Assembly: GCA_019694755.1 (NCBI GenBank)
Contig: JAIBBI010000032.1
Span: 1 to 41,520, forward strand
Direction of reading: 5' to 3'
Source: Gemmataceae bacterium
GTDB taxonomy: Bacteria > Planctomycetota > Planctomycetia > Gemmatales > Gemmataceae
Length of the DNA stretch: 41,520 nucleotides
A program made the position numbers and the translations under genes. Positions within the stretch are counted from its first letter, which is position 1, and each line of letters starts with the position of its first letter. This document shows, in pieces, positions 1 to 41,520 of the stretch. Below the pieces are notes generated by a model. That model did no database searches. It was given only the letters and a program-made list of their open reading frames with translations, and was not told where the DNA came from.

Positions 1-1021
1 CAGGTGGTTTCGGTCCGCCGGTCGGCGGTTTTATGGTGACCGGAGGTCTGCTAGTCGTTGGTGGCCGCGTCGTAACCGGTGGTCTGGTTCCGCTCGGTGG
101 TTGCCTGACCCCGGACGGGGAGTGGCCGGCACCCGGTGAGCGGCCGCCCATTGGGGTGTGCCCGCCGGTGCCCGGCCTTTGGCCACTCGAACCTCGTCCG
201 GATGAGGGTGGGCCGTATCCCCCTCGGGAGGCCGCGGCCAACTTATCGAGGACGGCTGCCTCAGGGCTTTGCGACTCGGGAATACTCGCAAGAGCCTCTT
301 CTGTAAGTCGACTCAGATTATCCCGAAGCGTTTCGCCGATTTCTGTGAGGTTGGGGATGTCCTCTTTGATGATTTCAAGATCGGCGCGATTGCCCGATAA
401 TCGTGCGACTCGGATAGCCAGAAGACACTGTTGATAAAACGCCAGTGATTCCGGGGTCATTTCTTCGACGGATACCTGAAGTGCCGGATCGACCGCCCGA
501 GATTCCTTCGCCAGGAGTTCTGCCGCTTTAACCTGACCGGCCAAGTCCTTGTCGCCCAGTCGCTCGGCGGCTTTGGCGAGGCGATCCAGCCCTCCCTTAT
601 CCTTTTTTTCCGCACAGAGTCTGGCGGCGGCCGCTAACACAGCGTTGGCGGAGATCGCCTTGTGCGGGCGGAGAAGAATGCGCTCACCCTCGGCAAGTTG
701 CAGGCCGACATCGGTGAGCGCGCCGGGTTCGAGGTTGGCCCACGCCTCCCCGAGAAGCTGCAAGTCGATGTATCTGTCGAACGCCGGGTCGTGAAGTTCG
801 GAAAATGCAGTTCGCGACGGAGCGCTGTATGCATTGACCTCATCGACATCGTCCCCATCCGGTTCGGTCGGCATCGGCGAATACGCTACCGTCGGTGTCT
901 CGGACTCGACGGGTGGTGGCAGACTGGTCCCCGGATCCTGAGCGGATAACAGGACCAACGGCACTCCAAGCAGAATAAACACTCCGAGTTTGACCGCCAC
1001 TGGCAGCACTCTGCATCGCAT
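1..1021 (-). CDS. Secreted protein of unknown function, C-terminus cut by window edge
   Basis: An open frame of 340 codons starts at the ATG at 1019-1021 and is still open at base 2, so the C-terminus lies outside the window. A GAGGA ribosome binding site lies 5 bases before the ATG (1027-1031). Residues 1-27 form a clear signal peptide: a basic start, a hydrophobic core (VFILLGVPLVLL) and a likely cleavage after LSA. Residues 75-260 are charged, Ala/Leu/Glu-rich and probably mostly helical. From about residue 266 the protein becomes a Gly/Ser/Pro-rich tail with repeated RPP-type motifs (TRPPVTTRPP, SRPPVTIKPP), as in flexible envelope-spanning linkers. I do not recognise a family. It is transcribed away from the giant gene to its right. 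It is probably exported; function unknown. Confidence 0.75.
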   Translation of the reverse strand, partial: MRCRVLPVAVKLGVFILLGVPLVLLSAQDPGTSLPPPVESETPTVAYSPMPTEPDGDDVDEVNAYSAPSRTAFSELHDPAFDRYIDLQLLGEAWANLEPGALTDVGLQLAEGERILLRPHKAISANAVLAAAARLCAEKKDKGGLDRLAKAAERLGDKDLAGQVKAAELLAKESRAVDPALQVSVEEMTPESLAFYQQCLLAIRVARLSGNRADLEIIKEDIPNLTEIGETLRDNLSRLTEEALASIPESQSPEAAVLDKLAAASRGGYGPPSSGRGSSGQRPGTGGHTPMGGRSPGAGHSPSGVRQPPSGTRPPVTTRPPTTSRPPVTIKPPTGGPKPP

Positions 1022-1733
1022 CACAATCCTCGCGGTAAGGGGAACCAAGCCACAGACATCGGGGCACCCCGGCGATTGTTTCCCTACTCCGACTCGCCTG
1101 GCAGCCTATCTCCGCCCGCCAGTGCTCCGCATGACTGCCCCTGAGACTTCGCAAATGGAGTGCCAATAAAAATCAGCGAAGTAGTAAAAGTTCCGTATCG
1201 TCGCGGTTCAGTCCACGCCATGCTCAACCAGCTCGAGGACTTTGCGCCGTCACTGTTGGCTGAGTAACCGTTTTCCATGACTGAACGCCAGAGACTGGAA
1301 AAGTTCTTTCCGCGGTGGACAGTTACTCGACGCCCATAGCTCGGATTGCGTGCTTTCGGCGGGATGAGATGAACGGGAAGTCGGCGTCCGGGGACAAGAG
1401 GCTCGCTGGTTCAGTCGGTGATGAAAGTGCCTCACTGCCGCAATCTCCTTGCAAAGGTCCAATCCACAGCCGGACGGCAAAATCGGAAACCGATCAAATT
1501 CGGGACATGCTCCCGAGCCAATCGGTAGTATGAGTTGTCGAACGCGTCATTGCTGAGTGCATCGATCGATGATCGCACTATTCCCAGAGGTTGCTGCTTT
1601 AGTGGTTCCGAAGCTCGACGGTGATCTCTGGCCGCTTGAGTCGTTACAGCCCGAATTGGACCTCGGTTAAGCGATTTCATGCCACCAGCAGAACGCTTTA
1701 CCTCTACCTAACCGCCACTCGGCCGCCGTAGCA

Positions 1734-1820
1734 GGTGGCACAAACCGCGGCCCGCATCCCGCAATCAAACCCCGTGGTTCAGTCTGTCATCGGGTTCGTT
1801 GAGACGAGGCCGGTGCCACC
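1734..1820 (+). other. Possible structured element (nested inverted repeat) upstream of giant gene
   Basis: GGTGGCA at 1734-1740 is the exact complement of TGCCACC at 1814-1820. Inside it, ACCGCGG near 1744-1750 can pair with CCGTGGT near 1782-1788 if one G-U is allowed. The arrangement could fold as a two-stage stem in RNA or could be a chance dyad in GC-rich DNA. No known RNA family is recognised. Confidence 0.2.
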
Positions 1821-2130
1821 CCTCTCCACTCAAAGCAATCGCCCACCAACAGGCCAATCGAAGTGGGCGAATGGATGCCGCTCACGTACGGTCAGCAGCC
1901 AGGCGCGGCTGAATTGCCAAGGCTTGACAGAGTGATCCGCGTCTACCCTGTTTTTTGCGACGCGGCAAACACGTGAAAATGCAAATGAAAATCATCACAT
2001 CTTGCGAATCAGCGGATGTTGAACCGGCAGGACCCGCTAGAAAGTGGGCAGCAGCCTGTCTCACCCGGGGCGCCTTTCGGCAATATCGCCCTGACCGTTG
2101 CGCGGGAGCTGTGCGACGGCTGACTCGTAG

Positions 2131-2136
2131 AGAGGA
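2131..2136 (+). promoter_or_regulatory. Ribosome binding site of giant gene
   Basis: AGAGGA lies 5 bases before the ATG at 2142 and fixes the start of the 8,140-codon frame. The local string GAGGATTGT is the same as that in front of the divergent gene starting at 1021. Confidence 0.7.
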
Positions 2137-2141
2137 TTGTC

Positions 2142-5100
2142 ATGTTCACGATTCGCCGCCGACCCCGCCGGGTCCAGTATGCACGCCGGCTCTCCGGTCG
2201 CGACCGGACGATCCTGAAGATTCAGCATCTCGAAGCGCGGGTCGCGCCGACAGTCGACGTGGCGATCACTGGTCTGCCGACGTGGACCAACATCGGCCCC
2301 CGGCCGATTAGTTTCGGGCAGGTGACGGGCATCAACGTCCCGGCAGACGGGGCATTTCCGCCGGTGACCAACCCTGTCAGCGGCGCGGTGACCACGGTCG
2401 CATTGCATCCGACGAACCCGAATGTCGCCTACATCGGCACGACGAACGGCGGCGTGTGGAAGACCTCGACTCTCAACAACCCGCAGCCGCAATGGGTGAG
2501 CCTGACCGACAACATGATCTCGCTGTCGATCAGTAGCCTCGCGTTCGACCCGACGGACCCGAACGTGTTGTTTGCCGGCACGGGCAATGTGAGCAGCTAT
2601 GCTTCGGTTGGCGGCGGTTCGGGATTCCTCTACCGCATCACGGAATCGGTCGGCGGGACCGACGTGGAGCGGATGACGATCCGTCTGCCGTCCTGGACTG
2701 TTCCCGGCACGGGTATCGAGATTGCGGACATTCTGCCCACGACCGTAACGACCAAGGTCGGTACAAGTTCACATGTTGTGCTGGTCGCGGGGAACGATTT
2801 CAATCGCCTCAGCGGAGCGGTCGACAGCGGTGGTCTGTTCATAATCGGTGACCAGGGCGATATGATCGGAAGCCCGGTGTTTCCGGGGGGCGCGGCCAAC
2901 GTGTCCGTTTCGGACATCGCTCCGAATGGTTGGACGGCCGATCATGCGCTCGTCGCTGCGCCCGGCCGGGGTGTGTTCGATGTCGATCTGAAAGCAGCCA
3001 CGCTCACGGCAGTGAGCATCAATGGAGCGGGGACAACGGACGCCACGTGGCTGGTCCCCGGTCGGCTTCCTCCCACATTGATCGCCAACTCGAAGAAGGT
3101 GCAACTGGCGACGCACATCGACGCCGGCGCGGGCACCAAGGCACTTTACGCGGCCTTTCTCGTCCAAGGCCTGAGTGCGGAGAAACTGAATCTAGAAGGT
3201 ATCTTCCGGTCCGACGATATGGGGGTAAGCTGGAAGCAGCTTGCCACGCCCGGCTCCGTCGAAAACTTCGACGCTAACGGCGATGGGAAGATCAGCGCGA
3301 CGGAGAAAGCGTCCAAGTGGTTCGGGGCGCAACCCGGCGGACAGGGCGGCCGGCACTTCAGCATCACGGCCGACCAGAAGAACCCGTTTGTCGTCTACGT
3401 CGGCGGCGACCGGCAACCGGGCCCGGGCAAAGACGGAGTGCCGTGGTACACCGACGGGACCGGTACGTACACGAACGAATCCGGTGCCACCAACTTTACC
3501 GGTCGGGTCTTTCGCGGCGACGCGAGTCTGCCCGTGACGGAGAAGACGCTGGCCAACGGGCAGAAATACCTCGATGGCCAGTTCACGCAGATCACCGATA
3601 AGTACGCCAACAGCACCGCGCCGCATGCCGATTCCCGGTTCGTAACTATCGATTCGGGCGGGCACCTGATCGAGGCCGACGACGGCGGCATCTATCGGCT
3701 GCTTAATCCCGGTAGTACGGGAACCGATCGGAAGTGGGTGTCCCTCGTTGGGAACCTGAATGTCAGCGAATTTACCAACATCAGCTACGACACGGTCAAC
3801 AACGTCGTGTTCGGCGGCCTGCAGGACACCGGCAGCGTTGTTCAACTGTCCAACGGGTCGCCCTCGTTTCTGACAGTCCTCGCCGGTGATGGAACACGGT
3901 CGAAGACGAGCGTCAATCTCGCCGGCGAGCCGGTCTACTTTTTGACGAATCCCGGTGCTTCGCCGATGGCGCGGGTGAACGGCACCACCAAGGCCACAAC
4001 ATTTGCCGCGATGAAGGTGCCGCTGGGGATTTTGCAACTCGACCTGCGGTTGCCGCTGCCTCAAGCGGTATACGGGACGATCGCGCCGAACCCTGTCTTT
4101 GCCGTCCATGCTGTGGGCGCGAATCGGATGCTACTCGGGACGGACCGGCGATTGCTCGAGTCGTTCGACGGCGGGGACACGCTCCAGCCGCTTCCGGTCT
4201 TCGGAGAAATTACCGCACTGGCGTACGGCGGCCCCCTCACGGATGCGGCGGCCGGGCTCGCGCTGGCTTACGTGGGCCTGATCGGGCTCGATGGCAAACC
4301 GTCCATTGCGTTCCGCAATACGCCCGGCGGCGCGTTTCAGACGACAACCTATCCGGCGGGTCGGTCCGCCCCCCTGCAGATCGCCATCGACCCCGCCGAC
4401 GGCACGAGATTCTATGTCGTCACGGGCGACAATCACATCCTGCGCGGCGACAGGTTTGGCGCGACTTACACCGACATCACCTACGACCTCGGCCTCGATG
4501 GCCGGACGGCAACATCGCTTGCCGTCATCCCGTCCAACTCGGGTGGTGTTCCGTTCAACGCCGTAGTGACGTCGACTTCTCGGGGAGTCTTCCGGCTCAA
4601 CGAGCAGATCGCGCCGACCGTCGACCTCAACTATCCGAAATCGTGGTCGTACTTCGCGGCCAACGTGCCGACGATGCCGGTGTCCGGGCTGGTTTACGAC
4701 CCTGCCGACAAACTTCTGGTGGCCGGCACGCTGGGCCGGGGGATCTGGACGGCGGCCTCGGTCGACAGTCTCGTGGCGAGCCTTCCGATTCTGAACGTCG
4801 CCAGCGACGAGACCGTTCCGCTGAGCGTTACGTTGAAAGCATCGACCGCCCAGCCGGGGTTGCTGGAACTGAACGTGGTCAACTCAGTCACCAGTGCGGT
4901 GTTGAAGCAATCGACATTTCTGCGCTTCCGAGCCCCACAGATCAAGATTTCACTCGGGGCCGGGAATGACACAGTCACGATCGACTGGTCAGGACTCCCG
5001 CTGGAGTATCGCGGGAACATTTCGATTGACGGTGGAGGCGGTACCAATCAGGTCAAATTTGTCGGTACCGGTCTGACCTACTCGTCATCGCCGCTCCTGA

Positions 5101-8100
5101 GCGGTAACGCGAAGGCGAGTGTCGGGCAGGGGGCCGATTCGGTTTCAATCTCCATGTCCAAGATCGATGCGATCATCGACCCTTCGGGCGGCTCGACGAT
5201 CAACACGTCCCTCCAGGACATCCTCCGCGGGTTGCGCGTCCTGGCCGATAGTTCCGGACCGGCGGCCAACGAGGCGCTGGCATCCCTCAATTTTCCCGGG
5301 ATCAGCTCGCTCGCCGACGTGGTGAATGGTGTCCAACTCGCCAACCGAGCGCTCGATTTCCGGTACGACGTAGCCCAGGTGCTGGCCGACGGCCGGCGAA
5401 CGAGCGACGTGCTCCGCCGGCTCATTGAAGAAGGGCCGGGCGGCTTCTCGCTCGATTCTCTTTCCGGATTTACGACCCTCGAACAGTTGCGGTCCGCGCT
5501 CGACGCGCTCGACGGCAACGCGGGTAGCGTGGCGCTCGACTACGTAGCCGGATTGCCCCGATTCGACATGCGCGTGACGCGCGACCTGTTCGGTACCGCC
5601 GGCCTGAGGCTCGGCGGGGCAGATGCCGACCTCCAGATCACGGGAACTGCCGAGGTGACGGCGACCGTTTCCGCCAGGCTCATCTTCGGCATCGATGCCG
5701 GCGGGTTTTACCTCGATACGACCTCGAGCCCCGACCCCGATTTCAGCATCAGCAACGTGCGGATTACCGGCGTTTCTTCGGCCACGGGACGGATGGGCTT
5801 CACGGATGTACTGGTCAACTCGGTGTTGATCTCGATGAATCCGCAAGTGCGGGTCGAGATGGACTTCCGCGAACCGGGCGACGATCCGGTCACTGGCGAA
5901 AGCGACGGCCGTCTGCGACTTTACGAAATCGGCGCGAACTCCCGGTTCGTCGCACAGGCGTCGCTGATCCAGAACCCCGCGGCCGACGACCTCGTGTTCA
6001 CCGGCACTTTTACGCCGGCCGGCGTGACAACCGGAGCCGCGTCCCCCATCAACATCGGCGGGCCCGCCACCGTTACGGTCAGCTACCCCGACATTCGCGA
6101 TGCGGGCAAGTACACCGTTGCCGGCACGAACGCGGCCGGCAGTGATCTCACCAACTTCCTGTCGAACACCGGCTTCTCGCTGCTCGGCGGGCTCAACGAT
6201 CTGGCCAGTTGGCTCACTTCGTCGCTGTCGACGCAGGATTCGCTGAACGTCAAGCTCGGCGTCGTCGATCTCTCGCTCGGCGGCATCCTGAACGGCTCCG
6301 CCGGGTCGGTGCTGGTGCCGAGGTCGAATGCCGTCTATGTCAGCGGCGTCGCCGCGACGGCCGACGCGTCTTACTTCCAGGTCGTGACCAACGGTATCGA
6401 TTACCGCGCCCGCGGCATCCAGGCCGGCGACCCGGTCACGTTCACCGGTACTGACGGCAAGACGCGGTCCGGCACGCTCGACATCGTCGAGCTCAATTCG
6501 TTCGTCGTCGCGCTCCCGGCCGGGGACACCATCGCCCCGAATAGCGTTACGGGCTTTACGGTCGCCCGGTCCGGGTCGCTGCGGCATCAGCTCACGGCGT
6601 CGATCGGTGGACTACTCGACTTTTCGCACTTCGATGTTTCCCGAATCACGCTCCAAGGCTTCGTCCGCGAGTTGGCACTGCAGATCGGCATCGACCCCTC
6701 GGCTATCACAGTCACGAGCACGGGCACCGGAATCAACCGGGTCGTGCAGTTTGCCGTGGCGATCAACCCGGACCCGATCACCTTCTCGCAGCAGTTCGGC
6801 CTCGGCGCCGTGATCGCGGGGGCGACCTTCGACACCACCGGAACGGTCAACTTCAGCCTCGACACGAGTCTGAATCTGAAGTTCGGTCTGCGGCTCGACC
6901 CGGCCGTGGCCGCCTTCGACCGGTTCTACATGGTGGCCGACGCGGCCCCGGAACTGACTCTCGCGATCAGCGGGCAACTCGACAATCCCACGGCGACGGG
7001 CAAGGTCGGATATCTGAACGTGTCGCTCGCCGAGGACCCGGCCGTGAGCCCGAACGCGGGCATCGTGTTCGGCGGCAGTATCGGCGTGAACCTGAAGGAC
7101 AGCGGCACCCAGGCGCTCGACGGCCGGATCACCCGCGCGGAACTGCGCCCGTCAAACCTGCTCGACGCCTTCGAGACGACGACGAACCTGACCATCGACA
7201 TCGACGGGTTGAAGATCACTCCCTCGGCCGGCTCGGACAACACGCTCGGCAGCGTGAAGCTCAGCCTCGACCCCGGAAATCCGGACCCGAGTAAGAGCGG
7301 CACCTTCAAGAGCGCGAGCGAGCTGGGCGAGATCCCGACGCGCCTGCGCAACAATGCGACCGGGCTTGACAGCCTGACCGATTTCAACAACCTCGACTCC
7401 GGGCTGATCCTCGATGCGATCCGCAATCTCGCTCAGCGGCTGACGCAACTCGGCCTCGCCGGGCCGATGCGGACGAAACTGCCGATCTTCAACCGGTCGC
7501 TGGGCGAGATCATCGACCTTGGTCCCGCGCTAGTGGAAGACCTGCCGACGCCCTCCGACGTGCAGGCGGCCAGCCTGCAGGCGTTGCAGGATTACCTGAC
7601 GAGCCGGCCGGGCCTGAGCAACGTCAGCGTGCAGGTGGCCGACGGTGAGGTGCACCTCCGGTTCACCATCGGCAAAGACTATTCGAAAACGCTGCCTTTC
7701 CAGTTCGACGTCCGCGACGCGTTGGGCGGCGGGCTGGGCGGGCTGGTCAGCGGGTCCGGCTCGGGCGGCGTGACCTTCCAGGCCAGTGCGGCTATGGACG
7801 TGGACCTCGGCCTGCGCACTTCCGCCGGGCTCGCACTCGCCGACCGGGTGTTTCTCGGCACGAGCAAGTCGAACGAGATCCGGATCAACGCCAGCGCAAA
7901 CGTCGGCTACGACCTCAACAACGACGGCACGGTCTCGGGTACGGAAGGCACGCCGCTCAACTTCAACGTGAGTCTCGGCGGCCTGATTAGCGTCAATGTC
8001 ATCAAGGCCCGCGCGCTCATTAGCAACCTGGGCCTGACGATCAACCTGCTCGACGCGGGCAACGGCGACAGCCGGCTCACGTTCAACGAGATCACCACGG

Positions 8101-11100
8101 CCGTGGGCTCTGGCGACTTCGGGTCGATCGCCGACCCCACGTTCGGGGGCACGGTGCAGGCCGTGATCCCGCTGCGGATCGGCGGTTCGGGCGCGGACGT
8201 GACGGCCAACCCGAGTCTGCTGGCCGCCAACGAGGGGTGGGTCAGCATTGCCGGCCCGCTCTCGGCGATCGGCAACTTCGACTTCGCGGCGAACAAGAGT
8301 CAGCCGGCCCACCACACCGGCCCCGCGGGTCAGGCGGGAACGACCGGCGTCGACGACCCGCTGTCCGTCGGCGAGATGCTGCCCGGTGCGATCAAGGTCC
8401 ACGCGTACAACGTGGAGCAGATGCTCGCGTCGCTCGGCGACATCAACTACACGAACATCATCGGCGGCCTGAAGCAGTTTCTCACGTTCCTGCGATCGGC
8501 CGTGAACGGCCGGGTGTTCGGCGTGAAGATGCCGATCATTGGTGACAGCATGTCGGCGGCCGGGAAGTTCATGGACGACATGATCGCCGCCCTCGACAGC
8601 TTCGCCTCGACGATCGTGGACCCCGCCGGCGTGCAGAACGCTCTCGTGCAACTGCTCGGGCCCGCGGGCCTTGACATGTTGCAGGACTGGAAGGGCGGGC
8701 CCGGCGGCACGGGCGGCAACGGCGTCGGCCCCGAAGACGTGTTCCTGGAACAGGACACGCTGGAGGAGCGGCGGTTCCGGGTGAAGCTCGGTTCGCCGCA
8801 GATCACGTCGAAGATCCCGATCAACTTCGACATCGGGTTGCCGGGGCTGGGGCTCAAGGTCGATGCCCCCTCGGCCATTCAGCTCAAGGCCGGCTTCGAG
8901 ATGAATCTCGGGTTCGGCGTGAGCAAGACCGACGGGTTCTTCGTCGATACGAGCCCGGTCGACGATCTGAAGGTCAGCGCCAGTGTGTCGATCCCCAACT
9001 TCAACGCCACCGGCCAGATGGGTATCCTCCGGGCCAACGTGCAGGACAATTCCGCGAAGCCGAGCAAGTTCGACGCGAGCTTTGCGGTACAGATCGGGGA
9101 CCCGATCAGCAGCAAGAGCCGGATCACGATGGGGATGCTCCAGAGCGGCTCGATCCCCGATTCGGCCGTGCAGGCCAAGCTCGACGCCGCGGCCGCCGCG
9201 GACATCAACCTGAAGCTGACGAGCGATTTCGGGTCGGCCAACTTCCCACAGGTCCGGGCGAATCTGCACGTCCACTGGGCGCTGGGCAATGCCGACCCGG
9301 CCGGCGGGGCGGTCAGCTTCGGCGGCATCCCGGTCGTCGAAATCACCGGCGCGCAGATCAACGCCGGCCAGTACGTCAACAACTTCCTCCGGCCGGTGGT
9401 GCAAACGCTTAACGACATCCTCGACCCCATCAAGCCGGTCCTCGATACGCTCCGCAAGCCCGTGCCCGGCCTCTCTGATCTTCCGAACAGCCTGCTCTCG
9501 CTCTCGGGGATGGCCCGCGACTACGACATGGACGGCGACTACGAAGTGACGTACCTCTCGCTGGCCGAGAAGGTCGCACCGGATCAGTATCAGGACCTGG
9601 TGAAGTTCATCGCCAAGGTGGACAAGGTGTATTCGCTGGTCCAGCAGTTCAAGGGGATCGCGACCAGCGACGCGCTGTGGATCGATCTGCAGCGGCCGAC
9701 CGACACGTTCAGCCTGGGCGGCACCGACGTCCGCGGCCTCGCGGACCTCACCGGCGTCAACGTGAACCTGCCGTACACCGACATCCTGAACGACGCCGTG
9801 AGTACGCTCAAAGGCGTAAGCGGTGCGGCCGGGGACGCGGCCAAGTTCGCGGCGAACATGCTTCAGGACACTCTGGTCAACGTCCTGCCCGGCGCACAGG
9901 AGCCGGTGTTCTACTCGCCGCTGATGCAGAAGCCCGAGTCGGCGATCGGCCTGTTCTTCGGGCGGGACGTCGATTTCTTCTCGTTCAACCCGCGCGACCT
10001 CGATACGGGCAAGCTCGGGGTCGACGAGTTTTTCTACATCTTCGGGCCGATCGGTGCCCGGCTCACGGGCTACGTCCAGGCCAAGGCCAACGTTCACATC
10101 GGCTTCTCGTCGCGCGGCATGCGGCAGTTCATCAACGACATGAACGACGGGAAGGGTCTCAACCCCGAAAAGATCCTGACGGGCGGCCTGTACATGAGCG
10201 ATACGGCCCGCAGCGACGGCTCGGGCCCCGACGTGCCGGAAGTCTACATCAAGGCCGTGGCCGAGGCCCGACTGGGGCTGAGCGTGGTCGTCGCCGAGGC
10301 GACCATCGGCGGCGGGTTCACCGGCGAGATCACTGCCGATCTCAACGACCGCGATGCCGGCAACAAAATCGTGCCGTACGGCGACGGCCGGGTCTACGTC
10401 GACGAGATCCCGTTCGACGACCCGCGTTGCATCTTCAACATCCACGGCAAACTTGAAGGCAACCTCGGCGCTCAGGTCCGCGTCGGCATCGACACGCCGT
10501 TCGGGTTCGTCGGCAAGACGTGGGACTACCCCTTCGTCGGCGGCGTAATCGCGTCGTTCGATTTCATCTGTTCCGACGATCCCGCCCCGCCGATCCTGGG
10601 GCACGTCGAGCCCGACGGCAAGCTCGTGCTGCACACCGGGCCGAACGCGGGGCTGCGGGTGAACCCCAGCTACACCAACGGCAATGTCGACGAGAACTAC
10701 GAAGTCCGCCACGTCCGCGTCGAGGGCGATGGGACTTCGACCGTCGTCATCACGGCGTTCGGATTCGATCAGGAGTACAAGGGCGTCCGCAGCGTGTTCG
10801 GCGACGGCGGCGGCGGCAACGACGCCTTCGACCTGCGCACGCTCACCGTGCCGGTCACGATCATCGGCGGCATCGGGAACGACACGATCGAAGCGGGGCG
10901 CGGTCCGGCGAATCTGTCGGGCGGCGCGGGCCTCGACGTGCTCCGCGGCGGCGACGGCAACGACACCATCGACGGCGGTAACGACCCCGATCAGGTCTGG
11001 GGAGGACTCGGCAACGACAACCTTACCGGCGGCGCGGGCGACGACACCGTCGACGGCGGACTCGGCGACGACACCGTGGCCGGCGGCACGGGCAATGACA

Positions 11101-14100
11101 CGCTCACCGGCAACGACGGCAACGACACCCTGCGCGGCGAAGGCAACGACGACATCCTCCGCGGCGGTCGGGGCAACGACGCCCTCTTCGGCGGCGACGG
11201 CAACGACACCCTCGAAGGTGACGACGGCGACGTGGTCGGCAACGATCAGCTCTTCGGCGAGGCCGGCACCGACATCCTGCTCGGCGGTTTGGGGAATGAT
11301 TACCTCGACGGCGGCACCGAAAACGACCTGCTCGATGGCGGCGACTGGGCAGACACGCTCCGCGGCGGCGCGGGCAACGATCAGCTCTTCGGCCAGGGCG
11401 GCGCAGACATCCTGTACGGCGATGCCGGCGCGGACCTGATGTACGGCGGACTCGACATCGATCAACTCTTCGGCGGCGACGGCAACGACCGACTCGACGG
11501 CAGCCTGGGCGACGACCTGCTTGACGGCGGAATCGGCAACGACACCATCGCCGGCGGCGCGGGCCGGGACACCGCCACTGGCGGCGACGGCAACGACCTG
11601 ATCGACGGCGGCGACGACAACGACAACCTCTCGGGCGGGATCGGCAACGACACGATCACGGCCGGGGCCGGCAACGACACCGTGGCCGGCGGCGACGGCA
11701 ACAACGTCATCGATGCCGGCAGCGGCAACAATATTGTCACCGTGACTTCGGGCGCAAACACCATCGTCACCGGGTCGGGCAACGACACCATCACCGGCGG
11801 CACCGGAGCGGACACGATCGATGCCGGTTCGGGTAACGACTTCATCAACAGCGGCGCGGGCTCCGACGTAATCACGGCCGGGCCGGGCAACGATACGGTC
11901 AATGCCGGCCCGGATGCCGACATCGTGATCGGCGGCGACGGCGACGACGTGCTCTCCGGCGGCGACGGCGACGATTTGATCGCCGGCGGGCGCGGTAACG
12001 ACACCCTGTCGGGTGATGCCGACAGTGACATCATCTGGGGCGGCGACTCGCTGCTCGTCATCAGTCGCGGCGGCTTGCTCGACCCGCTGGAGAAGGAACT
12101 CGGCTATACCGGCTTCGCCCCACAACTCCGCCCGAGCAACGTGGCCGGTTCGATCGACGGCGTGTCGGATGACGGCACGGATTCGCTGCTCGGCGGATCG
12201 GGCAATGACTTCCTCTTCGCCGGCTGGGGGGATGACACCCTCGACGGCGGCGCTAACGACGATTACCTCGACGGCGGGTTCGGCAAGGATCAGATGCTGG
12301 GCGGCCCGGGTAACGACCTGATGCGCGGCGGCCTGGGCAACGACGAGCTTCGCGGCGGCGACGGCCGGGACTGGCTCATCGGTGATGCCGACGACGACCG
12401 CCTGTACGGCGACGCGGGTGAAGCCGGCAACCAGACCGGCCAGCGACTCTTCGGCATGAGCGGCTCCGACTCGCTTTTCGCCTTCGCGCTCGACTCTTCC
12501 GAAGTCAACCTGATCGGCGACGACCTCCTCGGCGGCGACGGCACTGACACGCTCTACGGCAATCTGCGCCGCGACACGCTCGATGGCGGGGCCGGCAGCG
12601 ATTACCTGCACGGCGATTACCTCGCCGGGCCGGGCTACAACCCGAACACCAATGCCGGCGCGGTGGGCGGCGCCGACACGCTACGCGGCGGCTCGGGGCA
12701 GGATCAGCTTTTCGGCGGCGGCGGCGCGGACGTGATCTGGGGCGGAGCGGACCCCGACTATCTCGAAGGGCAGGGCGGCGCGGATCAACTTTTCGGCGGC
12801 TGGGGCATCGACCTGCTCGTGCTCGATACCGACTCGCGCTTTGCCGTCGGCGAAGACTCGTTCGACGGGCACGGAGGCAACGCGACCCCCGGCGACGCTC
12901 CGGACCTCGGCGAAGTCGACATCCTCGTCGTCCAAGGCGATCGCTCGTTCAACACGCTCGGCAATGCCGTCGTCAACGACACGATCCTGCTCAACGAGAA
13001 CGCGACCACTGGCCAACTCGACGTGCAGTACACCGCCACCGACGGCGGACCGCTGCGGACCTGGTCCGTGAACTGGCGGGCCGGCGGCACACCCAAGGGC
13101 ATGCCGCTCGTCGAGCAGATCCAGATCGCCGGCGCTCTGGGCAACGACACCATCGGTGCCACACTGCGCTCGGCGACGGTCACGCAATTGGCGTATACGC
13201 AAACGTGGCTCGTCGTCGCGGGCGGCGGGCCGGGTAATGACGTGATCCGCGGGACCGACGGCCCCGATCGCCTCGAGGGCGGGCCCGGCAGCGACACGCT
13301 GTACGGCAATGCCGGCGACGACCGCATGTGGGGCGACACGTTTAACGGATCAGTTGCGATTGATGTCGATACATTCTTCGGCGGCCTGGGCAACGACGAC
13401 ATGATCGGCGGCCGGGGTGCGAACGTGATGTACCCCTGGACCAGCGAGACCTCGCCGCACACAGAGGACACCGGCCTGAACCGTGTGCTCGGTTCCGCCA
13501 ATCCGACCCGGGGCGATCAACTGTATGGTGGGACCGGGCTCGATTTCCTGTACGGCAACGGCGGGCCGGACACGCTCTACAACCGCGACGGCACCGTCTT
13601 TGAGGATGCCGAGGCGGCCGCCACTTCCGGCGGGGCCGACTGGAAGGCCTACGCCCGCAGCACCAACCGCGTCTGGTACGTCGGCGGGTCCGGCGGCAGC
13701 GACACGGTCACGATCAATTACGCGACCAACCCGTACAGCCCGCTGTTCGGCCGGCATCAGGTCACCTTCGCGACCTCCGGCGCGTTCGATCCGCGGTTCA
13801 ACGGCTTCGACAGCTACGGCGCATTCGACAAGTCGGACAATCGGCTCGGCACGCACGGCAAGACGGATAGCTTCTACGACGCGGCCGGCGTGACCGTCGA
13901 TCCCGAGACGGGGTTGCCCCGCTCGGACACGACCTCGTTCGGCATATTCCAGGCGTTCGGCGCGACCGTCACCGACATCGCCGCCAAGGTCTTCGGCCCG
14001 GAGCCGAGCTTCGATGCGATCATCGTCGATACGCTGGGCGGCAACGACTCCGTGACCGTCGGCGAAACGGTGCAGAAAACCGTCTGGGTGGATGCCGGAT

Positions 14101-17100
14101 CGGGCGACGACACGGTCCGCGTCCAGCCCGCACTGGCTTATCTACCCGATGCGACCGACCCGGTGAGTGTGACGTTCGTCGGCGGCGTGCCCGTCCGCGG
14201 CAACGACGCCAAAGAAGTGGCGTATTCGTTCGGCACTGTGTCCGGCACCCGTCTTTTCCGCGGGCTGACCATCGACAGCGCACGGGCGGATCAGCCGGAC
14301 GTGGACTGGTACCGTTTCCAACTTTCGGCCACGCCAGGCGCGGGCGATGTCCTGCGGGTGTTGCCGTTGCACATGCCCCTGAATCTCGAATTGCAGGCGA
14401 CGCTGGTCCGCGGCGACAAGTCGGAGACCGGCTTTGTCGGCGGCGTGCTATCGGCGGCGGGTCTGCTCCCAGGCGTGGATTACTGGATCCGGGTGCAGTC
14501 GAAGGACAGCGTACCGGTCGATTACGACGTGCAATTCGTCCTCGCGTCGTCGGCCGACGGCGCGGAGCCGAACAACTCGGCCGGAGCAGCCTACAGCCTC
14601 GGGCAGTTGGCGATTCTCGACCGCATGAGCGGGCTGACCGTCAGCCCGACCGATCCCGACTGGTACGCGGTCACACTTGCCAGCTCGGCCGGGCCGGACT
14701 CGAAAGTCACGCTGAACTCCCTGACCCCCGGCACGGCTTTCGCCCTCGCGGCCGTCGGGCCCAACGGCGAGGACCTGGGCTACAGCACGAACATCACCGG
14801 CTCGACCGGCACGCTATCGCTCGACAAACTGGCGGCCGGCAGCTACCGGATCGTGGTCACGAGCACTTTGGCCGGTCGGTACGAGCTGACTTTCGCCGGC
14901 GGCGGTGCGAACCCGACCGGGAACGAGACACAGGCGTCGGCCTACCAACTGCCCGCGCTCGCACAGACCCCGCGGATCTACCAGTCGACCAATTTCAATG
15001 TCGACCCCGAGCTCGATTACAGCAACTGGTACCGCTTCGGCCTCGGATCGACCGGCGCGGACAATGAAGCTCTGACGCTCGTGCCCACCGGCAACGTCTT
15101 TTACCTGACGACGGAGCTTTTCCGGCTCGGAAGCAGCAATCAGCTAACGAGCGTCGGCTATCAGTATGCCGACGGAAAGACGCCGATCACGTTCTCGCTG
15201 CAGGGCCAGCCCGCGGGGACATATTTCCTGCGGACATATGTCTATGCGACGACGTACGGCTCACCAGCGACTTTCGAGATCACGTCGAACTCCGCCCCCG
15301 CGATCCGCACGCGGACCGACGTGACGTTTACACCGGGCGTCGTGACCAAGTTCAACGATGCCGAGGCGGCAGGCTCGACCCGACGCGACGTGCTGCTCGG
15401 CGGCATCGGCAACGACGTGTTGCAGGGTGGATCGGGCTCCGACTGGATCTTCGGCGGCATCGGTAATGACGTTCTGACGGGCGGACTCGACCGGCAGGTG
15501 GAAGACCTGCTCTTCGGCGAGGCGGGCGACGACCGGTTCCAGGCGATCCTGGATGAACTGACCCGCGACATCACCGATCTCTCGCGGCAGAAACTGTTCG
15601 ATAACAACGGCCGGGACCTGTTCGTCGGTGGTCCGGGCCAGGACCGCGTTGTGTATCTCGGGGCCGACGGATTATCGGGCAAGGATTTCGTGCTGCTCGG
15701 CTACGACCGGTTCACGCACCGGTATCGCGTCGGGTCGCTGGTGCTCAATCAGACGAACAACAGCTTCGTGTATGAGGACGGCCGGTATGCCGTCCGGCGG
15801 ACGTTTTTCCAGGCCCGCGACGTCGAGGGGATGCTGGTTGACCTGCGCGGCGGGGCCGACGTGCTGCACGCCAACCCCGGCTATCAGATCGACGGCGAGA
15901 CGTGGGGCGTCGAGCGCGGCGACATCCAGGACCGGGCGACGATTTACGCCTCGATCGAGGTCCGCGGCGGTGCGGGACAGGACATCATCTACGGCGGCGT
16001 CAGCGGCGAGACAATCGACGGCGGTGCCGACAACGACTACATCGCCGGCGGCGAAGGCGACGACCGCATCCTGGGCAACTCGGGCAACGACCGCCTGGCC
16101 GGCTCGGCTTTCCTGGCGAGCCAACTCCCCCCGACCGGCCTGAAGGCGGGCACGCCGGACGGCTCTGCGCCGGCTTTGGTAATGCCGCGCAACGACTACG
16201 TGTTTGAGCTCGCGCAAGCCGAGCCGATCCGCGACTGGAGCTATGCCGGGGTCAACCTGCCGGCCTCGTCGTCGTCGCTGAGTCTGAACAACGCGTTCGC
16301 GCTGGAGGGGCAATTCGCCAACGAGCGGCTGGGGCGTCTCGTACCGATCGGCGACTACAACGGCGACGGTGTGACCGACTACCTGGCGACGGGGTGGTAT
16401 CCTTACTCTTCGACGAATGCCAATGGCTACGTGATGTTCGGGCCGATCACACCGGACCAACTTTATCGCGTCGACGCCCGGGCCGATATCGATCCGAGTA
16501 CCTATCCCGACGATCTGCTGATCCGCGGCAACAACTGGTCGTTCACTGTCTCGGTGCAGGACGACGACCCGGCAACGCTGGCCGCGCTGGCCAACGCCTA
16601 CCGCGTCTCGGGGCAGGCCCAGTTGACCACCAATTTCGGCTCGCTCGGCCAACCGCAGATGCGGACGGGCAATCTCGTCGGTGACGCGAAAGACGATCTA
16701 CTCTTCGTGACCGGCGGCAACCCGAACCGGGTGTACGCGATTGCCGGTTCGTCGTCGTCCGCGTCCCGGGCGTTGACCGCGGCCAACGCCATACAACTGG
16801 TGCAGTACACGTCGGGCAATTTCATCAACGGCCCGGTCCAGGCGATGGCACTCAATTACGACGGGGTCGGCGGGAAAAACGACTTGCTCGTCGTCGCCCC
16901 GGCTACGACCTCGACCGGCAATCAGACCGTTGCCTACCTCTATCTGAACGGCAACTATTCCGCTCCGCTGATTCTGAACACCAGTATTACCGTCGGTGCC
17001 GTGGGCTATTCGTTCATCTCGGCCGCAGTGGCAGGCGACATCAACAACGACGGCCTCGAAGACATCCTCATCGGCGTGTCGAACCGCGACGGCAGTAACA

Positions 17101-20100
17101 CCGGAAGGACGTTTCTGCTCATCGGCGGTTACATCGCCGGGGGCGGCAACTACACGCTCGAATCAGTAACTACGTACTGGACTGGCCTCGGGCTGGGCAG
17201 CCCGTTCGCCGTCGGCGATGTGAATCGTGACGGCATCGATGACTTCGGGCTGGGGCGATACGTCGAAGGTACGGGGACGAATGCGAAGGCCGGGTTCGTG
17301 ATGTACGGCGTGGATCGGTACCGCCCGCCGCTACTGGCCACCAACGATCTCGGCATACCCGGCGACGGGACATCGGCCAACAACGACGGTATCGATCGGG
17401 CGATCGCAAGTGTGAGTCGGGGTCTGACCAGCGGGTACGCCTACGGTACGCCGCAGTTCTACTCGGGCGACTTCGACGGCGACGGCAAGCCGGACATCGC
17501 CATTGGTCTGCCCAACTCGACCCTCTCAACCAGTTCGATCGATTATTCTCAGGGATACCAGTACGACGCGCGGGCGGACAAGGCGTACGTCTTCTACAAC
17601 TTCACGCAGTCGTCCTATTTCGGCATACCCACGCTCAATCTGGCCAACGCGGCGGTCACGATCCCGGGTACACCGTTCACAAACTTCGGCGTCCTGCCGA
17701 CGACGCCGAAGATCGATCTCAACGGGGACCGGATTGACGATCTGGTGATCGGGTCGGGTGAGGACGTTTCGGTCCCGCTGGCCGTCGGCGGGGAAGGACG
17801 GATCTACACGATCTTCGGAGGGCGGACGGGTGCGGTCACGCCATCAGCCATGGCCGAGACGCTGGTCACGCCCAACGGCGACATCCCCGGAAGCGGGCTC
17901 TACGTGGTCAACACCGGCACCGGTCAGCCGTTCGCCACGGAGGCGCAACTGGCCGGCAGCGGGATCATCGATTTCGCCAATGCCGGGTCCGAGACCCGCT
18001 TCGATGCCGTTACCGGCGCGTGGTCCTCGGCCAACGGTATGTTTCAGGTTACGCCCGGCGCGACCTCGGCGGGCGTCGCGGTGCTGAAGACCGATCGGCC
18101 GGGCGCGACAAGCTTCGTCGTCGATGTTGAAGTGCAGGCCCAGGACGTCTTCACCGACCCGTACAGCAATTTCATCGTGTTCGATTACTCCGGGCCGACG
18201 AGTTATAAGTTCGCGGGCTTCCGATTCGAAGGTTTCAACATCGGCGTCGGCGACGTGGTGTTCGAGATCGGGGAGGTGACGGCCGGGGGGACGACGATCC
18301 TGGCGTCGCTCCCGACCGACGCCCTCGATATCGCCGGGTTCGCCTCGCAATTGCGACTGGTCGTCCGCGACAGCCGGGCGGAGCTGTGGTGGTCACGGCA
18401 ACCGTACAGCTTCACGAATTTCCTGAACTACGACTTCCCGGCCAGCGACCCGCTCAGCGTTTCGGGGTCCGGCGCGACCTTGCAGCCGACGCAGGTCGGG
18501 CTGATGGCCTCGGCGAATCGCCCGGGCCGGTTCAGCAAGTTCGCGGTGAACGACCGCGAACGCTGGTACTACTTCAGCACGCTGGGCGACGGGCGGGTCG
18601 GCGACCGCATCCAGGTGCGCACGGGGACCGGCCCCACGGCGTCGGCGAGCCTGCCGGCCCAGCGGACGATGTACAGCACGTCGTCGGTCGCATTCAACTT
18701 CTTCAACCCCGCGCCGGTCGTGTCATCGGCGATGATCAACACGTCGGTGCTCTCGCCGAGCATCAACACCTTTGAAGGACTCAACCCCGTCGGCGGCCTG
18801 CCGACCAATACGTACGAGATCGGCGGCCCGTTCAACCGCACGACGATGCTGAATCTGCCGCTCGCGCCGCTGCTCAGTTACATGAGTAATCCCGAGCTGA
18901 TCGAGTCGGCCAACCTTTTCCTGACAATTCAGAACGCCTCGGGCACGGTGTTCCTGGAGCAGATCGAAAACGAAACCCAGACCCAGCTCGACGCGTCGAA
19001 TACCGGCCCGGTGATCTGGTCGGGCGTGGTCGGTGCGAGCCCCACGTCGTTTACCGTGGACCTGACCGCGGCCGTGCGCGACGCGCTGGCCCGCGGCCGA
19101 CTGTTCCTCGGGTTCCGCCTGACGAGCAACAACAACCTGGCGGCCATGCGGTTTACGTACGGCAAAGACTATAACCCCACGTTCAATGCCGATCAGTACA
19201 AGCACAGCCGGATTCAGATCGTCGCAGGGCAGCGACCCGGGGCGTATGCCGAGTTGTTCGACGCGACGGGCCGGCGGCGGAACGGGTTGCAGGGAGTCAT
19301 CGACTTGCGCGACCTCCCGGCCGGCGATTACGCGATCCGCATTGTCGACCCGTTCCTCGAGAATCCCCGCGATCGCGGATACATCCGCACCGGCCCCCTC
19401 GCTTTCCGCCTCGAGATCGACGCGCCGCAACTCGCGCAGGCCGATGTTCCTTCCGACCGCGACGAAGTCCGCGGCGGCGACGGCAACGACATCCTGTCGG
19501 GTGGCACTGGTGTCGATCGGCTGTTCGGCGGCGCGGGCAACGATACCCACAATGCCGCCCCGTTTGAAGTGCAGGACGTTTCCATTGAAGGCAGCGATTC
19601 GCAGTCGCCGGTCGGTGGTGAAGTTCAGACGACAAACAACGGTGTGCCGAGCGAAGACGTATTGGTGTTCCCGGTCGGATCGACCGGCGGATTGGCGATC
19701 GCGGCCGGGCGGGTCGTCGGCGCGATCGGCACGCCGCCGAGCGGGACCCCCGAATTGATCCGCAGCCTGTACGCCAGCGACCTGGCGCAAGTCGTCGAGC
19801 TGAACTTCGGGCTGACCGACACACCGACGTTGACCGGACTCGAATACTTCACGAGCCTCGAATACTTCTCGGGGTCCGTCACCGGCACGGCAGCTTTTGA
19901 GCCCGGCGTGCGCACGGGCAAGGGGGCCCAGGGGCAGTTGGGGACGCCCCGGCTGCGGTTTCTCGATTTACACAACTCTGCGCTGTTTTCCGCCGCCAGC
20001 CAGACAGTGGCAGGGAAAAACTCGAACGCGGTCGACTACCTCCGCGGCCTGTCGCAACTGAGGTACCTGAACCTCGACAGCGTCAGCCATTTCCTCACGG

Positions 20101-23100
20101 CCGCGACGGACCCGTGGTCCGTTTACGGCGGGCTCTCGTCGCTCGAATGGCTTTCACTCGAGCGCAATCTCTTCTACAGCGCGGCCGTCACATGGGATCC
20201 GCGGGGCAACCTGCCGAACCTGAAATACCTCGCCGTCAACAACACGAGCAATCTCACGGCCGGCGACATCGCGAACGTCGCCCGCTTCACGGCCCTTCGT
20301 GAACTGGAGATGCGGTCGACCGGCGCGACGGATGTCGACGCGATCACCGGCAGCACCGTGGTCGACAACGCGATGGTAACGGCCGGTTCGGGCTACACCG
20401 AGTCCGGGCCGTGGACCGGCAACGGCAACTCCGGCGCGTTTGCCGGCGACTATCGGATCCTACCGCGTTACACGGTCGGCACGGCCAGCTACACGCTGAC
20501 CGGGCTGATTCCGGGGCAGACGTACACGCTCTCGGCCACGTGGACCTCGAACGAGTCGTTTACCGACCGGGCTCGATACGACGTGACCTGCGGGACCTAC
20601 TTGGGCTACGTCGAAGCGCGCCAGAGTCTCCCGCCGGGCGGGGCGACCTTTGCGGGCCGGCCCTGGCAGGACTTGATGACGGTGACTGTCCCCGCGGGCG
20701 TCACGACGCTCACCGTGACGGTCAGCAATATCGGGCAGGGGCACCTCGTGGCCGACGCTGTCCGACTGACCGCGCCACCGCCGGCGAACCTGCAACGGCT
20801 CGACGTTCGCGGCAACCCCGCGCTCGGCAATTCGTTTTATGACGTCGTTGTGCCGACGCTCGGCCCGGTCCTGGGTGCGGGGCTGCGTTACGACACTCAG
20901 AATCAATTCGCCCCGACGCTGATCAACCCCGGGACAGTGCTCGCGTTCCGCGGCGAGACGACCACCCTGACGCTGGCCGCGTCGGATGCCGACGGGCAGG
21001 CCGTGACGTTCTCGGCATTCAGCAACAACGCTCAGGTTGCCGTCAGCGTTGTCGGCAATCAGCTTTCGATCGTCCCGGCAGCGGCTTTCACCGGTACCGC
21101 GACTTTGACTGTCCGCATTAGCGATGGCGGGCGGACCAGCGAGCAGTCGTTTGATGTCCGCGTCGGCGGCCGAAGCGATGTCGGCGAGTTCCGGGTGAAC
21201 ACATCGACATCGAACACTCAGACACTGCCGCAAATCGCCATCGAGCCCGACGGAGATTACGTCGTCGTCTGGCACAGCAATACCGTTGTGGCAGGTGAGT
21301 CGGGCTACGGCATTTACGCCCAGCGATACAACCGCGACGGTTCTCGCCGCGGCGGCGAGATTCACGTCAACTCCCTGACAACGAACACGCAAGCTTACCC
21401 GGTCGTTGCGACCGACGCGTCCGGCGGGTTCGTCGTGGCATGGCACAGCGACCACACAAGCAGTTTCGAAGTCTACGCCCGGCGGTTCGATAGCGCGGGC
21501 ACGCCGATCGCGCCGGAAGCGCGGGTGAACACGTACACGACCAGCACCCAGGCGTTTCCCTCGATCGCAATCGATTACTACGGCGACACGGTAGTCGCTT
21601 GGCAGAGTTTCGGGCAGGACGGCAGCGGGTACGGTATCTACGCCCAGCGGTTCGACGCGGCCGGCATGCCACTCGGCGGTGAGGTCCAAATCAGCGTTCA
21701 GGCGACGGGCGAGCAATCGTTCCCCTCGATCGGTATGGATCTCTACGGCAACTATGTGGTCGCCTACAACGGGCAGGACGGCTCCAACCTCGGGGTGTTC
21801 GCCCGTCGTTTCGATGTCACCTCGAATAGCTTCGGCTCCGAGTTTCGTGTCAATAGTTACACGGCCAACAGTCAGTCGGCCCCCGAGGTCGGCATGAACG
21901 CCTACGGGCAATTCGTCGTGACCTGGGCGAGTTTGGTTCAGGATGGAAGCGGCCTTGGAGTTTACGCCCAACGCTTCGACGGGTTGGCGACGCCGGTCGG
22001 TACCGAATTCCGCGTGAACTCGTACACGACCAACGACCAGACGCTTCCGGACGTGGCCCTCGATCTCGATGGCAACTTTGTGGTGTCGTGGCACGGCACC
22101 GGCGCAGGTGGTTCCCCAAATGACATCTTCGCCCGGCGCTTCAACTGGGCCGGCACCGTGACCGGGCCCGAGTTCCGCGTGAACAGTTACACCACCGGCG
22201 CGCAATCGTTCTCGTCGGTAGCGGTCGACGACGCCGGGGATTATGTCGTCGTCTGGGCGAGCAACCTGCAGGACGGCAGCGCAGACGGCATCTACGCCCA
22301 GCAGTACTTCGCGCAGGGCCTGCCCCGGCCCGCGACGCCGGAAGTCGTCCAGAACAGCGTCACGGCCAACACGCAGTCGTACCCGCACGTCGCCACGTTC
22401 TTCGACGGCAGTTGGGTCACTGTCTGGCAGTCGTTTGGCGAAGACGGCAGCGGCGAGGGGATCTTCGGCCGGCGGTTCGCGGCCAACGGGTCGCCGCTCG
22501 GATCGGCCTTCGCGATTAATACGACGACGTCGGGAGATCAGATCTCCCCGGCCGTCGCCGGCATGATCGACGGGTCCTTCGTCGTCGCCTGGATCGATGG
22601 CGATGTCGCCAAGGTCCGCCGGTTCGGCGACAACAACCTGCCGCTGACCGGCGAGATCACCATCGACTCATCACTTCTTTACCTTAATCACAACGACATC
22701 TCGGTTGCCGCGGCGGCCGACGGCGGCTTCGTCGTCGCCTATTCGGTTTACGACGGAATCCAGTCCGACGTATTTGCCCGGAGATACTCCGCGGCGGGAG
22801 TGCCGGCCGGCCCGCGATTCCAGGTCAACACCACGGGCGGGAACTTCCAGTTCTCCCCGTGGCTGGCCATGCGTCCGACGGGGGAGTTCGTCGTCACCTG
22901 GACGAGCGACGGACAGGACGGCAGCGGGTACGGCGTTTACGCGCGGGGGTTCGATGCGACCGGTCTGCCGGTCACGGGCGAAATTGCCGTCAATACCACA
23001 ACGACCAACGAGCAGCTGTTCTCGCGGATCGACCTCGCTGACGACGGCCGATTTGTCATCGTCTGGGAGGGGAAAGCCGGGACGCCGCACGGCGACTACG

Positions 23101-26100
23101 GCGTATTCGCGCAGCGGTTCGCGGCCGATGGTAGCCCGGCCGGGCCCGAAGTCCTCGTCAGCGTGTTCCCGACCGGCTACCAGGGCTATCCGGATGTCGC
23201 GATGGATGCTCAGGGCGGGTACACAGTCGCCTGGTACAGCAACACGCAGGACGGTAGCGGGCTCGCTGTGATGGCCCGCCGATACGACGCGGCAGCCACG
23301 CCGCTCGGCGGTGAATTCATCGTCAACACGACGACGATCGGCACCCAGAGTCAGCAGGCAGTGGCGGGCTCGGCCGACGGCAGCTTCGTCATCGCCTGGC
23401 AGGGCCCCGGCGACGGCAGCGGCTACGGCATCTTCGCCCGCCGGTATGTTCCGGCGGCCACGCTCACCGGCATCAAGTTCGAAACGCCCGGTTACACGCC
23501 GGTCGAGGGGCTGACGGTCTTCTACGACCTCGACGGCGACGGCATCCGCGACGCCAACGAGCCGACCACGGTCACGGACGTCAACGGGCAATACACGCTC
23601 CGGGACCTGCCGGGCGGATCGTTTGCCGTCGTCGAGCAGGTGCCCGGTGGCTTCGCCCCGCTGCCCGGCTACGGCCCCTCATACGGGCTGACGCTGCTCG
23701 ATGGCGCATATGTCGTTGGTTACAACTACTACAACGACCGCGTCCTCGATGTCGGCAGCGACCGGACTGCTAACGAAAACTCCGTGGTACCGTTCACGGC
23801 CACCGTGTTCCCACCGGGGGCCTGGAGCTATCAGTGGCTCGTCAACGGCGTGCCCATGGTCGGTGCGACCGGGCCGGGCTTCAACTTCGTCCCGCCGGAC
23901 AACGGGACTTACACCGTCTCGGTATCTGTGACCGATGGCATCACGACCTTCGTCGACAGCGCCCGGGTGTTCGCGGCCAACGTGCTGCCGCAGATCAGCC
24001 TGCCGACGGCCGTGTCCGTGCCCGAAGGGTCGCCGCTCCTACTTGATCTGATGCCTGTCGATGCGACTGGCGACGTGCTTTTCTTCGAGTGGTATGTCGA
24101 TGATGTTCTGGACGCGACCAAAACGTCGGCGACTGCGACGTTCAGTTGGCCGGAAAACGGAGCGCACACCGTGCGCGTCCGCGTCCGGGACGACGACGAT
24201 CCGACCTGGGTCGAGCGCACGATCGCGGTCACGGTGACGAATGCCGCCCCGCAAAACCTCAGCATCACGCCGTCGGCCAACCTTGCCGAAGGCGATCCCA
24301 TCACCCTGACCGGCGCGTTTACCGATCCCGGCAGCCTCGACACCCACACGCTCGCCTGGATGGTGAAGTCGCCGGGTGGCGCGACCGTTGCTTCGGGCTT
24401 CGGCACCCAGATCACCTGGACCCCGGCCGACAACGGCGCATACGTCGCCACCTTCCTCGTCACCGACGACGACAGTGGCATGACCTCGACAACCTCCACG
24501 ATTACCGTGACCAACGTCGCGCCGCAGGCGGTTGTCATCGCGGGGCCGGAGAGCGTCTACGAGGCCGAGCCGGCCGACTTCAGTATCTCGTTCACGGATC
24601 CGGGCTCAGCCGACACGCACACGGTGGCTTGGCAGGTCCGCGATGCCGGCAACCTGGTCATCGCGAACGGCACTGGCATGTCCTTCAGTTGGGCACCTAC
24701 CTTCAGCGGCATCTATACGGTCTCGGCCACTGTGACCGACGACGACGGCGGGGCGACAGCCTCCGCCCCGGTGACGCTGATCGTCCGCAACGTCGTGCCC
24801 CGGCAGGTGAACGCGGGGCCGAACGTCGGCGGCCCGGAAAACTCCGCCATTCTGCTCACAGGCACCTGGCGCGACCCGGGCATAAGCTACGAGGAGTTTG
24901 CCGCCAGTTGGGTCGTCACCGATGCGCTCAATTCCTCCGTGGTCGCCACCGGTAACGGTGCGTCGATCAGCTTCGTGCCGCCGGACGACGGCGTGTACAC
25001 GGCGACATTCAACGTCCTGAACGCGCTCACCGGCCAGAGCGCCAGCGCGAGCCGAATAGTGACGGCCACCAATGTCGCGCCCACGGGCACGTTCTTCGTA
25101 CCGGGCACGGGTACGGCCGGGCAACCGGTGACGTTTGTCGTGACTTCGCCCGTCGATGGGACTGGGGACCTGCTCGCGGGTCTGCACTACGCCTTCGACT
25201 TCACCAACGACGGCATCTTCGATGTCGGCACCGGCACCTATGCCGGCTCACCCGGCTCATCGAGCGTGGCCTTCGCGTACCCGGCCCCGGGTACTTACAC
25301 GACACGCGTTCGCGTGATCGACAAGGACGGCGGCGCGAGTGAATACACCGGCTCCGTGACCATCGGCAGCGCGACCCCGCCGTCGGCCACGATCGCGATC
25401 AACCAGCCGTCGCTGAATTCTGCCAAGGTCGGCGCAGACGCCCTGGTCCTTACCGCCACCTTCGACCGGGCGATGAACACGTCGGTCGCTCCCGCCTACT
25501 CGTTCCCGGTCGAGAACCCCGGCGGCGCGATCGTCTTCGCGTCCGGCAGTTGGATCAGTTCGACGACCTACCAGGCCAAATACAACCTCGTCGATCTCGA
25601 CACGCAACTGGCGAACATCGATGTCCGTCTGACCGGCGGCGTTGACACGACGGGACTCGTGCAGACGGCGACCAATCTCGGCGACGCGTTTTCGATCGAC
25701 ACGGCCGACCCGACTGTCGTCTCGATCGTCCGGGCGGATGCCAGCCCGACCGCGAGCGGCACGGTTCACTGGACCGTGACTTTCAGCGAGCCGGTCGCCG
25801 GTGTTTCCACCAGTCAGTTTTCGCTCACGGGTACAGGGCTCGCGGGAACCTCGCTCATCTCGGTCACCGGGGCGGGAACAACCTGGACCGTGTCGGCCAA
25901 TACCGGAGCGGACGGCACGCTGGGGCTCGACCTCACGAGTAGCTTGGGCGTCACCGACTCGGCCGCCAACCCGCTGGCCGGTGTGCCGGCGACCGGGCAG
26001 GTTTACTCGGTCGACAAGCCGCAGCCGGTGATCACCGGCATCGTCATCAACGGCGGGGCGGTCCAAAGGTCGCGCGTGCTGAGCGTGCAGGTCAGCTTCG

Positions 26101-26564
26101 ATTCGCACGTCGCATTCGCCGGCAGCGCGGCCGGGGCCTTCGAACTGCGACGACAATCTGATTCCGCCCTCCCGGCCCTGATCGCATCCGTCGATGACTC
26201 CGGGACCGGCACTGTCGTCACGCTGACGTTTTCGGGCACGACGGCCGTCGATAACAGCAGCCTTGCGGACGGCCGGTATACGCTGACGGCCTTCGCCTCG
26301 AAGATCGGCAACGCGTTCGGCTCACTCGACGGCAACGCCGACGGCACGGGCGGCGATGACTACACGCTCGTCGGCAACACGACCAACAAGCTCTTCCGTC
26401 TCTTCGGCGATGCCGACGCCAGCGGTCAGGTGACCTCGGCCGACTTCCTCGCCTTCCGCCTGGCGTTTCTCAGTAGCACCCCGGCCTTCGACTTCAATGG
26501 CAACGGGCAAGTCGAAAGCAGCGACTTCCTGCAGTTCCGGCTGCACTTCCTGCAGTCGGTTTAG
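2142..26564 (+). CDS. Giant modular exported surface protein (8,140 aa) with RTX, FG-GAP, propeller-like, PKD-like and dockerin-like modules
   Basis: One unbroken frame with a good ribosome binding site. Order of parts (approximate residues): Arg-rich start and LEARVAP motif (30-36); BNR/VPS10-like propeller (47-880); long beta-rich 'stalk' of unknown fold (985-2830); RTX Ca-binding nonapeptides (2905-3560, smaller blocks near 3700-3800, 4415-4460, 4605-4655, 5775-5805); PPC-like domains (4045-4385); six FG-GAP-like repeats (4730-5225); lectin-like (5265-5470); DNRLRE-like (5530-5680); LRR-like strips (5865-6065); golvesin/xly-like (6070-6215); cadherin/Ig-like (6255-6340); fourteen propeller-like repeats (6347-7107); SdrD-B-like (7108-7187); six PKD-like domains (7200-7740); Ig-like (7745-7960); shared tail with two EF-hand-like loops (7965-8140). 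The makeup implies a calcium-stabilised extracellular adhesin or surface-layer fibre. No protease or glycosidase active site was recognised. The role is inferred from modules only. Confidence 0.95.
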   Translation: MFTIRRRPRRVQYARRLSGRDRTILKIQHLEARVAPTVDVAITGLPTWTNIGPRPISFGQVTGINVPADGAFPPVTNPVSGAVTTVALHPTNPNVAYIGTTNGGVWKTSTLNNPQPQWVSLTDNMISLSISSLAFDPTDPNVLFAGTGNVSSYASVGGGSGFLYRITESVGGTDVERMTIRLPSWTVPGTGIEIADILPTTVTTKVGTSSHVVLVAGNDFNRLSGAVDSGGLFIIGDQGDMIGSPVFPGGAANVSVSDIAPNGWTADHALVAAPGRGVFDVDLKAATLTAVSINGAGTTDATWLVPGRLPPTLIANSKKVQLATHIDAGAGTKALYAAFLVQGLSAEKLNLEGIFRSDDMGVSWKQLATPGSVENFDANGDGKISATEKASKWFGAQPGGQGGRHFSITADQKNPFVVYVGGDRQPGPGKDGVPWYTDGTGTYTNESGATNFTGRVFRGDASLPVTEKTLANGQKYLDGQFTQITDKYANSTAPHADSRFVTIDSGGHLIEADDGGIYRLLNPGSTGTDRKWVSLVGNLNVSEFTNISYDTVNNVVFGGLQDTGSVVQLSNGSPSFLTVLAGDGTRSKTSVNLAGEPVYFLTNPGASPMARVNGTTKATTFAAMKVPLGILQLDLRLPLPQAVYGTIAPNPVFAVHAVGANRMLLGTDRRLLESFDGGDTLQPLPVFGEITALAYGGPLTDAAAGLALAYVGLIGLDGKPSIAFRNTPGGAFQTTTYPAGRSAPLQIAIDPADGTRFYVVTGDNHILRGDRFGATYTDITYDLGLDGRTATSLAVIPSNSGGVPFNAVVTSTSRGVFRLNEQIAPTVDLNYPKSWSYFAANVPTMPVSGLVYDPADKLLVAGTLGRGIWTAASVDSLVASLPILNVASDETVPLSVTLKASTAQPGLLELNVVNSVTSAVLKQSTFLRFRAPQIKISLGAGNDTVTIDWSGLPLEYRGNISIDGGGGTNQVKFVGTGLTYSSSPLLSGNAKASVGQGADSVSISMSKIDAIIDPSGGSTINTSLQDILRGLRVLADSSGPAANEALASLNFPGISSLADVVNGVQLANRALDFRYDVAQVLADGRRTSDVLRRLIEEGPGGFSLDSLSGFTTLEQLRSALDALDGNAGSVALDYVAGLPRFDMRVTRDLFGTAGLRLGGADADLQITGTAEVTATVSARLIFGIDAGGFYLDTTSSPDPDFSISNVRITGVSSATGRMGFTDVLVNSVLISMNPQVRVEMDFREPGDDPVTGESDGRLRLYEIGANSRFVAQASLIQNPAADDLVFTGTFTPAGVTTGAASPINIGGPATVTVSYPDIRDAGKYTVAGTNAAGSDLTNFLSNTGFSLLGGLNDLASWLTSSLSTQDSLNVKLGVVDLSLGGILNGSAGSVLVPRSNAVYVSGVAATADASYFQVVTNGIDYRARGIQAGDPVTFTGTDGKTRSGTLDIVELNSFVVALPAGDTIAPNSVTGFTVARSGSLRHQLTASIGGLLDFSHFDVSRITLQGFVRELALQIGIDPSAITVTSTGTGINRVVQFAVAINPDPITFSQQFGLGAVIAGATFDTTGTVNFSLDTSLNLKFGLRLDPAVAAFDRFYMVADAAPELTLAISGQLDNPTATGKVGYLNVSLAEDPAVSPNAGIVFGGSIGVNLKDSGTQALDGRITRAELRPSNLLDAFETTTNLTIDIDGLKITPSAGSDNTLGSVKLSLDPGNPDPSKSGTFKSASELGEIPTRLRNNATGLDSLTDFNNLDSGLILDAIRNLAQRLTQLGLAGPMRTKLPIFNRSLGEIIDLGPALVEDLPTPSDVQAASLQALQDYLTSRPGLSNVSVQVADGEVHLRFTIGKDYSKTLPFQFDVRDALGGGLGGLVSGSGSGGVTFQASAAMDVDLGLRTSAGLALADRVFLGTSKSNEIRINASANVGYDLNNDGTVSGTEGTPLNFNVSLGGLISVNVIKARALISNLGLTINLLDAGNGDSRLTFNEITTAVGSGDFGSIADPTFGGTVQAVIPLRIGGSGADVTANPSLLAANEGWVSIAGPLSAIGNFDFAANKSQPAHHTGPAGQAGTTGVDDPLSVGEMLPGAIKVHAYNVEQMLASLGDINYTNIIGGLKQFLTFLRSAVNGRVFGVKMPIIGDSMSAAGKFMDDMIAALDSFASTIVDPAGVQNALVQLLGPAGLDMLQDWKGGPGGTGGNGVGPEDVFLEQDTLEERRFRVKLGSPQITSKIPINFDIGLPGLGLKVDAPSAIQLKAGFEMNLGFGVSKTDGFFVDTSPVDDLKVSASVSIPNFNATGQMGILRANVQDNSAKPSKFDASFAVQIGDPISSKSRITMGMLQSGSIPDSAVQAKLDAAAAADINLKLTSDFGSANFPQVRANLHVHWALGNADPAGGAVSFGGIPVVEITGAQINAGQYVNNFLRPVVQTLNDILDPIKPVLDTLRKPVPGLSDLPNSLLSLSGMARDYDMDGDYEVTYLSLAEKVAPDQYQDLVKFIAKVDKVYSLVQQFKGIATSDALWIDLQRPTDTFSLGGTDVRGLADLTGVNVNLPYTDILNDAVSTLKGVSGAAGDAAKFAANMLQDTLVNVLPGAQEPVFYSPLMQKPESAIGLFFGRDVDFFSFNPRDLDTGKLGVDEFFYIFGPIGARLTGYVQAKANVHIGFSSRGMRQFINDMNDGKGLNPEKILTGGLYMSDTARSDGSGPDVPEVYIKAVAEARLGLSVVVAEATIGGGFTGEITADLNDRDAGNKIVPYGDGRVYVDEIPFDDPRCIFNIHGKLEGNLGAQVRVGIDTPFGFVGKTWDYPFVGGVIASFDFICSDDPAPPILGHVEPDGKLVLHTGPNAGLRVNPSYTNGNVDENYEVRHVRVEGDGTSTVVITAFGFDQEYKGVRSVFGDGGGGNDAFDLRTLTVPVTIIGGIGNDTIEAGRGPANLSGGAGLDVLRGGDGNDTIDGGNDPDQVWGGLGNDNLTGGAGDDTVDGGLGDDTVAGGTGNDTLTGNDGNDTLRGEGNDDILRGGRGNDALFGGDGNDTLEGDDGDVVGNDQLFGEAGTDILLGGLGNDYLDGGTENDLLDGGDWADTLRGGAGNDQLFGQGGADILYGDAGADLMYGGLDIDQLFGGDGNDRLDGSLGDDLLDGGIGNDTIAGGAGRDTATGGDGNDLIDGGDDNDNLSGGIGNDTITAGAGNDTVAGGDGNNVIDAGSGNNIVTVTSGANTIVTGSGNDTITGGTGADTIDAGSGNDFINSGAGSDVITAGPGNDTVNAGPDADIVIGGDGDDVLSGGDGDDLIAGGRGNDTLSGDADSDIIWGGDSLLVISRGGLLDPLEKELGYTGFAPQLRPSNVAGSIDGVSDDGTDSLLGGSGNDFLFAGWGDDTLDGGANDDYLDGGFGKDQMLGGPGNDLMRGGLGNDELRGGDGRDWLIGDADDDRLYGDAGEAGNQTGQRLFGMSGSDSLFAFALDSSEVNLIGDDLLGGDGTDTLYGNLRRDTLDGGAGSDYLHGDYLAGPGYNPNTNAGAVGGADTLRGGSGQDQLFGGGGADVIWGGADPDYLEGQGGADQLFGGWGIDLLVLDTDSRFAVGEDSFDGHGGNATPGDAPDLGEVDILVVQGDRSFNTLGNAVVNDTILLNENATTGQLDVQYTATDGGPLRTWSVNWRAGGTPKGMPLVEQIQIAGALGNDTIGATLRSATVTQLAYTQTWLVVAGGGPGNDVIRGTDGPDRLEGGPGSDTLYGNAGDDRMWGDTFNGSVAIDVDTFFGGLGNDDMIGGRGANVMYPWTSETSPHTEDTGLNRVLGSANPTRGDQLYGGTGLDFLYGNGGPDTLYNRDGTVFEDAEAAATSGGADWKAYARSTNRVWYVGGSGGSDTVTINYATNPYSPLFGRHQVTFATSGAFDPRFNGFDSYGAFDKSDNRLGTHGKTDSFYDAAGVTVDPETGLPRSDTTSFGIFQAFGATVTDIAAKVFGPEPSFDAIIVDTLGGNDSVTVGETVQKTVWVDAGSGDDTVRVQPALAYLPDATDPVSVTFVGGVPVRGNDAKEVAYSFGTVSGTRLFRGLTIDSARADQPDVDWYRFQLSATPGAGDVLRVLPLHMPLNLELQATLVRGDKSETGFVGGVLSAAGLLPGVDYWIRVQSKDSVPVDYDVQFVLASSADGAEPNNSAGAAYSLGQLAILDRMSGLTVSPTDPDWYAVTLASSAGPDSKVTLNSLTPGTAFALAAVGPNGEDLGYSTNITGSTGTLSLDKLAAGSYRIVVTSTLAGRYELTFAGGGANPTGNETQASAYQLPALAQTPRIYQSTNFNVDPELDYSNWYRFGLGSTGADNEALTLVPTGNVFYLTTELFRLGSSNQLTSVGYQYADGKTPITFSLQGQPAGTYFLRTYVYATTYGSPATFEITSNSAPAIRTRTDVTFTPGVVTKFNDAEAAGSTRRDVLLGGIGNDVLQGGSGSDWIFGGIGNDVLTGGLDRQVEDLLFGEAGDDRFQAILDELTRDITDLSRQKLFDNNGRDLFVGGPGQDRVVYLGADGLSGKDFVLLGYDRFTHRYRVGSLVLNQTNNSFVYEDGRYAVRRTFFQARDVEGMLVDLRGGADVLHANPGYQIDGETWGVERGDIQDRATIYASIEVRGGAGQDIIYGGVSGETIDGGADNDYIAGGEGDDRILGNSGNDRLAGSAFLASQLPPTGLKAGTPDGSAPALVMPRNDYVFELAQAEPIRDWSYAGVNLPASSSSLSLNNAFALEGQFANERLGRLVPIGDYNGDGVTDYLATGWYPYSSTNANGYVMFGPITPDQLYRVDARADIDPSTYPDDLLIRGNNWSFTVSVQDDDPATLAALANAYRVSGQAQLTTNFGSLGQPQMRTGNLVGDAKDDLLFVTGGNPNRVYAIAGSSSSASRALTAANAIQLVQYTSGNFINGPVQAMALNYDGVGGKNDLLVVAPATTSTGNQTVAYLYLNGNYSAPLILNTSITVGAVGYSFISAAVAGDINNDGLEDILIGVSNRDGSNTGRTFLLIGGYIAGGGNYTLESVTTYWTGLGLGSPFAVGDVNRDGIDDFGLGRYVEGTGTNAKAGFVMYGVDRYRPPLLATNDLGIPGDGTSANNDGIDRAIASVSRGLTSGYAYGTPQFYSGDFDGDGKPDIAIGLPNSTLSTSSIDYSQGYQYDARADKAYVFYNFTQSSYFGIPTLNLANAAVTIPGTPFTNFGVLPTTPKIDLNGDRIDDLVIGSGEDVSVPLAVGGEGRIYTIFGGRTGAVTPSAMAETLVTPNGDIPGSGLYVVNTGTGQPFATEAQLAGSGIIDFANAGSETRFDAVTGAWSSANGMFQVTPGATSAGVAVLKTDRPGATSFVVDVEVQAQDVFTDPYSNFIVFDYSGPTSYKFAGFRFEGFNIGVGDVVFEIGEVTAGGTTILASLPTDALDIAGFASQLRLVVRDSRAELWWSRQPYSFTNFLNYDFPASDPLSVSGSGATLQPTQVGLMASANRPGRFSKFAVNDRERWYYFSTLGDGRVGDRIQVRTGTGPTASASLPAQRTMYSTSSVAFNFFNPAPVVSSAMINTSVLSPSINTFEGLNPVGGLPTNTYEIGGPFNRTTMLNLPLAPLLSYMSNPELIESANLFLTIQNASGTVFLEQIENETQTQLDASNTGPVIWSGVVGASPTSFTVDLTAAVRDALARGRLFLGFRLTSNNNLAAMRFTYGKDYNPTFNADQYKHSRIQIVAGQRPGAYAELFDATGRRRNGLQGVIDLRDLPAGDYAIRIVDPFLENPRDRGYIRTGPLAFRLEIDAPQLAQADVPSDRDEVRGGDGNDILSGGTGVDRLFGGAGNDTHNAAPFEVQDVSIEGSDSQSPVGGEVQTTNNGVPSEDVLVFPVGSTGGLAIAAGRVVGAIGTPPSGTPELIRSLYASDLAQVVELNFGLTDTPTLTGLEYFTSLEYFSGSVTGTAAFEPGVRTGKGAQGQLGTPRLRFLDLHNSALFSAASQTVAGKNSNAVDYLRGLSQLRYLNLDSVSHFLTAATDPWSVYGGLSSLEWLSLERNLFYSAAVTWDPRGNLPNLKYLAVNNTSNLTAGDIANVARFTALRELEMRSTGATDVDAITGSTVVDNAMVTAGSGYTESGPWTGNGNSGAFAGDYRILPRYTVGTASYTLTGLIPGQTYTLSATWTSNESFTDRARYDVTCGTYLGYVEARQSLPPGGATFAGRPWQDLMTVTVPAGVTTLTVTVSNIGQGHLVADAVRLTAPPPANLQRLDVRGNPALGNSFYDVVVPTLGPVLGAGLRYDTQNQFAPTLINPGTVLAFRGETTTLTLAASDADGQAVTFSAFSNNAQVAVSVVGNQLSIVPAAAFTGTATLTVRISDGGRTSEQSFDVRVGGRSDVGEFRVNTSTSNTQTLPQIAIEPDGDYVVVWHSNTVVAGESGYGIYAQRYNRDGSRRGGEIHVNSLTTNTQAYPVVATDASGGFVVAWHSDHTSSFEVYARRFDSAGTPIAPEARVNTYTTSTQAFPSIAIDYYGDTVVAWQSFGQDGSGYGIYAQRFDAAGMPLGGEVQISVQATGEQSFPSIGMDLYGNYVVAYNGQDGSNLGVFARRFDVTSNSFGSEFRVNSYTANSQSAPEVGMNAYGQFVVTWASLVQDGSGLGVYAQRFDGLATPVGTEFRVNSYTTNDQTLPDVALDLDGNFVVSWHGTGAGGSPNDIFARRFNWAGTVTGPEFRVNSYTTGAQSFSSVAVDDAGDYVVVWASNLQDGSADGIYAQQYFAQGLPRPATPEVVQNSVTANTQSYPHVATFFDGSWVTVWQSFGEDGSGEGIFGRRFAANGSPLGSAFAINTTTSGDQISPAVAGMIDGSFVVAWIDGDVAKVRRFGDNNLPLTGEITIDSSLLYLNHNDISVAAAADGGFVVAYSVYDGIQSDVFARRYSAAGVPAGPRFQVNTTGGNFQFSPWLAMRPTGEFVVTWTSDGQDGSGYGVYARGFDATGLPVTGEIAVNTTTTNEQLFSRIDLADDGRFVIVWEGKAGTPHGDYGVFAQRFAADGSPAGPEVLVSVFPTGYQGYPDVAMDAQGGYTVAWYSNTQDGSGLAVMARRYDAAATPLGGEFIVNTTTIGTQSQQAVAGSADGSFVIAWQGPGDGSGYGIFARRYVPAATLTGIKFETPGYTPVEGLTVFYDLDGDGIRDANEPTTVTDVNGQYTLRDLPGGSFAVVEQVPGGFAPLPGYGPSYGLTLLDGAYVVGYNYYNDRVLDVGSDRTANENSVVPFTATVFPPGAWSYQWLVNGVPMVGATGPGFNFVPPDNGTYTVSVSVTDGITTFVDSARVFAANVLPQISLPTAVSVPEGSPLLLDLMPVDATGDVLFFEWYVDDVLDATKTSATATFSWPENGAHTVRVRVRDDDDPTWVERTIAVTVTNAAPQNLSITPSANLAEGDPITLTGAFTDPGSLDTHTLAWMVKSPGGATVASGFGTQITWTPADNGAYVATFLVTDDDSGMTSTTSTITVTNVAPQAVVIAGPESVYEAEPADFSISFTDPGSADTHTVAWQVRDAGNLVIANGTGMSFSWAPTFSGIYTVSATVTDDDGGATASAPVTLIVRNVVPRQVNAGPNVGGPENSAILLTGTWRDPGISYEEFAASWVVTDALNSSVVATGNGASISFVPPDDGVYTATFNVLNALTGQSASASRIVTATNVAPTGTFFVPGTGTAGQPVTFVVTSPVDGTGDLLAGLHYAFDFTNDGIFDVGTGTYAGSPGSSSVAFAYPAPGTYTTRVRVIDKDGGASEYTGSVTIGSATPPSATIAINQPSLNSAKVGADALVLTATFDRAMNTSVAPAYSFPVENPGGAIVFASGSWISSTTYQAKYNLVDLDTQLANIDVRLTGGVDTTGLVQTATNLGDAFSIDTADPTVVSIVRADASPTASGTVHWTVTFSEPVAGVSTSQFSLTGTGLAGTSLISVTGAGTTWTVSANTGADGTLGLDLTSSLGVTDSAANPLAGVPATGQVYSVDKPQPVITGIVINGGAVQRSRVLSVQVSFDSHVAFAGSAAGAFELRRQSDSALPALIASVDDSGTGTVVTLTFSGTTAVDNSSLADGRYTLTAFASKIGNAFGSLDGNADGTGGDDYTLVGNTTNKLFRLFGDADASGQVTSADFLAFRLAFLSSTPAFDFNGNGQVESSDFLQFRLHFLQSV
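5590..9130 (+). repeat. Four diverged copies of an unnamed beta-rich module in the giant protein
   Basis: Around 5590-5930, 6850-7160, 7760-8110 and 8810-9130 the protein returns to the same pattern: alternating 'L.L.FG' strands, then a phrase like GFYLDTT, RFYMVAD or GFFVDTS, then a strand-rich stretch with 'ATG.MG' or 'ATGKVGYL'. Each is followed by helical linkers with text such as LPIIGDSMS or LPIFNRSLG. I do not recognise a named domain. It probably forms a long stalk. Confidence 0.5.
10865..12815 (+). repeat. Main RTX (hemolysin-type calcium-binding) repeat array
   Basis: In the frame of the giant gene this stretch reads as several dozen nonapeptides of the GGxGxDxLx type (GGDGNDTID, GGAGDDTVD, GGLGNDNLT), the signature of the RTX parallel beta-roll that binds calcium and folds outside the cell. 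At DNA level it is a degenerate tandem repeat built on GGCGGC, GGCAACGAC and similar words. Shorter RTX blocks recur at about 13210-13560, 15393-15520, 15958-16102 and 19470-19555, so RTX spacers are threaded between other domains. RTX proteins are usually exported by type I secretion, but no transporter gene is in this window. Confidence 0.9.
14280..15290 (+). other. PPC-like (pre-peptidase C-terminal) domains within giant protein
   Basis: Three successive stretches carry the PPC pattern: 'D.DWYRF' near the start, a 'NNS' segment, then a 'G.YWIRV' or 'GSYRIVV' closing strand. Examples are DVDWYRFQLS, DPDWYAVTLA and YSNWYRFGLG. PPC domains are small beta-sandwiches found at the ends of secreted proteins. 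Here they are internal. Confidence 0.6.
16330..17825 (+). repeat. FG-GAP / integrin-alpha-like propeller repeats in giant protein
   Basis: Six calcium-loop phrases are evenly scattered here: GDYNGDGVTDYL, GDAKDDLLFV, GDINNDGLEDIL, GDVNRDGIDDFG, GDFDGDGKPDIA and DLNGDRIDDLV, followed by strands ending in LIGG or TIFGG. This is the FG-GAP pattern of integrin-alpha beta-propellers, which typically bind ligands and calcium on the cell surface. Confidence 0.8.
21184..23465 (+). repeat. Fourteen tandem ~54-residue repeats, probably two seven-bladed propellers
   Basis: Each unit reads roughly E-F-x-V-N-(TS)-x-T-T-x-x-Q, then a 'DG.FVV.W' strand, 'QDGSG.GI(YF)A(RQ)RF', and a 'G.P.G' turn. I count fourteen units. 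The seventh ends at an irregular junction (PRPATPE) near 22320-22345, which divides the array into seven plus seven. Family usage of this repeat in large bacterial surface proteins is known to me in general terms. The propeller fold is an inference from length and count. Confidence 0.75.
23740..25370 (+). repeat. Six PKD-like immunoglobulin-fold domains in giant protein
   Basis: The frame shows six consecutive units of about 85-95 residues ending in 'DNGTYTVSVSVTD', 'ENGAHTVRVRVRD', 'DNGAYVATFLVTD', 'FSGIYTVSATVTD', 'DDGVYTATFNV' and 'APGTYTTRVRVID'. Units are joined by 'TNVAPQ'-type linkers. This is the classic PKD or PKD-like pattern, typical of extracellular spacer or binding modules. Confidence 0.8.
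26035..26564 (+). repeat. Shared C-terminal cassette, copy 1 (giant protein)
   Basis: The last 175 or so residues comprise an Ig-like part (from 'INGGAVQRSRV' to 'SLADGRYTLT'), then a dockerin/EF-hand-like tail (FRLFGDADASGQVTSADF ... FDFNGNGQVESSDF ... FLQSV) with two Asp-rich loops. The same cassette ends the proteins at 26955, 35913 and 37886. It may be a common anchoring or docking tail. Confidence 0.85.
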
Positions 26565-26704
26565 GCGTGTGAGCGGCGGAGTAATAGTGCAGCGTGGAGC
26601 AGGGAGATGTCTGCGGGGAAAGGCGCTGCGCACAACCGTGTTCCGATGTGGTTTGCGATGGTGGTGAACATTCTCTTATCCTGGCGCAGGAGATACCGAG
26701 GATT

Positions 26705-26858
26705 GCGCAGCCATCGAGCGAGATCCGACGCCGGGTTCTGACCGGCGAGTTCACGAAGCGTAGGTCATTCGATCAGCATCGGCTTTACTGGAAGACGCTA
26801 GCGGAGATCCTGGCGCACGATGGACCGCCGGGATACCACCGAGAAAGGCTCGATCGGA
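26705..26858 (+). pseudogene. Remnant of IS21-type istA transposase (N-terminal part), copy A
   Basis: In one plus-strand frame this reads SSEIRRRVLTGEFTKRR, then a segment with YWKTLAEILAHDGPPGYHRER. From memory this matches the N-terminal HTH region of planctomycete IS21-family IstA proteins (pattern: EIRRRVL-x-G-x-x-SKR ... HW-x-TL-x-x-IL-x-H-x-x-PPGYR). The rest of the transposase and istB are missing. The frame also continues upstream to 26594, but the upstream peptide is not conserved with copy B although the DNA is, as expected for a noncoding IS left end. It has no plausible function. Confidence 0.5.
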
Positions 26859-26907
26859 GTCGCACGTCGGAGCCGCGTCTGCCAATGGTGATCCGACCCG
26901 CTTGGTG

Positions 26908-26937
26908 CACAAGGTGCGGCGGATGCCGCACCTTGTG
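26908..26937. terminator. Perfect 13-bp hairpin between convergent genes, likely terminator
   Basis: CACAAGGTGCGGC (26908-26920) is followed by a GGAT loop and its exact complement (26925-26937). It lies 17 bases past the stop codon of the minus-strand gene ending at 26955 and 343 bases past the giant gene. There is no strong T-run on either side (only TATTTG on the plus side), so it may end transcription in both directions only inefficiently or with a helper factor, or it may block read-through and protect 3' ends. Confidence 0.6.
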
Positions 26938-26954
26938 TATTTGAAAACCCGCGA

Positions 26955-27490
26955 CTACACCGACTGCAGGAACCGCAGCCGGAATTGCAGAAAATCTCCG
27001 CTGTCGACTGACCCGTTGCCGTCGAAGTCGAAAGCCGGGCTGGTACTGAGGAAGGCCAATCGGAAGGCGAGAAAGTCTGCACTGTCGACCGTGCCGTTGC
27101 CGTCGGTATCGCCGAAGAGGCGGAACAATCCGTTGGGAGGCTGGCCGACCAGGGTGTAATTGCCGCCGGTGTTGCCGTCGGTGTTGCCGTCGAGTGCTTT
27201 TCCGCCGGCGGAGACTTTAGTGTTATCGATCACCAGTGTGTATCGGCCGTCGGCCAGCGACTTGGATTCGACCGCCGAGCCGGCGAGGAATGTCAGCGTC
27301 ACCTTGGTAGTCGTGGTATTGGCGACGACCGCGGACAGGCCCACGGTCGTGCCGCCGAGTTGCCGAGTCAATTGAAACGCACCGGCCGGGGTGCCGGCAA
27401 ATGTGACTACCTGATCGAAGTTGACCTCGATCTGGGTCACCCGGGATCGCTGTGAAGTTCCACCGTTGATGACCACGCTGGCGACGCTGG
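26955..27490 (-). repeat. Shared C-terminal cassette, copy 2
   Basis: It reads VVINGGTSQRSRV at the start, SLADGRYTLV in the middle and FRLFGDTDGNGTVDSADF ... FLQSV at the end. Same organisation as copy 1. Confidence 0.85.
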
Positions 27491-30400
27491 GCGCGAGTTC
27501 GGATTCGAAGGCGCCAATGTCGGTCTTCGCGCCGACGACGCGGGCGAAGTTGCCTCCGCGCTGATCGGTGACGAGGGCACCGCTGTTGTTACCATTGTTG
27601 ATCGCGGGGCTGCCCGGGAGCAGTGCGTGAGTCAGGGTCGCGCCGCCGTTGCTGGCGAGGGGGCCGAGTTTGGCGGGCAGGCCGATTAGCGATGACGTCG
27701 TGCCGAGCGCGTTCAAAGTGCCGATCCCGGACGAACTGCCGAGCAGGCAGTCAGCCAATGTTACGGTACCGCCGATGGAGATGTCGGGCGCCCCGAAACT
27801 GCTCGAGTTGGAGGAGATGATGGAACTTTGCCCAGCCAGGGTCGAATTCCCGGAAGCTCGCCCGAATCCGCCACCGTTTTTGCCGGAGTTGTTGGCCACG
27901 GTTGAGTTATCCACGGCCAATACGCCGGCCCCAAAGATGAACGCGACTCCGCCACCGTAGCCGGCGGCGATGTTGCTGGAGATCGTGCTGTTGCGAATGG
28001 CGGCAGATCCTGTGAGGTTGAGACACAGTCCGCCTCCTTCTCCGACCGACTTATCGACCGTCTGGTTGCCGGAAATGGTGGAATTGGCGATGGAGACCGT
28101 CCCCATCACATAGATGCCGCCGCCCCGGAACTGTGCGGTGTTCCCGGACACGGTCGTCCGGTTCAAGACGAGGGACCCGGCCGGGTAGACGCCGATCGTG
28201 CCGCCGAACGCTCCGGAGTTTCCGGTCAGGGTGGAATCGTTGACGACTACCGATCCTCCGATCACAGATATGGGAGACCCGGCGCCGGGGACCACGGTGT
28301 TGCCTGTAATTGCCATCGAGTTGAGCGTGAGAGTCCCGTTTCCGCTTCGAATGATTGCGCCGCCAGAGTCTCGGCCACCGGTCAGGGTCAGGTCAGAGAT
28401 GGTGACATTCAGGCCGCCGGAGATCGTCAGGGCCCGGCTCAGCCCGGCGGCATCGATCGTGGCCAGACTCGCTCCAGGGCCGGCAATTGTGACGTTCTCC
28501 GAGATCGTCATCGGCGTGCCGGCCAGCGTGATCGTGCGAGGCGAGGCGAAAAAAGCGGAATCGAAGGTGACGGTGTTCGAGCCAACGACGGTGTTTGCGT
28601 CGATGATCTGCTGCCGGAGGCTGCCCGCGCCACTGTCCGCCGTATTGCGGACCACGAAGTCCGGCGGAAGTTCGACCGCGCCAATGTCGGCCCGGGCGCT
28701 GGATATCCGGGGCTGCCCGCGCTGATCGAGTGTCAGGCCCGCGGGGTTGCTGCCGTTGTCGCGGACGGGGCTGTCGAAGGCTGGCAGAATCGTTTGCGTG
28801 GTCCCGCCGTTGTTGGCCAGGGCCCCGAGTTTGAAGTTCTGGCCAACCAGTGCATTGCTCGTGGCGTCAGCAATCAGCCCTCCCACACCAGGCACGCCGA
28901 CCGCGCTATTGGTGGCATACACGCCCAAAGCCGAGTAAGTGTCTTCGTTCGCGCCCGCGGTGTGGACGTTACTGCTAACGATGCAACTGGTGAGCGCGAT
29001 ATCACCGGCCAGCCCGGCGACCCGCGACACGCCGCCGCCGCCGAACGTCCCGGATGCCGAGTTATAGGCGATCGTCGAGTTCTGCACGGTCAGCGTACCG
29101 GTGAACGATGTGACGAAGAGGGCCCCGCCCTGGCCGTTCGTCCTGTTGGTGGCAAACGTGCTGCTCCGCACCACACTCGACGGGACCGAACCGGAGATCA
29201 CGATCGCGCCGCCGCCCTGGGTGTTTCCGCTGCCGTTGGCAATGTTGTCGGAAAACGTCGAGTCGAAGACTTCGAGCTTTTGGCAGCTTTCCGCCGCGAT
29301 CGCACCGCCGCTGACCGACGCGTTGTTCTTGGCGAACGTGCAACGCTGGACGGAGAGCTGACCTTTGCCGATCCAGACGGCCGCACCTGCGGCGGCGGTG
29401 TTGTTCTCGAAGCGGCAATCGACGAGGCTGAGATTTTGGTCGCCGACCAGGATCGAACCTCCGTTGCCCGTCGTGGACCCTGATTTGAAAGTAATGCCCG
29501 AGAATGCGAACGGGTCGCCGGTATTCGCGGACCCAAGGTTGAAGTGCCGAAATCCGCCGATTGACGTCAGGGTGACGTTGCTTCCGCTGGGGCCGGTGAC
29601 GGTGAGTGGTTCATTGAGGTTCATTTCCCCCGACCACGGGATGTTGCGAGCGACGTTGAACACGGCCGGGTCAAACGTGATCGTGTTAGGACCCGTGAAC
29701 GCTTCGGCGTCTGTGATCAGTTGGCGGAGGCTCCCGGCCCCCTTGTCCGCCGACGACCGGACAATCCAGTCGGCAAATTCGATGGCGCCAATATCGGGTG
29801 CGCCGTCCAGAATCCTCGGATAGCCGATCCCACGGGTGTCGAACGGTTCGTTATTGGTAAGTCCGTTGGCGATCAGCGGGCTACCCAAAAGAGGCATCCG
29901 GGTCTGGACCCGGCCGCCGTTGGCCTGCAGTGGTCCGAGTTTGGCATCCAGGGGGCTTGCCTGGGTGCCGAGTTGGTTGTTTTTGCCCGTGAAAAGAGAA
30001 TTGCCGGAACCGACCACGCCGATCAGATTGTTGTCGCCGTTCCAGAGAGTGGTGAACATGCACGACACGTCGTTGAGATTGGAATTGTTGCCGTTGGCGT
30101 TTGTGTTGTTGGCGATGACCGAGCTGAAAAGGCTGACCTGAGCGAAGTTCGTTGAGCCAGAAGAATCAATGCGAATGCCAGCCGTGTTCACCGCGGTCGA
30201 TTGGTTATGGCTGATCGTGACGTTGTTGAGGATCAGTGTGCCGTTGAGGTCGAGCGTGCCGATGCCGCCACCGAACACGCCGTTCTTCGCGAGATTATTC
30301 GTGATTGTCGAGTTTCGGATCGCAAAGCCGTATACCCCGCGGATCTTGCCAAGAAATGCGATTCCGCCACCGACATGTTGCGACCCGTCAAACGGCGTCC

Positions 30401-31103
30401 AGTTGCCGGTATTGCCGGAAATCGTGGACTCCCGGATGATCAGCGACTGTTCCCGGCCCCCCGTCAGTTCACCCGTGACGGCGATGCCGCCGCCGTTGCC
30501 TTCCAAGGCGAAGTTGTTGGAGATCGTGGAGGCAAAGACGTTGATTGTTCCTCCGGTTGTTCCAAGCGTCGCTTCGAAACCGAGCGCAAGTCCGCCTCCT
30601 GACTTGTCAGCGGTGTTCCCCGTCACTACGCACCGATCAAGGGTAAAGGCCTCGTCTTCGACGAAAACTGCCCCGCCTTGACCGTTCTGATCCACGCTGG
30701 CGGCATTGAGAAACTTGGCGTAGCCACCGGTGAGAGTGAGGTCGCGGAGAGTGATCGAGGTTCCGGCCGGCGAAAACTTCGTATCGAAGAGCCGACTTAG
30801 GCCTCCTGCGGTAATGGTTAGCTTGTCAGCCCCGGGGCCGCGGATGAGTAGGCCGTCTCCGTCGATGTGGATTCCGTTCGGGCTGGACAGCCCGGCATTG
30901 ATATTCAGCATGCCGGTGAGCGATGCCTGGAAGTCGATTGTGTCCGCTCCGACGGAGTTGTTCGAATCCAGCACGGCCTGCCGGAGCGAGCCCGGCCCAA
31001 AGCTGTTCAAGTTCGTCACGGTAAAGACGGCGGGGGCGATGCGGCCCTCGAACTGTTCCAGGTTCAACATTCGCCGGAACACGCGGCGGCGTGGCTTGGC
31101 CAT
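26955..31103 (-). CDS. Exported right-handed beta-helix protein with three tandem units and dockerin-like tail (1,382 aa)
   Basis: Start ATG at 31101-31103, with GGAG (31111-31114) 7 bases upstream. The N-terminus is basic (KPRRRVFRR) with an FEGRIAP motif (18-24), a variant of the planctomycete LExRxxP leader. Three units begin with 'GPGSLRQAVLD' (about residue 36), 'GAGSLRQLITD' (about 453) and 'GAGSLRQQIID' (about 822). Each continues through rungs like 'STISGN' and 'GGGI', and closes with a choice-of-anchor-Q-type phrase (LLGSPLIANG / DSPVRDNG / LLPGSPAINNG, then DIGAIEF / DIGAVEL / DIGAFES). Residues from about 1204 are the shared tail, with EF-hand-like loops after 1326. This architecture suggests a surface-exposed beta-helix, possibly a carbohydrate binder or adhesin; no catalytic residues are recognisable. 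It is divergent from the sigma factor gene. Confidence 0.92.
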   Translation of the reverse strand: MAKPRRRVFRRMLNLEQFEGRIAPAVFTVTNLNSFGPGSLRQAVLDSNNSVGADTIDFQASLTGMLNINAGLSSPNGIHIDGDGLLIRGPGADKLTITAGGLSRLFDTKFSPAGTSITLRDLTLTGGYAKFLNAASVDQNGQGGAVFVEDEAFTLDRCVVTGNTADKSGGGLALGFEATLGTTGGTINVFASTISNNFALEGNGGGIAVTGELTGGREQSLIIRESTISGNTGNWTPFDGSQHVGGGIAFLGKIRGVYGFAIRNSTITNNLAKNGVFGGGIGTLDLNGTLILNNVTISHNQSTAVNTAGIRIDSSGSTNFAQVSLFSSVIANNTNANGNNSNLNDVSCMFTTLWNGDNNLIGVVGSGNSLFTGKNNQLGTQASPLDAKLGPLQANGGRVQTRMPLLGSPLIANGLTNNEPFDTRGIGYPRILDGAPDIGAIEFADWIVRSSADKGAGSLRQLITDAEAFTGPNTITFDPAVFNVARNIPWSGEMNLNEPLTVTGPSGSNVTLTSIGGFRHFNLGSANTGDPFAFSGITFKSGSTTGNGGSILVGDQNLSLVDCRFENNTAAAGAAVWIGKGQLSVQRCTFAKNNASVSGGAIAAESCQKLEVFDSTFSDNIANGSGNTQGGGAIVISGSVPSSVVRSSTFATNRTNGQGGALFVTSFTGTLTVQNSTIAYNSASGTFGGGGVSRVAGLAGDIALTSCIVSSNVHTAGANEDTYSALGVYATNSAVGVPGVGGLIADATSNALVGQNFKLGALANNGGTTQTILPAFDSPVRDNGSNPAGLTLDQRGQPRISSARADIGAVELPPDFVVRNTADSGAGSLRQQIIDANTVVGSNTVTFDSAFFASPRTITLAGTPMTISENVTIAGPGASLATIDAAGLSRALTISGGLNVTISDLTLTGGRDSGGAIIRSGNGTLTLNSMAITGNTVVPGAGSPISVIGGSVVVNDSTLTGNSGAFGGTIGVYPAGSLVLNRTTVSGNTAQFRGGGIYVMGTVSIANSTISGNQTVDKSVGEGGGLCLNLTGSAAIRNSTISSNIAAGYGGGVAFIFGAGVLAVDNSTVANNSGKNGGGFGRASGNSTLAGQSSIISSNSSSFGAPDISIGGTVTLADCLLGSSSGIGTLNALGTTSSLIGLPAKLGPLASNGGATLTHALLPGSPAINNGNNSGALVTDQRGGNFARVVGAKTDIGAFESELAPSVASVVINGGTSQRSRVTQIEVNFDQVVTFAGTPAGAFQLTRQLGGTTVGLSAVVANTTTTKVTLTFLAGSAVESKSLADGRYTLVIDNTKVSAGGKALDGNTDGNTGGNYTLVGQPPNGLFRLFGDTDGNGTVDSADFLAFRLAFLSTSPAFDFDGNGSVDSGDFLQFRLRFLQSV

Positions 31104-31242
31104 GGCTCATCTCCGAGTCAAGTTTCGGGGTCTCACCGGGAAGTTGAAAGCCGATGGGCACGATCTAAAACTGAAATCTCGAGCCAGACCAAAAAAATCT
31201 GCAAAAATGACTTTTATCTCGGCCAGGGATCCGGGCAAATCA
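31104..31242. promoter_or_regulatory. Divergent promoter region between beta-helix gene and sigma factor
   Basis: About 140 bases separate the divergent starts. The stretch is more AT-rich than its surroundings, with A7 at 31191-31197 and nearby A/T runs. On the plus strand, GGAAGTT (31139-31145) followed after 15 bases by CGATCTA (31161-31167) resembles the general shape of ECF promoters (GGAAC / CGTCTA), which would fit autoregulation of the sigma factor. This is a by-eye match only, and no clear housekeeping boxes are seen. Confidence 0.4.
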
Positions 31243-31851
31243 ATGGCAGACGGACCGAATGCACTAACCAGCCCGACCCTGTTGGGCCGGCTCCGGCAGT
31301 CTCCGGACGATCCGGCCGCATGGGATGAATTCTCGCGCCGATACGGGGCCATGATCCATCGCTGGTGCCGAAACTGGGGATTGCAACTTGCGGACGCGGA
31401 CGATGTGGTGCAGAACGTCCTGCTCGAGCTATCCCGGCAGATGCGGGAGTTCGAGTACGATCCGGCAGGGAGCTTTCGGGCGTGGCTGAAGACGGTCGCC
31501 CGTCGGGCGTGGATCAGGTACCGCGACAGTCGCCGCCGACAACAGGGTTCACCGGCTCACGATGCAGTGCTCGACGAACTGTGCGACCCGACCGCGGAAG
31601 ACGACCTGATCCGCCGACTGGAAGAGGAGTATGAGCGAGAACTTCTCGAACGTGCCCTGGCGCGGGTCCGATTGCGAGTCAAGCCGTCCACGTTTGACTC
31701 CTTTCGGCTGACCGCACTGGAAGGCCTGAGCGGGAAGGACGCGGCTGAGCGAATCGGGGTACCAATTACCCATGTGTTTGTGGCCAAGGCCAACGTGCAA
31801 AAGATGATCCGCGAGGAAATCACGGACCTCGATCGCGGGGCCGCGCCATGA
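31243..31851 (+). CDS. ECF-type RNA polymerase sigma factor (planctomycete type)
   Basis: A 202-residue protein from ATG 31243 (MADGPNALTSPTLL). The frame stays open far upstream over the opposite gene, but homology-like sequence begins here. In-frame ATG 31207 (MTFISARD) is the alternative start, and neither has a strong ribosome binding site. Region 2 covers about residues 27-97 (DADDVVQNVLLELS, then FRAWLKTVARRAWIRYRDSRR, the core- and -10-binding helices). Region 4 covers about 135-190 (FRLTALEGLSGKDAAERIGVPITHVFVAKANV, an HTH). There is no region 1 or 3, as is usual for ECF factors. It overlaps the zinc-motif/kinase gene by an ATGA, so the two are translationally coupled. It probably directs transcription in response to that partner. 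Target genes are unknown; the divergent surface-protein gene is a candidate. Confidence 0.9.
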   Translation: MADGPNALTSPTLLGRLRQSPDDPAAWDEFSRRYGAMIHRWCRNWGLQLADADDVVQNVLLELSRQMREFEYDPAGSFRAWLKTVARRAWIRYRDSRRRQQGSPAHDAVLDELCDPTAEDDLIRRLEEEYERELLERALARVRLRVKPSTFDSFRLTALEGLSGKDAAERIGVPITHVFVAKANVQKMIREEITDLDRGAAP

Positions 31852-34800
31852 GCAGTTGCCCACTCTCCGCGGACCTCCAGCGACTCTTTACAGGCGAGCT
31901 GGACGGGGAGGCCACCGCCCGGATGGATCGGCACGTCGAGGCCTGCCACGTCTGCCAGGCTCAATTGGCCAGCCTGACGGATTCAGCCGACGCCGATCGC
32001 TGGCGAAATCTGCTCGCTTCAGCCGAGGGCGAGGAAACCGATTCCTACCAGATCACCCCGCCCCGCCGGGAGCCGCGGTCGGAACCGGTACCGGAGATTC
32101 CCGGCTATCGCATCATCCGTGAGATCGGTCGGGGTGGTGCGGCGACGGTGTATCTTGCCCGCCAGGTCAGTCTGAACCGTCTCGTCGCATTGAAGATCCT
32201 CCGTGGCGGCGTGGACCCCGGCGCTGTTCAGCGCTTTCGGTCCGAAGCTGAGGCCGCCGCCCGGTTGCGGCACCCCAACATCGTCGTGGTCCACGAAGTC
32301 GGCGAACATGCCGGGCTGTTTTTTCTGGCTCTGGAGTACTTCGACGGCGGAACTCTGGCGGAGTTCGCCGGCCGGGAGCCGTTGCCTCCGCGCGTTGCCG
32401 CCCGGATTCTCGAGCCTGTGGCGCGGGCTCTGCACCACGCGCATCAGGCCCAAGTCATCCATCGCGATATCAAACCGAGTAACATCCTGCTGCAGCATGC
32501 GGAAGGCAAAAGGGGGCGCACCGGTGAACTGTCCCACGGCGATATTCAAGCGATCGACCCGAAAGTCTGCGATTTCGGTCTGGCCCGTCAATTAGACGAA
32601 TCACACAGACTGACACGTACGCGGGACCTGCTTGGCACGCCGGTGTACATGGCGCCGGAACTCATCGCCGACGCCGGGGCGGCCGCCCCCACTTCGGACG
32701 TCTACGCCGTCGGAGTCGTGCTCTATGAATTGCTCACCGGTCGGCCGCCGTTTTTCGGTAACTCGCCGATGGACATCCTGCTCCAGTCGAGGGATGTCGA
32801 CCCGGTGGCCCCGCGCCGCCTCCGGCCCGACATCCCGTTCGACTTGCAGACAATTTGCCTGAAATGTCTTGAAAAGGAACCCGGACGGCGATACGCATCC
32901 GCACAGGAATTGGGCGATGAATTACAACGGTTCCTGGCCGGTCAGCCCATCCGTGCCCGACCGATCTCGAAACTGGCGCATGCGGCGCGGTGGGCCCGCC
33001 GACACAAATCGGTCGCCGCGCTGCTGACCATGCTAATGGTCGTCGTAGTCGCCGGTACCGCGTCTGCCGTGATCGCGGCCGACCACTTCCGCCGCACAGC
33101 GGCCGACATGCAGAAACTCGCCGACGAAAAGGAGGCGGAGCGGCAGAAGACTGACGAACAACGCGAGCGGACACTTCAGACCCTGTACTTTACGCGTGCC
33201 AATCTTGCTGGGCAGTCGCTCGCCGCCATAGACAGTGGGCAACAGGTGGAGTTGTTTCTGCGCGAATGGCGCGGACTCAAGGCGCGGTTGGACCCGCGGG
33301 GCTGGGAGTGGTATTACTTCAATGCGATTCACCGCCAGGCCGCGTTGACTCTACACGGCCACGAACTTGATGTGATGGCCTTGGCCTGGAGTTCTGATGG
33401 CCGGCGACTGGCGTCCGCAGGATTCGGTCGGGCGCTGCATGTCTGGGACGCGGAATCAGGCCGCCAGTTGTCGATGACGAAGGCCGGTTGGGGAATCACC
33501 GCGATTCAGTGGAGCCGCGATGGCCGCCGCATCTTGACCCTCGGCGCGGATCAACTGGTCCACGAACACGACGGCGCGACCGGCGAGCAGATCCGACAAC
33601 TGTTGCCGGACAGAAAGGTACGCACCACCAGCAACGACGGCCGGAAGTTCGTCGGGTTCGCCGGCAATGTCATTGCGATCTGGAACGACCGGGGCGAGGT
33701 CGAAAGCGAATTCGCCGGTCACACCGAGCCGCCGCTCGTCGTCGCCTGGAGTCCTGCGGATCAATTCGTCGCCAGTTGTGAGAGGGGCGGTCGACTCCTT
33801 CTTTGGCAACCCGGTCGGCAGAGCCCGGATCGCGCAATTGCGACCGGCCACGAGATCGTCGCCCTCCGGTGGAGCCACGACGGACAGAGAATTGCCTGCG
33901 CGCATTCGTCGGCGAAAATCTCACTGTGGGATGTGGCGACCGGTCGGCTGCTCCGGGAGTTTTCACTCGGGTCGACTTCATTCGCCAAATGCCTTGACTT
34001 CAGTCCGGACGGTAAGACGCTCGCCGCAGGGATGATCGATAGCAAGGTGAAGCTGTGGGACGTGGCGACCGGCCGAGAAACCAGCTCGCTCTCCGAGCAT
34101 CAGTTCGTCGTACACTCCGTGGCGTTTCACCCGGACGGGCATTGGCTGGCATCGGGCAACGGCGGTTGGAACGGGCAGATCAAGCTCTGGAAAATCTCTG
34201 ACATCGTAAACTCCGGCGACTTCGCCGCCGTCGCAGAAAAGGACTGTCAGGCCTTCTGGGACGCGACCGGACGGTATCTCGTGGTTGGCGATACCAGCGG
34301 GCACCGGATTCTCGACGGGCAGGACGGCCGTGTGCTCCGGGCGATCACCGGGAGTGTCATGCGCGGCTCAATCGCCACCGCCGACGGGCGACAGTTCATC
34401 GGTCGCGACGATCGCCAAGCTCTGACGATTTGGGATCTCGACGGCAGTGCTCGTCGGCTTCCGGCAGAATTCGACGACGGGCAGGCTCGCAGAATTGCGA
34501 CCAGCCCCGACGGCCGCTACGTGGCTACGATCAGTTGGAGAGATTCGAAACCGGACCGGTTTCGATTGCGAGTCTGGAATCTCCAGACGGGAAAATGCGT
34601 CTGCGACCGCTCCGGAAACGGCGGAAGCTGGAGTCCCGACGGCCGGTGGTTCGCCGTGGGCGACGTCTACAACATCCAATTGCTCGACACGGATAGATTT
34701 GAGGTCGTTTCGAACTGGGCTTCCCCGGAGTCCGGCAACGACCCGCTCTTTTTTCATCCGAAAAGCAGTCAACTGGCATGTGTCTATCGTAACAACGTGG

Positions 34801-35525
34801 TCGTTCGAAGCGTTTCAACCGGCGTCGTTTTGTTTCAACTCGTTGGCCACAACGACTTCGTTAGCTCAGTGAAGTGGTTGTCGGACGGTTCTCGCATCGC
34901 CACCGGATCGCACGACGGGACGGTGCGGGTCTGGGACGGCAAGTCAGGACAATTGATCGCCACGTTACGAGGACACACCGGGCCCGTCTATTCCGTCGCA
35001 TGGAGTCCCGACGGACGCCGGCTGATCTCGGCAGGAAGTGGAATGGTCCGACACTGGGACGCGAGGCGCGGTTTTGAACTGGAAAAATTCTCTGAACCCA
35101 TTCCCTCGGGTTCCCCGCCACCGCCGGAGTTGCAGGCGACATTTGCCAGTTCTGGTTGGTGGGTGATCGATGGCGATGAGTGGGATCCCGCCGGGCCGGA
35201 CCCCTTCATGCACAAGAAGATTCAGCCTCGATGGTTCGCGCCGTCTTCCGATCCCAACGGTTTCCTTCCCTTGGCGAACAGCGAAGTCGTCTATCTTCGT
35301 CGCGTGTTTGCCGGGAAGACTGCAAGGGTCGCAATCCGCCGTACCGGAGAAATTGCGACCCGATTGTGGTGGAATGGAACGCTGCTCGACAATGCTCCGC
35401 GTCATGAAGTGTCACTATCGCCCGGCTGGCACACTTTTGTCATTCAAATCAGCGATCCGGTCAGGCAAATGGAACAAACTGCCCGCCCCAATGCCGGCTT
35501 GTACTTCCGCCTCGATTCGGAATAA
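31848..35525 (+). CDS. Membrane Ser/Thr protein kinase with N-terminal anti-sigma-like zinc motif and WD40 propellers (1,225 aa)
   Basis: Residues 1-45 resemble a zinc-binding anti-sigma (ZAS) domain with H29-x3-C33-x2-C36. Residues 87-370 are a Hanks-type kinase: Gly loop G94-x-G96, Lys116, HRDIKPSN (catalytic Asp207), DFG 242-244, APE 269-271. It looks active. A transmembrane helix spans about 389-410, followed by a charged coiled-coil-like stretch (415-445). Residues about 500-1085 hold fourteen WD40-like repeats, enough for two seven-bladed propellers, and 1085-1225 a beta-rich C-terminal domain. The kinase would be cytoplasmic and the WD40 part on the far side of the membrane. With the ATGA overlap to the sigma gene, the simple reading is that the zinc motif holds the sigma factor and the sensor part or kinase activity controls its release. 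This is inferred, not shown. Confidence 0.92.
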   Translation: MSSCPLSADLQRLFTGELDGEATARMDRHVEACHVCQAQLASLTDSADADRWRNLLASAEGEETDSYQITPPRREPRSEPVPEIPGYRIIREIGRGGAATVYLARQVSLNRLVALKILRGGVDPGAVQRFRSEAEAAARLRHPNIVVVHEVGEHAGLFFLALEYFDGGTLAEFAGREPLPPRVAARILEPVARALHHAHQAQVIHRDIKPSNILLQHAEGKRGRTGELSHGDIQAIDPKVCDFGLARQLDESHRLTRTRDLLGTPVYMAPELIADAGAAAPTSDVYAVGVVLYELLTGRPPFFGNSPMDILLQSRDVDPVAPRRLRPDIPFDLQTICLKCLEKEPGRRYASAQELGDELQRFLAGQPIRARPISKLAHAARWARRHKSVAALLTMLMVVVVAGTASAVIAADHFRRTAADMQKLADEKEAERQKTDEQRERTLQTLYFTRANLAGQSLAAIDSGQQVELFLREWRGLKARLDPRGWEWYYFNAIHRQAALTLHGHELDVMALAWSSDGRRLASAGFGRALHVWDAESGRQLSMTKAGWGITAIQWSRDGRRILTLGADQLVHEHDGATGEQIRQLLPDRKVRTTSNDGRKFVGFAGNVIAIWNDRGEVESEFAGHTEPPLVVAWSPADQFVASCERGGRLLLWQPGRQSPDRAIATGHEIVALRWSHDGQRIACAHSSAKISLWDVATGRLLREFSLGSTSFAKCLDFSPDGKTLAAGMIDSKVKLWDVATGRETSSLSEHQFVVHSVAFHPDGHWLASGNGGWNGQIKLWKISDIVNSGDFAAVAEKDCQAFWDATGRYLVVGDTSGHRILDGQDGRVLRAITGSVMRGSIATADGRQFIGRDDRQALTIWDLDGSARRLPAEFDDGQARRIATSPDGRYVATISWRDSKPDRFRLRVWNLQTGKCVCDRSGNGGSWSPDGRWFAVGDVYNIQLLDTDRFEVVSNWASPESGNDPLFFHPKSSQLACVYRNNVVVRSVSTGVVLFQLVGHNDFVSSVKWLSDGSRIATGSHDGTVRVWDGKSGQLIATLRGHTGPVYSVAWSPDGRRLISAGSGMVRHWDARRGFELEKFSEPIPSGSPPPPELQATFASSGWWVIDGDEWDPAGPDPFMHKKIQPRWFAPSSDPNGFLPLANSEVVYLRRVFAGKTARVAIRRTGEIATRLWWNGTLLDNAPRHEVSLSPGWHTFVIQISDPVRQMEQTARPNAGLYFRLDSE

Positions 35526-35912
35526 ACCTCGATGTCGGTAAATGGCGTGCCTTGATTGGCAGACGAGGAGTTAACGTTGCGTGGAGAGTCGGTGACCGGT
35601 GAGAAGTGCGCGGCACAGTCGTGCTCTGCTGGGGTCTGCGATCAGGGGAAAAACCCCGTCATCCGGCCGCAGTACTCGCCGAGTCGTCCGGGAACAAGGA
35701 GCCATGGAGCGAGATACCCCGCCGGGTATTGACCGGCGGGCTCAGCAAGCGTCGGGCATGCGAGCAGTAGCGGATTCACTGGAAGATGATGGCCAGGATG
35801 AAACGCCAGCATACTGACGGATGAGGCCGGAACGGCGTCGGGCGATGATGTGACTCGTCAAAGGGCGGGAGCGCGGCAGATGCCCCCCTTCGGTCCGCAT
35901 GAATCCCCGGCA
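35526..35912. other. Convergent intergenic region with IS remnant
   Basis: 387 bases lie between the kinase gene and the minus-strand beta-helix gene. The region matches the other convergent gap along about 215 bases. A small stem (GGGG-A5-CCCC) sits at 35645-35657. A 72-codon frame at 35599-35817 is in a different frame from the transposase-like peptide and is not considered real. No strong terminator is seen near either stop codon. Confidence 0.6.
35690..35800 (+). pseudogene. Remnant of IS21-type istA transposase (N-terminal part), copy B
   Basis: The plus-strand frame reads PWSEIPRRVLTGGLSKRRACEQ, then a TAG stop, then RIHWKMMARM. This corresponds to copy A (26705-26858) and to the start of IS21-family IstA proteins as I remember them. 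Over about 88 bases, roughly four in five positions match copy A. The in-frame stop and the absence of the remaining gene show it is dead. Confidence 0.5.
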
Positions 35913-36445
35913 CTACACCGCCTGCAGGAACCGCAGGCGGAACTGCAGGAAGTCGCTGCTGTCGACTGTGCCGCTGCCGTCATGGTCGAAAGCCAAGCTC
36001 GAACTGAGGAACGCCAGGCGGAAGGCGAGGAAGTCGCTGGAATTGACCGTGCCGTCGCCGTCGGCGTCGCCGAAGAGGCGGAACAACCCGTTGGCGGGCG
36101 TGCCGACGAGGGTGTAGTCGTCGCCGGGCGTGCCGTTGCCGTCGCCGTCGAGGTTGGCGATCTGCGATGCCAGCACAGTTAGCGTGTAGCGGCCATCGGC
36201 CAGGCTGCCGAACTCGACCGGCCCACCGGTGAACGTCAGCGTCACGTTGTTGCCCGACACCGAAGTCGCCAGGCCCACGACGGCGTTGTCGGATTGACGC
36301 TTGAGCTGGAACGCATCGGCGGTGCTACCGGGCAGCAGGGGCGGATTGTTGAAGCTGACGACGAGGCTGGTCACCCGCGATCGCTGGGCCGAGCCATCGT
36401 TAATGGTGACTGACTGGATCTTGGCAGCCTGCACCTCGAACGCGC
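35913..36445 (-). repeat. Shared C-terminal cassette, copy 3
   Basis: It reads VTINDGSAQRSRV, SLADGRYTLTV, FRLFGDADGDGTVNSSDF ... FLQAV. In its last 190 or so bases the DNA is very close to copy 4 (37886-38075), closer than protein-level relatedness would need. Confidence 0.85.
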
Positions 36446-37850
36446 CGATGTCGGCCTTGCCGCCGACGACTCTTGCGAACCCCGGACCGCGTTGATCCGT
36501 AGTCAGCCCGGAGACGTTGGAACCCGCATTGATCGCGGGGCTGCCGGGCAGGAGCGGGATCGTCATCGTCGGTCCACCGTAGTTGCCGAATGTGCCCAGC
36601 CCGGCGGCAGCCGCCGACATGTTCAACAGGTTGTTGCCGCCGATGCCAACGATACCGACAGCGTCGCCTCCGGTGTTGCCCGCGACAATAGTGCTCGCAA
36701 GTCCAGGAGCGAGGTCATCCCATGACAAGCCGCCGCCGGTGCCGGCGAAGTTGCCACTGATGGTCGAATTCATCAACGACGCCAAGGCCTGATAGCCGAC
36801 GATAATTGCGCCGCCAGAGCTCGCGGAATTGCCTGTGAGTGTGCAGTTTGCCAGGGTGAGTCGGTCTTCGTAGTCGACGTAGATACCGCCCCCGGAACCG
36901 GTCGCTGAATTTCCGAAAATGGCGCATCCAGTCATTGTTAAGGCAGCACCGAACGGATCGGAGCTAACAACGATTCCACCGCCAGAGCCCGCCAAATTGT
37001 TACTGATGGTGGAGTTCGTAACGGTCGCAAAGCCACTGTTGAACATTCCTCCTCCGGCGCCAGCGGAATTTTCGTGGATAGTGGAACTTGTCACGGTCAT
37101 GCCACCATCGACGCCGCCACCCCTGTTGATCGCCGAGTTGCCGCTGACAACGCAGTTGGACAATGTGCCGGTACCGGAGACGATACCGCCCCCGCTGTCG
37201 CCCGCCGAGTTGCCGCTGATGGTGGCATTTGTCGCTGTCAGACTGTGACTCCAGATGCCTCCACCAGAGCCGCTCGCGGAGTTGCTACTGACAACGCAAT
37301 TCGTTGCGATTAGATAGGCAAAAGCGGGGTAAATACCATAGCTGCATATCCCTCCGCCAAACCCCGCCGAGTTGCCAGTAACGGTGGAATTTGACACCGT
37401 CAGAGTCCCGTAATTGAGGATTCCGCCACCGGGGGCGTTCACGGCCTTGCCCGCCGCTATGGTCACACCATTGATCGTCGAAGTCACCTTGGTGCCATTG
37501 ACAAAGACCCGGCTCTGTTTGTTGCCACTGATCGTCAGCAGGCTGGCCCCCGGGCCGGCGATGGTCGTCGCCCCGGTTAGCGTCAGTTGGCCGGTGGTGA
37601 GCGTGATGGTCTGGGCCGAGGCAAACGTCACGGCATCGAAGGCGATCGTGTCGGCCCCGGCGGCTGCGTTGGCGTCAAGGACCGCTTGCCGCAACGAGCC
37701 GGCCCCGGCGTTGTTGGTATTCGTCACCGTGAACGTCGCCGGCACCGTGCGGGCTTCGAGCTGTTGCACGCCGGGCCGGGTAGGACGAATCACGCGGGAT
37801 CGCGTCGAAGCGGTCAGCCACCGTCGGAAGGTACGGATCAAGTTTGTCAT
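35913..37850 (-). CDS. Exported right-handed beta-helix protein with dockerin-like tail (645 aa)
   Basis: Start ATG at 37848-37850. No Shine-Dalgarno is visible (CCCTCCCACCAAA precedes it), but the stop codon of the upstream gene is only 35 bases away, so coupling is plausible. The N-terminus is basic, with LEARTVPA at 31-38. GAGSLRQAVLDANA (49-62) is the usual opening of planctomycete beta-helix proteins. Residues 75-400 are rungs such as 'STVTGNSAGFGGGI' and 'STISNNLAGSGGGI'. A closing choice-of-anchor-Q-like phrase (LLPGSPAINAGS ... TDQRG ... DIGAFEV) lies near 425-468. The shared tail runs from about 470, with EF-hand-like loops from 588. It is a single-unit relative of the three-unit protein at 26955-31103. 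Probably surface-attached; ligand unknown. Confidence 0.92.
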   Translation of the reverse strand: MTNLIRTFRRWLTASTRSRVIRPTRPGVQQLEARTVPATFTVTNTNNAGAGSLRQAVLDANAAAGADTIAFDAVTFASAQTITLTTGQLTLTGATTIAGPGASLLTISGNKQSRVFVNGTKVTSTINGVTIAAGKAVNAPGGGILNYGTLTVSNSTVTGNSAGFGGGICSYGIYPAFAYLIATNCVVSSNSASGSGGGIWSHSLTATNATISGNSAGDSGGGIVSGTGTLSNCVVSGNSAINRGGGVDGGMTVTSSTIHENSAGAGGGMFNSGFATVTNSTISNNLAGSGGGIVVSSDPFGAALTMTGCAIFGNSATGSGGGIYVDYEDRLTLANCTLTGNSASSGGAIIVGYQALASLMNSTISGNFAGTGGGLSWDDLAPGLASTIVAGNTGGDAVGIVGIGGNNLLNMSAAAAGLGTFGNYGGPTMTIPLLPGSPAINAGSNVSGLTTDQRGPGFARVVGGKADIGAFEVQAAKIQSVTINDGSAQRSRVTSLVVSFNNPPLLPGSTADAFQLKRQSDNAVVGLATSVSGNNVTLTFTGGPVEFGSLADGRYTLTVLASQIANLDGDGNGTPGDDYTLVGTPANGLFRLFGDADGDGTVNSSDFLAFRLAFLSSSLAFDHDGSGTVDSSDFLQFRLRFLQAV

Positions 37851-37885
37851 TTTGGTGGGAGGGTGTTGGGGAGTTTGTGTCCGGG

Positions 37886-38420
37886 TCAGATCACCTGAAG
37901 GAACCGCAGGCGGAACTGCAGGAAGTCGCTGCTGTCCACCGTTCCGTTGTTGTTGAAGTCGAACGCGGCGTTGTTACTCAGGAACGCCAGGCGGAAGGCG
38001 AGGAAGTCGGTGGAATTGACCGTGCCGTTGCCGTCGGCATCGCCGAAGAGGCGGAACAAACCGTTGGCGGGCGTGCCGACGAGGACGTAGTCGTCACCGG
38101 CGTTTCCATCCCCGTTGCCGTCGAGCTGACCTCCACCGCCGCCGAGGTTGGCGGCATGGACCGTCAGCGTATATCGGCCGTCGACCAGGGAACCGAACTC
38201 CGACAGCCCGCCGGTGAACGTCAGTTGCACGACCGTCCCGGCCCCGGAGTTGTCAATCGCGGCCTGTAATGTCACGGCCTGCCCGTCGCTTTGCCGTTGC
38301 AGCGAGAACGCCGATACGGGCGAAACCGGCAACGAAACCAACTGGCTGAATGTCACGGTGATTTTGCGAACGGTCGACCGTTGTGCGCTTCCGTCCCCGA
38401 TCGTGACACCGGAGACAGTC
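37886..38420 (-). repeat. Shared C-terminal cassette, copy 4
   Basis: It reads VTIGDGSAQRSTV, SLVDGRYTLTV, FRLFGDADGNGTVNSTDF, FDFNNNGTVDSSDF, FLQVI. Near-identical at DNA level to copy 3 over the EF-hand-like end. Confidence 0.85.
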
Positions 38421-41400
38421 ACCGGCGCGTACGGCGCGACGGAGTCGTTATCGAGGTTGAGGCAGGCGACATCGGGCGGATTGTAACCCTGGTAGGCCAG
38501 GTCCGCACTGACGGCCGGCGAGGATACGATCAGGTACGACCGGTTCCCGTCGATCACAGCATCTTCGACGCCGGACACGGTGACGACCTGCGGTATGTTC
38601 CAGTTGCCGGGGGTAAAGGTCAGCAGTGTCGAGGAGACGTTCCCCTCCTGGATGTTGCTGCTGTTGAGCCCGAGGGAGACGGGAGCGGTCGGCTGGCTCG
38701 TCAGCACCACGGCAAACTGTGCAGACTGACCACCCTCGCTGGTGACGATGTTGAACGTCGGCGTGATCGCAATCCCCTTCGTGTCGTTGTCGACATTCAC
38801 GACGGAGATGTCGGCCGGATTCAAGCCGTTGTAGAACGGGTCGACGCTGACGACGGGCGATGTCACGATCGAATAGGCCATGTCGCCGTCGTCGAGGAAA
38901 TCGTCGATGCCGGTAATGGTCACCGTCTGCGGCTGAAACCAGTCCGATTGGGTAAACGTCAGCGAGGTCGTCGGCGTACTGCCCTCCGTGGCATCGCTGG
39001 TGGCGAGCGAGAAGCTGACCGAGGCTGCCGGGGCGGAATTGAGCCGGACCGTAAACGTCGCCGAGCCGCCCGCTTCCGTCGTCACCAGTCCCGTCGTCGG
39101 CGTGATCACAACCCCGGCCACGTCGACCGACTTGTTCGTCACCGAAACGTCCGGCGGATTCTGATTGTTGAACGACGGATCCGCGCTCACGGCCGGCGAG
39201 GTGATGATCGTGTACGGCACATCACCGTCGACCACGAAGTCGAACACGCCGGTGACCGTGACGACACGGGGCACGGCCCAGTCGGCCGGCGTGAAGACGA
39301 TGGTCGACGGCGATGGCGTGCCCTCGCTCGTGTTGCTCGAGGTGAACTGCATCGTGACCGACGAACTCGGCGCCTGCGTGAGGGAGACGTTGAAAAAGGC
39401 CTGCCCGCCGGCCTCGGTGGTGACCAGTCCGGACGTCGGGGAGACAACAATGAGCTGATCGGAAACACGGAGCCTCGCGCCCGTCGGCTGATACTCCACG
39501 ACAAACGACTTGCCGCCAAACGTCCCACCGAGGACGGAAGAAAACGTGCCGGTCGGATTCGATCCCACCACCACCGGGAACAGTTCCCCCGTCACCGGGT
39601 CGAATCCGCCGAGTCGCGTGATGTTGAGTTCGCCACCGAGCGTTGTGCTCTTGCCGACGAGGAGTCGGTCAAAGGCGCTGCTGTTGGCCAGTTCGATTCC
39701 AAGAGTGCCGGCTGTCTGAGTGAAATTGCCGGTGATTGTCAGACTGCCGACGCTGTTGATGCCGCCGGGGTAGACCGCGCCGCCGGCGTTCACGACGTCA
39801 CCAACGACGGTTCCCGCACCCGCGAGGTTGGCACTGTGACCGAGCTTCAATCTGCCGACAAACTGACTTGTAGCGTCGACGTTCACGTCACAGTTCTGAA
39901 CGGCCGACCCTCCATTGAAGAGTGTGATCTTTCCGCTGTTGGAGGCGAGGAGTGCGGAGCGTCCTTCGTAAATGCCGTAGTAGTCGGCGTAGTTGGGATC
40001 TCGGTCGGTGAACGTGGTGAGGCCGGAGAGGTCGACCACTGAGCCGGGGTCTTGGGCGGTGACGCGGACCGAGCGGCCACGGGTATCGCCGACGTTCGGG
40101 TCGTTGATGGACACCAGGGAGTGCAGGTCGATGACGCCACCGAGTGTCGCGTCGATTTGCAGCGTGTTGGCCACGTCGTCGCCCTGCGTCAGGCTGACCA
40201 AATTGCCCAGGTCCAGCTTGCTCCCGGTCCCCGACACCAGGAACGACCGCCGGCCCCCGACTCCCAATGGCTGCAAGGAATAGCTGACCGCCGCCGGGAA
40301 CGACAGGCTCGCCCCGCCCGTCACTGTCACATTGCACCCATCGATATTGGAGAGCACCGGCAGCGCGACCGTGCCCCCGGAGACGACCCACGACGACCCG
40401 CTCGCGTCAGCCAGGGCCGGCAACGCATGCACGCCGCCCACCAGAGTAAACAACAGCGCGTTGGCCGACTTGAGCTGAGGTAATGCGAACGTCGACACGG
40501 CGTCGAACCGGACGTCGACGTTGGACGCGGTGGCCAACGCCGGGACCGTGATCTTTCCGCTGTTGGAGGCGAGGAGTGCGGAGCGTCCTTCGTAAATGCC
40601 GTAGTAGTCGGCGTAGTTGGGATCTCGGTCGGTGAACGTGGTGAGGCCGGAGAGGTCGACCACCGAGCCGGGGTCTTGGGCGGTGACGCGGACCGAGCGG
40701 CCACGGGTGTCGCCGACGTTCGGGTCGTTGATGGACACCAGGGAGTGCAGGTCGATGACGCCACCGAGTGTCGCGTCGATTTGCAGCGTGTTGGCCACGT
40801 CGTCGCCCTGCGTCAGGCTGACCAAATTGCCCAGGTCCAGCTTGCTCCCGGTCCCCGACACCAGGAACGACCGCCGGCCCCCGACTCCCAATGGCTGCAA
40901 GGAATAGCTGACCGCGGCGGGGAAAGAGAGCGTGGAACCGCCGGAGACGATGAAGCTGGCGGCATCAATGTTGGCGAGTAGGGGAGCCGAGACGGACCCG
41001 CCGGAATTGACCCATTGGGAGGATGGGGCGACGGTCAGTGCGGGAACCGCCAGGCTTCCGGCCGAGACGATGAAGGCGGTATTCGCGGCATCGGTCAAGG
41101 CCGGCAGCGACTGAGCGCCACTGGCAATGGTCACAGACAGGCCGTTGGCCGACTTGAGCTGAGGCAATGCGAACGTCGACACGGCGTCGAATCGGACGTC
41201 GACGTTGGACGCGGTGGCCAACGCCGGGACCGTGATCTTTCCGCTGTTGGAGGCGAGGAGTGCGGAGCGTCCTTCGTAAATGCCGTAGTAGTCGGCGTAG
41301 TTGGGATCTCGGTCGGTGAACGTGGTGAGGCCGGAGAGGTCGACCACTGAGCCGGGGTCTTGGGCGGTGACGCGGACCGAGCGGCCACGGGTATCGCCGA

Positions 41401-41520
41401 CGTTCGGGTCGTTGATGGACACCAGGGAGTGCAGGTCGATGACGCCACCGAGTGTCGCGTCGATTTGCAGCGTGTTGGCCACGTCGTCGCCCTGCGTCAG
41501 GCTGACCAAATTGCCCAGGT
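37886..41520 (-). CDS. Large exported beta-helix/Calx-beta-like protein with dockerin-like tail, N-terminus cut by window edge
   Basis: The frame is open to the right edge (LGNLVSLTQG reads through base 41520), so about 1,210 C-terminal codons are visible and the start lies outside. The first part is a beta-helix built from large near-identical repeats (LVSLTQGDDV ... DRDPNYADYYGIYEGRS) joined by rungs of about 20 residues (SGGxxxxPxL). A segment like autotransporter-associated strands follows (about 39460-39920; LAGAGTVVGDV, FTQTAGTLGIEL). Three tandem Calx-beta-like repeats of about 110 residues come next (about 38440-39450; 'GLVTTEAGG', 'LTFT..DW..PQTVTI', 'D.A.DGD..Y'). The shared tail (about 37886-38420) has two EF-hand-like loops and ends FLQVI. 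It precedes the 645-residue gene by 35 bases, so the two are probably co-transcribed. Likely a surface adhesin; ligand unknown. Confidence 0.9.
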   Translation of the reverse strand, partial: LGNLVSLTQGDDVANTLQIDATLGGVIDLHSLVSINDPNVGDTRGRSVRVTAQDPGSVVDLSGLTTFTDRDPNYADYYGIYEGRSALLASNSGKITVPALATASNVDVRFDAVSTFALPQLKSANGLSVTIASGAQSLPALTDAANTAFIVSAGSLAVPALTVAPSSQWVNSGGSVSAPLLANIDAASFIVSGGSTLSFPAAVSYSLQPLGVGGRRSFLVSGTGSKLDLGNLVSLTQGDDVANTLQIDATLGGVIDLHSLVSINDPNVGDTRGRSVRVTAQDPGSVVDLSGLTTFTDRDPNYADYYGIYEGRSALLASNSGKITVPALATASNVDVRFDAVSTFALPQLKSANALLFTLVGGVHALPALADASGSSWVVSGGTVALPVLSNIDGCNVTVTGGASLSFPAAVSYSLQPLGVGGRRSFLVSGTGSKLDLGNLVSLTQGDDVANTLQIDATLGGVIDLHSLVSINDPNVGDTRGRSVRVTAQDPGSVVDLSGLTTFTDRDPNYADYYGIYEGRSALLASNSGKITLFNGGSAVQNCDVNVDATSQFVGRLKLGHSANLAGAGTVVGDVVNAGGAVYPGGINSVGSLTITGNFTQTAGTLGIELANSSAFDRLLVGKSTTLGGELNITRLGGFDPVTGELFPVVVGSNPTGTFSSVLGGTFGGKSFVVEYQPTGARLRVSDQLIVVSPTSGLVTTEAGGQAFFNVSLTQAPSSSVTMQFTSSNTSEGTPSPSTIVFTPADWAVPRVVTVTGVFDFVVDGDVPYTIITSPAVSADPSFNNQNPPDVSVTNKSVDVAGVVITPTTGLVTTEAGGSATFTVRLNSAPAASVSFSLATSDATEGSTPTTSLTFTQSDWFQPQTVTITGIDDFLDDGDMAYSIVTSPVVSVDPFYNGLNPADISVVNVDNDTKGIAITPTFNIVTSEGGQSAQFAVVLTSQPTAPVSLGLNSSNIQEGNVSSTLLTFTPGNWNIPQVVTVSGVEDAVIDGNRSYLIVSSPAVSADLAYQGYNPPDVACLNLDNDSVAPYAPVTVSGVTIGDGSAQRSTVRKITVTFSQLVSLPVSPVSAFSLQRQSDGQAVTLQAAIDNSGAGTVVQLTFTGGLSEFGSLVDGRYTLTVHAANLGGGGGQLDGNGDGNAGDDYVLVGTPANGLFRLFGDADGNGTVNSTDFLAFRLAFLSNNAAFDFNNNGTVDSSDFLQFRLRFLQVI
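38440..39450 (-). repeat. Three tandem Calx-beta-like repeats
   Basis: Each repeat of about 110 residues has 'TTEAGG' or 'TSEGGQ' near its start, then an 'F.V.L...P...V...' strand, 'SNTSEG', 'SDATEG' or 'SNIQEG', a 'TFTPADW', 'TFTQSDW' or 'TFTPGNW' turn followed by 'PQVVTVSG', and an acidic 'DDGD..Y.I..SP..S.DP' end. These resemble Calx-beta or related Ig-fold repeats of bacterial surface proteins. Assignment to that exact family is by pattern only. Confidence 0.6.
39924..40291 (-). repeat. Near-identical intragenic DNA repeat, copy A
   Basis: 368 bases that recur 624 bases further on (40548-40915) with only a few silent differences. It encodes the block from 'SLQPLGVGGRR' to 'ALLASNSGKI'. 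Its left flank is unlike the other copies, so it is the C-terminal boundary copy. Confidence 0.9.
40461..40915 (-). repeat. Near-identical intragenic DNA repeat, copy B
   Basis: The middle copy. It also shares the left extension (40461-40547) with copy C but not with copy A. At two silent sites (Ser TCG instead of TCA, Asp GAC instead of GAT) it differs from both outer copies. Confidence 0.9.
41145..41520 (-). repeat. Near-identical intragenic DNA repeat, copy C (cut by window edge)
   Basis: It starts 684 bases after the matching point of copy B and runs off the window. Where visible it agrees with copy A at the two silent sites at which copy B differs. The gene therefore probably carries further copies to the right. 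Confidence 0.85.

Follow-up and report, generated by a model that had tools for sequence, protein, structure and literature searches.

The locus analysed here raises the question of how an ECF sigma factor is controlled when its gene adjoins that of a Hanks-type receptor kinase and its DAED-type acidic motif is intact. ECF genes that adjoin kinase genes, the phospho-activation of their products, the WD40 kinases of planctomycetes and membrane-bound ZAS anti-sigma factors are already known, and, according to a 2022 review, STPK-linked ECFs whose DAED motif is intact may follow a different mechanism and have yet to be characterised (PMC8999054). The sigma/ZAS-kinase family described below fits this gap, since its sigma factors are STPK-linked and have an intact DAED-type motif. 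The pair in question lies in a stretch of 41,520 nucleotides from a Gemmataceae bacterium (GCA_019694755.1, contig JAIBBI010000032.1), referred to as the window, in which the following features were assigned:

31243..31851, plus strand: ECF sigma factor gene, 202 aa; ATG at 31243, TGA at 31849-31851, start chosen by homology to relatives
31336..31539, plus strand: sigma region 2, residues 32-99 (Sigma70_r2, 9.2e-13)
31666..31818, plus strand: sigma region 4, approximate, residues 142-192 (alignment; weak Sigma70_r4_2 match, 0.047)
31848..35525, plus strand: ZAS-kinase-WD40 receptor gene, 1225 aa; its start codon and the sigma stop codon share ATGA (31848-31851)
31848..32030, plus strand: class I (ZAS) anti-sigma domain by homology, residues 1-61 (zf-HC2, profile against the PDB, AF2 model, Foldseek and VIA)
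32106..32906, plus strand: Hanks-type Ser/Thr kinase domain, residues 87-353 (Pkinase, 3.7e-49)
33009..33080, plus strand: single transmembrane helix, residues ~388-411 (hydropathy, sequence)
33141..33332, plus strand: helical stalk, residues ~432-495 (AF2 model, low confidence)
33345..35060, plus strand: WD40 blades, residues ~500-1071, ~14 blades in two propellers (Pfam, AF2 model, Foldseek)
35286..35522, plus strand: C-terminal beta-rich domain, residues ~1147-1225 (AF2 model, medium confidence)
26955-31103, 35913-37850 and 37886-41509, minus strand: surface-type proteins with dockerin-like repeats at the end, flanking the pair

The product of the first gene of the pair is an ECF sigma factor according to its matches to Sigma70_r2 in Pfam and to TIGR02937 (1e-18), and the alignment profile of its family matched solved ECF sigma factors in a profile search. 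The acidic motif in region 2 is intact (D51-A52-D53-D54, 31393-31404). When the upstream sequence was examined for a promoter or for autoregulation, no sigma-70-type site was prominent. About ten related sigma genes are preceded by an element GAAACCTGACAGC or GAAACCTGACAGCG-like, the latter at loci L021, L168, L171, L172, L182, L197, L199, L259 and L294 and in most of them with an A/T run 15-25 bases later; it is possibly an autoregulated promoter. The window itself has no such element, and the genome to which it belongs showed no enrichment of it.

The second gene encodes a receptor with the architecture of the planctomycete WD40 receptor kinases, that is, a kinase, one membrane helix and a C-terminal WD40 array, with a sidedness that is predicted. 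The kinase has all catalytic residues (K116, H205-R206-D207 and D242-F-G), and the K, HRD, DFG and APE motifs were all found. The membrane helix is preceded on its N-terminal side by an R/K-rich stretch (RWARRHK). The AF2 model of residues 431-1225 contained ~55 propeller strands, equal to ~14 blades, and this part gave many Pfam WD40 matches, while Foldseek matched it to tandem propellers, among them 2ymu and Apaf-1. An earlier note, made from the sequence alone, had described the ATGA overlap of the two genes, the complete Hanks kinase, the single helix and fourteen WD40-like repeats, all of which were confirmed, and had omitted the C-terminal beta domain. The latter is also present in the paralogue L021 (phmmer) and had no match in Pfam or among PDB sequences. 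The prediction that the WD40 part lies outside the cytoplasm fits the positive-inside pattern around the helix, and the same location has been predicted in the literature for the WD40 Ser/Thr kinases of Planctomycetota, which likewise combine a kinase and one membrane helix with long, putatively periplasmic WD40 arrays; unlike the receptor described here, the kinases of that survey come with no mention of an anti-sigma domain (PMC11032199).

It is the N-terminus that sets this receptor apart. It carries the four zinc ligands of a ZAS domain, C4 (31857), H29 (31932), C33 (31944) and C36 (31953), of which the earlier note had recognised H29-x3-C33-x2-C36 and missed C4. The Pfam family zf-HC2 (PF13490) matched residues 16-37 with an E-value of 2.7e-4, slightly under the curated cut-off, and 73 of 97 ZAS members that were scanned singly matched it as well. 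The 14 intact paralogues have C-x(21-25)-H-x3-C-x2-C ahead of the kinase domain, with all four ligands invariant. The wider set of 189 relatives has C or H, H, C and C without exception; the first ligand is C in 181 of them and H in the other 8. The zinc motif is not a chance occurrence, given that these positions stay constant in a domain that is otherwise mostly variable. The spacing between the first ligand and the histidine is 25 in 161 of the 189 relatives; ChrR has the same ligand spacing of 25.

A profile built from 97 relatives was then searched against all PDB sequences and gave only six significant matches, the next one being at 0.74. Five of them were the anti-sigma factors DdvA (4.5e-9), RslA (5.7e-6), RsiW (8.8e-5) and ChrR (1.6e-4 and 1.7e-4), and the sixth was a CHAT-domain protein with the N-terminal sequence of DdvA (5.7e-8). 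The AF2 model of the domain (pLDDT 81.6) has a confident three-helix core (H7-15, H20-32, H34-61) and the further helix expected of the fold, the region of helix 4 being merged into a long, less certain helix. The top 11 rows of a Foldseek search with this model were all anti-sigma chains, with ChrR at 1.4 A over 45 columns, VIA gave a Z of 8.1 to ChrR, and the best matches of both searches were RsiW, RslA, ChrR and DdvA. Because the domain is small the Foldseek E-values were weak, and the sequence profile is thus the stronger evidence. By homology, the N-terminus of the receptor is a class I (ZAS) anti-sigma domain, as the earlier note had suspected, and the same polypeptide carries a kinase with all its catalytic residues. 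It shares with ChrR, RsiW, RslA and DdvA the sequence family, the fold, the Hx3Cx2C motif with a fourth ligand and the ECF neighbour, and membrane anchoring is common among class I proteins too (~65%, PMC7406223). However, what the known members have at their end is a sensor, a membrane anchor or a cupin, whereas this one continues into a Hanks kinase and WD40 propellers that are predicted to be extracytoplasmic.

In the own genome ~107 kinase ORFs were located and their surroundings compared. All 15 ZAS kinases, 14 of them intact and one frameshifted, adjoin an ECF gene, and these ECF genes belong to one subgroup; only 21 of the ~92 other kinases adjoin an ECF gene (Fisher 7e-9), which supports the coupling postulated in the earlier note. 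Most of the ZAS kinase genes lie directly downstream of the sigma gene; L033 is divergent and L016 has its sigma gene downstream. The closest paralogue of the pair is L021 (G000:C160), whose sigma factor is 70% identical and which lies a few kb from a second, divergent pair, L033, also on G000:C160. The fifteenth pair, L098 (G000:C168:3154-4433), looks broken, with a stop inside the sigma match and the ZAS domain in a separate frame of 77 residues, which could be due to decay or to an assembly error.

In total 189 sigma/ZAS-kinase pairs were gathered, giving a family of at least 189, and their kinases are intact almost throughout: K116 was present in 189/189, the D of HRD in 185/185 and the D of DFG in 184/185 readable sequences. 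The pairs of other genomes were sampled through the sigma factor, and there the ZAS domain was present in 170 of the 178 kinases whose genes lie downstream of a well-scoring sigma gene of the subgroup or diverge from it. Among 148 genomes taken from the class of this organism, 114 had the subgroup. To remove the bias of sampling through the sigma factor, five other genomes were searched for ZAS kinases by zf-HC2 alone; with the already known ones included, an ECF gene lay within 3 kb of 14 of the 22, whereas the other 8 had none at this distance (L358, L360, L361, L362, L364, L365, L366 and L368). Therefore, the domain may serve another role in some kinases, or the partner may be encoded elsewhere. 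Three of these eight have H as first ligand (HPxxxxLxxF). From the side of the sigma factor, 35 of 215 loci had no kinase in the stretch compared; five of those examined had a divergent ZAS gene, and the remaining ones examined look like true orphans. L102 is an orphan of the subgroup. The association of ZAS kinases with ECF genes is thus strong but not obligatory, and unlinked pairs are possible. Natural sigma-kinase fusions were not found among the relatives searched, and the long open frames listed proved not to be fusions.

More distant sigma factors of the subgroup precede kinases that have no ZAS domain (L118, L119, L120, L127, L129, L133-L135, L145 and L371, the last from Phycisphaerae), and most of these kinases have a short acidic/aromatic stretch before the kinase domain, for example DDEAWLAQAREAL or SAWYSDPATLLETLRR, which could be a minimal sigma-binding helix. 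A profile search of genome contigs gave one Phycisphaerae locus, the kinase of which has no ZAS domain.

The kinases without an ECF neighbour (8 of 22 in the five genomes) would also suit a different function, in which the zinc domain regulates the kinase as a redox or zinc switch and sigma genes are merely frequent neighbours; soluble ZAS proteins are indeed known for zinc and redox sensing (PMC7406223). We consider this improbable in view of the 15 of 15 ZAS kinases with an ECF neighbour in the own genome and of the way in which the domain has diverged. ZAS distances correlated with sigma distances (r 0.58), and with the kinase domain held fixed the partial r was 0.39 (maximum of 500 permutations, 0.10). 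With the sigma factor fixed, the partial r of ZAS and kinase domains was 0.10, so that the ZAS domain tracks the sigma factor and hardly the kinase domain of its own chain. The distances of the kinase domain follow the sigma factor too (0.62), as is expected of co-inherited genes. When only the own genome was considered, the partial correlation of ZAS and sigma was not significant (P 0.13), and mean-field DCA of sigma and ZAS (~167 effective sequences) gave no couplings above the sigma-kinase control. Coevolution thus lends mild support to a relation between the sigma factor and the ZAS domain, and from the sequence data taken together the domain very likely binds the adjoining sigma factor.

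The DAED-type acidic motif of ECF sigma factors contacts RNA polymerase. Among ZAS-linked sigma factors, 188 of 191 have D or E at position 4 of this motif and none of the 191 has an xxTA motif. In the own genome, 9 of 21 sigma factors beside ZAS-less kinases have xxTA (DATA, SATA, QPTA, QATA), a contrast that was significant within the genome (Fisher 0.005) and against all ZAS-linked sigma factors (1e-10). The xxTA motif resembles the STTA of the phospho-activated ECF43 factors; the other sigma factors beside ZAS-less kinases (DEED, DGED, DASD, GASD and the like) cannot be placed neatly in either class. Such a split is expected if ZAS-linked sigma factors are competent to bind polymerase and need restraint, and xxTA sigma factors are inert until phosphorylated.

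These data bear on the comparison with the ECF43 systems EcfP/PknT and EcfK/PknS, in which an ECF gene likewise stands beside the gene of a transmembrane Hanks kinase. The order of the genes is the same, and the xxTA sigma factors of the own genome suggest that such systems exist in this organism. One might thus assume that the sigma factor is inert until it is phosphorylated in region 2.2 and that the zinc motif is incidental. This is very improbable: ECF43 sigma factors lack DAED and have Thr there, whereas the sigma factor of the window has D51-A-D-D54 and xxTA does not occur in its 191 ZAS-linked relatives. ECF43 kinases have not been reported with a ZAS domain.

According to the main rival explanation, the ZAS domain serves for docking and does not inhibit: it would bring the sigma factor to the kinase, and phosphorylation would raise or lower the activity of the sigma factor. 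In keeping with this, almost every member has an intact kinase, and two kinases, PknT and PknS, are established to phosphorylate their sigma factors, EcfP and EcfK, with some of the sites lying in the sigma2-sigma4 linker (PMC8999054, PMC13147305). Furthermore, T9, S/T12 and T150 of the sigma factor are kept in at least 95% of relatives and are candidate phosphorylation sites by conservation; however, they stand at the starts of helices and may instead be structural caps. Since the solved relatives of the domain are anti-sigma factors that occlude the polymerase-binding surfaces of sigma factors, and since the sigma factor has retained its acidic motif, we regard docking without inhibition as rather unlikely.

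On balance we favour a membrane-tethered anti-sigma factor, with its own kinase as the probable trigger of release, the receptor and its sigma factor forming a one-protein sensor together with its output. In the resting state, the cytoplasmic ZAS domain would bind the sigma factor at the membrane and so keep it from RNA polymerase. Once a signal from beyond the membrane, presumably read by the WD40 and C-terminal part, has switched on the kinase, phosphorylation of the ZAS domain, of the linker or of the bound sigma factor would set the sigma factor free; in the alignment of relatives, however, no Ser or Thr of the ZAS core was prominent by its conservation. Since its DAED-type motif is intact, the freed sigma factor would already be able to bind RNA polymerase. 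A similar order of events is described for M. tuberculosis, where PknB phosphorylates the ZAS anti-sigma factors RshA and RseA and thereby releases SigH and SigE (PMC8999054); there, kinase and anti-sigma factor are separate proteins, whereas here they are one chain.

The three surface-type genes listed above lie on both sides of the pair, the one at 26955-31103 being divergent from the sigma gene across ~140 bases, and the earlier note had taken this setting as an indication of the targets. This was not supported, since the N-terminal signature of the surface proteins was not enriched near ZAS kinases, with ~6 occurrences at 189 ZAS loci (746 kb) compared to 3 at 89 control kinase loci (494 kb), the stretches being short; nothing general therefore ties the sigma/ZAS-kinase system to surface proteins. 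Further upstream, 2142-26564 is a single open frame of 8140 aa with PKD, cadherin-like and Ig-like domains in its last quarter.

In the open-access literature we found no description of an anti-sigma domain fused to a kinase; the ECF classification papers likeliest to list it were outside the scope of this search. The family offers a concrete and testable answer to how DAED-intact, kinase-linked ECFs are regulated, and its recurrence suggests a widespread way of gene control. We tentatively suggest that it may represent a third, widespread mode of ECF control, in which a single polypeptide is both receptor kinase and anti-sigma factor, and action of the kinase in cis, on the ZAS domain or on the sigma factor that it holds, releases a polymerase-competent sigma factor, in parallel to ECF43-like phospho-activation in the same genome. 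The data suggest that one planctomycete genome apparently uses both designs. If this is true, receptor Ser/Thr kinases and anti-sigma factors, two main classes of bacterial signalling proteins, would be joined in one protein across the class to which this organism belongs.
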